A DNA stretch of 64,000 nucleotides from Polaromonas sp. GTDB lineage: Bacteria > Pseudomonadota > Gammaproteobacteria > Burkholderiales > Burkholderiaceae_C. The stretch's first letter is position 1. The number at the start of each line of letters is the position of its first letter. The notes below the pieces were generated by a model. It was not told where the DNA came from, did no database searches, and saw only the letters and a program-made list of their open reading frames with translations. Of the stretch, positions 1 through 64,000 are shown piece after piece. The position numbers and the translations under genes were made by a program. The stretch is from positions 1 to 64,000 of the forward strand of contig NZ_JAQSDL010000080.1 of assembly GCF_029945895.1 (NCBI RefSeq), in the 5' to 3' direction.

Positions 1-25
1 CGTGGACTTCGTATTTGGCTGTCAT
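1..25 (-). CDS. 5' end of a gene running off the left edge (possibly a fatty-acid oxidation enzyme)
   Basis: Only the first eight codons are visible, reading MTAKYEVH from an ATG at 25. The start is supported by the ribosome binding sequence AAAGGA seven to eight bases upstream. The short N-terminus resembles the beginning of enoyl-CoA hydratase/3-hydroxyacyl-CoA dehydrogenase proteins of Burkholderiales. The neighbouring acyl-CoA ligase fits that idea. Identity is an inference; the presence of a gene start is better supported. A palindromic operator-like site lies about 77 bases upstream. Confidence 0.45.
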
Positions 26-101
26 TTGCTTTTCCTTTGTTGCGTGTTACCCGGCGGTTGGCGGGATCAGGTGATGATTCTCAAACGGCGAGCGTCCAAA
101 A

Positions 102-121
102 AATAGTACGACCGTTCTATT
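102..121. promoter_or_regulatory. 20-bp operator-like palindrome
   Basis: The arms AATAGtACG and CGTtCTATT are inverted copies with one mismatched pair and a two-base centre (111-112). The site lies in the gap between livF and the left-edge gene, upstream of the latter. The size and the ACG..CGT core are typical of TetR-family operators. FadP-type regulators of fatty-acid genes in beta-proteobacteria are a candidate, but no regulator gene is present in the window. Confidence 0.45.
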
Positions 122-197
122 TGTCATTGTAGAAGGCTGGCTGCGCACTGCAAGCCTTGCCGCTGCCGGCCTTGTCCCTGTCGTGACAAAGCCTGCT

Positions 198-893
198 TCA
201 GACTTCCAGCCACTCCTTGCGGGTATAGGCGTCGGCGCGCAGGCTTTCCGGCGTGCCTTCAAACACGATGCTGCCGTGGCCCATGACCAGCGCGCGGTCT
301 GAAATGGCCATGGCAATTGTCAGCTTCTGCTCAATCAGCAGCACCGAAATCCCCTTGGCCTTCAGGGTCTGCAGGTATTGGCCCACCAGTTCGACAATCT
401 TGGGCGCCAGCCCTTCTGTCGGCTCGTCGATGATGATCAGGTCCGGGTCGCCCATCAGCGCGCGGCACAGCGTGAGCATTTGCTGCTCGCCGCCGGACAA
501 CACGCCGGCTTCGGTGTGCTGGCGCTCCCTGAGGCGGGGAAACATCTGGTACATGTCCTCAAACGACCAGCGGCTGCCTTTGCCCTTGCCTTTCTGGCCC
601 AGCATCAGGTTCTGGTGCACCGTGAGCGTAGGGAAAATATCGCGATTTTCCGGTACGTAACCAATGCCGAGGTGGGCGATCTCGTAAGCTTTCTGGCCGG
701 TGATGCGGCGGTTTTTCCACTGGATCTCGCCTTCGCATTCCACAAGGCCCATGATGGCTTTGGCCGTGGTGGACCGCCCCGAACCGTTGCGGCCCAGCAG
801 CGCCACAATTTCACCGGGCTGGACGTCGAAATGAACGCCGTGCAACACATGGCTCTTGCCGTAGTAGGCGTGGAGGTTTTCTACTTTCAACAT
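198..893 (-). CDS. livF: Branched-chain-type ABC transporter ATP-binding protein LivF
   Basis: This 231-residue ATPase is the second nucleotide-binding subunit of a high-affinity uptake system of the LivFGMH type. It has the signature LSGGEQQ and a Walker B strand DLIIIDEPTEGLAP. The Walker A loop reads GRNGSGRST, so the lysine that normally contacts the nucleotide phosphates is arginine (codon at 774-776). The ATG overlaps the livG stop, placing it last in a co-transcribed string. The substrate is not shown by sequence. The linked acyl-CoA ligase suggests an organic or fatty acid rather than an amino acid. Confidence 0.93.
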   Translation of the reverse strand: MLKVENLHAYYGKSHVLHGVHFDVQPGEIVALLGRNGSGRSTTAKAIMGLVECEGEIQWKNRRITGQKAYEIAHLGIGYVPENRDIFPTLTVHQNLMLGQKGKGKGSRWSFEDMYQMFPRLRERQHTEAGVLSGGEQQMLTLCRALMGDPDLIIIDEPTEGLAPKIVELVGQYLQTLKAKGISVLLIEQKLTIAMAISDRALVMGHGSIVFEGTPESLRADAYTRKEWLEV

Positions 894-1663
894 CAGTGGC
901 CTCCTGCCTGTGATTCTGCGACGTGGGAGCCCAGGTAGGCTTCCTGCACGCGCGCATTGGCGCGCACCGCTTCGGGCACGTCAAAGGCCAGCAATTCCCC
1001 GTAAACCACCACCGCGATCTTGTCGGCCAGCCCGAAAACCACCCCCATGTCGTGCTCGACCGTGAGCAGGGTTTTACCGACCGTGACCTCCTTGATCAGG
1101 CTGATGAAACGGCTGGTTTCGCTGCGGCTCATGCCGGCGGTCGGCTCGTCAAGCAGGATGACGTTGGCGCCGCCGGCAATGGTGATGCCGATCTCCAGCG
1201 CGCGCTGCTCGGCATAGGTCAGGTTGATGGCCAGCACATCGCGTTTTTTGTCGAGCTTGATCATCTGCATCAGTTCCTCGGCGCGCTCGTTGGCATCGTC
1301 GAGGTCGGCCAGGAACTTCAGGAAGGTGTATTTGTAGCCCAGGCTCCAGAGCACACCGCAGCGCAGGTTCTCGAACACACTGAGCTTGGGAAAGATGTTG
1401 GTGATCTGGAAGCTGCGCGACAGGCCGGCCCGGTTGATCTCGAACGGCTTCTTGCCGTCGATGCGCTGGCCGTTGAGCAGCACCTCGCCGCTGGTGGGCG
1501 CGAAGCGCCCGCTGATGAGGTTGAACAGTGTGGATTTGCCGGCACCGTTGGGGCCTATGATGCCGACCCGCTCGCCGGCGGTCACTGCAAGATTGACGCC
1601 GCGGATGATTTCGGTCTTGCCGAAACTCTTGCGCAGGTCTTTGAGTTCAAGTGCGTAGGTCAT
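893..1663 (-). CDS. livG: Branched-chain-type ABC transporter ATP-binding protein LivG
   Basis: This 256-residue ATPase is partner of LivF on the cytoplasmic face of the permease. Walker A is canonical (GPNGAGKST) and Walker B reads NVILLDEPTAGMS. The signature motif is degenerate, LTYAEQR instead of LSGGQ, which is common in LivG proteins. Its first base coincides with the last base of livM and its last with the first of livF, so translation is likely coupled along the operon. Confidence 0.93.
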   Translation of the reverse strand: MTYALELKDLRKSFGKTEIIRGVNLAVTAGERVGIIGPNGAGKSTLFNLISGRFAPTSGEVLLNGQRIDGKKPFEINRAGLSRSFQITNIFPKLSVFENLRCGVLWSLGYKYTFLKFLADLDDANERAEELMQMIKLDKKRDVLAINLTYAEQRALEIGITIAGGANVILLDEPTAGMSRSETSRFISLIKEVTVGKTLLTVEHDMGVVFGLADKIAVVVYGELLAFDVPEAVRANARVQEAYLGSHVAESQAGGH

Positions 1664-2952
1664 TAGAGGGCCTCCCTGCGCTTGATTTCTTTTTCAATGT
1701 ATTCCTGGATCTCGCCCCACTCCTGCAGGAACTGCCGGCGCGTGACCTCGAACAGGCCCAGTCCGGTCAGCATGACCAGTGCCGCACCGAACCAGCTGTT
1801 GACACTTTTGGCATCCAGGGGCACGCCCAGGAACTGCAGCTTGGAGCCCAGCGTGGTGTTGAGCTGCAGGTGATAGACCATTTCGATCATGGCGCCCGCG
1901 CCCAGCAGCAGGACCAGCGCGGTGACAGCTAGCGCGAGGTAGCTGACCCACAGCTGCCGAAGCTTGCCATACAGAGCCACGCGCAGATTCATCATGATCA
2001 GGCTGGCAATGCCGCCGGGGGCGTACATGACCATGAACAGGAAAATCAGGCCCAGGTAAAGCAGCCAGGCCTTGGTGAACTCGGACAGCAGCACAAAGGC
2101 CAGCACCATCAGGATGGCGCCAATGATGGGCCCGAAGAAGAAGGTGGCGCCGCCCAGAAAGGTGAACAGCAGGTAGGCCCCCGACCGTGCGGCTCCAACC
2201 ACTTCTGCTGTGACGATCTCGAAATTGAGCGCTGCCAACCCGCCCGAGATGCCGGCAAAAAATCCGGCGATGATGAAGGCGATGTAACGCACCCGCTGGG
2301 TGTCATAACCGACAAACTCGACGCGCTCCGGGTTGTCGCGCACGGCATTGAGCATGCGGCCCAGCGGCGTTCGGGTGAAGGCAAACATGGCCGCGACCGC
2401 GACGAAGGTGTAGACGGCAATCAGGTAATACACCTGAATCTGTGGACCAAAGGTGATGCCCAGTCGGGCTGTGCCGGTCACCCGGTTGCCTGACACGCCA
2501 CCCTCCCCGCCGAAAAACTCGGGGATCATGAGCGATAGCGCAAAGACAAGTTCACCCAGGCCCAGCGTGATCATGGCAAAGGTCGTACCGGACTTGCGGG
2601 TGGTGACATAACCGAACAGCACCGCAAAACCCACACCGGCCAATCCACCCACGATGGGTACCAGCGACACCGGCAGCGGCAGGGAGCCGTTGCTGACGCT
2701 GTTGAGCGCATGAATGGCCAGAAACGAGCCCAGGCCGGTGTACACCGCATGGCCGAAACTCAACATGCCGCCCTGCCCCAGCAGCATGTTGTAGGACAGG
2801 CAGGCGATGATGGCAATCCCCATCTGGGACAGCACGGTCATGGCCAACCCGCTGGAAAACATCAGCGGCGCGACAGCCAGAACAAGGGCGAACAGCCCCC
2901 ATGTGAGCCAGCGCCCGATGTTGAGAGGCGCAAATTGATAGTGGGTTTTCAT
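1663..2952 (-). CDS. livM: Branched-chain-type ABC transporter permease LivM, with C-terminal extension
   Basis: This is a 429-residue inner-membrane permease. The N-terminal two thirds match LivM, including the loop around GQGGMLSFGHAVY and the region NPERVEFVGYD. After the point where a typical LivM ends (about PGGIASL) roughly 110 further residues follow. They contain about two more hydrophobic segments and a charged tail EIQEYIEKEIKRREAL. LivM pairs with LivH to form the channel. The extension is unusual but seen in some beta-proteobacterial members as I recall; its role is unknown. Confidence 0.9.
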   Translation of the reverse strand: MKTHYQFAPLNIGRWLTWGLFALVLAVAPLMFSSGLAMTVLSQMGIAIIACLSYNMLLGQGGMLSFGHAVYTGLGSFLAIHALNSVSNGSLPLPVSLVPIVGGLAGVGFAVLFGYVTTRKSGTTFAMITLGLGELVFALSLMIPEFFGGEGGVSGNRVTGTARLGITFGPQIQVYYLIAVYTFVAVAAMFAFTRTPLGRMLNAVRDNPERVEFVGYDTQRVRYIAFIIAGFFAGISGGLAALNFEIVTAEVVGAARSGAYLLFTFLGGATFFFGPIIGAILMVLAFVLLSEFTKAWLLYLGLIFLFMVMYAPGGIASLIMMNLRVALYGKLRQLWVSYLALAVTALVLLLGAGAMIEMVYHLQLNTTLGSKLQFLGVPLDAKSVNSWFGAALVMLTGLGLFEVTRRQFLQEWGEIQEYIEKEIKRREAL

Positions 2953-2955
2953 GAA

Positions 2956-3990
2956 TCAGCCCTCCCGTTTGCCCAGCAGACCGCGTGGCCTGAAGATCAG
3001 GATGAGCACCAGGAAAAGGTAAGGAAGGATGGGCGCCACCTGCGACAGTGTGAGCTTGATGTAGGAGTTGTCCGCCACGCCAGCACTGAGCGGCAGGCCG
3101 ATCTGTTGCGCCAGGGTCGCCAGTGAATAGTCGAAAGCCACGGCGAAAGTCTGGATGACGCCAATCAGCAGGGAGGCCACGAACGCCCCGGACAGGGAGC
3201 CCATGCCGCCGACCACAACCACCACAAAGATGACAGATCCCACGGTCGCAGCCATGGCCGGCTCCGTGAGGAAGGTGCTGCCGCCGATCACGCCCGCCAG
3301 TCCCGCCAGGGCAGAGCCCGCGCCGAACACCATCATGAACACGCGGGGAACGTTGTGGCCCAGGGACTCCACTGCTTCCGGGTGTGTCAGTGCGGCCTGG
3401 ATCACCATGCCGATGCGGGTGCGGGTCAGCAGCAGCCAGACAGCGGCCAGCATCACCAGCGCGACCAGCATCATGAAACCCCGCGTGGCGGGAAACGGCG
3501 AGCAGACAATCCGCACAGCGGCATCGGCCGCGCTGCACAGCTCCGCAGGCGCGACACCCCAGATCAGGCTCAAGCCCTTGACGGAATCGTTGATCAGGGT
3601 GAAAACGGGGCCTTGAAGTACTGCGGGCGGGTGAAATTCCACGGCAATGCGGCCCCAGATCAGCTGCACCAGCTCAACAATCACGTACGACAGGCCGAAA
3701 GTGATCAGCAATTCGGGGACATGCCCGAACTTGTGTACCTTGCGCAAAAACTGCCGTTCAAACAGCGCGCCCAGGGCGCCGACCACCAGGGGTGCGACGA
3801 CCAGCGCCGGCCAGAAACCGACGAACTCGGCCACGCTGTAGCCTACATAGGCGCCCAGCATGTAAAAGCTGGCGTGCGCAAAATTCAGGACGCCCATCAT
3901 GCTGAAAATCAGCGTGAGCCCGGAACTCAGCATGAACAGCAAAAGCCCGTAGCTCAGCCCGTTCAGCATCGAGATGATGAAAAACTCCAT
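2956..3990 (-). CDS. livH: Branched-chain-type ABC transporter permease LivH
   Basis: This 344-residue permease is the membrane partner of LivM. Hydrophobic segments run along the whole length, and the N-terminal part GLTLIFSMMGVLNFAHASFYMLGAY is LivH-type. A loop near residues 150-170 contains two cysteines (ELCSAADAAVRIVCSPFP). The ATG at 3990 has a good ribosome binding sequence (AGGAAGG). It follows the binding-protein gene after a hairpin that should reduce its expression relative to that gene. Confidence 0.92.
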   Translation of the reverse strand: MEFFIISMLNGLSYGLLLFMLSSGLTLIFSMMGVLNFAHASFYMLGAYVGYSVAEFVGFWPALVVAPLVVGALGALFERQFLRKVHKFGHVPELLITFGLSYVIVELVQLIWGRIAVEFHPPAVLQGPVFTLINDSVKGLSLIWGVAPAELCSAADAAVRIVCSPFPATRGFMMLVALVMLAAVWLLLTRTRIGMVIQAALTHPEAVESLGHNVPRVFMMVFGAGSALAGLAGVIGGSTFLTEPAMAATVGSVIFVVVVVGGMGSLSGAFVASLLIGVIQTFAVAFDYSLATLAQQIGLPLSAGVADNSYIKLTLSQVAPILPYLFLVLILIFRPRGLLGKREG

Positions 3991-4013
3991 GCCTGTCGAC
4001 CTTCCTCATCAGT

Positions 4014-4056
4014 GAAAAATAAAAGAGCCCGATACGGCAGACCCGCTCGGGCTCTT
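4014..4056 (-). terminator. Hairpin and T-rich tract between the binding-protein gene and livH
   Basis: Perfect 10-bp arms AAGAGCCCGA (4023-4032) and TCGGGCTCTT (4047-4056) enclose a 14-base loop. On the minus strand a T-rich run follows. The hairpin sits just after the binding-protein stop and before livH, so it probably acts as a partial terminator or mRNA stabiliser. That would give more binding protein than permease. Confidence 0.75.
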
Positions 4057-4100
4057 GTTTCTGGTGTCAGGGCCTGTCAACGCTGGCCGGCCCCGATGCC

Positions 4101-5333
4101 TCAGGGGCGTTTCATCTGGCAGCTGGTGGGTGTGCTCGAGACATAGTTCGGATACTCCTTGAGCGGCACCATGGTCATGCCCGTGTTTTCAGGGCTGTAG
4201 GGATATTTGGCGCTGGCCTTTTCCCAGACCGACATGTACAGCGGCTGCTGCAACTGGTGGTCAGTCTTGCGCATTTCAACTTCGCCGTTGAAGCTCTTGA
4301 CCTTCATGCCTTCCAGCGCGGCGGCAACCTTGACGGGGTCGGTGGACTTGGCCTTGGCCATGGCCGCGCCCAGCATTTCATAGATGCGGATGGTCGAGCC
4401 GGTGTAGAAGTCGTCGTTGTACTTGGCCTTGAACTCCTTCATCCATTTGTCCATCTGCCCACCCATGTTGTAGTGGTTGTACGCGATCTGGTAGACACGT
4501 CCCGCGCCGTTCTGACCCAGGGCGGTCGGCGTGCCGGTGACGCCGGCGTAGTAAGTGAAGAACTTGCCGTTGTACCCGCCTTCATTGGCGGCCTTGATCA
4601 GCAACGAGAGGTCGGAACCCCAGTTGCCGGTGATCACGGTGTCGGCGCCGGAGGCCTTGATCTTGGCGATGTACGGTGCAAAGTCACGAACCTGGGCGAT
4701 CGGGTGCAGGTCTTCGCCGACAATCTGGATGTCCGGGCGCTTGCGAGCCAGGGTCTCCTTGGCATACTTGGCAACCTGGTGGCCGTGCGAGTAGTTCTGG
4801 TTCAGCAGGTAGACCTTCTTGATGTCTTTCTGGTCCACCATGAAGCTCGACATGGCTTCCATTTTCATGGTGGTGTCGGCATCAAAGCGGAAGTGCCAGT
4901 AGCTGCACTTGCTGTTGGTCAGATCGGGATCAACGGCCGAGTCGTTGAGATACAGCACTTCCTTGCCGGGATTGCGCTCATTGTGTTTGGTCACGGCATC
5001 GGACAGCGCCAGCGCCACCGAAGAACCGTTGCCCTGAACGATGTAACGGGCCCCCTGGTCGATGGCCGCCTTGAGGGCGTTCAGGCTTTCAGCGGGGCTG
5101 AGCTTGTTGTCAATCGGGGTGATTTCAAACTTCACGCCTGCCGGGTTGCCCGCGCCGCTGAACTTCTCGGCAAAAAACTGGTAACCCTTGATCTGGCTGA
5201 CGCCCACCGGCCCGAGCAACCCGGTCAGGGGGTCAATCCTGACCATTTTGACGGTCTCGCCCTTTTGGGCGAAGGACACACCGGCAGCAATCATCATGGC
5301 TGTCGCTGCAACAATTTTCATGGTCAATTTCAT
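4101..5333 (-). CDS. Periplasmic substrate-binding protein of the branched-chain-type ABC transporter
   Basis: This 410-residue protein has a cleavable signal peptide (MKLTMKIVAATAMMIAAGVSFA). A LivK/periplasmic-binding-protein type 1 fold follows, with DPLTGLLGPVG near the start of the mature protein. I chose the ATG at 5333 because AAGGAG stands directly upstream and the signal peptide begins there; an open frame continues 94 codons further upstream without a good start. It is first in the string before livHMGF and after the acyl-CoA ligase. The ligand cannot be read from sequence. Confidence 0.92.
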   Translation of the reverse strand: MKLTMKIVAATAMMIAAGVSFAQKGETVKMVRIDPLTGLLGPVGVSQIKGYQFFAEKFSGAGNPAGVKFEITPIDNKLSPAESLNALKAAIDQGARYIVQGNGSSVALALSDAVTKHNERNPGKEVLYLNDSAVDPDLTNSKCSYWHFRFDADTTMKMEAMSSFMVDQKDIKKVYLLNQNYSHGHQVAKYAKETLARKRPDIQIVGEDLHPIAQVRDFAPYIAKIKASGADTVITGNWGSDLSLLIKAANEGGYNGKFFTYYAGVTGTPTALGQNGAGRVYQIAYNHYNMGGQMDKWMKEFKAKYNDDFYTGSTIRIYEMLGAAMAKAKSTDPVKVAAALEGMKVKSFNGEVEMRKTDHQLQQPLYMSVWEKASAKYPYSPENTGMTMVPLKEYPNYVSSTPTSCQMKRP

Positions 5334-5523
5334 CAAATGTCTCCTTGTTAACTGATAAGGGCAGAGTACAAGTTTTTGTGCGCTGCAACGTAGGGGATTG
5401 CCCGTAAAAACCAGCCTGACTATCGCGCAGGTGACAAATCGCCGCGGCAGAAAAATCCGGGCATTCTGCAGCGCGGAATGAGCCGCGCCACCGAACCCTT
5501 TGCCGGCTGCGCCAAGCGCCGCT

Positions 5524-7152
<1,629 letters not shown>

Positions 7153-7483
7153 GTTTTGTTTCCTTTTCTTGTCCGCAAAAAATTCGGTACCGTCTGGCTG
7201 CCTGGTAACCGCATGGTAACGCCCGGGCCGCGTGTTCCAGGCTCACCAGCGACTCAATCGGCACCTTGGCGACAGCGCGGGAACGGTGTCCTGGTTTTTC
7301 TTGACATGCGCAAGGGGCCGGATGGGCGCTCCCACCACAACGCCATGCCGCACTATGCACCGCGGTGGCCGGAGCCAGCAAGAGATGTCGCTGCTCCGAC
7401 AGTTCGTAGGTACAAACCCCATGATGCTCGGGCATCCCCATCACGGCCAGGCGCTGGCCCCCTGCTACGTAGACAATCGCCCC
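7153..7483. other. Divergent intergenic region
   Basis: This 331-bp stretch separates the acyl-CoA ligase (minus) from the Crp-like gene (plus). It must hold promoters for both. The sequence GGTAAC occurs twice closely spaced near 7205-7218, with a related GGTACC at 7189-7194. A lone TTGACA at 7301 lacks a matching -10. Short open frames run through it but none looks like a gene. Confidence 0.5.
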
Positions 7484-8176
7484 ATGTCACTTGACGAAGC
7501 CGCTTTCCCGCACCACCGCTTTCTGCGCGGCCAGCCCTGGTTTTCCGCCTTGTCCGCCGATACCCAGACCCGCCTGCTGGAGCGCACCCTCACGCTGTCG
7601 GGTCGCAAGGGCGAGGTCTTGCTGGCGGCGGGTTCCCCGGTCAAGGGCTGGTATGCAGTGCTGTCGGGCCTGGTCAAGCTGCAAAGCACCTCGTGCACAG
7701 GTCGTGTTTCGGCTTTTCTGGGGGTCCCGGACGGCGAATGGTTTGGCGAAGGCTCGGCCCTGAAAACCGAGCCGCGCCGCTATGACGTGATTGCCCTGCG
7801 CGACACTCTGCTGCTGTGCCTGCCACGCGCCCAGTTTGATGAACTGCTGGCCCACAGCCTGCCTTTCAACCACTTTCTGGTCGCGCACCTGAACCGGCGC
7901 CTGGGCCAGGCCATGACCATCATCGAGGCGGAACGCCTGCGCTCCCCGGAGCAGCGCGTGGCCCTGTACCTGAGCCGCGTGTTCTGGCAAGGCCGGCGCC
8001 GGCTGGTGCTGTCGCAGGAAGAACTCGGCCATCTGGCCGGATTGTCGCGGCAGACAGTCAACCGGGCCCTCAAGGCGCTGGAACTGGAGGGCCTGGTGTC
8101 GCTGGAGTTTGGACGCGTCGCCATGCTTGACGAACAGGCGCTGGCCGCTTACGCGGTCCGGTCCGAGGGAGGATAA
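7484..8176 (+). CDS. Crp/Fnr-family transcriptional regulator
   Basis: This 230-residue regulator has an N-terminal cyclic-nucleotide-binding-type beta roll (RKGEVLLAAGSPVKGWYAVLSG) and a C-terminal winged helix (LSQEELGHLAGLSRQTVNRA as recognition region). It lacks the N-terminal cysteine cluster of Fnr, so oxygen sensing by iron-sulfur cluster is unlikely. The ATG at 7484 is preferred over in-frame starts up to 84 codons upstream. The fold begins there, and GACAAT stands six bases before it, consistent with a leaderless transcript. Its effector and targets are unknown; it faces the acyl-CoA ligase divergently. Confidence 0.85.
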   Translation: MSLDEAAFPHHRFLRGQPWFSALSADTQTRLLERTLTLSGRKGEVLLAAGSPVKGWYAVLSGLVKLQSTSCTGRVSAFLGVPDGEWFGEGSALKTEPRRYDVIALRDTLLLCLPRAQFDELLAHSLPFNHFLVAHLNRRLGQAMTIIEAERLRSPEQRVALYLSRVFWQGRRRLVLSQEELGHLAGLSRQTVNRALKALELEGLVSLEFGRVAMLDEQALAAYAVRSEGG

Positions 8177-8340
8177 GGCCCCCACGCTTGTCGCTTCGCG
8201 TACAGCGCGAGGCCTTGCAGGTCGCCGCTCGCCAGAGGCAGTGCTTGTGTCGCCTGTCCAAACCTGCGCAGGCAGATTTTTGAGCCTCAGGCTTCAGCCC
8301 CTCAGGGTCGCTGCGCCTGCGGCCCGGCGAAGCCGGTTCC
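8177..8340 (+). repeat. Family A repeat, composite copy A1
   Basis: The head GCCCCCACGCTTGTCGCTTC starts within two bases of the crp-like stop codon. The tail (CTGCGCCTGCGGCCCGGCGA then AGCCGGTTCC) ends at 8340. Between them about 100 bases are unrelated to the usual short centre. Orientation is sense to the upstream gene. Confidence 0.8.
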
Positions 8341-8413
8341 CTTGCCCCCGGTTGGCCCAAACGGCTTAACCCCACCGGCACAGGGTCGCAGGGCTCCATA
8401 GGACAATGACCGA

Positions 8414-9892
8414 ATGAACTCTGTCATCGGCGAGCCGCCTGCGGCAATCCCCGGCCTGAAGTGGGCCAATCGCTTTGCCCGGCTGGGCACGGACTTTTAC
8501 ACCGACCGCCTTCCCAGCCCTTTGCCGGCACCGTATTGGGTCAGCCGCAACCAGGCCCTGGCCCGTGAACTGGGCCTGGACGAAGCCTGGTTTGAATCGC
8601 AGGAAGCCCTGGCGCTGTTCACCGGTAACCAGGTGGCCCCCGGTTCGCAGCCGCTGGCCAGCGTCTACAGCGGCCACCAGTTCGGCCAGTGGGCCGGCCA
8701 GCTCGGTGACGGACGGGCCATCCTGCTGGGCGAACTGGCAACCCCGGGCGGACCTCAGGAGGTGCAACTCAAGGGCGCTGGCATGACGCCTTACTCGCGC
8801 ATGGGCGATGGCCGCGCTGTACTGCGCAGCTCGATCCGCGAGTATCTTTGTTCGGAGGCCATGCATGGCCTGGGCATTCCCACGACACGCGCCCTGTGTG
8901 TCACCGGCTCGGATGCCAAGGTCCGGCGTGAAGAGATCGAAACGGCTGCCGTGGTGGCCCGCACATCGCCAAGCTTCATCCGCTTCGGGCACTTCGAGCA
9001 TTTCAGCTACAGCGACCAGCACGGGCAGCTCAAGGTGCTGGCCGACTTCGTGATCGACCACTTTTACCCCGCCTGTCGCGACAGCGCCCAGCCTTATGCC
9101 GCCCTGCTTCAGGCTGTCAGCGAACGCACCGCCCACCTGATGGCGGCCTGGCAGGCCACTGGTTTCTGCCACGGTGTGATGAACACCGACAACATGAGCA
9201 TCCTGGGCCTGACCGTCGACTACGGTCCTTTCCAGTTTCTCGATGCCTTTGATCCGGGCCACGTCTGCAACCACTCGGACACCCAGGGTCGTTACGCCTA
9301 CAACAAGCAGCCCAACATCGCCTACTGGAACCTGTTTTGCCTGGGCCAGGCCCTGCTGCCGCTGATCGAGGCGCAGGAGCAGGCGCTGGCCGCGCTGGAG
9401 TCCTACAAGACCGTTTTCCCCGAGGCGCTGGAGGCTCGCATGCGCGCCAAGCTGGGCCTGTCGGAGGCCCGCCCGCAGGACAAGGCCCTGATCGAAACCA
9501 CCTTCAAGCTGCTGGCCGCGGACAAGGTCGACTACACCATCTTCTGGCGCCGGCTGTGCCACTTCCAGACGCCCCAAGGCCGCGAAACGGTGCGCGACCT
9601 GTTCCTGGACCGGGCTGCCTTCGACGCCTGGGCGCTACAGTATTCAGAGCGCCTTGCGCAGGTGGAACAAGGGCTGGCGGCCGATTTGATGCTTAAGAAC
9701 AATCCGAAGTACGTGTTGCGCAACCATCTCGGCGAGCAGGCGATCCAGGCGGCGAAACTAAAAGACTTTTCCGGGGTCAACACCTTGCTCACCCTGCTGC
9801 AGGCCCCATTTGAAGAGCATCCAGGTCACGACAGCCATGCCGGTTTTCCGCCCGACTGGGCGGCTTCCATCGAAATCAGCTGCAGTTCGTAA
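8414..9892 (+). CDS. selO: Protein adenylyltransferase SelO (YdiU/UPF0061)
   Basis: This 492-residue pseudokinase-fold enzyme transfers AMP to serine, threonine or tyrosine of target proteins, a redox-linked function known for the E. coli homologue. Visible hallmarks are [20 protein letters not shown], the [20 protein letters not shown] segment, and the metal/catalytic block [20 protein letters not shown]. The C-terminus is ISCSS, where eukaryotic SelO has selenocysteine and bacteria have cysteine. The ATG lies six bases after GACAAT with no clear Shine-Dalgarno. The next gene, msrB, also concerns oxidised proteins. Confidence 0.93.
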
Positions 9893-9931
9893 GCGTCAGT
9901 AGATCCCAGAACATCCCCAAAAGGTCAAGCC

Positions 9932-10342
9932 ATGCCCCCGAAAATCCAGAAAACAGATGCCGAGTGGAAAGCCCTGCTCGCCGAGAAGGGTGCCGAGCCC
10001 GGTGCTTTCGAGGTGACCCGCCACGCGGCCACCGAACGCGCCTTCACCGGTAAATACGACAAGACCTTTGAACCGGGCACCTACCGCTGCATCTGCTGCG
10101 ATGCCGAACTGTTCGACGCCTCGACCAAGTTTGACGCCGGCTGCGGTTGGCCCAGCTTTTCGCAGGAAGTCAAAGAAGGCGCGATCGAAGAACACGTGGA
10201 CCGCGCCTACGGCATGACACGCACCGAAACGGTCTGCGCCAACTGCGGCGCCCACCTGGGCCATGTCTTCCCGGACGGCCCCACGCCCACCGGCCTGCGT
10301 TATTGCATGAACTCCGCTTCCCTTGATTTTGAGAAAAAGTGA
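9932..10342 (+). CDS. msrB: Peptide methionine-R-sulfoxide reductase MsrB
   Basis: This 136-residue cytoplasmic repair enzyme reduces methionine-R-sulfoxide in proteins. It has the two zinc-binding CxxC pairs (CICC and CANC), the substrate loop DAGCGWPSF, and the catalytic cysteine in [11 protein letters not shown]. Length and motifs are normal. It starts 39 bases after selO on the same strand. A family A repeat begins directly behind its stop codon. Confidence 0.96.
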
Positions 10343-10440
10343 CGAAGCTTCCGCGCTTGTCGCTGTGCGTACTGCGCTGGCCCCGAGGGGGCGCTTGCGC
10401 CTGCGGCCCGGCGAAGCCGGTTCTGCGGCCCCTGCTTGAA
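10343..10440 (+). repeat. Family A repeat, copy A2
   Basis: This copy begins at the base after the msrB stop, sense to msrB. It has a diverged head (GCGCTTGTCGCTGTGCGTAC), the centre GGCCCCGAGGGGGC, the tail CTGCGGCCCGGCGAAGCCGG and the extension CGGCCCCTGCTTGAA. The last bases include TTGAA, placed where a -35 for yciB could be. Confidence 0.85.
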
Positions 10441-10460
10441 AAGAACGGGGCGTTGCCCCT

Positions 10461-10466
10461 GATAAT
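10461..10466 (+). promoter_or_regulatory. -10-like hexamer of yciB, leaderless spacing
   Basis: GATAAT ends six bases before the yciB ATG. TTGAAA at 10436-10441, made by the end of repeat A2, could serve as -35 although the spacer is 19 bases. Transcription would start at or next to the A of the start codon. Confidence 0.4.
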
Positions 10467-10472
10467 CTGCTG

Positions 10473-11093
10473 ATGAAAATCCTGTTCGACTTCCTGCCCA
10501 TTGTTCTTTTCTTCGGCATGTTCAAGTACGCCGAGGCCAACACCGCCTGGTCGGCGCAGACGGCGACCGACTGGCTCGGCTTCATGGTCTCCGGCGGCGT
10601 GGTCGGGCCTGCCGAAGCGCCGGTGTTGCTCGCCACCGTGGTGGTGATCCTGGCCACCCTGGCGCAGATTCTCTGGCTGGTGGCGCGCGGCCGCAAGATC
10701 GACACCATGCTCTGGGTCAGCCTGGGACTGGTCACCCTGCTCGGCGGCGCCACGATTTATTTCCACAGCGAAAGCTTCATCAAGTGGAAGCCCACCGTGC
10801 TGTACTGGGTCATGGGCGGCGCGCTGCTGGTCGGGCAGCTGGTGTTCGGCAAAAATGGCATCCAGCAGCTGATGGGCGCGCAGATGAGCCTGCCGGACGC
10901 GATCTGGCGCAAGGTCAACTACAGCTGGATCGCATTTTTTGCGGTCATGGGTGTGCTCAACCTGTGGGTGGCCTTCAACTTCCCCACGGCCACCTGGGTC
11001 AACTTCAAGCTGTTCGGTGGCCTGGGTCTGATGCTGGTTTTTGTGCTGGCACAGGCGGTTTTCCTGAACAAACACGTCAAGACCGAACCATGA
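10473..11093 (+). CDS. yciB: Inner-membrane septation/intracellular-septation protein A, YciB family
   Basis: This 206-residue inner-membrane protein has about five hydrophobic segments. The first reads FLPIVLFFGMFKYA. The family features KPTVLYWVMG, FGKNGIQQLMG and WVNFKLFGGLGL are present. YciB proteins affect envelope integrity and cell length; the exact activity is unknown. The TGA stop overlaps the bolA-like ATG, so the two are translationally coupled. Confidence 0.92.
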   Translation: MKILFDFLPIVLFFGMFKYAEANTAWSAQTATDWLGFMVSGGVVGPAEAPVLLATVVVILATLAQILWLVARGRKIDTMLWVSLGLVTLLGGATIYFHSESFIKWKPTVLYWVMGGALLVGQLVFGKNGIQQLMGAQMSLPDAIWRKVNYSWIAFFAVMGVLNLWVAFNFPTATWVNFKLFGGLGLMLVFVLAQAVFLNKHVKTEP

Positions 11094-11386
11094 TGCCCGC
11101 TGCCCCCTCTACCGCCCTGCCCGTTCACGCGGCCCGCATCGAGGCGCAGCTGCGCGAGCGCCTGAGCCCGAGCCTGCTCGAGGTGATCGACGAAAGCGCG
11201 GCCCACGCCGGCCACACTGGCGCCAATGCGCAAGGTTTCGGCAGCCACTTTCGCGTGCGTATTGCGAGCCCGGTGTTTGACGGGAAAAACCGGGTGGCCT
11301 GCCACCGGCTTGTGTATGATGCACTGCAAAATTTCATTGACCAGGGCCTGCATGCGCTGGCCATTGAAATCATTAAAAACCCCTGA
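11090..11386 (+). CDS. BolA/IbaG-family protein
   Basis: This is a 98-residue BolA-fold protein, from the ATG overlapping the yciB stop. The class-defining GSHFRVRIASPVFDGKNRVA and RLVYDAL segments are visible. BolA-type proteins work with monothiol glutaredoxins in iron-sulfur cluster handling and can act in stress responses. The conserved histidine is in GSHF. The order yciB-bolA-ppiC is common in Burkholderiales, which supports a real gene despite its size. Confidence 0.9.
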   Translation: MMPAAPSTALPVHAARIEAQLRERLSPSLLEVIDESAAHAGHTGANAQGFGSHFRVRIASPVFDGKNRVACHRLVYDALQNFIDQGLHALAIEIIKNP

Positions 11387-11394
11387 TTGCGGGC

Positions 11395-11410
11395 ACCCCG
11401 GCAACGGGGT
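11395..11410 (+). other. Short hairpin with GCAA tetraloop
   Basis: ACCCCG and CGGGGT form a perfect 6-bp stem closed by GCAA, between the bolA-like stop and the ppiC start. No T-run follows, so it is more likely an mRNA structure or processing barrier than a terminator. Confidence 0.4.
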
Positions 11411-11446
11411 CGCCTCTTACCCCTCCAAAGAGTTCCCAAGGAAACC

Positions 11447-12232
11447 ATGAAAAAACATTTTTTACTGGCAAGCGCGCTGACTGGCCTGATGGCTGTGGGC
11501 GCATCGGGTGCATTTGCCCAGAACATTGCCATCGTCAATGGCAAGGCCGTGCCCAAGGCCCGCGTGGACGCACTGGCGCAGCAACTGGCGCGCTCCGGCC
11601 GTCCGGTCACCCCTGAAATGCAGGGCCAGATCAAGGAAGAAGTCATCGCCCGCGAGGTCTTCATGCAGGAAGCCGAGAAACGCGGCCTGTCGGCCAGCGA
11701 CGACTTCAAGACGCAGATGGAACTGGCCCGCCAGGCCATCCTGATCCGCGAGCTGTTCGCCGATTTCCAGAAGAAAAACCCGGTGACCGACGCCGACCTC
11801 AAGGGCGAGTACGACAAGTTCGTCGCGGCCAATGGCGGCAAGGAATACAAGGCGCGCCACATCCTGGTGGAAAAAGAAGACGAGGCCAAGGCCATCATCG
11901 CCAGCCTGAAAAAAGGCGGCAAGTTTGAAGACATCGCCAAGAAGTCCTCCAAGGACGCAGGCTCCGGCGCCAACGGCGGCGACCTGGACTGGGCCAACCC
12001 GAGCAGCTACGTTCCCGAGTTTGCCGAGGCCATGACCAAGATGAACAAGGGCCAGCTGACCGACGTGCCGGTGAAAACCCAGTTCGGCTACCACGTCATC
12101 CGCGTGGACGACATCCGCACTGCCCAGCTGCCACCGTTTGAAGAACTCAAGCCGCAGATCGCCCAGCAGATGCAGCAGCAAAAACTCGCAGCCTTCCAGC
12201 AAGGCCTGCGCGAGAAGGCCAAGGTCGAGTGA
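11447..12232 (+). CDS. Periplasmic PpiC-type peptidyl-prolyl isomerase
   Basis: This 261-residue parvulin-family foldase has a signal peptide (MKKHFLLASALTGLMAVGASGAFAQ). A helical chaperone-like region covers about residues 25-130. The parvulin domain starts at KARHILVEKEDEA and includes GGDLDW and FGYHVIRVDD. It probably helps fold outer-membrane or periplasmic proteins. The ATG at 11447 has AAGGAAACC upstream and begins the signal peptide, so the 20 codons of open frame before it are excluded. Confidence 0.93.
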   Translation: MKKHFLLASALTGLMAVGASGAFAQNIAIVNGKAVPKARVDALAQQLARSGRPVTPEMQGQIKEEVIAREVFMQEAEKRGLSASDDFKTQMELARQAILIRELFADFQKKNPVTDADLKGEYDKFVAANGGKEYKARHILVEKEDEAKAIIASLKKGGKFEDIAKKSSKDAGSGANGGDLDWANPSSYVPEFAEAMTKMNKGQLTDVPVKTQFGYHVIRVDDIRTAQLPPFEELKPQIAQQMQQQKLAAFQQGLREKAKVE

Positions 12233-12264
12233 TCATGGGGGCAGACCAGGCGTCTGCCTCCCCT

Positions 12265-12296
12265 GAAAAAAAAGCGGCTCTTGAGCCGCTTTTTTC
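12265..12296. terminator. Bidirectional Rho-independent terminator
   Basis: GCGGCT (12274-12279), loop CTTG, and AGCCGC (12284-12289) form a stem flanked by an A-run on the left and a T-run on the right. It can stop transcription from both sides, and it lies between the converging ppiC and catalase genes. Confidence 0.9.
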
Positions 12297-12312
12297 ATGT
12301 CCGCCCCGGGCC

Positions 12313-14733
12313 TCAGACCAGGGGTGGGTCGGTTTCCCTTTCTGCATGGCGCGGCCCGGCGAGTGCTGCAATGAAAGCCTCGATCGCGCCGTCCGTCTTG
12401 CCGGCCTCGGCCATGAGCAGACCAGGGTCGGCCTTGCCTCCGGGCAGGGTGGCCGGCACCCCGGCCTGGTCGATCAGGGCGCGCGAGGCGCCCAGCACCA
12501 GCAGGGTTTTGCCATGGCGGTACTGGTCCTTGATGAACTCCATCGTGTGCCCGTTCCTGGCCAGCGCCGCCACGGCCTGCTCGCCGTCGGGCAGCACCAG
12601 GGCGTCAAACAGGAAACCGGGTTCGTTCTCCAGGGAGGCGTCGGCCTCCAGCGTGTCGCCTTCCAGGGTGGGCAGAGGTCCAATACGCGGCGCCACCAGG
12701 CGCGCCACGGCGCCCTGCGCAAACAGCGCGGCCTGAACCTGCGCGATCGACTCGCCGGCCACGCCGGGCGCCACCAGCACGGCGACCTTGCGGCCCTGGA
12801 CGGAGCCGTCCCCAGGCCGGGCCAGCAGGGACAGCTTGGGCGACATCATGACCTCGGGCCTGGCCGGTTTGGCGAGTGCGCGCGGCAGTGCTGCGGGCAA
12901 AACGTCCATGCCCAGGCCCTGCCCCACCTCGCGGGCCAGCGCCTCCGAGGCATTGCGCAGTGAAGCCACCATGCGTTCGCGGATGGCGGGCACGGTGACC
13001 TTGCTCAGCTCGAAGCGGAAGGCGGCCGCGATGTGCGCCTGCTCGACCGGCGTCTGGCTTTCGTAAAACAGCGTGGCCTGGGTGTAGTGGTCGGCAAATT
13101 TCTCGGGCTTGCCGCGCACCTTGGCCTGCTCTTCCTTGGCCTGCAGCCGGGCGGCGACGCTCACAAAGCCTTGCGCCGCGCCAGCCTGGAAGGGGCAGCC
13201 ACCGGCCAGCGAGTTGGGCTCGTAGGAGACCCGGCCGCGGTGGATGGCCTGGCGGTGCATGCCGTCGCGCTGGTTGTTGTGCACTTGGGCAATCGGCGCG
13301 TTGATCGGAATCTCATGGAAGTTGGGCCCGCCCAGGCGCGAGATCTGGGTGTCCACGTAGGAGTGGATGCGGCCAGCCAGCAGGGGGTCATTGGAAAAAT
13401 CAATGCCGGGCACCACATGCGCGGTGCAGAAAGCGACCTGCTCCGTCTCCGCAAAGAAGTTGTCGGGGTTGCGGTTAAGCACCATGCGGCCCACCTTCTG
13501 CACCGGTACCAGTTCTTCCGGAATGATCTTGGTGGCGTCGAGGATGTCGAAGCTGAATTCTTCAGCCTGGGCTTCGGTGAAGATCTGCACGCCCAGCTCC
13601 CATTCCGGGTAGGCGCCCGACTCGATGCGCTCCCACAGGTCGCGACGGTGGAAGTCCGGATCGGCCCCGGAGATCTTCACCGCCTCGTCCCAGACCAGGG
13701 AATGCGTGCCGTATTTGGGCTCCCAGTGGAACTTGACGAACACCGACTCGCCCGCCTCATTGACGAAGCGGTAGCTGTGCACGCCGAAGCCCTGCATGGT
13801 GGCGTAGCTGCGCGGAATGGCGCGGTCTGACATCACCCACATCAGCATGTGGGTGGACTCGGGCATCAGCGAGACGAAGTCCCAGAAAGTGTCATGCGCA
13901 CTGGCGGCCTGCGGCATCGCGTTGTGCGGCTCCGGCTTGACGGCGTGCACCAGGTCGGGGAACTTCATCGCGTCCTGGATGAAGAACACGGGCATGTTGT
14001 TGCCCACCAGATCCCAGTTGCCTTCGTCGGTGTAGAACTTGACGGCAAAGCCGCGCACGTCGCGTGCCGTGTCCTTGGAGCCGCGCTCGCCGGCCACAGT
14101 CGAAAAACGCACAAACACGGGTGTGATCTTGCCGGCTTCCTTGAAGGGCGCGGCCTTGGTGAAACGCGTCAGCGGTTCATAGGCTTCGAAAAAACCATGC
14201 GCGGCCGAACCGCGCGCATGCACGATGCGCTCGGGAATACGCTCATGGTCGAAGTGGGTGAGTTTCTCCCGCAACACAAAATCTTCCAGCAAGGCCGGGC
14301 CCCGCAGGCCGGCCTTGAGGGAGTTCTGGTTGTCGGAGATGGCCACGCCCTGGTTGGTGGTGAGGACGCGACCGGCAGAGTCCACGCGCACGCGGTCCAG
14401 CGGCTCGATGGTGGCGTTGAGGCCTTCCGGTGCGACGCTGCCGGTTTTTTCGGAACCGTTTTCCTCGGTCAGGGTGCTGCCGCCGGGCAACCTCGATTCG
14501 GGCTTCACCGTGGTGCCGCGCTGGGGGGCGATGGCGTTGGCAAAGCCGTGCTCGGCGGCCTTGGTCGGGTTGTGCGGCATGGCCGCCACCAGGGCCTCCA
14601 CCTGGGCCATTTTTTCGGCGGGCAGGTCAGCACCGCCGTCGGAAGGCAGGTGCGCGGGGCCACTGTCGGTGTTGCGAGCGGCGGCTTGGGCGGCGGTCTT
14701 GCGCGGGGGGACCGGCGAATTGGTTTTGGGCAT
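12313..14733 (-). CDS. katE: Large-subunit catalase HPII (KatE)
   Basis: This 806-residue heme catalase breaks down hydrogen peroxide. The distal histidine is in [10 protein letters not shown]. The core motif [20 protein letters not shown] and the proximal heme-tyrosine region RIHSYVDTQ are visible. The C-terminal 150 residues (from [12 protein letters not shown]) form the flavodoxin/class I amidotransferase-like domain typical of large-subunit enzymes. The ATG at 14733 (MPKTNSPV) is preferred to an upstream GTG at 14775. It diverges from the gene at 14943, sharing a 209-bp promoter region in which I see no clear OxyR or RpoS site. Confidence 0.95.
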
Positions 14734-14942
14734 GGCTTTGAGGAATTTGAGAGAGGCAAAATCGCCACCGATCACCGTAAGATTTCGCCCCGCTGCGCTT
14801 TGTAGGACGCGACCCTGAGCACAGGACGGAAAACCGCATGGCGCCGCCTGCGGGAAACCCGGCGGTCCCCGGGGCTTCCCGGTTGACGAATACCGCGGCC
14901 CTCACGTCAAATGGATGGCATACCAACCAACCAGGATCTGCC

Positions 14943-15794
14943 ATGGAAACTCACACTGTTCGTGCCTCGCTGCTGCGCGGCTTCCTTGGCGTCCTGTCGC
15001 TGCTGGTGCTGTGCAGCACGGCGGCCTTTGCCCAGAACGGCAAGACCGAAGTGCTCTGGCTCGGCCAGGCCGCCACGCGCATCACCACCCCCACGGGCAA
15101 GGTCATCATGATCGACCCCTGGCTCACCTCGAACCCCAAGACACCGGCGAATTTCAGGACACTGGAAGCGCTGGGCAAGGTTGACCTGATCCTGGTGACC
15201 CATGCCCATTTCGACCACTTTGCCGATGCGCCGGCGCTGGCCAGGATGCACAAGGTGCCGATGTACGGCCCGGCCGGCATGAACCAGACGGTGTCCACGC
15301 TGGGCATCCTGCCGGCCGAACTGGCGCCACGTTTCGGCAAGGGCGGCACCATCATGCCGTTTGGCCCGAACGGCGTGAAGATCACGGCGGTGCGCGCCGA
15401 ACATTCTTCCGAACTCGCCTGGAAGAACCCGGCCACCAACAAGGACGAGGTTCATGTCGGCGGCGAGCCAGTGGGTTTCATCCTGGAGATGGAAAACGGC
15501 TTCAAGATCTGGCACATGGGTGACACCGGCGTGTTCGGCGACATGCGGCTGATCGGCGACATGTACCGGCCCGATCTGGTGCTGATCCCGATCGGTGGCC
15601 ATTTCGTCATGCATCCGGCGGACGCGGCCATGGCGGTGCGTGACATGATCAAGCCGAAGTTCGCGCTGCCCATCCACTATGGCACCACGCCGCAGCTGCG
15701 CGGCACGCCGGCAGAGTTCGAGGCGGCGCTTGGCAAGGCGCCCGGCACGCCGCGCATGCTCGCCGGCGAGCCCGGCCAGAAGTTCGATTTCTGA
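14943..15794 (+). CDS. Exported UPF0173-type metal-dependent hydrolase
   Basis: This 283-residue metallo-beta-lactamase-fold protein starts with a signal peptide ending in STAAFAQ. The metal motif HxHxDH is at residues 87-92 (HAHFDH). Further ligands are probably in HMGDTGVFGDM and the C-terminal PIHYGTTPQL. This pattern fits UPF0173/UlaG-like hydrolases, here with an export signal that most family members lack. The ATG has CAGGA upstream. Substrate unknown. Confidence 0.85.
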   Translation: METHTVRASLLRGFLGVLSLLVLCSTAAFAQNGKTEVLWLGQAATRITTPTGKVIMIDPWLTSNPKTPANFRTLEALGKVDLILVTHAHFDHFADAPALARMHKVPMYGPAGMNQTVSTLGILPAELAPRFGKGGTIMPFGPNGVKITAVRAEHSSELAWKNPATNKDEVHVGGEPVGFILEMENGFKIWHMGDTGVFGDMRLIGDMYRPDLVLIPIGGHFVMHPADAAMAVRDMIKPKFALPIHYGTTPQLRGTPAEFEAALGKAPGTPRMLAGEPGQKFDF

Positions 15795-15807
15795 CGGGCA
15801 GCCCGCG

Positions 15808-16638
15808 TCAGGCGGGTGTGACGGGCGCTGGCGCCTCCCAGGTGAAGCTGCCGCGGTAGGCATGCCAGCTGGCATGGCCCAGCCAGGGGCCGATCACCAG
15901 CAGGCCCAGCGCCCAGGGCAGCAGCATCGCACCCAGGACCAGCCCCACGATCAACGCGCCCCAGACCAGCATGGGGCCGGTGCGCCCTGCCACCACCTGG
16001 ATGCTGGCAATGCCGGCGGTGATGGCATCGGTGTCGCGGTCCAGAATCATCGGGATGGACACCACGCAGGTGGAAAACACCAGGCCGGCGAAAACACCAC
16101 CGACCACGGTGTACACCGCGATGAACTGCCAGTTCTGGGGGTTGAACACCGCCTTCAGCACGCCGGCCGTGCTCGGCATGCCGGTGTTGAAAAACACGGC
16201 AAAAACCACCAGCGAGGCCCGGCCCCACAGCAGCTCCAGCAGCATCACCACCAGCACCAGCATGCCCATGCTGCCCAGGTGTTGATCCCAGCAGGTCAGC
16301 GAGGCGCCCAGACTCTGCGGCAACCCTTGCTCGCGGCGCCGGCTGGCCTCGTACAGGCCCATGGCCAGGAAGGGGCCGACCAGAAAACAGCCCGACACAA
16401 AAGACATGGTGTACTGCGGCAGGTTGCGAAACACCGCGCCCAGCACCACGGCCATGAGCCAGAAACAGATGCCGTAAAACAGGGCGATGCCGCGCGCCGC
16501 CACCAGGTCGCCCCAGCCGGCGCGCAGCCAGCGCACGGGGTCACCCAGGTGCAGCGGCTGCAACACGCGAACCTGCGGCGCTGGCGGTTCAGCTGGTGCG
16601 GCGGGGATGGGCTCGGGGGGATGGGCGGAGGCGTTCAT
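15808..16638 (-). CDS. DUF2189 integral membrane protein
   Basis: This 276-residue protein has a proline-rich cytoplasmic start and about six hydrophobic segments from residue 50 on. The sequence LGDPVRWLRAGWGDL, the segment GPFLAMGLYEASRRRE and the end LGHASWHAYRG are characteristic of DUF2189 proteins of alpha- and beta-proteobacteria. No function is known. It converges on the hydrolase gene, with 13 bases between the stops. Confidence 0.8.
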   Translation of the reverse strand: MNASAHPPEPIPAAPAEPPAPQVRVLQPLHLGDPVRWLRAGWGDLVAARGIALFYGICFWLMAVVLGAVFRNLPQYTMSFVSGCFLVGPFLAMGLYEASRRREQGLPQSLGASLTCWDQHLGSMGMLVLVVMLLELLWGRASLVVFAVFFNTGMPSTAGVLKAVFNPQNWQFIAVYTVVGGVFAGLVFSTCVVSIPMILDRDTDAITAGIASIQVVAGRTGPMLVWGALIVGLVLGAMLLPWALGLLVIGPWLGHASWHAYRGSFTWEAPAPVTPA

Positions 16639-16719
16639 GCGGCATTGAACCGCGTGCCCTGCCCCCGCGCATCAGGGCCAACCCGGGGCGAGCCGGGTGT
16701 GGCCTGCTGTCATGCTCTC

Positions 16720-16769
16720 TTTTAAATAGCTGTCTGCGCACGACCAACAAGGGCTACAGGCCTATTTGA
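16720..16769 (-). repeat. Family B repeat B1, overlapping the purL stop codon
   Basis: Read on the minus strand it runs CAAATAGGCCTGTAGCCC, then a variable part, then GTGCGCAGACAGCTATTT. The purL stop codon TAG (16762-16764) is formed by the repeat itself. The rest lies in the downstream gap before the DUF2189 gene. Confidence 0.7.
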
Positions 16770-19700
16770 CCCATTTTCTGGCGTTGTGCCAGAGCTGCAT
16801 CCAGGGGCTGGGCGCGCTGATGTCCTGGTTCGTCCAGCTCATCTGCACGTTACGGAACACACGCTCGGGGTGCGGCATCATGGCGGTGAAGCGGCCGTCC
16901 GCGGTGGTTACCGCCGTCAGGCCGCCGGTGCTGCCGTTGGGGTTGGCCGGGTAGGCTTCGGTCGGCCGGCCGTGGTGGTCGGTGAAACGCATCGCGGCCA
17001 TCACTTGGGTTGCATCACCACGGTGGGCAAAGTTGGCGTAACCCTCGCCGTGCGCGACGGCGATCGGCAGCCGGTCACCGGCCATGCCGGCGAAGAACAG
17101 GCTGGGTGAATCGAGCACCTCGACCTGGCTCAGGCGCGCTTCGAAACGCTCGCTGCGGTTGGTGGTGAAACGCGGCCAGGCCTGGGCGCCAGGAATGATG
17201 TCGGCCAGCTCGGCAAACATCTGGCAACCGTTGCACACGCCCAGACCAAAGGTGTCGGGGCGACCGAAAAACGCCTGGAACTGGTCTGACAGCAGCGGGT
17301 TGAAGGTGATGGAACGGGCCCAGCCGATGCCGGCGCCCAGGGTGTCGCCGTAGCTGAAACCGCCGCAGGCCACCACGCCGGTGAAGTCGGCCAGCTGCGC
17401 GCGGCCGGTCTGCAGGTCGGTCATGTGCACGTCGAAGGCCTCGAAGCCGGCCTGGGTGAAGGCGTAGGCCATCTCGACATGGGAGTTGACGCCCTGCTCG
17501 CGCAGGATCGCGACTTTGGGACGTGCCAGCAGCAAGGCGGGACCGGCCGGGTTTGCTATCGATTCAGGAGCTGCTTGCGCAGATGGGACGGTGGCTGGAG
17601 CCTGATTTGACTTCAGGACCATGTGTAAACCGGGGTCCAGGGGGTCGCCGGCGGCGGCATGTTCGGCATCGGCACAAGCCGGGTTGTCGCGCTGCTGGTT
17701 GATCTTCCAGCTCACCGCGTCCCAGACCTGGTGCAGGTCCTGCAGTTTGGCGCTGAAGACCGCCTTGGTGTCACGCCAGACCTGGATCTCGCCCTTGCCC
17801 ACGTCGAGCGAGGCATGCTGCGGACGGGTCTTGCCGATGAAGTGGCTGAATTTCGAGAGGCCATGCTCGCGCAGGGTCTGCATCACGGCATTGCGGGTTT
17901 CGGTCCGCACCTGGATCACGACCCCCAGCTCTTCGTTGAACAGCGCCTTGAGCGTGAGCTCTTCGCGGCGCGCGCCCACCTGCGACGCCCAGTTCTTGCT
18001 GTCGCCGGTGTCCATGCGGCTGTCGGAGATGCCGTCGCCTTCGAGCAGCAGCATGTCGATGTTGAGCGACACGCCCACATGGCCGGCAAAAGCCATTTCG
18101 CAAACCGTGGCCAGCAGGCCGCCGTCGCTGCGGTCGTGGTAGGCCAGCAGCTGGCCCTGGGCGCGAAGGGTATTGATGGCGTGGACCAGGTTCACCAGGT
18201 CTTGCGGTTCGTCGAGGTCGGGCACCGCGCCGTCTTCGAGGTCCAGCGTCTGCGCCAGGATGGAGCCGCCCATGCGGTTCTGGCCGCGGCCCAGGTCGAT
18301 CAGGATCAGCGTGGTATCCGCTTCTCCGGCATTCAACTGCGGTGTCAGCGTGCCGCGCACATCGGCCAGCGTCGCAAACGCGCTCACGATCAGCGACACG
18401 GGCGAGGTGACCTTCCTGCTGGCGCCGTCGTCGGACCAGACCGTGCGCATGGACAGCGAATCCTTGCCGACCGGAATCGACACGCCCAGCGCCGGGCACA
18501 ACGCCATGCCGACCGCCTTGACGGTTTCATAGAGCGCAGCGTCCTGGCCGGGCTCGCCGCAGGCCGCCATCCAGTTGGCAGAGAGCTTGACCCGTGGCAA
18601 CTCGATCGGCGCAGCCAGCAGGTTGGTGATGGCTTCGGCGACCGCCATGCGGCCTGAAGCAGCGGCATTGACAACGGCCAGCGGCGTGCGTTCGCCCATG
18701 CTCATGGCTTCGCCGGCAAAACCGGCGTAATCGGCCAAGGTCACCGCGCAGTCGGCCACCGGCACCTGCCAGGGCCCGACCATCTGGTCGCGGTGCGTCA
18801 GGCCGCCCACGGTGCGGTCGCCGATGGTGATCAGGAAACGTTTGGAGGCCACGGTGGGGTGGCTCAGGACGTCGATCACGCTTTTCTGCAGGTCGACGCC
18901 TGTCAGAACCAGGGGTTTGATCGTGTGTGCCACACTTTTGACATCGCGCAGCATTTTCGGCGGTTTGCCCAGCAACACGTTCATGGGCATATCCACCGGA
19001 GCGGCCTGAGCCGCATCCGAGAGCACCAGCTGTTTCTCTTCGGTGGCCACACCAATCACCGCAAACGGACAGCGCTCGCGTTCACAAAAGGCCTGGAACA
19101 GCGGCAGCGACGCCGGCGCAATCGCCATCACGTAGCGTTCCTGGCTTTCGTTGCTCCAGATTTCCTTGGGCGACAGGCCGCTTTCTTCCAGCGGCACGGC
19201 GCGCAGGTCAAAACGTGCACCACGCCCGGCGTCGTTGACCAGTTCGGGGAAGGCATTGGACAGGCCGCCCGCGCCCACATCGTGGATGGCCAGGATCGGG
19301 TTGGCGCTGCCGAGCTGGGCGCACTGGTTGATGACCTCTTGCGCACGCCGCTCGATTTCGGGGTTGCCGCGCTGCACCGAGTCGAAGTCGAGTTGCGCCG
19401 CATTGGCGCCCGAGGCCATGGAACTGGCGGCGCTGCCGCCCATGCCGATACGCATGCCGGGGCCGCCGAGCTGGATCAGCAGGGTGCCGGCCGGGAACAG
19501 GATTTTTTTCGTCAGCTGCGCGTCAATCGTGCCAACGCCGCCGGCAATCATGATGGGCTTGTGATAACCCCAGCGCTGGCCGCCCACGGTCTGTTCGTAC
19601 TCGCGGAAGTAGCCGGCCAGATTCGGCCGGCCAAACTCGTTGTTGAAGGCAGCGCCGCCCAGCGGACCCTCGGTCATGATCTGCAGCGGGCTGGCAATGT

Positions 19701-20820
19701 GCTCGGGCTTGCCGAAACTGTTGTCAAACAGGCGCGACACGGTAAAACCGGTCAGGCCGGCCTTGGGCCGGGAGCCGCGGCCGGTGGCACCTTCGTCGCG
19801 GATCTCGCCGCCGGCGCCGGTGGAGGCGCCGGGGAAGGGCGAGATCGCCGTCGGGTGGTTGTGGGTCTCGACCTTCATCAGCACATGGGTCAAGACGTCG
19901 TTCGTGGTGCTATAACTTTGGTAGCTGGTGGCGCCCGCCCCTGCTGGGCTGGAGGCTGATTTGGCATAAAATCGCTGGACCGGCAGGCCTTCCATGACCG
20001 AGGCGTTGTCCGAGTAGGCCACCACCGTGTGTTGCGGGTGCAGCTTCTCGGTGTTGCGGATCATGCCGAACAGGCTCTTGTCCTGCGCCACACCGTCGAT
20101 CGTGAAGTCGGCGTTGAAGATCTTGTGGCGGCAGTGTTCGCTGTTGGCCTGCGCGAACATCATCAGCTCCACATCGGTCGGGTTGCGCTGCAAGCCGGTG
20201 AAGGCATTCACCAGGTAGTCGATTTCATCAGCCGCCAGCGCCAGGCCGAATTTGCTGTTGGCCGCTTCCAGTGCGGCCTGGCCGCCGGCCAGCACGTCAA
20301 TGGTTTGCAGCGGCGCGCCCTGCAGCTCGGTGAACAGGCCGGCGGCCTGTTCGCGGCTGGTCATCACGCTTTCCGTCATGCGGTCGTGCAGCAAGGCGGC
20401 GACCTGCTCGCGCTGGACCTCGCTGAGGGCATTTTTGCTGAAGGAGCCGGATTTGAGCGTCAGCCGGTACTCGGTGAATCGTTCGATGCGCTTGATGGCC
20501 AGGCCGCAGTTGTGGGCGATGTCGGTGGCCTTGGACGCCCAGGGCGAGACCGTGCCGAAACGCGGCGAGACAATGAAGAGCAGGCTGTCCGCATCGGCAG
20601 GCGCTGCCGGCTCGCCGTAACTGAGCAGCGCGGCCAGGCGGGCCTTGAGCGCCTCGTCCGGCGGGCTGTCGGTGGCCACCAGGTGTACAAATCGGGCGCT
20701 GAGGCCGCTGATGGCGGGCGCAAGGGCCTGCAGGCGGGGAAGCAGTTGCTGGACGCGGAACTCGCTCAGGGCGCTGATCCCGTGGGCTTGGCCCTCAAAA
20801 GTCGTCAGGTGCAGGGTCAC
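16762..20820 (-). CDS. purL: Phosphoribosylformylglycinamidine synthase PurL
   Basis: This is the single-chain 1352-residue FGAM synthase of purine synthesis, using ATP and glutamine. The linker and FGAM domains contain [16 protein letters not shown] and [13 protein letters not shown]. The C-terminal glutaminase domain starts near [18 protein letters not shown] and has the nucleophile in [12 protein letters not shown]. It is about 57 residues longer than the E. coli enzyme. Two stretches match family B repeats: [19 protein letters not shown] before the glutaminase domain, and [20 protein letters not shown] before VETHNHP. The start is GTG at 20820. Confidence 0.97.
17554..17611 (-). repeat. 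Family B repeat B2 inside purL
   Basis: On the coding strand: CAAATCAGGCTCCAGCC, variable bases, CTGCGCAAGCAGCTCCTGAA, then TCGATAGCAA. It encodes part of the linker ahead of the glutaminase domain, without frame disruption. Confidence 0.75.
19909..19972 (-). repeat. Family B repeat B3 inside purL
   Basis: On the coding strand: ATTTTATGCCAAATCAGCCT, CCAGCCC, variable bases, CCAGCTACCAAAGTTATAGC. It encodes the loop before VETHNHP, which is about ten residues longer than in the E. coli enzyme. Confidence 0.8.
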
Positions 20821-20973
20821 GGTGGCGGTGGCCTTGTGGTTGTCGGCAGAACGCAGGTCCTGCCGGGGGGTTTGGCAGCGCTGCAGGCCTGCCGGGGTGC
20901 TGGTTAACCCTGAATTTTATCAGCGATGGCCGCTGCGCCTGCCCTTCTGGAGCCCAAGTGGGATAATCGCGGC

Positions 20974-21837
20974 ATGAGTATTACGTACAAAGACGCCGCA
21001 GGTATCGAGGGCATGCGGGTGGCCTGCAAACTGGCTTCCGAGGTGCTGGACTACCTGACGCCCTTCGTGAAGGCCGGTGTCACCACCCGGGAAATCGACA
21101 AACTCGCCAACGACTACATGGTCAACGTGCAGGGCACGGTTTCGGCCACGCTCGGCTACCAGCCGCCCGGTTACCCGCCCTACCCGGCGTCGTTGTGCAC
21201 ATCGCTGAACCACGTGGTCTGCCACGGCATTCCCAATGACAAGCCGCTGAAAAAGGGCGACATCATGAACATCGATGTCACCGTGATCACGAAAGACGGC
21301 TGGTACGGCGACAACAGCCGCATGTACATGATCGGCGACGTCTCGATTGCGGCCCGGCGCCTGTGCCATGTCACCTACGAGGCCATGTGGCACGGCATCA
21401 TGCGCGTCAAACCCGGCGCCCGGCTGGGTGACATCGGGCATGCGATCCAGACCTTTGCGGAAAAGCAGGGCTTCACGATCGTGCGCGAGTTCTGCGGTCA
21501 TGGCATCGGCAAGCGCTTCCACGAAGAGCCGCAGGTGCTGCACTATGGCCGGCCCGGCACGCTGGAAGAGCTCAAGCCCGGCATGACCTTCACGATCGAG
21601 CCCATGATCAACGCCGGCAAACGCGACATCAAGGACGGCCCCGAAAAAGACGGCTGGACCATTGTCACGCGCGACCACTCGCTGTCGGCGCAGTGGGAGC
21701 ACACGATCCTGGTGACCGAAACCGGTTATGAAGTGCTGACCCTGTCGGCCGGCAGCCCGGCCATCCCGGACTTCGTGCCGCAGGCGACGCCGGCGAAGGC
21801 TGCCGAGGCCCGCTCGACCGCCGAGTCGGCCGCCTGA
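20974..21837 (+). CDS. map: Type I methionine aminopeptidase
   Basis: This 287-residue enzyme removes the N-terminal methionine from nascent proteins. Metal ligands are visible in MNIDVTVITKDGWYGDNSR (two Asp), GHGIGKRFHEEP (His), TFTIEPMIN (Glu) and the late WTIVTRDHSLSAQWEHTIL (Glu). The ATG at 20974 lies six bases behind GATAAT and has no Shine-Dalgarno, so a leaderless start is likely. The last 20 residues form an Ala/Thr-rich tail. It diverges from purL and precedes glnD. Confidence 0.95.
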   Translation: MSITYKDAAGIEGMRVACKLASEVLDYLTPFVKAGVTTREIDKLANDYMVNVQGTVSATLGYQPPGYPPYPASLCTSLNHVVCHGIPNDKPLKKGDIMNIDVTVITKDGWYGDNSRMYMIGDVSIAARRLCHVTYEAMWHGIMRVKPGARLGDIGHAIQTFAEKQGFTIVREFCGHGIGKRFHEEPQVLHYGRPGTLEELKPGMTFTIEPMINAGKRDIKDGPEKDGWTIVTRDHSLSAQWEHTILVTETGYEVLTLSAGSPAIPDFVPQATPAKAAEARSTAESAA

Positions 21838-21882
21838 GCCGGCGGCGCCCGCGCCCTCCCGCGCCCACAGCGCCTGCTGCCC

Positions 21883-24525
21883 ATGCCTTCCGCGCTGTCG
21901 CCCGCCCTGCCCGCCCCCACTGGAGCGGCCCAGCTGCGTGAGCAGTACCGCGGCGGCAAACATGCGCTGCTGGCCTCGCTGGCCGGCAGCGGCGCCGCCA
22001 CACGCGGCATTCACAGCCTGTTGCGCCGGCTGGCCCGGCACACCGATGCCACCCTGCGCCAGCTCTGGCAGCGCGCTGATTTTCCGGTCGGCTGCGCGCT
22101 GGTGGCCGTCGGTGGTTTTGGCCGTGGTGAGCTGTTTCCGCACTCGGACGTCGATGTGCTGCTGCTGCTGCGCGATGACTCCCAGGTGGAGGGCAACCCG
22201 GCGCTGAAAAGCAAGATTGAAAATTTCATAGGCGCCTGCTGGGACAGCGGGCTGGAGATCGGCTCGAGCGTGCGCACGGTGAAGGACTGCGCGGAGGAAG
22301 CCGCCAAGGATGTGACGGTGCAGACCTCGCTGCTGGAAGCGCGCCTGGTGGCTGGCTCCACCAAGATTTTTTCAGCCCTGGTCAGCGAACTCGACCGGGT
22401 GATGGACCCGCAGGCGTTTTTTGTGGCCAAGACGCTGGAGCAGCGCCAGCGCCACAACAAGTTCGAAGACACGCCCTACTCCCTGGAGCCCAACTGCAAG
22501 GAGTCCCCGGGCGGCCTGCGCGACCTGCAGGTCATTCTCTGGGTGGCGCGCGCGGCCGGGTTGGGCAAGTCCTGGGACGACCTGGAGCGCAACGGTCTGG
22601 CCACGGCCTTCGAGGTTCGCCAGATCAAGGCCAATGAAGCCCTGCTGAGCCTGATACGCGCCCGCCTGCACCTGCTGGCCGGCCGGCGCGAGGACCGCCT
22701 GGTGTTTGACCTGCAGACCGTGGTGGCCGAGTCCTTTGGTTATGCGACGGTGACCGACAGCGACAGCGGACGGGTGGTTTCGCGCGCCAGCGAGGCCCTG
22801 ATGAAGCGTTTTTACTGGGCCGCCAAAGCGGTGACCCAGCTCAACCAGATCCTGCTGCTCAACATCGAGGAGCGGCTCCATCCCAGCGGGCAGGCGCCGC
22901 AGCCGATCAACGAGCGTTTCCTGAACAAGGCCGGCATGATCGAGGTGGCCAGCGACGACCTGTACCTGACCAACCCGCACGCCATCCTCGAGACCTTTCT
23001 GGTCTACCAGACCACGGTGGGCGTCAAGGGACTGTCGGCCCGCACCCTGCGCGCGCTGTACAACGCCCGCGGCGTGATGGACGCGCGCTTCAGGCGCGAC
23101 CCGGTCAACCGCGACACCTTCCGCCAGATCATGCAGCAGCCCACCGGCATCACCCATGCCATGCGCCTGATGAACCAGACTTCCGTGCTGGGCCGCTACC
23201 TGTGGGTGTTCCGCCAGATCGTCGGGCAGATGCAGCACGACCTGTTCCACGTCTACACGGTGGACCAGCACATCCTGATGGTGCTGCGCAATGTGCGGCG
23301 CTTTTTCATGGCCGAACACGCGCATGAATACCCCGCCTGTTCGCAACTGGCGGCTGGCTGGGACAAGCCCTGGATCCTGTACGTTGCCGCCCTCTTCCAT
23401 GACATCGCCAAGGGCCGGGGCGGCGACCATTCCGAGCTCGGCTGCAAGGACGTGCGGGTGTTTTGCCGCCAGCACGGCATCGCCACCGAAGACGCGAAAC
23501 TGATCGAGTTCCTGGTCGGGGAACACCTGACCATGAGCCGCATTGCGCAGAAGGAAGACCTGAGCGATCCGCAGGTCATTGCCGGTTTTGCCCGGCGCGT
23601 CGGCAACGAGCGCTACCTGACGGCGCTTTACCTGCTCACGGTGGCCGACATCCGTGGCACCAGCCCCAAGGTGTGGAATGCCTGGAAAGGCAAGCTGCTC
23701 GAGGACCTGTACCGCTACACGCTGCGCGTGCTGGGCGGACGTGCGCCCGATGCGGACGCCGAGGTCGAGGCCCGCAAACGCGAGGCCCTGACCATCCTGG
23801 CCCTGCATGCCGAGCCTTTCGAGGCACACAAGGCCCTGTGGGACTCGCTGGACGTCAGCTACTTCATGCGCCATGAGGCCGGCGACATTGCCTGGCATGC
23901 GCGTCACCTGTCGCGCCATGTGGGCACGGCCAAATGCATCGTGCGGGCGCGCCGTTCGGCCGCGGGCGAAGGCCTGCAGGTGCTGGTGTACACGCCTGAC
24001 GCGCCCGACCTGTTTGCCCGCATCTGCGGTTATTTCGAGGAAGCCGGTTTCAGCATTCTCGACGCGAAAATTCACACCGCCAAGCCCACCAAAGGCTCCA
24101 CCGGCTACGCCCTCGATACCTTCCAGGTCGTCAGCCCGACACTGGCCGACCACTACCGCGAACTGGTGGCCATGGTCGAAGCCGACCTCGACCGGGCGAT
24201 CGAGGAAAACGGCCCGCTGCCACCGCCGGGCAAAGGCCGGGTGTCGCGCCGCGTCAAGAGTTTTCCGGTCACGCCGCGCGTGGACCTGCGGCCCGACGAA
24301 AAAGCCCAGCGCTGGCTGCTCAGTGTGTCGGCCAGCGACCGGGTCGGCCTGCTGTATTCCATTGCGCGCGTACTGGCCCGCCACCGCATCAACCTGCAAC
24401 TGGCCAAGGTCACCACCCTGGGTGAACGGGTGGAGGACACCTTCCTGATCGACGGGCCGGAACTGCAGCACAACAAGGCGCAGATCGCCATCGAGACCGA
24501 ACTGCTCGAAGCCCTGGCTGCCTGA
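21883..24525 (+). CDS. glnD: Bifunctional uridylyltransferase/uridylyl-removing enzyme GlnD
   Basis: This 880-residue nitrogen sensor modifies PII proteins according to glutamine level. The nucleotidyltransferase motif [20 protein letters not shown] is near residue 75. The HD hydrolase domain has [13 protein letters not shown]. Two C-terminal ACT domains start near [15 protein letters not shown] and [20 protein letters not shown]; these bind glutamine. Length is close to the E. coli protein (890). It is 45 bases downstream of map on the same strand. Confidence 0.97.
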
Positions 24526-24583
24526 GGGTCTTGGCGGAACTGCAGAACTCCGGTCTTCAAGTCTTCTGAAAATAATTGTATTT

Positions 24584-24603
24584 ACTTATTTAAATCAATA
24601 AGT
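24584..24603. promoter_or_regulatory. AT-rich inverted repeat upstream of the OmpA-like gene
   Basis: ACTTATT and AATAAGT form perfect 7-base arms around TAAATC. They sit in a markedly AT-rich 100-bp patch in the 226-bp gap after glnD, in otherwise GC-rich DNA. This may be an operator or promoter region for the gene starting at 24752. Confidence 0.4.
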
Positions 24604-24751
24604 TAGACGATGTTTTTCATGTTACACATGATCACTATTCAAGCCTTGTGGTGGGCTCTCAGAAGCAGACAATGAACGCACTGCGGATCGGCAAGCAGGA
24701 GGCCAACGCTGCCGCTCCGGCACCCGGACATTTCACTCCAAGGAGCTTGCC

Positions 24752-25282
24752 ATGCATGCCCAGACCCACACCCTGTTGACCCGTGAGCAGCAGTTGCACG
24801 CCTCGGGCGAGTGCGACAACGAGGGCCGACCCCTGGCCCGCCAGGTCTTTTTTGAACCCGACAACTGGTTGGTGCCCGAGAGTTATGGCGACCTGCTGGC
24901 CGCTCATGCGGCGTGGCTGACCGGGCGTCCCGAGCAGCGGGTGCTTGTGTCCGGCCACAGCTACGGCACCGGCAGCCACCGCTTTTTCTGGTTGATGGGC
25001 GACCGACGTGCCATGGCGGTGCGCTCGGCGCTGATCAAGGCCGGCGCCGGACGCCGGCAGGTGCTCATCCAGAGCCGGGGCGCGGCGCGGCCACTGATCG
25101 AGCTGGCCGGTGAGGAGGTCGCGCAGTACCGCCGCCGTGTCACGCTGGACTACCTGGACACCCGGGTGGCCAGCACACCGCCGGTGCCGCCCGAGGGTTC
25201 TGCCGCCTGGTGGCACTCGGTGTTCGGTTCAGGCGGCAAGGCACGCCTGCCGGCCGACCGCCCGGCCGCCCAGGCAGGCTGA
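24752..25282 (+). CDS. OmpA-like domain protein without export signal
   Basis: This 176-residue protein has one recognisable region, residues about 32-135. It begins QVFFEPDNWLVPESYGDLLA, then has RVLVSGHSYGTG, GDRRAMAVRSALIKAG and YRRRVTLDY. This follows the OmpA/Pal peptidoglycan-binding pattern (phenylalanine strand, GHTD-like turn, RAxAVxxxL helix, final NRR-like strand). The turn reads GHSYGTG rather than GHTDxxG and the final motif is YRRR. No signal peptide, lipobox or membrane helix is visible, which is odd for a peptidoglycan-binding domain. AAGGAG precedes the ATG. Confidence 0.6.
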   Translation: MHAQTHTLLTREQQLHASGECDNEGRPLARQVFFEPDNWLVPESYGDLLAAHAAWLTGRPEQRVLVSGHSYGTGSHRFFWLMGDRRAMAVRSALIKAGAGRRQVLIQSRGAARPLIELAGEEVAQYRRRVTLDYLDTRVASTPPVPPEGSAAWWHSVFGSGGKARLPADRPAAQAG

Positions 25283-25300
25283 AACCACGGGCGGGAAGAC

Positions 25301-25840
25301 TCAATCGTCTTCAGACGCATCCAGGCCCGGAAACAGCACTTCGGTGAACCCGAACTGCGTGAAATCGCGGATGCGCATCGGGTACAGCACACCCATCAGG
25401 TGGTCACATTCATGCTGCACCACACGGGCGTGAAAACCGTCCACCGTCCGGTCAACCGGGTCGCCATAGGGGTCAAAACCGGTGTAGTGGATGCGTGAGA
25501 AGCGCGGCACCACGCCGCGCAGGCCGGGCACCGACAGGCAGCCCTCCCAGCCGTTTTCTTCCTCGTCCGACAGGGGCGTGATGACCGGGTTGAGCAGCAC
25601 CGTGCGCGGCACCAGGGGCGCATCCGGGTAACGGGGGTTGACGGCATCGGTGCCGAAAATCACCAGTTGCAGGTCCACACCGATCTGCGGCGCGGCCAGG
25701 CCGGCGCCGTTGACGGCGCGCATGGTCTCGAACATGTCGGCCACCAGCAGGTGCAGCGCGTCGGTGTCGAAGCCGGTCACGGGTTGGGCCACCCGCAACA
25801 GGCGCGGGTCACCCATCTTGAGAATGTCGCGTACGGTCAT
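25301..25840 (-). CDS. def: Peptide deformylase
   Basis: This 179-residue metalloenzyme removes the formyl group from new polypeptides. All three family motifs are visible: [18 protein letters not shown] (metal cysteine) and QHECDHLMG (two metal histidines and catalytic Glu). The ATG at 25840 begins [15 protein letters not shown], the usual N-terminus; the open frame extends 179 codons upstream but matches nothing there. It functionally complements map, 4 kb away. Confidence 0.96.
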
Positions 25841-25955
25841 GAAATTCCTGTGTGCTCTGTCGTCGAAACAGCAAGCATACAGAAACCACGAACGAAGGCG
25901 AGACGTTTCAGCCGCTCCGGGCGCGCCGGTCGCTTGCGACACGGCAAAATGGGAC

Positions 25956-26405
25956 ATGCCCGAACCCTCCAGCCGCCAGCCTGAGCTTCCCTCTGAACCC
26001 GCCACCCCGCTTCCCCTGGTGACGCGCTGGGCCTTGCTGGTGCTGGCGCTGCTGAGCCTGACCCTGGGTGTGATCGGCATCTTTGTGCCGGTGTTGCCGA
26101 CTGTGCCCTTTGTCCTGCTGTCGGCCTGGGCGGCTGCCCGGAGTTCGCCGCGCTTGCTGGCCTGGCTGGAAAGCCACGCCGCGTTCGGGCCCATGCTGGT
26201 CGAGTGGCGCCGCGGCGGCGTGGTACGCCGGCGCGCCAAATGGACGGCCACGGTGGTCATGAGCGCGAGCGCCGCCTTCATGCTGGTGGTGCTGCCGCAC
26301 CGCTGGATAGCCCTGCTTGCCATTGGCTGCATGGCGGGCGTGCTGATCTGGCTGTGGCGCCGGCCCGAACACCTCAACGCAGACGCTGCGCCACCAGAGA
26401 CTTGA
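25956..26405 (+). CDS. ybaN: DUF454 membrane protein, YbaN family
   Basis: This 149-residue protein has hydrophobic segments at about residues 22-60 and 95-140. The family core [35 protein letters not shown] is present between them. YbaN-type proteins are small inner-membrane proteins of unknown function. The ATG lies five bases behind CAAAAT, again a leaderless-like arrangement. It converges on ligA with five bases between the stops. Confidence 0.85.
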
Positions 26406-26410
26406 AGGTG

Positions 26411-28666
<2,256 letters not shown>

Positions 28667-28677
28667 TTAACCAGGTC

Positions 28678-28757
28678 GCCGCGGAACCGGCTTCGCCGGG
28701 CCGCAGGCGGCGCCCCCTGCAGGGGGGAAGCGGCCGCAGGTCGCTACGGGGGGGAGC
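28678..28757 (-). repeat. Family A repeat A4 between zipA and ligA
   Basis: On the minus strand the head begins about eight bases behind the zipA stop codon. It is diverged (CCCCCCCGTAGCGACC) and is followed by the centre CCCCCTGCAGGGGGC and the tail CCTGCGGCCCGGCGAAGCCG. Orientation is sense to zipA. It fills most of the 123-bp gap before ligA. Confidence 0.8.
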
Positions 28758-28765
28758 CATGTTGT

Positions 28766-29845
28766 TCAGGAAAACAGGCGCCTGCCCAGCGCCGAACCGG
28801 CCGGTATGTCGCGCTCTTCCAGCGTGTTGTAGAGCTGCTCCAGATCGGCGTGGATGGCCTCCATGGCTTCCGGCCGTATCGGCTGGCCCTGGTCGTCGAT
28901 GATCACGCCTTCCATGCTGGAGGCCAGCGCAATCGCCGCCTCGCACAGGCGCACAAACGGTTGCTCGGCGCGCAGCACCTGCGGCACGTCCAGCGACAAG
29001 GTCAGCTCGCGCAGCGCGGTCTGTTCCGGCTCTTCTGCCATGGCGGCCTGGGTGTCGAACGACAGGCCTAGCACCGGGGGCGCGTGCGGTCCGGACTGGC
29101 TGGCCGGCAGCACCATGCGACCCGGGATGGAACCGGCGACAAAACCGAGTTTCGCGGCGCTCTGGTGCACATAACCGGGGCTCCACGCCGTATGTCTGGC
29201 GCGCAGGGTGAAACCCAGCTGGGCATCGTGGGCACTGGCAAAGTTGTCGAGCTCGCGTGCGCGCGCCACCTCGTCCATCATGTCCGGGAACTCGGGCTGG
29301 CCGTCAATCGCGTCGGCAAAGGCCTGTGCCTTCATGACAAATTCGGAGAACTCGATCTGGTTCAGCGCGCCGGTGCGGTTGGCCAGCTGCACACCGGCCT
29401 GGAAGGCGCTGTAACGCTGACCGGCGGCCGGGGTTTCCCAGGCGCCTGTGGCCAGGCTCAGGCCTTCGATTGCAAACGGTTTGCTGCCAGCGCGGCGGGA
29501 GCCCGGCATGGCGGCGAGCGCGGCTTCACCCGAAACCACCGAATCAATGATGATGGGCGCGATCACGTCGATCAGCGCGTCCAGGCCCGGTTTTTTCTCG
29601 GGAACGGTCAGCGCGGTCAGGGCATCCAGACTGGAGTCCCCATCGAAGCCCGGTTCCAGGCGCTCAGGCAGGGTGTCCTGGCTACTGGGCGGGATCTCGC
29701 CGCCGGTCGGCTCAATGCCGGGGGCCACCGGATCGGGTGTGGGCTGCATGGGCAGGTTTTTGCGGGCCGACCATGTGCTGTGGGCCACCACGACGGCCAG
29801 CAGCAAGCCGCCGATGATCGCCAGGCTGATTTGAAGTGTGCTCAA
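28766..29845 (-). CDS. zipA: Cell division protein ZipA-like
   Basis: This protein of about 359 residues has one N-terminal membrane helix (ISLAIIGGLLLAVVVAHSTW). A proline-rich linker follows, then a C-terminal ZipA/FtsZ-binding-type domain (from about YVHQSAAKLGFVAGSIPGRM to the end). ZipA anchors FtsZ at the division site. No ATG exists in frame near the helix. TTG at 29845, preceded by a G-rich stretch, gives the expected N-terminus (STLQISLAII). Another TTG at 29947 would overlap smc and is less likely. The order smc-zipA-ligA supports the assignment. Confidence 0.8.
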   Translation of the reverse strand: MSTLQISLAIIGGLLLAVVVAHSTWSARKNLPMQPTPDPVAPGIEPTGGEIPPSSQDTLPERLEPGFDGDSSLDALTALTVPEKKPGLDALIDVIAPIIIDSVVSGEAALAAMPGSRRAGSKPFAIEGLSLATGAWETPAAGQRYSAFQAGVQLANRTGALNQIEFSEFVMKAQAFADAIDGQPEFPDMMDEVARARELDNFASAHDAQLGFTLRARHTAWSPGYVHQSAAKLGFVAGSIPGRMVLPASQSGPHAPPVLGLSFDTQAAMAEEPEQTALRELTLSLDVPQVLRAEQPFVRLCEAAIALASSMEGVIIDDQGQPIRPEAMEAIHADLEQLYNTLEERDIPAGSALGRRLFS

Positions 29846-29930
29846 GACTGGGCCCCCACGTTCGCTGGCCTGGCGCAGTGCTTTTGGCCTGACTTGAACA
29901 CCCGCGGGATGGCGGTTCCAGAAGGATTCG

Positions 29931-32900
29931 TCATGCGGCCTCCGCAAACCCGAGGGCCGCTTCCATGTCCACTGCGACGATGCGCGAGACGCCCTGCTCC
30001 TGCATGGTCACCCCGATCAGCTGTTCGGCCATTTCCATGGCGATCTTGTTGTGGCTGATGAACAGGAACTGCGTTTCCTTGCTCATGCTGCCCACCAGCT
30101 TGGCATACCGCTCGGTGTTGGCGTCGTCCAGCGGTGCATCCACCTCGTCGAGCAGGCAGAACGGTGCGGGGTTCAACTGGAAAATCGCAAACACCAGCGC
30201 AATCGCGGTCAGGGCTTTTTCGCCGCCCGACAGCAGATGGATGGTCTGGTTTTTCTTGCCTGGCGGCTGGGCCAGCACCTGCACGCCGGCGTCCAGGATT
30301 TCCTCGCCGGTCATCATCAGTTTGGCGTTGCCGCCGCCGAACAGGCGCGGGAACATCTCGCCAAAGTGCCGGTTCACCGTCTCAAACGTGGAGGACAAAA
30401 GGTCGCGCGTTTCGGCGTCGATCTTCTTGATGGCATCTTCCAGGGTCGTCATGGCTTCGTTCAGGTCGGCCGACTGCGCGTCGAGGAACTGCTTGCGTTC
30501 GCGGGCGCTGCTGAGTTCGTCCAGCGCCGCCAGGTTCACTGCGCCCAGGGACTGGATCTCGCGGTTGATGCGGTCGATCTCGCCCTGCAGGCCAGTCAGG
30601 CGCACATGGCCGGTCTGGATGGATTCTTCGACGGCGGTGAGGTCGGCCTGCGCATCCTCCAGCAACTGCGCGTACTGCTCGAAACCCAGGCGTGCGGCCT
30701 GCTCCTTGAGCTGGAACTCGGTGATGCGCTGGCGCAGCGGCTCAAGTTCGCGCTCGAGCTGCAGGCGGCGTTCGTCACTGGCGCGCAGCTTGGTGGTCAG
30801 GTCGTCGTACTGGCTGCGCTTGGCGCCGAGGTCGGCCTCGCGCTCGAGCTTGAGGTTGAGGGCGTCCTGCAGGCCGGCCTTGGCTGCGGCGTCGCTCAGG
30901 CGGGACAGTTCCTCTTTGGCGCGTTCTTCCTCGCTGGCAATCGAGGCGGCCTGCTGCGCGGCAATGTCCATGGAGCGGGTCAGTTCGTCGCGGCGCGAGG
31001 CCAGGCTGCGCAGCGCAAACTGCGCTTCCTGCGACTGGCGTTCCAGCGCGCGCTGCTGCTCACGTGATTCGTTCAGTTTGCGCTCGGCCTCGATCACGCG
31101 GTCATCGAGTTGGGCATGGCGCTCCTGGCTGTCGGCGAGCTGCATGTCCAGCTCTTCAAAGCGCGCTTCGGCCGTGAGCTTGCGCTCCTGCAGGTCATTC
31201 ATCTGCGCGTCGATCTCGGCCAGGTCGCCGGCAATCTGCTCGCTGCGGGCCCGGGTCTGTTCGGCCAGCTGCGTCAGCCGCAGCACCTCGACCTGCAGCT
31301 CGTGTGTGCGGCTCTGGCCTTCGGCGGTCTCGCGGCGTGCCGTGGCCAGACGCTGGGCGGCATCGGCATACGCCGCTTCAGCGCGGATCAGGGCGCTGCG
31401 CGCCTCGTCGCTGATCAGGGCCTGCGCGCGCAGCTGCTTTTCGAGGTTTTCGATTTCCTGGGCCCGCGCCAGCAGGCCGGCCTGCTCGGAATCCTGGGCA
31501 TAAAAACTCACGCTGTGCAGCGTGACCGCGTGGCCGCTTTTAACGTAAATGACTTCACCCGCCTGCAGCTTGTGGCGGGCCGCCAGGGCTTCGTCGAGGC
31601 TGGCCGCGATCAGGCAGCCGTGCAGCCAGTCGCCCAGCAGCGCCGTCTGGCCGGCGTCACCCAGACGCAGCAGATCGGCCAGGGGTTTGAGGCCGCTGGC
31701 AGAAGCGCTGGCCGGTGCCGCGGCCGTTGGCGGCGAATAAAACGAGAGTTTGGCCGGCGGCCCTTCGCTGTCACTGCGCCCGTCCGTGCCCGCAAAACCA
31801 CGCACCATGTCCAGGCGCGAGACTTCGAGCGCACCGAGCCGCTCACGCAGCGCGGCTTCCAGGGCGTTTTCCCAGCCCTGCTCGATATGGATGCGGCTCC
31901 ACAGGCCCTGCAAGCCGTCGAGCCCGTGTTTGGCCAGCCAGGGCTTGAGTTTGCCGTCGGTCTTGACTTTTTCCTGCAGCGCCTTGAGCGCCTCCATACG
32001 GGCCGACAGGTCGGCCTGCCGGGCCGACTCGGTGTTCACGGCCTGCTGTCTGGCACGGCGGTCTTCGTCGAGCTGGGGCACGCTGTCGGTGAGTTCGTGC
32101 AGACGCGCCTCGGCTTCGTCCTGCGCTTCTTTTGCCGCGGAAAACTGGGTGTTGAGGTTGACGAGACGCGCCTCGTCAGGAGCGTTGAGGGCGTTTTTGT
32201 CAGCCGTCAAACGCTCATGACGCAGGCTCAGGGTACGGGACTGCTCCTCGATGTTGCGCTGGTCGGCGGCCAGCACCTGGATCTGCTGCTGCACCTGGCC
32301 CACACTTGCGCGCTGCTCATTGGCTTTGGACTGGGCGGCGCGCAGGGCTTCTTCCAGCGCGGGCAACTGGCCGGCCTGGTCTTCGCTCTGCGCGGCCAGC
32401 AGCTCGGCCTGCTCTTCGGCCTGAATCGCCCGCTCGCTCAGCGTTTCGGTTTCCAGCGCAGCTTCTTCCTTGCGCGCGCCCCACTGGCTGGTTTGTTCCT
32501 TGAGCTGCGCCAGGCGCTGCTCGACACGTTGCCGGCCTTCGACCACAAACCGGATCTCGGCCTCCAGGCGGCCAACTTCGGCACTGGCTTCGTACAGCTT
32601 GCCCTGGGCCTGGTTGACCTGGTCGCCGGCGGCGTAATGCGCCTGGCGGATGGTTTCCAGGTCGGCTTCGATGTGGCGCAGGTCGGCGATGCGGCTTTCC
32701 AGGTCATTGACTGACTTGGCGGCGTCGGCCTTGACCTTGGCCTGGTCGGCTTCGCTCTCGGCGCGTTTGAGAAACCAGAGCTGGTGCTGCTTGAGCGTGG
32801 CGTCGGCGTGCAAGGTGTTGTAGCGCAGCGCGACCTCGGCCTGTTTCTCGAGTTTTTCGAGGTTGGCATTGAGCTCGCGCAGGATGTCCTCGACGCGGGT

Positions 32901-33473
32901 CAGGTTCTCGCGGGTGTCGCTCAGGCGGTTGGCGGTTTCGCGCCGGCGTTCCTTGTACTTGGAGACGCCGGCCGCTTCCTCGAGGAACAGGCGCAGCTCT
33001 TCGGGCTTGGATTCGATGATGCGGCTGATCGTGCCCTGGCCGATGATGGCGTAGGCGCGCGGGCCCAGGCCGGTGCCGAGGAATACGTCCTGCACGTCGC
33101 GCCGGCGCACCGGCTGGTTGTTCAGGTAGTAGCTGGACGTGCCGTCCCGCGTGAGCACACGCTTGACGGCGATTTCGGCGAACTGGCCCCACTGGCCGCC
33201 GGCACGGTGGTCGGCGTTGTCAAACACCAGCTCGACGCTGGCGCGGCTGGCCGGCTTGCGCAGGTTGGTGCCGTTGAAGATCACGTCCTGCATGGATTCG
33301 CCGCGCAGTTCGCTGGCCTTGCTCTCGCCGAGCACCCAGCGCACCGCATCCATGATGTTGGACTTGCCGCAACCGTTGGGGCCAACGACACCGATCAGCT
33401 GGCCCGGCAGCACAAAATTGGTCGGCTCCGCAAACGATTTGAAGCCGGATAACTTGATTGAATTGAGACGCAC
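29931..33473 (-). CDS. smc: Chromosome segregation ATPase SMC
   Basis: This 1180-residue SMC protein compacts and separates sister chromosomes. The N-terminal Walker A is GPNGCGKSN. Long coiled coils run roughly over residues 170-500 and 670-1000. A hinge domain lies near 510-660 (from KPWLAKHGLDGLQGLW). The C-terminal head has LLSGGEKALTAIAL and the Walker B LLDEVDAPLDDANTERY. Length is the family norm. It heads the smc-zipA-ligA string. Confidence 0.97.
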   Translation of the reverse strand: MRLNSIKLSGFKSFAEPTNFVLPGQLIGVVGPNGCGKSNIMDAVRWVLGESKASELRGESMQDVIFNGTNLRKPASRASVELVFDNADHRAGGQWGQFAEIAVKRVLTRDGTSSYYLNNQPVRRRDVQDVFLGTGLGPRAYAIIGQGTISRIIESKPEELRLFLEEAAGVSKYKERRRETANRLSDTRENLTRVEDILRELNANLEKLEKQAEVALRYNTLHADATLKQHQLWFLKRAESEADQAKVKADAAKSVNDLESRIADLRHIEADLETIRQAHYAAGDQVNQAQGKLYEASAEVGRLEAEIRFVVEGRQRVEQRLAQLKEQTSQWGARKEEAALETETLSERAIQAEEQAELLAAQSEDQAGQLPALEEALRAAQSKANEQRASVGQVQQQIQVLAADQRNIEEQSRTLSLRHERLTADKNALNAPDEARLVNLNTQFSAAKEAQDEAEARLHELTDSVPQLDEDRRARQQAVNTESARQADLSARMEALKALQEKVKTDGKLKPWLAKHGLDGLQGLWSRIHIEQGWENALEAALRERLGALEVSRLDMVRGFAGTDGRSDSEGPPAKLSFYSPPTAAAPASASASGLKPLADLLRLGDAGQTALLGDWLHGCLIAASLDEALAARHKLQAGEVIYVKSGHAVTLHSVSFYAQDSEQAGLLARAQEIENLEKQLRAQALISDEARSALIRAEAAYADAAQRLATARRETAEGQSRTHELQVEVLRLTQLAEQTRARSEQIAGDLAEIDAQMNDLQERKLTAEARFEELDMQLADSQERHAQLDDRVIEAERKLNESREQQRALERQSQEAQFALRSLASRRDELTRSMDIAAQQAASIASEEERAKEELSRLSDAAAKAGLQDALNLKLEREADLGAKRSQYDDLTTKLRASDERRLQLERELEPLRQRITEFQLKEQAARLGFEQYAQLLEDAQADLTAVEESIQTGHVRLTGLQGEIDRINREIQSLGAVNLAALDELSSARERKQFLDAQSADLNEAMTTLEDAIKKIDAETRDLLSSTFETVNRHFGEMFPRLFGGGNAKLMMTGEEILDAGVQVLAQPPGKKNQTIHLLSGGEKALTAIALVFAIFQLNPAPFCLLDEVDAPLDDANTERYAKLVGSMSKETQFLFISHNKIAMEMAEQLIGVTMQEQGVSRIVAVDMEAALGFAEAA

Positions 33474-33807
33474 GGCGGACCCTGTTTTTCTTGGCGCTTT
33501 GAAGCTAAGTTATTGATTTTTATAGCGCTTTTGGAAGGCGCCCAACCTGCTTCCAGCAATGCAGAGCCTGCAATGTTACCCGAGGCGGACCGGCCGGCCG
33601 CTGTAAAAAATGGTGACCGGCGCCATGCGGGCGACGGTGACGCTGGCGGCACGCGCCGGCCAGACCGGTTCTTCCCTGAATTCATGCCTCAAAAATGCCT
33701 CCAGCCCTTGCCTGGCAAGCGCAGACAGCTATCGTTTTGGTAGCAACCCGGGCGCAGAGGATGGGCATCCACTGCGCGCGGGGTGTTCACACGGGATAAT
33801 CCGGGCC
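33474..33807. other. Divergent intergenic region between smc and dapC
   Basis: This 334-bp region holds two family B-like repeats (33515-33560 and 33692-33744) and the -10-like GATAAT at 33795-33800, seven bases before the dapC ATG. An open frame in phase with dapC continues back to 33610, but it runs through the repeat and is unlikely to be translated. No other gene is visible. Confidence 0.6.
33692..33744 (+). repeat. Family B repeat B10
   Basis: It reads AAAATGCCTCCAGCCCTTGC, then CTGGCAAGCGCAGACAGCTA, then TCGTTTTGGTAGC, a nearly complete copy. It lies 64 bases upstream of the dapC start. A weaker related sequence (ATTTTTATAGCGCTTTTGGA) is at about 33515. Confidence 0.75.
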
Positions 33808-35103
33808 ATGAATCCACTGTTGAAACGCCTGCAGCCCTACCCTTTCGAGCGACTGCGCCAGTTGCACGCCGACGTCACGCCAAACCCGGCCTACCGCCCC
33901 ATCAGCCTGGGCATAGGCGAGCCCAAACATGCCACGCCCGAGCTGATCAAGGCCGCCCTGAGCGACAGCCTGGCTGGCCTAGCCAGCTACCCGGCGACCG
34001 CCGGCGAGCCGAAACTGCGGCAGGCCATGGCGGGCTGGATGTTGCGCCGTTACGGTCTGGCGCTGGACCCGCTGACGCAGATCCTGCCGGTGAACGGCTC
34101 GCGTGAAGCCTTGTTCGCGCTGGCGCAGACCGTCATCGACCCGACCATGGGTGCCCCCACGCTCGCCACTTCGTGTGCGTCGGTGCCCCCCGAGGGGGCG
34201 TCGCCCGCCTTGGGGCGGCCCAGCGGCGGGCTGGCCCGGCCTCTGGTGGTCTCCCCGAACCCCTTCTACCAAATCTACGAAGGTGCAGCCCTGCTGGCCG
34301 GCGCCGACACCTGGTTTGCACCGAGTGACCCGGCGCGCAACTTTGCGGTGGACTGGGCCGCCGTGCCGCAGGAGGTCTGGGCCAGGACGCAACTGCTGTT
34401 TGTCTGTTCGCCCGGCAACCCGACCGGCGCGGTCATGGGTCTGGACGAATGGAAGCTCCTGTTTGAACTGAGCGACCGGTACGGCTTTGTGATCGCCTCG
34501 GACGAGTGTTACAGCGAGATCTACTTCCGTGAGGAGCCGCCGCTGGGCGCCTTGCAGGCCGCCGCGCAACTGGGCCGCCACGATTTCAAGAACATCATCG
34601 CGCTGACCAGCCTGTCCAAACGCAGCAACGTGCCCGGCCTGCGCAGCGGCTTTGTCGCCGGTGATGCCGCGCTGATCAAGCCTTTTCTGCTTTACCGCAC
34701 CTACCATGGCAGCGCCATGAGCCCCATCGTGCAGGCGGCCAGCATCGCCGCCTGGAACGACGAGGCGCATGTGGTGGCGAACCGCGCCATGTACCGGGAA
34801 AAATTTGCCAAAGTCACACCATTGCTGGCCGCAGTGATGGAGGTGGCGCTACCGGACGCGGGCTTCTACCTGTGGGCCCAGGTGCCGGCGTGTTTTGCCG
34901 GCGACGACGCGGCTTTTTCGCGCGAGCTGCTCGCTCTTTACAATGTCGTGGTGTTGCCCGGCAGTTACCTGGCCCGCGAAGCCCGCGGCCAGAACCCGGG
35001 CGCCGGCAGAATCCGCATGGCCCTGGTGGCTGAAACCGCCGAGTGTGTCGAAGCCGCTGAAAGAATCGTTTCCTTCATCCAATCCAGAACCCATCCAACA
35101 TGA
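33808..35103 (+). CDS. dapC: Succinyldiaminopimelate transaminase DapC with a repeat-derived insertion
   Basis: This 431-residue PLP-dependent class I/II aminotransferase makes N-succinyl-LL-2,6-diaminopimelate on the lysine/peptidoglycan route. The PLP lysine is K271 in [19 protein letters not shown] and DECYSEIY contact the cofactor. Residues about 116-145, between VIDPTMG and [15 protein letters not shown], are an in-frame family A repeat that makes the protein some 30 residues longer than usual. The start at 33808 is behind GATAAT. The TGA overlaps the dapD ATG. Context with dapD and dapE argues for DapC rather than another aminotransferase. Confidence 0.92.
34152..34240 (+). repeat. Family A repeat A5 inside dapC
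   Basis: It begins GCCCCCACGCTCGCCACTTC, has the centre TGCCCCCCGAGGGGGCG and ends in a GGGGCGGCCCAGCGGCGGGC variant tail. It is sense and read as [16 protein letters not shown]..., the same frame as copy A3 in ligA. The subtype resembles A7 in prmB. Confidence 0.85.
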
Positions 35104-35927
35104 AACAAGACCAACTCGAAAGCATCATCAACGCCGCCTGGGAAGACCGCGCGAATCTGTCGCCGCAGGCCGCTTCGAAAGAAGTCCAGGATGCGGTGGA
35201 ACACACGATTTCCGAACTCAACGGGGGCCGCCTGCGTGTCGCCACGCGCCAGGGTGTCGGCCAGTGGACCACGCACCAGTGGATCAAGAAAGCCGTGCTG
35301 CTGAGCTTTCGCCTCAAAGACAACGTGCTGATGCGCGCCGGCGACCTGGGCTTTTATGACAAGGTGCCGACCAAGTTCTCGCACCTGAGCGAGCAGGAAA
35401 TGAAGGAAAGCGGCGTGCGTGTGGTGCCGCCCGCCGTGGCGCGCCGCGGCAGCTACATCGCCAAAGGCGCGATCCTGATGCCCAGCTACGTGAACATCGG
35501 CGCCTATGTGGACGAAGGCACCATGGTGGACGCCTGGGCCACCGTCGGCAGCTGCGCGCAGGTCGGCAAAAACGTGCACCTGTCGGGTGGCGTCGGTCTG
35601 GGCGGCGTGCTCGAACCCCTGCAGGCCAACCCGACCATCATTGAAGACAACTGCTTCATCGGTGCACGCTCCGAAGTGGTGGAAGGCGTCATCGTCGAGG
35701 AGAACTCTGTCATTTCGATGGGCGTTTACATCGGCCAGAGCACACCGATTTATGACCGCGAGGCGGACACCGTGACTTATGGCCGCATTCCGGCCGGTTC
35801 GGTGGTCGTGTCGGGCAACCTGCCCAAGGCCGGCGGAAAGTACTCGCTGTATTGCGCCGTGATCGTCAAGAAGGTGGACGCCAAGACCCGTGCGACCACC
35901 AGCCTCAATGATCTGCTCCGGGATTAA
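35100..35927 (+). CDS. dapD: Tetrahydrodipicolinate N-succinyltransferase DapD
   Basis: This 275-residue enzyme transfers a succinyl group from succinyl-CoA to tetrahydrodipicolinate. A left-handed beta helix of hexapeptide repeats begins near [20 protein letters not shown] and continues through [20 protein letters not shown]. Motifs [10 protein letters not shown] and [14 protein letters not shown] are family-typical. The ATG overlaps the dapC stop by four bases. A family A repeat starts directly after its stop. Confidence 0.97.
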
Positions 35928-36028
35928 ATGGCCTCCACGCTTGTCGCTTCGCGTACTTCGCTGCCCCCCGAGGGGGCCGCTGCGCCTGCGGGCCGGCGAA
36001 GCCGGACCCGCGGCTCCTGCTTGAACGG
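35928..36028 (+). repeat. Family A repeat, copy A6 (well preserved)
   Basis: It starts about three bases after the dapD stop, sense. Head GCCTCCACGCTTGTCGCTTC, then GCGTAC; centre TGCCCCCCGAGGGGGCC; tail GCTGCGCCTGCGGGCCGGCG, AAGCCGGACC; extension CGCGGCTCCTGCTTGAA. The CCCCC/GGGGG core could form a strong hairpin in the dapD mRNA 3' region. Confidence 0.9.
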
Positions 36029-36106
36029 GATGGGATGCCGGCGCTCCGGGGACACAGCTGAGCCGCCAGCCTTTTTGACTCACTGATTGATGGATCGGAA
36101 CCGCCA

Positions 36107-39500
<3,394 letters not shown>

Positions 39501-39572
39501 GACTTGTGTCTCGGGCCACCATTGGGGCGCAGCGCGCCGACTGGCTATTTTTCTTGTGTCTGCTTGGTTTAA

Positions 39573-41594
39573 ATGATTACCCTTAAAAATGTGGTGCTGC
39601 GTCGCGGCGCCAAAGTGATTCTTGACAGCGCGTCTGTCACCCTCAACCCCGGCGAGAAAGTCGGCCTGGTGGGGCGCAATGGCGCGGGCAAGTCCTCGCT
39701 GTTTGCCATGCTCAACGGCACGCTGCACGAAGACGGCGGCGAGTTCTACATTCCCGCCCAGTGGCGCATGGCGCAGGTGGCCCAGGACATGCCCGAGACT
39801 GAACAAAGCGCCACCAGCTACGTGATCGAAGGCGACGTGGTGCTGCAGGCCGCACAGGCCGAGGTGGAGGCCGCCGAGGCCAGTGGTGACGGTGACCGCA
39901 TGGCGCATGCCTACATGGATCTCTACGACTCGGGCGCGCACGACGCGCCGGCCCGGGCGCAGGCGCTGATCCTCGGCCTGGGTTTCAAGCTCAGTGAACT
40001 CGACAACCCGGTCAACAGTTTTTCCGGCGGCTGGCGCATGCGCCTGCAACTGGCGCGCGCGCTGATGTGCCCGTCCGACCTGCTGCTGCTCGACGAACCG
40101 ACCAACCACCTGGACCTCGATGCACTCGTCTGGCTGGAGGCCTGGCTCAAGCGTTACCAGGGCACCATGCTGGTCATCAGCCATGACCGCGAATTCCTCG
40201 ATGCCGTGACCGACGTCACGGTGCACATCGAAAGTGCCAAGCTGACCCGTTACGGCGGCAACTACAGCAAGTTTGAAGACCTGCGTGCCGAGCAGATGGC
40301 GCTGCAGCAGGGTGCTTTCAACAAGCAGCAGGACAAGATTGCCCACCTGCAGAAATTCATTGCCCGCTTCAAGGCCAAGGCCAGCAAGGCCAAGCAGGCG
40401 CAAAGCCGGGTCAAGGCGCTGGACCGCATGGAGAAAATTGCGCCGCTGCTGGCCGAAGCCGACTTCACCTTCGAGTTCAAGGAACCGGCCAACCTGCCCA
40501 ACCCCATGCTCTCGATGCAGCATGTCGACTTCGGCTACCCGCCGCCAGCCGATGCGTCCGAAGGCACACCGCCCACGGTCATCGTGCAGAACGTTAGCAA
40601 GTCGGTGCTGGCCGGCCAGCGCATCGGCATCCTGGGTGCCAACGGCCAGGGCAAGTCCACCGTGGTCAAAACCATTGCGCGCGCGCTGGCGCCCATCAGT
40701 GGCGAGATGACCGAAGGCAAGGGCCTGAACATCGGCTACTTCGCGCAGCAGGAGCTCGACGTGCTGCGCCCGGCCGACAACCCGCTGGAACACATGATCC
40801 GGCTGGTCAAGGAGGTCACCGCCGCCGGCAAGATAGGCAGCCAGCCAACCCGCGAGCAGGACCTGCGCAGCTTTCTGGGCAACTTCAATTTTGGCGGCGA
40901 CATGGTCAAGCAGGCCGTCGGCAGCATGAGCGGCGGCGAAAAAGCCCGGCTGGTGCTGTGCATGATCGTCTGGCAGCGCCCCAACCTGCTGCTTCTTGAT
41001 GAGCCGACCAATCACCTGGACCTGGCCACGCGCGAGGCGCTGTCGATGGCGCTCAACGAGTTTGAAGGCACCGTCATGCTGGTCAGCCACGATCGCGCCC
41101 TCCTGCGCGCCGTGTGCGACGAGTTCTGGATGGTCTCGCGCGGCGGCGTCGCGCCCTTCGACGGCGATCTCGACGACTATCAGCGTTACCTGCTCGACGA
41201 AGCCAAACGCCAGCGTGAAGAAGCCAAAAAATCCACCAGCACCGCCGCGCCTTCTGCAGCTGCTACCAAAACAGTAGCTGCCAGCGCCCAGGTGACGGCG
41301 ACTTCAGCCACTTTTGATGCCAAAAAGCCGGGCAGCAAGAAGGATGACGCGCAGCGCCGGCAGCAGCACTCGGACGCGACCAAGCCGCTGCGCAAGGAAC
41401 TGGAAAAAATCGACGCCCGCATGCAGTCGCTGAGCGCGGAACGCGACAACCTGCAAGCCTCGCTGGCGACCACGACCGCGCCGGCGGAAATGGCCCAGTC
41501 GGGCAAGCGCCTGAAGGTCATTGACACCGAACTGGGCACGCTGGAAGAGCGCTGGCTGGAACTCACCGAGCAGATCGAAACCTCGCTGGCCTGA
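39573..41594 (+). CDS. ABC-F family ATPase (YheS/Uup-like)
   Basis: This 673-residue soluble protein has two ABC cassettes and no membrane segment. Cassette 1 has GRNGAGKSS, SGGWRMRLQLARAL and LLLDEPTNHLDLDALVWLE. Cassette 2 has GANGQGKST, MSGGEKARLVLCMI and LLLDEPTNHLDLATREAL. ABC-F proteins act on the ribosome during translation. An Ala/Lys-rich linker after about residue 555 holds a family B-like sequence (B6). A C-terminal coiled coil ends with ELTEQIETSLA. The length best fits YheS-type proteins. Confidence 0.92.
   Translation: MITLKNVVLRRGAKVILDSASVTLNPGEKVGLVGRNGAGKSSLFAMLNGTLHEDGGEFYIPAQWRMAQVAQDMPETEQSATSYVIEGDVVLQAAQAEVEAAEASGDGDRMAHAYMDLYDSGAHDAPARAQALILGLGFKLSELDNPVNSFSGGWRMRLQLARALMCPSDLLLLDEPTNHLDLDALVWLEAWLKRYQGTMLVISHDREFLDAVTDVTVHIESAKLTRYGGNYSKFEDLRAEQMALQQGAFNKQQDKIAHLQKFIARFKAKASKAKQAQSRVKALDRMEKIAPLLAEADFTFEFKEPANLPNPMLSMQHVDFGYPPPADASEGTPPTVIVQNVSKSVLAGQRIGILGANGQGKSTVVKTIARALAPISGEMTEGKGLNIGYFAQQELDVLRPADNPLEHMIRLVKEVTAAGKIGSQPTREQDLRSFLGNFNFGGDMVKQAVGSMSGGEKARLVLCMIVWQRPNLLLLDEPTNHLDLATREALSMALNEFEGTVMLVSHDRALLRAVCDEFWMVSRGGVAPFDGDLDDYQRYLLDEAKRQREEAKKSTSTAAPSAAATKTVAASAQVTATSATFDAKKPGSKKDDAQRRQQHSDATKPLRKELEKIDARMQSLSAERDNLQASLATTTAPAEMAQSGKRLKVIDTELGTLEERWLELTEQIETSLA
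41262..41315 (-). repeat. Family B-like repeat B6 in the ABC-F gene
   Basis: On the plus strand: GCTACCAAAACAGTAGCTGC, CAGCGCCCAGGTGACGGCGA, CTTCAGCCAC. It lies in the low-complexity linker before the C-terminal coiled coil, a place that tolerates insertions. Confidence 0.6.
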
Positions 41595-41687
41595 GCGGAC
41601 ATCAAGCGGGCTTGAGCCGGCATTGGGCGGACGAGGGTTGGGCTTGCGGCTCTAACCCCGCCGGGCATTTCGCGCTAAAGTGCATTC

Positions 41688-42197
41688 ATGCCCACCGCCC
41701 TCCAGATGGCTTCCGACGACGCGGCCCTTGCGGCCGCGGTGATGCGCAGCCGCAAGCTTCTCAACAAACGCGCCATGGTCGCCGCCGCGGCCAGCGCCGT
41801 GCCGGTGCCCGGCCTCGACTGGGCGGTCGACGCGGCCATGCTGTCCCGACTGATTCCTGAGATCAACCGGGAGTTTGGCCTCACGCCGCAGCAACTCGAC
41901 CAGCTCGATCCGACCAAGCGCGACCAGGTCCAGAAAGCGGTCACCCTGGTCGGCTCGGTGTTGATCGGCAAGTTCATCAGCCGGGACCTGGTCCTCAAGG
42001 CCGCCACCAAAATCGGCATGCGGCTGACCACCAAACAACTCGCCAAGTACGTGCCCTTCGCCGGACAGATCGTCGCCGCCACCGTCGGTTATGCAGCGAT
42101 CCGTTATCTGGGTGAAGAACACATGAAGGACTGCATTCGTGTGGCGCGGCAGGCGCAGCTGGAAGTACCGCTTCTTGGCTACTCGGCGCCGGGCTGA
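41688..42197 (+). CDS. Uncharacterised DUF697/EcsC-like protein
   Basis: This 169-residue protein is not assigned a function. It has two or three moderately hydrophobic helices: AMVAAAASAVPVPGLDWAVD, AVTLVGSVLIGKFIS and AKYVPFAGQIVAATVGYAAI. The PVPGLDWAVD and IPEINREFGL stretches recall YcjF/DUF697-type membrane-associated domains. The ATG lies six bases after TAAAGT and has no Shine-Dalgarno. It stands alone between the ABC-F gene and the convergent BLUF gene. Confidence 0.65.
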   Translation: MPTALQMASDDAALAAAVMRSRKLLNKRAMVAAAASAVPVPGLDWAVDAAMLSRLIPEINREFGLTPQQLDQLDPTKRDQVQKAVTLVGSVLIGKFISRDLVLKAATKIGMRLTTKQLAKYVPFAGQIVAATVGYAAIRYLGEEHMKDCIRVARQAQLEVPLLGYSAPG

Positions 42198-42295
42198 CTC
42201 CTTATCCGAAGCTCTTCAGCGCAGGCATTCGCAGCCGTGGCTGGTCAAACTGCAGGAATGAGGCGTGCGCGCCCGGTGCAAAACTCGGCCTTCCG

Positions 42296-42703
42296 TCAGG
42301 GCACGGCCTTGAGCCGGGAGAAAAATACATTCATGAGCTTGGTGAACGCATCTGCAGGCGTTGTTTCCTTGCGATGTGCATCAAGCTCCGCGATGTGCTC
42401 AAGCTCCCAGGGAACGGCTTCGAGTGCCGCCATGGAGATGTCTTTGAAAATGCGTTCCTCGGTGGGCGTGATGTAGACAATCCGGCAATTGCGATGCCGG
42501 GGGTCAGACATGACTTGCACATATTTCTTGAGCACGTTCTGCTCGGGACCCTCGAGGACTTGCGTGAACAAACCTCCGCCGAAAACAAGGAGGCCGGTGA
42601 TGCCCAGGGGTGGATTGTTTTTTGCAGCGCTTTTGAGAATGGCGTCGATGGAGTCATCGGTCAGGCCTTCCAGGGCGTCGCTGATGTAGAGCAGTCTAAG
42701 CAT
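42296..42703 (-). CDS. BLUF-domain blue-light sensor
   Basis: This 135-residue protein is a stand-alone BLUF domain that should bind FAD and sense blue light. The key residues Y6, N30 and Q48 (in FTQVLEGPE) are spaced exactly as AppA Tyr21, Asn45 and Gln63. The semi-conserved Trp position is I89 and the methionine is M91 (KDISM). A short C-terminal helix follows the domain; no output domain is fused. The ATG at 42703 starts the fold. An open frame extends 71 codons upstream through the tRNA region and is not translated. Confidence 0.9.
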   Translation of the reverse strand: MLRLLYISDALEGLTDDSIDAILKSAAKNNPPLGITGLLVFGGGLFTQVLEGPEQNVLKKYVQVMSDPRHRNCRIVYITPTEERIFKDISMAALEAVPWELEHIAELDAHRKETTPADAFTKLMNVFFSRLKAVP

Positions 42704-42828
42704 GAAGCAGTCAGGTTGGAGGTCGAAAATAGTCGCAGACGACTGGCAGACCCATATTTCCTCGGCAGCCCTGATTCTGCCTTGAGTTGCGCACCGGCGT
42801 CTTCCAGGGATTGACAACGCAACGGAAA

Positions 42829-42863
42829 CAAAAAAGCCAGCTATCAAACTGATAGCTGGCTTT
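42829..42863 (-). terminator. Terminator of tRNA-Lys formed by a family B terminal hairpin
   Basis: A perfect 14-bp stem (42833-42846 with 42850-42863) with a three-base loop is followed on the minus strand by a T-run. It contains AGCTATCA and TGATAGCT, the same palindrome that ends family B repeats. It lies 21 bases after the encoded CCA of the tRNA. Confidence 0.88.
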
Positions 42864-42883
42864 CCGTGCCATGAAGGCGTGTC

Positions 42884-42959
42884 TGGTGGGGCCTGCGGGG
42901 GTCGAACCCACGACAAACGGATTAAAAGTCCGCTGCTCTACCAACTGAGCTAAGGCCCC
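42884..42959 (-). tRNA. tRNA-Lys (anticodon TTT)
   Basis: This is a 76-nt tRNA with the acceptor stem GGGGCCT/AGGCCCC, D-loop sequence AGCTCAGTTGGTAGAGC, and anticodon stem-loop CGGACTTTTAATCCG with TTT. The T arm is GTGGGTTCGACCCCCGC-like. A discriminator A and encoded CCA follow. It reads AAA/AAG lysine codons. A TATAAT promoter element lies upstream and a strong terminator downstream, so it is a single-gene unit. Confidence 0.97.
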
Positions 42960-43007
42960 AAGGATTGCTCCCTGGTCTGTACCGCACATGATGCAGAACA
43001 GCCTCAA

Positions 43008-43013
43008 ATTATA
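43008..43013 (-). promoter_or_regulatory. -10 box for tRNA-Lys
   Basis: A perfect TATAAT on the minus strand lies about 49 bases before the tRNA 5' end, within the short gap after tcdA. The -35 region is only T/A-rich and poorly matched. Confidence 0.6.
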
Positions 43014-43039
43014 GCGTTATTTTTCGACTCTTTAAAAAA

Positions 43040-43864
43040 CTACTCAGCAATTTTGTTGAGCACCCAACCTGCAGCACACAAACCGAAGGCCGATGTCACG
43101 CTGACCACCGATCCATACCCGTGGCAATTGAGACTGCCATCGCCAGATGCATCGTCCCCGATATCACAGGCATCCGGCGCAGCATCAGACCCGCTGGCCG
43201 GGGCCGCGGGTTGCATCACCGCCTCGCGGCTGAACACGCAGGCCACACCGATTTTCCCCTTGCGCGCTGCACCCCGCTCCTTGCGCAGGCGGTAACGCAG
43301 TTGCGCGAGCAGCGGGTCGTGGGTGACCAGCGACAGGTCGTCAATGTCGACCTTGTGCGCATGGCGCTTGCCGCCGGCTGCGCCGACGCTGATGAAGTTG
43401 ACCTTGTGGCGCATCGCCCAGGCGGCCATGGCAGTTTTGGCCCGCACCTGGTCGCAGGCATCGATGACGGACAACCCGCTGTCGTCGTGTGTCTGCAGCC
43501 CCGCAATCGCCGGCCAGTTGGCGGCATCGACGAACTCCTCGATGCAGTGCACAACACAACCGGGGTGGATGTGGGCAATGCGTTCGCGCATCGCCTGGAC
43601 CTTGGCCTGCCCCAATGTGGTGTCGAGCGCGTGGATCTGGCGGTTGATGTTGGACTCGGCGATGTGGTCCAGGTCAATCAGCGTCAGCCTGGCCACGCCG
43701 CTGCGCGCCAGCGCTTCGGCGGCCCAGGAGCCCACGCCGCCCAGGCCCACCACCACCACATGCGCTGCACGGATTTTTCTTGCACCGGACGCACCATACA
43801 GACGCGCCAGTCCGCCGAAGCGCCGCTCCAGGTCGGCAGGGAGATCAGAGGAAATCTCAGTCAC
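43040..43864 (-). CDS. tcdA: tRNA threonylcarbamoyladenosine dehydratase TcdA
   Basis: This 274-residue E1-like enzyme cyclises t6A at tRNA position 37 using ATP. The nucleotide loop is VVVGLGGVGSWAAEALARSG. Other family marks are DLDHIAESNINRQ, VIDACDQVRAKTA and GKIGVACVFSRE. The start is GTG at 43864, with AGGAAA upstream. The frame open for 57 more codons runs into repeat A8 and is not coding. The C-terminal portion carries an Asp/Gly-rich insertion before GYGSVVSVTSAFG. It lies just before the tRNA-Lys gene. Confidence 0.92.
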   Translation of the reverse strand: MTEISSDLPADLERRFGGLARLYGASGARKIRAAHVVVVGLGGVGSWAAEALARSGVARLTLIDLDHIAESNINRQIHALDTTLGQAKVQAMRERIAHIHPGCVVHCIEEFVDAANWPAIAGLQTHDDSGLSVIDACDQVRAKTAMAAWAMRHKVNFISVGAAGGKRHAHKVDIDDLSLVTHDPLLAQLRYRLRKERGAARKGKIGVACVFSREAVMQPAAPASGSDAAPDACDIGDDASGDGSLNCHGYGSVVSVTSAFGLCAAGWVLNKIAE

Positions 43865-43906
43865 TGGCCATTTCCTGCCAGGCCGCCCCAAGGAAAATCC
43901 GCCCCT

Positions 43907-44023
43907 GCTCTTCCAGTCGGGGCCGCGGAACCGGCGCTGCCGGGCTGCGGGCGCTGCGCCCCTCTTCTTCGTGCAAGGGGCAGCGCACCAACGAAGGCAG
44001 GCGAAGCGACAAGCGTGGGGGCC
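43907..44023 (-). repeat. Family A repeat, copy A8
   Basis: On the minus strand the head GGCCCCCACGCTTGTCGCTT begins directly behind the YedE stop (44025-44027), sense. The middle is longer than usual. The tail reads GCCCGCAGCCCGGCAGCGCC, then GGTTCCGCGGCCCCGAC. It lies between the YedE-type gene and tcdA. Confidence 0.85.
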
Positions 44024-44024
44024 A

Positions 44025-45134
44025 TCAACTGTCAAGCCGCCAGATCTGGTATTTCAGGCCTGCCACCGCGCCGGCGATGATGGCCGCGACAGCGACAAAA
44101 CTGGTGGCGCTCAGCGTGGAGATGCCGGACAAGCCCTGCCCGACGGTGCAGCCCATGGCGGTCACCCCGCCCACGCCCATCAGCACGGCCCCGACGAGGT
44201 GGTTGGCCGTGTCTTCGGTATTGCGAAAGCCTTCCCAGTGGAAGCTGCGTGACAACAGGGAATACAGCGCCGAACCAACCACCACGCCAAAAACAGACAC
44301 AACGCCCAACGTCAGCACTTTGCTCTTGTCGCTGAAAAATATCAGCCAATCGATGGTGTAGGCCATCGGAGCCACAAAACTCAGGGCCTCCATGCGGCCG
44401 GAGTTGGTCGCCAGAAACGTCTCCGCCAGCGTTTCCGGATGTTCCGCGACATAAGCCATATGACCGCTGAGCCACCACATGGCGGCAATCAGCAGGCCAA
44501 TGCCAACCCCGGCGAGCAGGTTGTCAAAGCGGAGAAACTCGGGGCCGGCCAGCGCCCAGACGATCAGACCTCCGCCCAGCACTCCTGCCAGCACCAGTCC
44601 GGCCAGCACCGGAGACACGCCGAGCCAACTGCCCGCCCAGTTGGACAATGCGGCGTTGCTTGAAAAATCGACAGCCACACGGTCCACCGTGGCCACGCGC
44701 AGTACCGCCGTGATGCCCTTGAGTGTGGCAAATGCGGCTACCGCCATGACCACAAACACCACCAGTGATTTGAGGTTGCCGCTGCCAATGCGGACCAGTG
44801 TCTTGCTGCCGCAGCCAGAAGCCAGCACCATGCCAAAGCCGAACAGCAATCCGCCGACCAGGGCGGAAAGCCAGATGAAACGGTTGGAGGCATACACGGC
44901 TTTGGCAGGGTCAATCAGCCCGGCCGCGGCCAGGCCGTAGAAGCCGATCATGGCCACGCCGATGGCCATTGCCCACACGCGCATGCGTGTCCAGTCTCCC
45001 ATGTTGACGATGTCGCTGACTGCGCCCATGGTGCAGAAGTGGGTGCGCTGGACAACGGCACCGAACAGGGCCGCAAGAATAAAAGTCGCCCAGAGAACCT
45101 GGGCGGTGAGTGAGTTGAGCTGGGAGATATCCAT
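44025..45134 (-). CDS. YeeE/YedE-family sulfur-compound transporter
   Basis: This 369-residue inner-membrane protein has about nine to ten hydrophobic segments. Three cysteine motifs are conserved in the family: HFCTMGAVSD near the start, ASGCGSKTLVRIGSG near residue 115, and AMGCTVGQGLSG near the end. YeeE proteins import thiosulfate through such cysteines, and the duplicated half-channel arrangement fits. A specific substrate is not shown. The two cysteine-rich halves resemble fused PmpA/PmpB modules. Confidence 0.87.
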   Translation of the reverse strand: MDISQLNSLTAQVLWATFILAALFGAVVQRTHFCTMGAVSDIVNMGDWTRMRVWAMAIGVAMIGFYGLAAAGLIDPAKAVYASNRFIWLSALVGGLLFGFGMVLASGCGSKTLVRIGSGNLKSLVVFVVMAVAAFATLKGITAVLRVATVDRVAVDFSSNAALSNWAGSWLGVSPVLAGLVLAGVLGGGLIVWALAGPEFLRFDNLLAGVGIGLLIAAMWWLSGHMAYVAEHPETLAETFLATNSGRMEALSFVAPMAYTIDWLIFFSDKSKVLTLGVVSVFGVVVGSALYSLLSRSFHWEGFRNTEDTANHLVGAVLMGVGGVTAMGCTVGQGLSGISTLSATSFVAVAAIIAGAVAGLKYQIWRLDS

Positions 45135-45189
45135 CCCCTGATTTTAGGGGCTGGTCACGAAATGCGCTGACTGGCCGTCTGCGCGGGGT

Positions 45190-45957
45190 CTACTTGAGCC
45201 GGGCCAGGCGTTCCTTGGCGACCGAAGCAGCTTCCGACTGCGGGTAGGCCTTGAGCAGGTCTTCCAGCGTCTTGCGCGCCGCCTTGACGTCCTTGAGCTC
45301 AACCTGGCAGTTGGCCACGGCCAGCACAGCTTCGGGCGCGCGCACATGCTCGGGGTCGGCGGCAACCAGGGCGCGGAAATTGACCAGGGCATCGCGGTAG
45401 TTGCGCAGCGCGTACTGGGCATTGCCGAGCCAGAAAAGCGCTGGCGCCTTGTAGCCGCTTTGGGGATAACGCTTGAGGAAGTTCGTGAAGGCGGCTTGGG
45501 CTGGCGCGAACTCGCCCTTGCGCAGGACCGCCAACGCAGCCTCGAACTCCTGCTTTTCTGCAGGGTCTGCCACGAACTCCCGGCCGTCAACGCTGACCTT
45601 GGACGGTTCGAACCGGCTGAGCCGGTCATTCACGCCCTGGGACAAGTCCTTTTGCATGCGCTGGACCTCTGCAAGCTCGCGGGTGAACTGCTCGTCCTGC
45701 CCGCGCATGCGAGCCAGCTCGCTGCGCAACTGGTCGATCTGGGTGGACAACTCGAGCAGGCTGCGACGCAGTTGCGCGGTTTCATCACCGGACTTGCGCA
45801 GTTCGGTCGTTGTTGTATCGAGCCGCTGGCGCAATTCAAGAATCGCCTTGCGCGCTTCATCATCCTCGAACAGTGCCGCGTGGGCGCTGAACGTCATGAA
45901 GCAGGCCAGTGCGCAAGCGACGGCTCCCAGCGACGTCCGGAGGTTCTTCAAGGTCAT
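45190..45957 (-). CDS. cpoB: Tol-Pal system protein CpoB (YbgF)
   Basis: This 255-residue periplasmic protein has a signal peptide ending in TFSAHA and an N-terminal trimerising coiled coil (about residues 30-105, rich in Leu/Arg/Gln). C-terminal TPR repeats follow (from FEAALAVLRKGEFAPAQAAF; ALFWLGNAQYALRNY; LKDVKAARKTLEDLL). It links Tol-Pal with peptidoglycan synthesis at division. It is the last gene of tolB-pal-cpoB, nine bases after pal. Confidence 0.94.
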   Translation of the reverse strand: MTLKNLRTSLGAVACALACFMTFSAHAALFEDDEARKAILELRQRLDTTTTELRKSGDETAQLRRSLLELSTQIDQLRSELARMRGQDEQFTRELAEVQRMQKDLSQGVNDRLSRFEPSKVSVDGREFVADPAEKQEFEAALAVLRKGEFAPAQAAFTNFLKRYPQSGYKAPALFWLGNAQYALRNYRDALVNFRALVAADPEHVRAPEAVLAVANCQVELKDVKAARKTLEDLLKAYPQSEAASVAKERLARLK

Positions 45958-45966
45958 GGCTCCCGC

Positions 45967-46509
45967 TCAACGATAGTTGAATTCAGCGCGGCGATTTTTG
46001 GCGTACGAATCTTCGTCCGAGCCTGTAGCAGCAGGTTTTTCCTCACCGAAGCTCACGGCTTCAATCTGCGCATCGCTGGCGCCCAGCAGGCCCAGTGCGC
46101 GGCGCACGGCCTCGGCGCGCTTCTGACCGAGGGCCAGGTTGTACTCGCGACCGCCGCGTTCATCGGTGCTGCCTTCAATCACGAGCTTGCGTGCCTTGTT
46201 GGCGCTGAGGAAACGCGCATGGGCTTCCACCGTCGCCTGAAATTCCGGCTTGACGACAAAGCTGTCGTAGTCGAAATAGATCACGCGCGCTGCGCCGGGC
46301 GGGCCGGCGAGCGAAGGGTCGGTGGCGCCGATCAGGACAGGCGCCACATCGCGGCCAGTCACGCCGGCGGCGTCGCCGGTTCCCGGTGCGGTGGTGACCG
46401 GGGTACGGTTTTCGACAGGCACTTCATTGAGTTTGACGCCCGAACTGCAGCCGACCAGTGCGGCGGTCAGGGTGATGATGGAGGCCAGTGAGATCAGGAT
46501 GCGCTTCAT
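45967..46509 (-). CDS. pal: Peptidoglycan-associated lipoprotein Pal
   Basis: This 180-residue outer-membrane lipoprotein has the lipobox LVGC with lipidated Cys21. A linker follows, then the OmpA-type peptidoglycan-binding domain (VIYFDYDSFVVKPEF, IEGSTDERGGREYNLALGQK, SYAKNRRAEFNYR). Within Tol-Pal it binds TolB and ties the outer membrane to the cell wall. Confidence 0.97.
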   Translation of the reverse strand: MKRILISLASIITLTAALVGCSSGVKLNEVPVENRTPVTTAPGTGDAAGVTGRDVAPVLIGATDPSLAGPPGAARVIYFDYDSFVVKPEFQATVEAHARFLSANKARKLVIEGSTDERGGREYNLALGQKRAEAVRRALGLLGASDAQIEAVSFGEEKPAATGSDEDSYAKNRRAEFNYR

Positions 46510-46559
46510 GAGTGTGTACTTTCCGTAAAAAACAAAAGGGTTGGTAGAAGGCGGGCGGG

Positions 46560-47882
46560 TTACCTCTGGAAAGGTCCCCAGTCCGGCTCACGTATGTCTC
46601 CGGCGGCGCCGGTCAGGCGGGCTTTGATCTTGCCGTCCAGGGTAGTGGTCAGCAGGGCTTCCCTGCCCTGTTGCTGGGTGGCATAGACGATCAGCCGGCT
46701 GTTCGGCGCAAAACTCGGGCTTTCGTCGGCGCTGGTGTCGGTGATCGAGATGGCGGTTCCTTTGCCGAGGTCCATCAGGTGCAGCTTGAAAGCGCCACCT
46801 ATGCGTGAAATATAGGCCAGCCAGCGACCATCCGGGCTCAACGCCGGCGATATGTTGTAACTCCCGGTAAAGGTGACACGTTCGACGTTGCCCCCATTGG
46901 CACCCATGCGGTAGATCTGCGGCGAGCCGCCGCGGTCACTCACGAAATAGACATATTTCCCGTCCGGTGAAAACGCCGGCTCGGTGTCAATGCTGGCCGA
47001 TTGCGTCAACCGGCGTGCCTCGCCGCCGGTTGCCGGGATGGCATACAGCTGCGAGCCGCCATCTCGGCTCAGCGTCGCGACCAGCTGGTTGCCGTTCGGC
47101 GCCCATGCCGGCGCGCTGTTGGAGCCGCGAAAGTTCGCCAGCAGGCGGCGTTTGCCCGAGGCCACATCGTGCGCATAAATCACCGGCTTGCGCGATTCAA
47201 ACGAAACATAAGCCAGTTGCGCGCCGGTGGGCGACCACGCCGGAGAGATGATCGGCTCGGGGCTGGTCAGCGCCGACTGGGCGCCTTCGCCGTCGGAGTC
47301 GGCCACCCACAGGTTGTAGCGCGGGCCGACCTTGGTCACATAGGCGATGCGGGTGGAAAAAACACCTTTCTCGCCGGTCAGTTTTTCATAGACAAAATCG
47401 GCGATGCGGTGGGCCGACAGGCGCAGGTCGCCCTGCGGTATGACGTAGCTTTGCCCGCCAAGGTCCTGCCCGCGAACGACGTCCCAAAGGCGGCAGCGCA
47501 CGTCAAAGCGGCCATCAGCCAGACGTGTCACGCTGCCGGTCAGCAGGGAGTCGGCGGCGCGCTGGCGCCACACGGACAGGTCGGGCCGGGAATTTTCGTC
47601 GAGGTTCTGGCCGGCGGTGTCGACCGCGCGGAACTGGCCGCTTCGCTCCAGGTCGGCCTGCACGATGGCGGCGATTTTCTGCGGCGACTGTGGATCGCCG
47701 CGAAAGCCGGCAATGGCGATCGGCAACTGGGTCAGGCCAACGCCGGACACCTCGACCCGGAACTGGGCCCAGGCTGGCTGCACGGCCAGAACGCCGAGGC
47801 TGCCGGTGAGACCTGCGATGAAGCTGCGACGGCCTGCGGAAAGACCTCGAACTGGGGAAGGGTCAGATTTTTTGGGTTGCAT
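46560..47882 (-). CDS. tolB: Tol-Pal system protein TolB
   Basis: This 440-residue periplasmic protein has an N-terminal alpha/beta domain (from VGLTQLPIAIAGFRG) and a six-bladed propeller with repeated SPDGKYVYFVSDRGG / SPDGRWLAYIS type motifs. The leader contains a twin-arginine-like GRRSFIAGL ahead of the hydrophobic stretch ending AWAQ, so Tat export is possible. The start overlaps the end of the upstream glycosyltransferase gene by 20 bases. tolQ, tolR and tolA are not next to it. Confidence 0.95.
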   Translation of the reverse strand: MQPKKSDPSPVRGLSAGRRSFIAGLTGSLGVLAVQPAWAQFRVEVSGVGLTQLPIAIAGFRGDPQSPQKIAAIVQADLERSGQFRAVDTAGQNLDENSRPDLSVWRQRAADSLLTGSVTRLADGRFDVRCRLWDVVRGQDLGGQSYVIPQGDLRLSAHRIADFVYEKLTGEKGVFSTRIAYVTKVGPRYNLWVADSDGEGAQSALTSPEPIISPAWSPTGAQLAYVSFESRKPVIYAHDVASGKRRLLANFRGSNSAPAWAPNGNQLVATLSRDGGSQLYAIPATGGEARRLTQSASIDTEPAFSPDGKYVYFVSDRGGSPQIYRMGANGGNVERVTFTGSYNISPALSPDGRWLAYISRIGGAFKLHLMDLGKGTAISITDTSADESPSFAPNSRLIVYATQQQGREALLTTTLDGKIKARLTGAAGDIREPDWGPFQR

Positions 47883-48627
47883 TTTTCTGGTTCAAACAAT
47901 ACAGGGTGAAGTACTTGCCGAATGCGGCTTGAGCCTGCATGGCACACACGGCGAAACCCATGCTGCCGTCGAGGATGCCGAGGCGAAAAAAATAGCTTTT
48001 GACAAAAGCGGCCACGCCCGATATTACCGCCCTCGGCATGGAGCTGGACCGCCCGCGCGCATGCGCCTGTGTGGCCCAGGCCAGGCTGTATTGCTCCAGC
48101 TTGCGCCAGTAGTGCGCAGGCGTCGGGTAGCTGTAATGCAGCAGCTTGCTGTTCAGCCGTGAGACAGCGCCGGAGTTCAGGATCACGCGTTCATGCACCA
48201 GATCGTCGCTGAAGCGGCCCTGTCCGCGCCGGAAAAGACGCAGCACCGGGTCCGGCGTCCAACCGCAGTGATGAATCCACTGGCCGCAAAACTGGGTGAG
48301 GCGCGGGATTTCAAAGGCGTCAGCGCCGCGATGGATGATCGCCTGCTGGATCTCGGCGGCCAGCTCGGGCGTCACACGTTCATCCGCGTCGATGGACAGC
48401 ACCCACTCCTGGTTGGCCAGGCCCAGGGCGAGGTTTTTTTGCGGGCCAAAGCCTGGCCAGGCCGCGGTTTCGGTCACTTCGGCCCCGAAGGCTTTGGCGA
48501 TGGCGCGCGTGTTGTCGGTACTGGCGTTGTCAACCACGACCCATTGGTCGGCGAACCGCACGGACTCCAGGCATGCCTGCAAATTGGCCTCTTCGTTTTT
48601 CGTGATGATGATGACGGACAGGGTCAT
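47863..48627 (-). CDS. Family 2 glycosyltransferase, LPS-core (WaaE/KdtX-like)
   Basis: This 254-residue GT-A enzyme begins MTLSVIIITKNEEANLQACL. The DxD-type motif lies in VLSIDADERVTPELA. The sequence AWPGFGPQKNLAL and the TPDPVLRLFRRGQGRFSDD segment match WaaE/KdtX-type beta-1,4-glucosyltransferases of LPS core. An ATG at 48627 is preferred over an upstream TTG. It is co-directional with and overlaps tolB, and diverges from msbA, another LPS gene. Confidence 0.85.
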   Translation of the reverse strand: MTLSVIIITKNEEANLQACLESVRFADQWVVVDNASTDNTRAIAKAFGAEVTETAAWPGFGPQKNLALGLANQEWVLSIDADERVTPELAAEIQQAIIHRGADAFEIPRLTQFCGQWIHHCGWTPDPVLRLFRRGQGRFSDDLVHERVILNSGAVSRLNSKLLHYSYPTPAHYWRKLEQYSLAWATQAHARGRSSSMPRAVISGVAAFVKSYFFRLGILDGSMGFAVCAMQAQAAFGKYFTLYCLNQKNATQKI

Positions 48628-48929
48628 GGGCGCTGGGTGTTGGTGTGAATTTCGCAAGCCAGCCGCCCTCTTTTAACGCCCCGCAAACAAGGGGTTGATT
48701 GTGGGCGCTGCCAGCGGAGGTGTCTGTAGGAAATGGTCGCCAATTGTTCCACGATAATGCTGGCTTGCTCACTTCACGGTCCTGATGCGGCGCCCATGCC
48801 AAAAATCGCAGTCCTTTCCCGCGCGGTCACTGCTGACCCGTCTCCTGCTTCAGGCGGGGTATCTGTGACTGGTTGTCGGCTGCAACAGGCCGTGGTTGCC
48901 CCGGCCACGGCCGGCGGCGAGGTTCCGGT
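48628..48929. other. Divergent intergenic region before msbA
   Basis: This region of about 300 bp lies between the glycosyltransferase (minus) and msbA (plus). A GATAAT hexamer occurs at 48753-48758 on the plus strand. Short open frames are present but carry no recognisable protein. No repeat of family A or B is seen. Confidence 0.4.
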
Positions 48930-50738
48930 TTGACAAGCGGGCCCGAGCAAACCGCCGCCACGGGCGCAGTGACACCGGCGCCCATCGGCCAGCGCCTGCG
49001 ACGCATCTGGCCTTACTTCAGCCAGTCTTCCAGCGCATGGGCCGTCGCGGTGGGTGCCACTGTGGTGGCTTCCGCCACGGAGCCGCTGGTGCCCGCCCTG
49101 TTGCAGCCCCTGCTGGACAAGGGCTTTCGCAAGGGGGGCATCGATATCTGGATGGTGCCCGTATCGCTTCTGCTGCTGTTCGGCGTGCGCGGCTTTGCGG
49201 GTTTTCTCGCGCAGATTGCGCTGGCCAAGGTCACCAACATCGGCTTGCTGGAATTGCGCAAGGCCATGTTCAGGAAGCTGATGACCGCACGCCTGGACCT
49301 TTTTTCGAACCAGTCCGCCAGCACCCTGGCCAACACCGTGGTCTATGAGGTGCAAAACGGCTCGTCCATGCTGGTCAACTCGGTGATGGGTCTGACCCGG
49401 GACACCCTGACCCTGCTGGCGCTGTCGAGTTACCTGCTTTACCTGAACTGGCGGCTGACCCTGATTGTCACCCTGCTGATTCCGGCCATTGCCTGGGTCA
49501 TGCGGGTGCTCTCCAGTCGCCTGTACCGCCTCACCAAGGCCAGCCAGGCCGCCACCGACTCGCTGGCCTACGTGGTCGAGGAAAACGTACTGGCGCACCG
49601 CGATGTCCGGCTGCATGCGGCGCAGGAGAGCCAAGCCACGCGTTTTGCGCAGCTCAGCGAGGCCTTGCGGCGCCTTTCCATGAAATCCGTGGTCGCCTCC
49701 GCGGCCATGACCCCGGCCACACAGATGCTGGCGGCGGCCGCTCTGTCGGCCGTCATTTCGGTCGCCCTGCTGCAAAGCTCCAGCGACACCACCTCTGTCG
49801 GCTCGTTCGTGGCTTTTGTGACCGCCATGCTGATGCTGGTGGCACCGATCAAGCACCTGTCGGAGGTCGCCAGCCCGATCACGCGCGGCCTGGCGGCGCT
49901 GGAACGCGGCCTGGACCTGATGGAAAAAACGCCCGACGAACCAGGCGGCGATTTTTCGAAACCGCGGGCAGAAGGGAAAATCAGTTTCATCAATGCGCGT
50001 GTGGCCTACAGCGACGACGGCGCGCCCGCGGTGGACGCGCTGAACCTGACCATCAGCCCGGGGGAGACCGTGGCCCTGGTCGGAGCTTCAGGGGCTGGCA
50101 AGACCACGCTGGTCAATTTGTTGCCGCGTTTTGTCGAGCCCACCTCGGGACGCATCGAGCTGGACGGCCATGAACTTCGGGAATGGCAGATCGACGCGCT
50201 TCGTGGTCAGTTCGCGCTTGTCAGCCAGCACGTGGTGATGCTCAACGACACCGTGGCCGCCAACGTGGCACTGGGCATGGCGGTGGACAAGGACAAGGTG
50301 CTGGCCTGCCTCAAGGCTGCCAACCTGGAGCGTTTTGTCGACGAGCTGCCACGCGGCATGGACACGCTGGTGGGCCACAACGCCACACAGCTGTCGGGCG
50401 GCCAGCGCCAGCGCCTGGCGATTGCCCGCGCCCTGTACAAGGACGCGCCTGTGCTGATTCTGGACGAGGCCACCTCGGCACTGGACACGGAATCCGAACG
50501 GGCGGTGCAGGAAGCGCTGCAGCGGCTCATGCGCAACCGCACGACGCTGGTCATTGCGCACCGCCTTTCCACGGTCCAGCACGCCAGCCGCATCGTCGTG
50601 ATGGATGCCGGCCGCATCATCGAAAGCGGCTCGCACGCCGAACTCATTGAACGCGACGGCCCCTATTCCCGCCTTTACAGGCTCGGGCTGTACGACGCCG
50701 ATCTATCGCAAAGTCCTTCCGTGCCTCAATTTTCATGA
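48930..50738 (+). CDS. msbA: Lipid A export ABC transporter, MsbA type
   Basis: This protein of about 602 residues is a half-transporter with six membrane helices fused to an ATPase domain. It flips lipid A-core across the inner membrane. Walker A is GASGAGKTT, the signature LSGGQRQRLAIARAL, and Walker B VLILDEATSALDTESER. No ATG lies near the N-terminus. TTG at 48930 has GAGG seven bases upstream and gives MTSGPEQ; a TTG at 48873 is a weaker alternative. The stop overlaps the next glycosyltransferase ATG. Confidence 0.92.
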   Translation: MTSGPEQTAATGAVTPAPIGQRLRRIWPYFSQSSSAWAVAVGATVVASATEPLVPALLQPLLDKGFRKGGIDIWMVPVSLLLLFGVRGFAGFLAQIALAKVTNIGLLELRKAMFRKLMTARLDLFSNQSASTLANTVVYEVQNGSSMLVNSVMGLTRDTLTLLALSSYLLYLNWRLTLIVTLLIPAIAWVMRVLSSRLYRLTKASQAATDSLAYVVEENVLAHRDVRLHAAQESQATRFAQLSEALRRLSMKSVVASAAMTPATQMLAAAALSAVISVALLQSSSDTTSVGSFVAFVTAMLMLVAPIKHLSEVASPITRGLAALERGLDLMEKTPDEPGGDFSKPRAEGKISFINARVAYSDDGAPAVDALNLTISPGETVALVGASGAGKTTLVNLLPRFVEPTSGRIELDGHELREWQIDALRGQFALVSQHVVMLNDTVAANVALGMAVDKDKVLACLKAANLERFVDELPRGMDTLVGHNATQLSGGQRQRLAIARALYKDAPVLILDEATSALDTESERAVQEALQRLMRNRTTLVIAHRLSTVQHASRIVVMDAGRIIESGSHAELIERDGPYSRLYRLGLYDADLSQSPSVPQFS

Positions 50739-51607
50739 CAATTTCCATCAGTGGTTTTACCTTTATCCGCAACGGCGTCGAGCTGGGCTTCCCGTTTGAA
50801 GCCTCGATCCGCTCCCTGCTGCCGCTGGTCGACGAATTCGTCGTCGCGGTGGGCCGGGGCAACGACGACACGCTGTCGCGCGTGCTGGCCATCGGCGACC
50901 CGAAAATCCGCGTGATCGAAACCCGCTGGAACGAACGCATGGCCGACCGCGGCTTTGTCTACGCGCAGCAGAAAATGATTGCCCAGTATTCCTGCACCGG
51001 CGACTGGGCCTTCTACCTCGAAGGTGACGAAGTGGTTCACGAGGAAGACCTGGCCGCCATCCGCGCCAGTGTTGAGCGGCACCACAACAATCCGGCCGTG
51101 GAAGCGCTGGTCTTTGATTACCGCCACTTTTACGGCTCCGCGCAGTGGGTCTCGGTCAGCCCCGGCTGGTACCGCCGCGAGTGCCGGCTGATCAGGAACA
51201 CCATCCGCTCCTATGCGCCCGACGGCCAGTACTGGCTGGTGACCACCGAGCACAAGCGCCCGCGCAATCCGCAGGCGGCACTGGCCAACGCCCACATCTA
51301 CCACTACGGCTGGATTCGCCGCAACGAGGACATGCAGAAAAAGCTGGACCAGGTCAGCAAGTACTGGGCCGACTCAACGACCATGCAGATCAAGTACAGC
51401 CAGTTCGACGCCCGCGCCCTCGAGGCTTTCAAGGGAACCCATCCTGAAGCGGTGCAGGAATGGCTGCTGACGGGCGCCGAGCAGGACCTGAAAATCGACC
51501 CGGCCTACCAGCCCACCCGCAAGGAAAACAAATACCACCTGATGCGCAGAATCGAGCTGCTCACCGGGCTGGACTTCAGCCGCAAACACTTCAAGCTGGT
51601 GGCGTAA
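50735..51607 (+). CDS. Glycosyltransferase, GT2-like
   Basis: This 290-residue protein begins TISISGFTFIRNGVELGFPF and has LLPLVDEFVVAVGRGNDDT followed by the acidic WAFYLEGDEVVHEEDL, a GT-A nucleotide-sugar/metal site. The middle and C-terminal parts (HIYHYGWIRRNEDMQKK) are found in bacterial surface-glycan transferases. The donor and acceptor are unknown. Four-base overlap with msbA suggests a role in LPS or related glycan assembly. Confidence 0.82.
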   Translation: MTISISGFTFIRNGVELGFPFEASIRSLLPLVDEFVVAVGRGNDDTLSRVLAIGDPKIRVIETRWNERMADRGFVYAQQKMIAQYSCTGDWAFYLEGDEVVHEEDLAAIRASVERHHNNPAVEALVFDYRHFYGSAQWVSVSPGWYRRECRLIRNTIRSYAPDGQYWLVTTEHKRPRNPQAALANAHIYHYGWIRRNEDMQKKLDQVSKYWADSTTMQIKYSQFDARALEAFKGTHPEAVQEWLLTGAEQDLKIDPAYQPTRKENKYHLMRRIELLTGLDFSRKHFKLVA

Positions 51608-51608
51608 A

Positions 51609-51665
51609 GGCCAGAGGCCAGAGGGCAGAGGGCAGAGGGCAGAGGCCAGAGGGCAGAGGGCCAGA
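51609..51665. repeat. Tandem heptamer array (GGSCAGA)n
   Basis: Eight back-to-back units of GGCCAGA or GGGCAGA (the last unit with one extra base) begin two bases after a stop codon and end 27 bases before the convergent gene's stop. The unit length and non-coding location suggest slippage-prone variable-number DNA. Confidence 0.9.
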
Positions 51666-51691
51666 AGGTCCCGTGGCCCGAATGCAGCGGG

Positions 51692-52873
51692 TCAGCGCTG
51701 CGCCAGGGCCAGCGTCGCGAGGTACACCGCCTCCTGCTCGCGCGCTATGGCAGGCCACTGATAGCGACTTGCAAACGCCCTCGCCTGCGCACCCAGTTGC
51801 TGCCGAAGTGCCCCGTCACCGAGTACCTGCTGAAGGGTGGCTGCCAGTTGTGCGGCATCCTGCGGATTGTCCAGCAGCAGCGCATCGGTACCATGGCTGA
51901 GCAGGCTGGAGATACCGCAGTACGCCGCGCTGCTGACCACCACCGGCAGGCCGTGCGCCATGGCCTCCAGCACCACCATGGCAAACGTGTCCTCCAGCGT
52001 CGGGTGCACCAGGCAGTCCGCCGCGCGGTATGCTGGCGCCACGTCCTGCAGTGAGCCGAGGAAAAACACACGCCCGGCCACACCTTCCGCTTGCGCCTGT
52101 CGTTCAAAGACCGGTATTTGCCCCGGGTTGCCCACCACCGCCAACACCACGTCCGCCGGCAGGTCGCGCAGCACCGTCAGAAGCGTCCCCAGGCCCTTCT
52201 TTCGGTAATCATTTCCTACCAGCAGCAGGCAGCGCGCCTCTGGCAAGCCCAGCTGCAAGCGGGCAGCGGATTTTTCTGCGGCACTGGTGCTCGCCGCGGG
52301 CAACACCACCCCCGGCGTGATGACCGTGGTGCCCGCTGCGGTCACCGGATAGGTCGCGGCCAGGGTGTCGCCCAGGCTGGCTGACGTCACCACCACACAG
52401 CGCCCGCCCCGGGCCGCGAAACGCAGGCGCTCCAACCCCAGATAGGTCAGCAGGCGCGGGCTGGTCCAGACCTTGGCCCAGGCCAGCAGGCGCCGCCAGC
52501 CGGTTCGGCCATGAAACAGGTTGTATTTCACCGGCAGCACATGCACGGTCTGCACTTGCCCCTGCCAGGTGTTTTCATGGGAATGAACCACGTCAAAGCC
52601 CCGGCGCGTGGCCCACCAGGTGGCGGTGGCGTACCAGAGCTGGTTCAGCCAGCGCGGCTTGCGCAGCGGCATGGAAACAAGGTGGTAAGTCACGCCCGGC
52701 GCGTGGTGCCTGATTTGCTGTGCAAACACATGGATCTCATGACGCTGCGCGAGCTGTTCCACCAGCGCGATGGAATAACGCTCGGCGCCGCCCCCGGCCG
52801 GGTCAAAAACACGGTTCAGTACCGCGATGCGCAGCCGGCTTGGGATCCCGGGCGGGACGGGCGAGTCGCTCAC
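51692..52873 (-). CDS. Family 4 glycosyltransferase (WaaG-like)
   Basis: This 393-residue GT-B enzyme has an N-terminal domain starting LRIAVLNRVFDPAGGGAERY. The C-terminal Rossmann half contains LLLVGNDYRKKGLGTLL, ADCLVHPTLEDTFAMVVLEA and the EX7E-like motif. The layout matches WaaG/RfaG LPS-core glucosyltransferases. Its start overlaps the polysaccharide deacetylase gene by four bases, and it ends the long minus-strand gene string. Confidence 0.87.
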   Translation of the reverse strand: MSDSPVPPGIPSRLRIAVLNRVFDPAGGGAERYSIALVEQLAQRHEIHVFAQQIRHHAPGVTYHLVSMPLRKPRWLNQLWYATATWWATRRGFDVVHSHENTWQGQVQTVHVLPVKYNLFHGRTGWRRLLAWAKVWTSPRLLTYLGLERLRFAARGGRCVVVTSASLGDTLAATYPVTAAGTTVITPGVVLPAASTSAAEKSAARLQLGLPEARCLLLVGNDYRKKGLGTLLTVLRDLPADVVLAVVGNPGQIPVFERQAQAEGVAGRVFFLGSLQDVAPAYRAADCLVHPTLEDTFAMVVLEAMAHGLPVVVSSAAYCGISSLLSHGTDALLLDNPQDAAQLAATLQQVLGDGALRQQLGAQARAFASRYQWPAIAREQEAVYLATLALAQR

Positions 52874-53619
52874 CTGCCGTCCCGGTCTTCGTAGGCCGTC
52901 GCCACCTTGAGCCAGAACACCGGCAAGCTGGTGGAGCGCACGACGGGCACGCGCGGCAATTCCATCAGGTCGTTCGCGCTGGAACTGCGGCCGCGCCGCG
53001 TCGTCGTGACGGTCTGGAACCCGGCCTGGCGGGCCATGGCCACATGCTGCGGCGCGTATTCACCAAAGGGGTAGCAAAAATGCCGTACGGGGGTGGCCAG
53101 CAGCTCTTCGAGTGCCGTCCTGTCACCGGTCATTTCAGCGCGCGCGGTGTTGTCATCGCTTCGCAGCAGACGCACGTGGTTCTGCGTGTGGGATCCGACC
53201 TCCTGGCCGCCGGCCACCCACAGGCGCAACTCGTCCGCGGTCATCAGGGGCACCTGTGCGATGCCGATGTCCCGGTCCCATTCGTTGGTTTTACCGAGCA
53301 GCCTGCTGACGGCATAACAGGTGGAGGAAAACCCCCGGCGCTGCAGCACCGGCAGCGCATGGGTCAGGTTGTTCCGGTAACCATCGTCAAAGGTGATGCC
53401 CGCCACCTTGCCGGTTTTTTCGCCGCGCAGATAGGGCAGGAGCGCACTCATCGACAACCCCTGGTAGCCCAGCAGCTTCAGCATGGCCATCTGGCGCGAA
53501 AAGGAGGAAGGCGAGACGTAGAGACTGCGAAAAGGCGAACCTTTGGACGGCGCCTCGCTGATCTGGTGGTAGACCAGAATCGGTATCGGGCGCGTGGGAC
53601 TGGCGGGCGTAGCGGGCAT
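52870..53619 (-). CDS. Polysaccharide deacetylase family protein (NodB-like)
   Basis: This 249-residue carbohydrate esterase 4 domain protein has motif 1 TFDDG at residues 76-80. Motif 2 is HTQNH, with metal histidines H144 and H148. HFCYPFGEYAPQHVAMARQA follows as motif 3. No signal peptide is seen. It would remove N-acetyl groups from a surface polysaccharide or lipid-linked sugar. It is translationally coupled to the following glycosyltransferase and lies 19 bases after rng. Confidence 0.88.
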   Translation of the reverse strand: MPATPASPTRPIPILVYHQISEAPSKGSPFRSLYVSPSSFSRQMAMLKLLGYQGLSMSALLPYLRGEKTGKVAGITFDDGYRNNLTHALPVLQRRGFSSTCYAVSRLLGKTNEWDRDIGIAQVPLMTADELRLWVAGGQEVGSHTQNHVRLLRSDDNTARAEMTGDRTALEELLATPVRHFCYPFGEYAPQHVAMARQAGFQTVTTTRRGRSSSANDLMELPRVPVVRSTSLPVFWLKVATAYEDRDGR

Positions 53620-53638
53620 GCAGGACGGTGGCGATGCT

Positions 53639-55120
53639 TCAGAGGAGGACGATATCGTACTGTTCCTGCGCCATGGCGGCTTCGGCCTGCAGCGAAATCG
53701 GCTTGCCGATGAAGTCGCTCAGTCCCGCCAGGTGCTGGCTTTCCTCGTCGAGAAACAGCTCGATCACCTTGGGCGAAGCAATCACCCGGAACTCCCGCGG
53801 ATTGAACTGGCGGGCCTCACGCAGGATCTCGCGCAGGATGTCGTAACCCACGCTGCGCGCCGTCTTCACCACGCCCTTGCCCTGGCAGGCGCTGCACGGT
53901 TCGCACAGCTGGTGCGCCAAGGACTCGCGTGTGCGCTTGCGTGTCATTTCGAGCAGGCCCAGCGCCGAAAAGCCGTTCACGCTGGTCTTGATGCGGTCGC
54001 GGGCGAGCTGCTTCAGGAACTCCGCCAGCACAGCGTCGCGATGGTTGTCACGCAGCATGTCGATGAAATCGACGATCACAATACCGCCCAGGTTGCGCAG
54101 CCTCAGTTGCCGTGCGATGGCCTGCGAAGCTTCCAGGTTGGTCTTGAAGATCGTGTCGTCAAAATTGCGTGCACCCACAAAACCGCCGGTGTTGACGTCC
54201 ACCGTGGTCAGCGCCTCGGTCTGGTCAATGATCAGGTAGCCGCCCGATTTCAGGTCCACCCGCCGGCCCAGCGCCTTGGCAATTTCCTCGTCGATGTTGA
54301 AGAGGTCAAAAATCGGGCGCTCGCCGCTGTGCAGTTGCAGCCGCTGCAGGGTCGCCGGCATGAACTCCGTGGCAAACAGCCTGAGTTTGTCGAACTGCTC
54401 GCGTGAGTCGATGCGTATGCTCTGGGTGTTTTCCAGCACCATGTCGCGCAGCACGCGCTGGAGCAGGTTCAGATCCTGGTGCAGCACCGAGGTCGGCGGC
54501 AGGCGCAGGGCGGCGTCCTTGATGCGGGCCCAGGTCTTGCGCAGGTAGGCGATGTCCTCGCCGAGTTCCGCATCGGTGGCGTCCTCGCCATTGGTGCGAA
54601 GGATGAAACCGCCGCCCATGTCGCCAGTCAGGGTCTGCAGTCGCTGGCGCAATTCCTCGCGTTGTGCGGCAGGGATTTTCTGCGACACGCCGATGTGGTT
54701 GTCCTGCGGCAGAAACACCAGCAGGCGGCCGGCAATGCTCACCTGCGCGGTCAGCCTCGCGCCCTTGGTGCCAATCGGGTCCTTGAGCACCTGCACCATC
54801 AGCGCCTGGCCGACAAACAGCTGCTTTTCAATCGGCTGCGGTGCTGCCGCGGGAGTCGCCGCGCTGTCGGCGTCGGCGTGCCGGCTGTTGATGCTGCTCA
54901 TCAAATCCGCCACATGCAAAAACGCGGCACGTTCCAGGCCAATGTCGATGAAAGCCGACTGCATGCCCGGCAGCACCCGGACGACCTTGCCAAGGTAGAC
55001 ATTGCCAACCAGGCCGCGTTCCAGCGTGCGCTCGACATGCAACTCCTGCACGGCTCCGTACTCGACCACGGCCACACGGGTTTCCTGGGGCGACCAGTTG
55101 ATCAGGATGTCTTGTTGCAT
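53639..55120 (-). CDS. rng: Ribonuclease G
   Basis: This 493-residue endoribonuclease processes 16S rRNA 5' ends and some mRNAs. The S1 domain lies near residues 35-130 (GNVYLGKVVRVLPGMQSAFI), with an inserted alanine/proline stretch SRHADADSAATPAAAPQP. The catalytic DNase I-like region has VDVNTGGFVG and GGIVIVDFIDM. The zinc link is CEPCSACQGKG. It begins 24 bases after maf. Confidence 0.95.
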   Translation of the reverse strand: MQQDILINWSPQETRVAVVEYGAVQELHVERTLERGLVGNVYLGKVVRVLPGMQSAFIDIGLERAAFLHVADLMSSINSRHADADSAATPAAAPQPIEKQLFVGQALMVQVLKDPIGTKGARLTAQVSIAGRLLVFLPQDNHIGVSQKIPAAQREELRQRLQTLTGDMGGGFILRTNGEDATDAELGEDIAYLRKTWARIKDAALRLPPTSVLHQDLNLLQRVLRDMVLENTQSIRIDSREQFDKLRLFATEFMPATLQRLQLHSGERPIFDLFNIDEEIAKALGRRVDLKSGGYLIIDQTEALTTVDVNTGGFVGARNFDDTIFKTNLEASQAIARQLRLRNLGGIVIVDFIDMLRDNHRDAVLAEFLKQLARDRIKTSVNGFSALGLLEMTRKRTRESLAHQLCEPCSACQGKGVVKTARSVGYDILREILREARQFNPREFRVIASPKVIELFLDEESQHLAGLSDFIGKPISLQAEAAMAQEQYDIVLL

Positions 55121-55144
55121 GGTGTCTTCTTGTGGGGCGCTTAT

Positions 55145-55747
55145 CTATATTTTCAGGCCTGCGGCCTGCAGCAGCAGCGCGGTTTCATGCAGCGGCAGGC
55201 CCATGATGCCGGAATAACTGCCGCTCATGTGCGAGATGAACATCGCCACCCTGCCCTGGATGGCGTAGGCGCCGGCCTTGCCCAGCGGCTCACCCGTGGC
55301 GACGTAGGCGCGAATCTGGGCCCGGCTCATGGGCGCAAAGGTCACCCGCGACACGCTCAGCGCCTGCAGCCGTTTGCGGCCGTGCTGCACCGACACGGCC
55401 GTCAGCACGCGGTGCGTGTGTCCGGCCAGCTCGGCCAGCATGTGTTCGGCATGGGTGGCATCGTCAGGTTTGCCATAGATGCGGCGGCCCATGGCCACCG
55501 TGGTGTCCGAGCACAAAATCGGGGCCGGCGACAAACCGCGTTGTTTCAGACGCGCCACGGCAGCGTCAAGCTTGAGCTGCGTGACGCGCTGGACATAGGC
55601 GGTCGGTGCCTCGCCAGCCAGCACCACCTCAAGCGCCTCGCTGTCTTCGCCGGCGTCAGGCAGCAGCAGCTGGCAGGCCACGCCCAGCTGCTCCAGTAAC
55701 TGTCGACGGCGCGGGCTTTGGGACGCAAGGTAAATGAAGTTGGTCAT
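55145..55747 (-). CDS. maf: Maf-like nucleotide pyrophosphatase
   Basis: This 200-residue ITPase-fold enzyme hydrolyses nucleoside triphosphates such as dTTP/UTP or modified ones. The motif [16 protein letters not shown] is at the start. Others are [25 protein letters not shown] and [10 protein letters not shown]. The ATG at 55747 is chosen because the SxSPRR motif then sits at the expected position. It lies between an A-family repeat and rng. Confidence 0.94.
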
Positions 55748-55781
55748 GTCGGGGGTCCCAAGGCAGACCACTTCCCCGCAT

Positions 55782-55880
55782 CAGTCCAGCAGGGGCCGCG
55801 GGACCGGCTTTGCCGGCCCGCAGGCGCAGCGGCCCCCCCGGGGGGCAGGGAGCTACACGCAGTGAGAGACCGTGGGGGCA
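55782..55880 (-). repeat. Family A repeat, copy A9
   Basis: On the minus strand it begins three bases behind the rlmH stop with TGCCCCCACGGTCTC, has a centre of CCCCCC/GGGGGG type, then GCTGCGCCTGCGGGCCGGCA, AAGCCGGTCC and CGCGGCCCCTGCTGGA. It is sense to rlmH and fills the gap before maf. Confidence 0.85.
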
Positions 55881-55883
55881 ACA

Positions 55884-56351
55884 TCATTCCCTGTGATAGG
55901 GGTGATTGACCGTGATGCTCCAGGCGCGGTAGAGCTGCTCGATCAGCAGCACACGCACCATGGCATGCGGCAGCGTCAGGTCCGACAGGCGCAGGCGCTC
56001 GTGGGCGGCCTGTTTGAAGGCGGGGTCCAGCCCGTCCGGGCCACCAATGACGATGGCCACGTCGTCGCCTTCGCGCTGCCAGCTCTTTAGCTTCTCGGCC
56101 AGCGCAACCGTGGTCATGGCGGTGCCGCGTTCATCCAGCGCGACGATGCGGGTTCCCTTGGCAATCACGCCTTCGATGCGCTGGCGCTCAGCCGCCAGCA
56201 GGGTGTCCAGGGTTTTGGAAGCGCGCGGCTCGGTCTTGACAGCCTTGATTTCAACCCGCAGCTCGGGCGGAAAACGCTTGGCGTAGTCGTCGTAGGCGGT
56301 TTGCGCCCAATCGGGCACTTTCTGCCCGACGGCGACAATCGTCAGCCTCAT
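55884..56351 (-). CDS. rlmH: 23S rRNA pseudouridine-1915 N3-methyltransferase RlmH
   Basis: This 155-residue SPOUT methyltransferase has the knot region [19 protein letters not shown]. The C-terminal end [11 protein letters not shown] is diagnostic for the family. It modifies helix 69 of 23S rRNA. Its start overlaps the rsfS stop by four bases, matching the common rsfS-rlmH pairing in bacteria. Confidence 0.97.
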
Positions 56352-57151
56352 TGGCTCAGGGTCGTGGTTTTCTTCGCAGCGGGTTTTTTGGCAGCCGTCT
56401 TTGCTGCAGCTTTGGCGACGGTTTTCCTGGCCGCGACTTTCTTGGCGACCGGAATCTTCACGATGGGTGTTTTCGCCGGCGCTTTTTTCACCGCCGCTTT
56501 GACAGGCGATTTGGCAGCCGCCTTGACGGGTTTGGCAGCGGGCTCGGCAGCCGGTGCAGCGGCATTGCGCTTGGCGGTCCAGTCGGTCATCTTGCCGACC
56601 CGGCCCACATAAGTGCCGTCATCGGTCCGGGCGACAACTTTTCTGGCGGCAGGTTTGGCCGCAGCCTTGCCTGGCTTGGCAGCCGATTTCGCACCAGCGC
56701 GCGATCGGGCCGGCTTGGGCGCTTCCTCGACTTCGGGTTTGGACGCCTTGACCAGCGGTGCGGGCGCGCCCAGCTTGAGCTTGACCGGTTTGTCGCCCCA
56801 CAACTCTTCGAGGTGGTAGTACTGGCGAATCGTCGGCTGCATGATGTGCGCGACAGCGGCGCCGCAATCCACAATGATCCACTCGCCGTTTTCCTCACCC
56901 TCGATGCGCGGCTTGGCAAAACCGGCGTCGCGCACCGCATCGCGGACGCTGGCGGCGAGCGCCTTGGTCTGCCGGTTGGAACTGCCCGAGGCGATGATCA
57001 CGCGCTCGAACAACGAGGTGATGTGCTCCGTGTCAAACACCTGGATGTCAGCCGCCTTCACATCTTCCAGCCCATCAATGATGGCTCGCTGCAGTTTCTG
57101 GACGTCTTTTTTCGCAGCAGTGCTGGCGGTGTTGGCAGGGGTGGAAGTCAT
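56348..57151 (-). CDS. rsfS: Ribosome silencing factor RsfS with histone H1-like tail
   Basis: This is a 267-residue protein. Residues about 15-125 are the RsfS domain ([60 protein letters not shown]), which blocks subunit joining by binding L14. Residues 130-267 are an Ala/Lys/Pro-rich tail of AAKP/KKAP-type repeats, resembling bacterial histone H1-like proteins. [21 protein letters not shown] island lies in the middle. RsfS is normally about 110-130 residues, so the tail doubles its length. Confidence 0.92.
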
Positions 57152-57197
57152 GCAGTGGTTTGCTTCAAAGAGTGAGTTGACGGGAAATTACTGAAAA

Positions 57198-57830
57198 TTA
57201 CGGAGAAGTGTAGAGATGATGGCGCTCAATATAACGCGCAACCGGCTCCGGAACCAAGGGGGTCCAGCCCGGTGGGCTGGCGCTGCCTGAACTGATTTGC
57301 CGCCGGATGTCGGTGGCACTGATGGGCATCAGCGGCAATTGCAGGGTCAAAACCGCGTGCCAAGCCTGATTTTCAGGGTCAAAACCGGCACCGGTGCTTG
57401 TCGAACCTGCGCGGTTTGCTATACAAATTATAGCTATTTCCAGAATCGCCTGCCAGCGGTGCCAGGTCTTCAGGGCGGCGAACTGGTCGTTGCCAATGAC
57501 CAGGTAGAGCTGGGCGCCGGGGTTTTCGGCCTGCAGGGCCTCCAGCGTGTCAATGGTGAAGCTGGGGCCGGAACGCCGGATTTCCCGGTCATCGACCACC
57601 ACCCGGTCCAGACCGGCAAATGCGAGCCGGGTCATGGCCAGCCGGTGATCGGGCGCGCTGAGTGTCCGGGTCTTGTGCCAGGCCTGCCCGGTGGGAATGA
57701 TGTGCAGGGCATCGAGCGCGAGCTGCGCCAGCGCTGCCTGGGCCAGGGCCACATGAGCCCGATGCGGCGGGTCAAACGCGCCGCCAAAAATGCCGATACG
57801 TTTTGCGCCCGTTGACGGCACAGCACTCAA
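57198..57830 (-). CDS. nadD: Nicotinate-nucleotide adenylyltransferase NadD
   Basis: This 210-residue enzyme forms deamido-NAD from nicotinate mononucleotide and ATP. The N-terminal [20 protein letters not shown] contains the GxFxPxH-type site. The C-terminal [13 protein letters not shown] holds the second ATP-binding motif. The segment [20 protein letters not shown] is encoded by a stretch resembling family B (GCTATACAAATTATAGC palindrome). Its start overlaps the hemF stop. Confidence 0.95.
57365..57437 (-). repeat. Possible family B-like sequence B7 in nadD
   Basis: The palindrome TTGCTATACAAATTATAGCT and the nearby CTGATTTTCAGGGTC recall the ends of family B repeats. The encoded part is a variable loop of NadD, so chance similarity cannot be excluded. 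Confidence 0.4.
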
Positions 57831-58747
57831 AGCCAGTCCCGCCTGACCAGAAACTCGGTGGACAGCCGCGCCTCGGCCGAGCCGGCCTCGACGGGGCGCT
57901 GGTAGGACCAGGCGGCCAGCGGCGGCATCGACATGAGGATGGACTCGGTGCGCCCGCCCGATTGCAGGCCAAAGTGGGTGCCGCGGTCCCAGACCAGGTT
58001 GAACTCGACATAACGGCCGCGTCGATACAGCTGGAAATCACGCTCGCGCTCGCCGTAAGCCATGTCCTTGCGGCGCTCAACGATGGGCAGGTAAGCCGCC
58101 AGGAAGGCATCGCCGACCGAACGCATCATCGCCAGGCTGCCCTCGAAGCCCAGTTCCTGGAAGTCGTCGAAAAACACGCCGCCTATGCCGCGCTGTTCCT
58201 CGCGGTGCTTCAGGTAGAAATATTCGTCGCACCAGGTCTTGAAGCGCGGGTACTTGTCGTCGCCGAACGGTCCCAGGGCGTCCTTGCAGGTCTGGTGAAA
58301 ATGCACGGCATCCTCGTCAAACCCGTAATACGGCGTCAGATCCATGCCACCGCCGAACCAGTAGGCCGTCGGGCCGGACGCTGGCGTTGCCGCAATCATG
58401 CGCACATTCATGTGCACGGTCGGCACGTAAGGGTTGCGCGGGTGAAACACCAGCGACACGCCCATGGCCTCGAAGGGCGCGCCGGACAGCTCGGGCCGGT
58501 GCTGCGTGGCCGAAGGCGGCAGCCTGGGCCCGCGCACATGCGAGAACCCGCAGCCGGCGCGCTCAAACACCCTGCCCTGCTCCAGGATGCGGGTGATGCC
58601 GTTGCCCTGCAGCGTTTCGCCGGGCTCCTTGTGCCAGTGGTCGGCCACAAAGGGCTGGCCGTCGAGCGCGGCGATGGTGCTGATGATGCGCTCCTGCAAC
58701 TCCAGCAAGTAGCTGCGGACATGGGAAGAATCGGTCATGGTTGTCAT
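57827..58747 (-). CDS. hemF: Oxygen-dependent coproporphyrinogen-III oxidase HemF
   Basis: This 306-residue enzyme converts coproporphyrinogen III to protoporphyrinogen IX with oxygen. Family marks are [44 protein letters not shown], and [20 protein letters not shown]. The ATG overlaps the upstream acyltransferase stop (ATGA), and the stop overlaps nadD, so it is tightly coupled in the string. Confidence 0.97.
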
Positions 58748-59388
58748 TTCACGATGGTATCGGCCTGCGGCAGGCCCGAATTGATCAAACGCACGGGGGC
58801 TGCGGCGCCGGCCCGCAAGCCGCGGAAGTCCTGCAGGGACTTGGCCATGCGTTGCAGGTCGCGGTCTTCATCACCGGTCAGCCGCAGAAAATCGCGAAAG
58901 ACCAGGCGCTTGCGCGAATAGTCGAGCCCGGCCAGGCCCACCGGCACATCGGCTTCCAGTGCCAGCCGGTAAAAACCGCTGCGCCAGCCCGCGGTGAGCC
59001 GGCGGGTGCCTTCCGGTGAAAGGGCCAGCCAGAAGTACTGCCCGTCGGCCTTTTTCTGTTTCATCATGGCCGTCATCTGCCCGACCACGCCCTGGGGTGC
59101 CGAGCGCCTGACGGGCACGCCGCCCAGCCAGCGCAGCCAGGAGCCAAACAGTGGAATGCGAAACAGCGTGTCCTTGCCCCAGAACTGAACCGGAAGGCCG
59201 ACCGCCCACTTCAGCAGCACCGCAACCGGGAAATCCCAGTTCGAGGTGTGCGGGTACACCACAATCACGCCCTGCAGCGTCGGCAGGCCTGCAAAATCAA
59301 TGCGCCAGCCGAGGGCACGCACCAGCGACCGGGCCAGCCCGCTCCCCTGGAACTGCACGGGGTGCGGCGGCTGGAAATCCATGCCCAT
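58744..59388 (-). CDS. Lysophospholipid acyltransferase family protein
   Basis: This 214-residue membrane-associated acyltransferase has the HX4D motif in [12 protein letters not shown] (catalytic His and Asp). The later [17 protein letters not shown] and SPEGTRRLT (EGTR) motifs bind the acyl acceptor. It probably acylates lysophosphatidate or a related lipid. It overlaps purD by one base (TGATG) and hemF by four, a linkage common in Burkholderiales. Confidence 0.88.
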
Positions 59389-60707
59389 CAGGACTTGATG
59401 GCCCGAAATCCGATGTCCCTGCGGTACTGGGCGCCGTCGAAGTGAATCGCCTGCGTCGCCTCATAGGCCAGGTGCTGGGCTTCACGCACGGAGCTGGCCA
59501 GCGCCGTGACGCACAACACACGGCCGCCGGAGGTCACCACGCCGGCCTTGATGCCACCTGCGGCCGTGGCTGTTCCGGCGTGGAACACCACCACGTCTTC
59601 AGGCGCCCCGGACGGATGCACCACGGGCAGGCCGGTGATCAGGTCGCCCTTGCGGGGCTGTAGCGGGTAGCCGTGCGCGGCCGTGACCACGCCCAGCGCC
59701 ACGCGGCGGTCCCATTCCAGCTCCACCTCGTCGAGCTTGCCCGAGGTGGCCGCCATCATGACATCGAACAGGTCGGACTTGAGCCGCATCATGATGGGCT
59801 GGGTTTCCGGGTCGCCCATGCGGCAGTTGAACTCCAGCGTCCTGACCTTGCCGTCGGGGGAAATCATCAGGCCGGCGTACAGGAAGCCGGTAAACGGTAT
59901 GCCGTCTTTTTCCATGCCCTTGATGGTGGGCAGGATGATCTCGCGCATGGCGCGGGCGTGCACGTCGGGTGTGACCACCGGCGCCGGTGAATAGGCACCC
60001 ATGCCACCAGTGTTCGGCCCCTGGTCGTCGTCCAGCAGGCGCTTGTGGTCCTGGCTGGTGGCCATGGCGGCGACATTTTTGCCGTCGCACATCACGATGA
60101 AACTGGCTTCCTCGCCCTGCAAAAATTCCTCGATCACGACACGCGCGCCGCCGGCGTTGTGCGTGACGCCCAGCGGGTTGAAGCTGGGGTCGGGCGCGAG
60201 CATGAACTCGATGGCCTCATGCGCTTCGTGCAGGTTCATGGCCACGACCACGCCCTTGCCGGCGGCCAGGCCATCGGCCTTGACCACAATGGGCGCACCT
60301 TTTTCATCCACATAGGCGTGCGCCGCCGTGGCGTCGGTGAAGGTGTCGTACTCGGCCGTCGGGATGCCGTGGCGCTTCATGAAGGCCTTGGAAAAGGCCT
60401 TGGAGCTTTCCAGCTGCGCGGCGGCTTGGGTCGGGCCGAACACCCGCAGGCCGTGGGCACGGAACTCGTCGACGATGCCGGCCGCCAACGGCTGCTCCGG
60501 GCCGACCACCGTCAATGCTATCTTTTCTGTAGCTGCCCACGACCGCAGCGCCTGCACATCCGTGATCTTGATGTTCTCAAGGCGAGGGTCCAGCGCGGTG
60601 CCCCCGTTGCCGGGCGCGACATACACCGCCTGCACCTTGGGGGACTGCGCCAGCTTCCAGGCCAGCGCATGTTCACGGCCACCGCCGCCGACTACCAGGA
60701 CTTTCAT
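59388..60707 (-). CDS. purD: Phosphoribosylamine-glycine ligase PurD
   Basis: This 439-residue ATP-grasp enzyme makes glycinamide ribonucleotide, the second purine step. Motifs seen are VVGGGGREHALAWKLA at the start, TVVGPEQPLAAGIVDEF, DDQGPNTGGMGAYSPAP and FNCRMGDPETQPIMMRL. It stands 24 bases after yebC. The plus-strand GCTATCTTTTCTGTAGCTGC at 60517 looks like a family B end but does not lengthen the protein. Confidence 0.97.
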   Translation of the reverse strand: MKVLVVGGGGREHALAWKLAQSPKVQAVYVAPGNGGTALDPRLENIKITDVQALRSWAATEKIALTVVGPEQPLAAGIVDEFRAHGLRVFGPTQAAAQLESSKAFSKAFMKRHGIPTAEYDTFTDATAAHAYVDEKGAPIVVKADGLAAGKGVVVAMNLHEAHEAIEFMLAPDPSFNPLGVTHNAGGARVVIEEFLQGEEASFIVMCDGKNVAAMATSQDHKRLLDDDQGPNTGGMGAYSPAPVVTPDVHARAMREIILPTIKGMEKDGIPFTGFLYAGLMISPDGKVRTLEFNCRMGDPETQPIMMRLKSDLFDVMMAATSGKLDEVELEWDRRVALGVVTAAHGYPLQPRKGDLITGLPVVHPSGAPEDVVVFHAGTATAAGGIKAGVVTSGGRVLCVTALASSVREAQHLAYEATQAIHFDGAQYRRDIGFRAIKS

Positions 60708-60731
60708 GCGGAAACTTTCATGGTTGGGGGG

Positions 60732-61457
60732 TTATTCTGAAATGGCGGCGTTGTGGAAGACGTCCTGCGTGTCGTCCAGGTCTTCCAGCACGTCCAGCAA
60801 CCTCTGCATCTTCTGGCCCTCGGCCCCGGTGAGCTCGATGGTGTTGTCGGCGCGCATGGTCACTTCGGCCACTTCCGGCACCAGGCCGGCCGCTTCGAGC
60901 GCGTTCTTGACGGCTTCAAACGCCGTGTAAGGCGTCAGCACCTCAATGGCCCCGTCTTCGTCGGTGATCACGTCGTCGGCGCCGGACTCCAGCGCTACTT
61001 CCATGATCCTGTCTTCGTCGCTGCCCGGGGCGAAAATCAGCTGCCCGCAATGCTTGAACTGGAAGGCCACCGAGCCCTCGGTGCCCATGTTGCCGCCATG
61101 CTTGGAAAACGCGTGACGCACCTCGGCCACGGTGCGCACCTTGTTGTCGGTCATGCAATCCACGATGATGGCCGCGCCGCCAATGCCGTAACCCTCATAA
61201 CGGACTTCTTCGTAATGCACGCCTTCCAGGCTGCCGGTCGCCTTGGCAATGCCGTACTTGACGTTTTCGTTGGGCATGTTGGCCGCCTTGGCCTTTTCCA
61301 CGGCCAGCCGCAGGCGTGGGTTGGTGCTCAAATCGCCGCCGCCCATTCGCGCCGCCACCATGATTTCGCGCATGACACGCGTCCAGACACGTTGGCGCTT
61401 CTCGTCCTGGCGACCCTTGCGGTGCTGAATATTCGCCCATTTACTGTGACCAGCCAC
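60732..61457 (-). CDS. yebC: YebC/PmpR-family regulatory protein
   Basis: This 241-residue protein begins [20 protein letters not shown]. It has the family blocks [39 protein letters not shown] and GSVAFQF. YebC proteins were named as transcriptional regulators; some relieve ribosome stalling. It opens the long minus-strand string that continues through purD, hemF, nadD, rsfS, rlmH, maf and rng. Confidence 0.95.
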
Positions 61458-61508
61458 GGAAATCCTTTGGAATTGATTTAATCTACAAACCGTATTTTAC
61501 TTTTAGGG

Positions 61509-61663
61509 AGCTTTGCACAGCCCCGCGCAAGTTCGTACAGCCCGGATCGGGATGAGCTGCAAGGCGCGTTTTGCAGCCAATAGCATGACTATTGGCAAGA
61601 AAGGCAACGCCGCAGATCGCCCGAGCCCGGGCTGTCACGAACCGCGAGGGGTTGTGCAGAGCT
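61509..61663. repeat. 155-bp imperfect palindrome (MITE-like candidate)
   Basis: Two 75-base arms (61509-61583 and 61589-61663) are inverted copies around the five-base centre CATGA. The outer ends match best: AGCTTTGCACAGCCCC against AGCTCTGCACAACCCC, then GTTCGT and ACAGCCCGG. The centre is perfect (CCAATAG/CTATTGG). It fills most of the gap between yebC and the YjgR-type gene. No clear target duplication flanks it. Confidence 0.85.
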
Positions 61664-61686
61664 TCCACCTACCCAGAGGACAACCC

Positions 61687-63168
61687 ATGGCCGAGCCCTT
61701 TCTGATTGCCCGGAACGCTTCCACCCAATGTGAGCTGCTGCCGGCGCTGGCCAACCGCCACGGCCTGATCACCGGCGCGACCGGCACCGGCAAGACGGTG
61801 ACGCTGCAGGCGCTGGCCGAAAACTTCTCGAAAATCGGCGTGCCGGTGTTCATGGCCGACGTCAAGGGCGACCTGGCCGGCATCAGCCAGGCCGGCAACA
61901 TGGGTGAAAAAATGGCGGCTGTGCTCAAGGAGCGCGGCATTGACAAACCGACGCCCCTGGCCTGCCCCACCGCGCTGTGGGATGTGTTCGGCGAACAGGG
62001 CCACCCGGTGCGCGCCACCGTGTCCGACATGGGGCCGCTGCTGCTGGGCCGCATGCTGGGCCTGAATGAGACGCAGGCCGGTGTGATCAACCTGGTTTTC
62101 AAGATCGCTGACGACAGCGGCATGCTGCTGCTGGACCTGAAAGACCTGCGCGCCATGCTGCAGCATGTGGGCGACAACGCCAGCACCTTCACCACCGAAT
62201 ACGGCAACATCAGCGCCGCCAGCGTGGGGGCCATCCAGCGCGGCCTGATGCAGATCGAGACCCAGGGCGGCGACAAGTTCTTCGGCGAGCCCATGCTCAA
62301 CATCAGCGACTTCATGCAGACGGTGGACGGCAAGGGGGTGGTCAACATCCTGGCCGCCGACAAACTGATGAACTCGCCGCGCCTGTACGCGACCTTTCTG
62401 CTCTGGATGCTGTCCGAGCTGTTCGAGTTGCTGCCTGAAATCGGCGACCCCGACAAACCCAAGCTGGTGTTTTTCTTTGACGAGGCGCACCTGCTGTTCG
62501 ACGAAGCGCCCAAGGCGCTGATCGAACGCATCGAGCTGGTGGTGCGGCTGGTGCGCTCCAAGGGCGTGGGCGTCTATTTCGTGACCCAGAACCCGCTGGA
62601 CATTCCCGATTCGGTGCTGGCGCAGCTCGGCAACCGCGTGCAGCACGCGCTGCGCGCCTACACCCCGCGCGACCAGAAAGCCGTCAAGGCCACGGCGCAG
62701 ACCATGCGGCAAAAGCCTGGCCTGGACATTGAAACCGCCATCACCGAGCTGGCGGTGGGCGAGGCCCTGGTGAGTTTTCTCGACAGCAAGGGCCGCCCCA
62801 GCGTGACCGAACGCGCCTACGTGCTGCCGCCGGGCAGTCAGATTGGCCCGATCACGCCGCAGCAGCGCCAGACCCTGATGCAGAGCTCGCTGGTGGCTGG
62901 TGTGTATGAAAAAGCCGTGGACCGTGAATCAGCGTATGAAATGCTCAAGGCCCGCGTCGCGGCGACACAGGCCGAAACCGCCAAGGTGGCGGAAGCTTCC
63001 GGTGGTTTCATGGGCGGACTCAGCGATGTGCTGTTCGGCTCCAAAGGTCCGCGCGGCGGCGCGCGCGACGGGCTGGTGCAGCAGGTGCTCAAGTCCGAAG
63101 CCCGCAACCTGGCGCGCCAGGTGCTGCGCGGCGCGCTGGGCGGCATCCTGGGCGGCAAGAAACGCTAA
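61687..63168 (+). CDS. DUF853/YjgR-type HerA-like ATPase
   Basis: This 493-residue P-loop ATPase has Walker A in [12 protein letters not shown], Walker B in [14 protein letters not shown], and the downstream [30 protein letters not shown]. This layout is typical of the YjgR/DUF853 group related to HerA/FtsK translocases. Its function is not established. The ATG at 61687 has AGAGGA upstream. The open frame to 61513 runs through the palindrome and is excluded. The C-terminus is Gly/Arg-rich ([10 protein letters not shown]). Confidence 0.9.
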
Positions 63169-63214
63169 ACCTTTACCTTCAACCATCTGACCACAGAAAA
63201 GCAAACGGATATCT

Positions 63215-63844
63215 ATGAGCAAAGTCCATCTGATCGACCACCCGCTGGTGCAGCACAAGCTGACCCTGATGCGCCGCAAGGACGCTTCCACCAACACCTT
63301 TCGCACGCTGCTCAACGAGCTCAGCAGCCTGATGGCCTATGAAGTCACACGCGACATGCCGCTGCAGGACATCGAGGTGGAAACGCCGCTGGAGACCATG
63401 ACCGGCAAGACCATCGACGGCAAGAAGCTCGTGTTTGTGTCCATCCTGCGCGCCGGCAACGGCATCCTGGAGGGCATGCTCAATGTGGTGCCGGGCGCCC
63501 GCGTCGGCCACGTCGGGCTGTACCGCGACCCGGCAACCCTGGAGCCGGTGGAGTACTACTTCAAGATGCCGCAGGAAATGGAAGAACGCGACATCGTGAT
63601 CGTCGACCCCATGCTGGCCACCGGCAACTCGGCGATTGCCGCCGTGACCCGGCTCAAGAAACTCAAACCCCGATCCATCAAGTTCGTCTGCCTGCTGACC
63701 TGCCCCGAAGGGCTTGCCGCCCTGCAGAAGGCCCACCCCGACGTGGACATCTACACCGCCGCCATTGACAGGCAGCTCGACGAACACGGTTACATCCTGC
63801 CCGGCCTGGGTGATGCAGGTGACCGCATTTTTGGAACCAAATAG
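63215..63844 (+). CDS. upp: Uracil phosphoribosyltransferase
   Basis: This 209-residue salvage enzyme makes UMP from uracil and PRPP. The PRPP loop is [26 protein letters not shown] is near residue 75. The uracil-binding C-terminal [17 protein letters not shown] is complete. It lies 46 bases after the YjgR-type gene, possibly co-transcribed. Confidence 0.97.
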
Positions 63845-63846
63845 GC

Positions 63847-63892
63847 CGCCAGCCCAATCAGGACGGGCGCAAGCAGCTGCAGGTTTGATAGC
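63847..63892 (+). repeat. Family B repeat B11 behind upp
   Basis: It reads GCCAGCCCAATCAGGACGGG, CGCAAGCAGCTGCAGGTTTG, then ATAGC, close to copy B5 in dapE. It starts three bases after the upp stop. The remaining bases to the window end hold no recognisable gene. Confidence 0.78.
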
Positions 63893-64000
63893 AGATTCGA
63901 GTTTCACGAAGCTGCCGGGTCCGCCTCTGGGCTTCCACCCTGGGGGTGGGTGTACCCACGGAACAGGCCAGCTGTGGATGAAGCCATACCGCAAGGAAGA

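Follow-up and report, generated by a model that had tools for sequence, protein, structure and literature searches.

Directly behind the stop codon of a dapD-type succinyltransferase gene, the 64,000-nt stretch of Polaromonas DNA that was analysed (the window) carries one copy of a short hairpin repeat, with a G+C content of 74.3%. Further intergenic copies follow crp-like, SelR (msrB), zipA, YedE-type sulphur transport, and SPOUT methyltransferase (rlmH) genes (Table 1), and the six upstream gene names agree with those given in the initial annotation. That annotation also described six stop-proximal copies with a common head, all in the sense orientation; the orientation holds for all six, but the common head for only five. 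GCCCCCACGC-type heads were located at 8178, 10347, 35931, 44022(-), and 55879(-), that is, 1, 4, 3, 2, and 4 nt past the upstream co-oriented stop, respectively. The zipA copy, which starts ~8 nt past the zipA stop in the sense direction, has a diverged head, and a profile of the repeat found its 3' part alone (14.4 bits, model positions 39-106).

The further statement that copies always lie behind stops in the sense orientation captured a strong bias but fails as a rule, because three intragenic copies and a decayed head at ~29850, facing the zipA start codon, are also present in the window and had been missed. The intragenic copies add peptides to a DNA ligase, an aminotransferase, and a PrmB-like methyltransferase, and their insertions (141, 84, and 84 nt) are all multiples of three. 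The 84-nt insertion in the aminotransferase gene is common to one relative (G004) and missing in four of five. At the zipA start, fuller copies occupy the equivalent place in G026, G004, and G050. An Rfam scan of the window returned a single match, a tRNA, and none on the repeat.

Table 1. Copies of the repeat located in the window
Copy	Position	Strand	Remarks
dapD, long form	35928..36028	+	head G at 35931, 3 nt past stop
crp-like gene, enlarged by inner palindromic stretch between head and 3' hairpin	8178..8351	+	
msrB (SelR domain), long form	10345..10444	+	
zipA, diverged head	28664..28757	-	among five relatives, common to G033 only
YedE-type sulphur-transport gene	43909..44023	-	3' of gene
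rlmH (SPOUT methyltransferase), long form	55784..55880	-	same-stop copy in 4/4 comparable relatives
ligA, intragenic, sense	28020..28123	-	within 141-nt (47-codon) in-frame insertion, missing in 5/5 relatives
Aminotransferase gene, intragenic, short form, sense	34152..34226	+	84-nt in-frame insertion
prmB-like methyltransferase gene, intragenic, short form, antisense	38912..39004	-	84-nt in-frame insertion, missing in 5/5 relatives
Decayed head opposite zipA start codon, opposite orientation	29849..29891	+	

The element is a repeat of ~84-101 nt with three hairpins. Its head, GCCCCCACG, is followed by hairpin I (for example CGC-TTC-GCG or CAC-TTC-GTG), hairpin II (CCCCC-loop-GGGGG), and then either a long or a short 3' module, the 5' half being common to both forms. 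The long module consists of GCGGxCCGGC-loop-GCCGGxxCCGC and then CCCCTGCTTGA, and the short module has variable yet complementary arms around TTGGGGCGGCCCGGC. When this structure was laid over 52 copies, mostly of the long form, 91.4% of the cells were paired and 10 pairs showed two-sided changes; the covariation score was 0.181 versus 0.085 for shuffled alignments (0/500) and at most 0.067 when the structure was slid, with the structure itself drawn from the same sequences. The CCCCC-GA-GGGGG core, to which the initial annotation had ascribed a hairpin, is one of three hairpins. The dapD copy folded singly was no more stable than its shuffles (z -0.50). An enlarged variant, represented by the copy at 8178-8351, by L009:2997+, and by copies in G026 and G004, contains an additional palindromic stretch (GAGGCCTTGCAGGCCGCCGCTCGCCAGAGGC-like) that either widens hairpin II or takes its place.

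The genome from which the window was taken (the source genome) yielded 86 matches to the head pattern at ≤3 mismatches, versus 1 for a control pattern; all but one of them (C13:808) lay in the stretches that were extracted. A profile search of 80 source-genome stretches plus the window (0.54 Mb) gave 149 matches, 128 of which were complete enough to place, and these comprised 102 intergenic, 15 intragenic antisense, and 11 intragenic sense copies. Genes were called with our own codon-model caller rather than taken from annotation, so that starts are less certain than stops. An upstream gene was called for 100 of the intergenic copies; 77 were sense and 23 antisense to that gene, and in 64 the head was located between -1 and +12 nt relative to a sense stop. 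The expected share was 4.8% under uniform intergenic placement and 7.6% when weighted by the A/T-rich flank motif, which was derived from 49 copies in intragenic or antisense positions (P < 1e-45). Chance placement, already judged improbable on the six window copies, is thereby ruled out, and the genome-wide check revealed neither random orientation nor a missing peak within 10 nt of stops.

Since the source-genome stretches had been chosen for heads or blast matches, the count was repeated in a contiguous 400-kb block of the relative G033, where 9 of 15 head-complete copies were in the sense orientation with the head between -3 and +12 nt relative to a stop. When the syntenic windows of five relatives, G033 among them, were added to this block, 30 of 40 copies were at sense stops, the copies being partly orthologous. 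In the records listed by title, 34 of 63 intergenic copies were at sense stops (106 usable copies from 80 of 119 listed stretches, after removal of weak, headless, and edge copies); the corresponding ratio in listed records not titled Polaromonas was 11 of 23, and called genes contained 28 of the 51 copies in those records. Overall, about half of the examined copies lie directly 3' of a stop codon and co-oriented with it, far beyond chance. This closeness is independent of the available room, as the median head-stop distance was 3 nt for the 23 sense-stop copies with at least 120 nt to the next gene. A native codirectional spacing below 40 nt was found for 28% of 50 sense-stop copies versus 48% of 261 other pairs (P=0.009), and this rarity in tight codirectional gaps fits retention where room exists.

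The antisense intergenic copies of the source genome had their heads near a called start codon in 16 of 23 cases (0 of 3 antisense copies in the G033 block); hence, a 3'-UTR effect alone does not account for heads at gene edges. In such copies the complement of the head offers a G-run, a candidate ribosome site for the adjoining gene. As a separate observation, antisense copies prevail among the intragenic copies of the source genome and the listed loci (46/69, P=0.008, a value that is too small because tandem copies were counted singly).

The two forms differ in context. The 64 stop-proximal sense copies comprised 50 long, 7 short, and 7 unclassified copies, and the 26 intragenic copies 7, 15, and 4, respectively (long versus short, P=2.4e-6). 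The 23 antisense intergenic copies included 12 long, 8 short, and 3 unclassified copies, so the sense-stop to antisense ratio was 50:12 for the long form versus 7:8 for the short form (P=0.018), with a head common to both. The long form is thus concentrated behind stops in the sense orientation, and the short form is most often intragenic. In another genus of the family, five successive heads exactly 84 nt apart were observed (G264:C28:272565-272922), a tandem array with a unit of short-form length.

The element is mobile on an evolutionary time scale, as the initial annotation had considered: alignments at the window loci show clean empty sites in close relatives, and presence at dapD varies. 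The dapD-stop copy of the source genome has no counterpart at the equivalent place in G050 or in G033, a relative that is 91-98% identical to the source genome at the compared flanks. In G004 and G050, the element separates the members of a gene pair, presumably for an ABC transporter, whose stop and start overlap in the source genome and G055; in G026, a decayed copy separates them. Different forms occupy the same stops of dapD, msrB, and rlmH in different species. In comparable relatives, sense-stop copies persisted in 19 of 27 locus-relative cells versus 1 of 15 for intragenic copies (P=8e-5; the cells were tallied by eye from alignments, and the P value is too small because they share ancestry). 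Among 30 dapD loci of the genus, the best matches of 61 genomes searched, the profile recognised a sense copy in 13 (more than one copy in four of these), an inverted copy in 1, and none in 16, including L110 with a possible degenerate copy. The sense label required 9 changes on the tree versus a shuffled mean of 10.0, at least 6 being forced by well-supported branches, and the presence of a dapD copy is therefore without phylogenetic signal. A second short repeat (CCTTCGACAGGCTCAGG / CCTGAGCCTGTCGAAGG) was also seen inside the dapD copy of G004 (L083) and beside the remnant in the G026 gene pair.

The copy number of the head pattern ranged from 0 to 138 among 61 genomes of the genus, with at least one copy in 55. 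In 300 genomes of the order, the pattern matched in 21, and counts above one occurred only in the family of the source genome (5 of its 9 genomes). Titles among the matches listed were Polaromonas, Rhodoferax, Variovorax, Hydrogenophaga, Xenophilus, Ramlibacter, Acidovorax, Giesbergeria, and Comamonas. With the dapD copy as the query (E 1e-5), 1 of 72,556 plasmid records matched, at 65% on a 1.3-Mb Variovorax replicon, and none of 50,697 phage records did. No larger autonomous version was noticed by eye among the profile matches in the source-genome stretches and the window.

The closest described kind appears, by its description, to be the Beta-proteobacterial repeat element (BRE), the function of which was given as not known (Hot et al. 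2011, PMC3110155). The present family may be related to BRE or identical with it. BRE copies have a full length of 75-91 bp and an average G+C content of 69% (63.7-78.9%), and they occur in Polaromonas (up to 29) and other Comamonadaceae (PMC3110155), a host range that the present element matches among the matches listed. Both are short, G+C-rich, and mostly intergenic, with some wholly coding and some tandem copies and with variation between relatives (PMC3110155). The two short-form inserts (84 nt) fall within the BRE size range, and the long form (~101 nt) lies above it. Unlike what we describe here, the main text on BRE does not use the term 'stop codon', and its description names no sense rule, long and short forms, or in-frame inserts (PMC3110155).

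Among other palindromic families, REPs are 20-40 bp palindromes with a conserved GTAG or CGTC end that sometimes provide a TAG stop codon, and according to the same account they lie near the 3' ends of upstream ORFs with some intragenic copies, as the present element does (PMC3733652). In contrast to REPs, the unit here measures ~84-101 nt, contains three hairpins, and lacks a fixed GTAG/CGTC at the head. With the tag missing and a unit of this length, we did not assign the element to the REPs. Rickettsia palindromic elements (RPE) insert into protein genes, adding peptides. The present repeat, likened to them by description, differs in host group and in that most source-genome copies are intergenic (102/128). 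RPE are mentioned alongside REPs (PMC3733652), and the Ype and Efa stem-loop repeats were described as preferring the 3' ends of coding sequences (PMC1590033), a likeness, again by description, across other host groups. A literature search of partial coverage found no further title on this Polaromonas repeat.

Several explanations may account for the placement behind stops. G+C-rich hairpins closely 3' of stops and in the sense orientation are what an intrinsic transcription terminator spread by mobility would offer, and termination was among the roles initially suggested. However, at the three of six stop-proximal copies that lie between 27000 and 45000 of the window, the scan returned no sense-strand T-run terminator-like site, and the one T-run site overlapping the 43909-44023 copy is on the opposite strand. 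Convergent gene ends are not enriched either: the next gene was codirectional in 50 cases and convergent in 13, compared with a background of 338:134, and the element even sits between the stop and start of the gene pair that overlaps in the source genome and G055. We regard the element as unlikely to be a terminator, and a mobile terminator family as very improbable. Another claim concerns the mobiliser and is compatible with the other readings, namely that a resident RAYT-like Y1 transposase moves the repeat as a REP/REPIN-type element. RAYT-mobilised repeats typically lie on either side of the transposase gene and co-occur with it across genomes. The source genome does encode a single RAYT-like Y1_Tnp gene (L130:1462-2157, on G000:C107), but the profile found no copy in 3.3 kb around it, and Y1_Tnp occurs in 60 of 61 genomes of the genus (48 with a single match), including all six without a head-pattern match. 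The palindromic, stop-proximal, and occasionally intragenic character is shared with described REPs (PMC3733652), without their tag at the head. Given the lack of flanking copies and the occurrence of Y1_Tnp without the element, we set this candidate aside as improbable.

A stronger rival is that a mobilising enzyme joins the head to stop-like A/T-rich sequence or to gene edges in transcribed DNA, in which case an RNA function would be unneeded. In the pooled, intragenic, and antisense intergenic copies alike, the head follows a 9-nt A/T-rich stretch; the stop-head spacer has an A+T content of 66%, compared with 37% behind other stops; TAG accounts for 21 of the 64 stops that carry a copy versus 62 of 424 elsewhere (stop usage P=0.001); and the occupied dapD stops carry different forms. 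The occurrence of different forms behind one stop across species also fits such an insertion preference without function. On the other hand, an A/T-rich target motif falls short as a full explanation, predicting 7.6% of intergenic copies at sense stops compared with the observed 64%, and the A/T stretch may itself belong to the inserted DNA, as the prmB-like and L018 copies suggest. Moreover, no target-site duplication was detected in 87 long and 32 short copies (an apparent one at L072:5225 is a single case), and the split between sense-stop and antisense copies differs between forms that share a head. Insertion specificity as the whole account is plausible, though on balance not probable. 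It is rather doubtful that integration is aimed at stops in the sense that an A/T-rich leader takes the place of the stop or lies next to it, the long 3' module supplies a ready-made 3'-UTR hairpin, and the sister form adds in-frame intragenic peptides; if it were true, the genome would repeatedly gain and swap 3'-UTR cassettes behind the same genes.

Most likely, the placement reflects mobility combined with retention of copies as tolerated or useful 3'-UTR hairpins. We infer, with slightly better than even confidence, a non-autonomous mobile hairpin repeat family whose copies directly behind stops are retained because they are harmless or useful there. Under retention, insertions would reach many places and most would later be lost, while copies directly 3' of a stop, read as RNA, would persist because they leave the upstream frame and the downstream ribosome site intact. 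The candidate 3'-UTR hairpin could then shield the upstream message or separate neighbouring cistrons, without terminating transcription; stabilisation or processing of mRNA by the element is possible. Hairpin I begins ~8 nt into the element and the usual stop-head spacer is 0-8 nt, which would place hairpin I at about the boundary of a terminating ribosome of the footprint generally assumed. A wobble-pair test, which is rough because helix III of the alignment pools both forms, counted 46 G.U versus 39 A.C pairs in the sense intergenic copies and so gave no indication of RNA selection in situ; the antisense copies (23:4 intergenic and 14:2 intragenic) showed the opposite of what such selection predicts. 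Because there is no G.U excess in the sense intergenic copies, targeting at insertion stays a serious rival to retention.

Repeats of this kind are usually dismissed as junk. Here, a preference for stops and for the sense orientation is quantified for a family of ~100 copies, whose members at a given stop vary from species to species and whose two 3' modules favour different contexts. Since close relatives with and without a given copy exist, whether copies owe their position to a benefit for the mRNA or to targeting of the 3' end is directly testable, and the question of retention versus targeting in 3'-end repeats can thus be addressed in an environmental genus.
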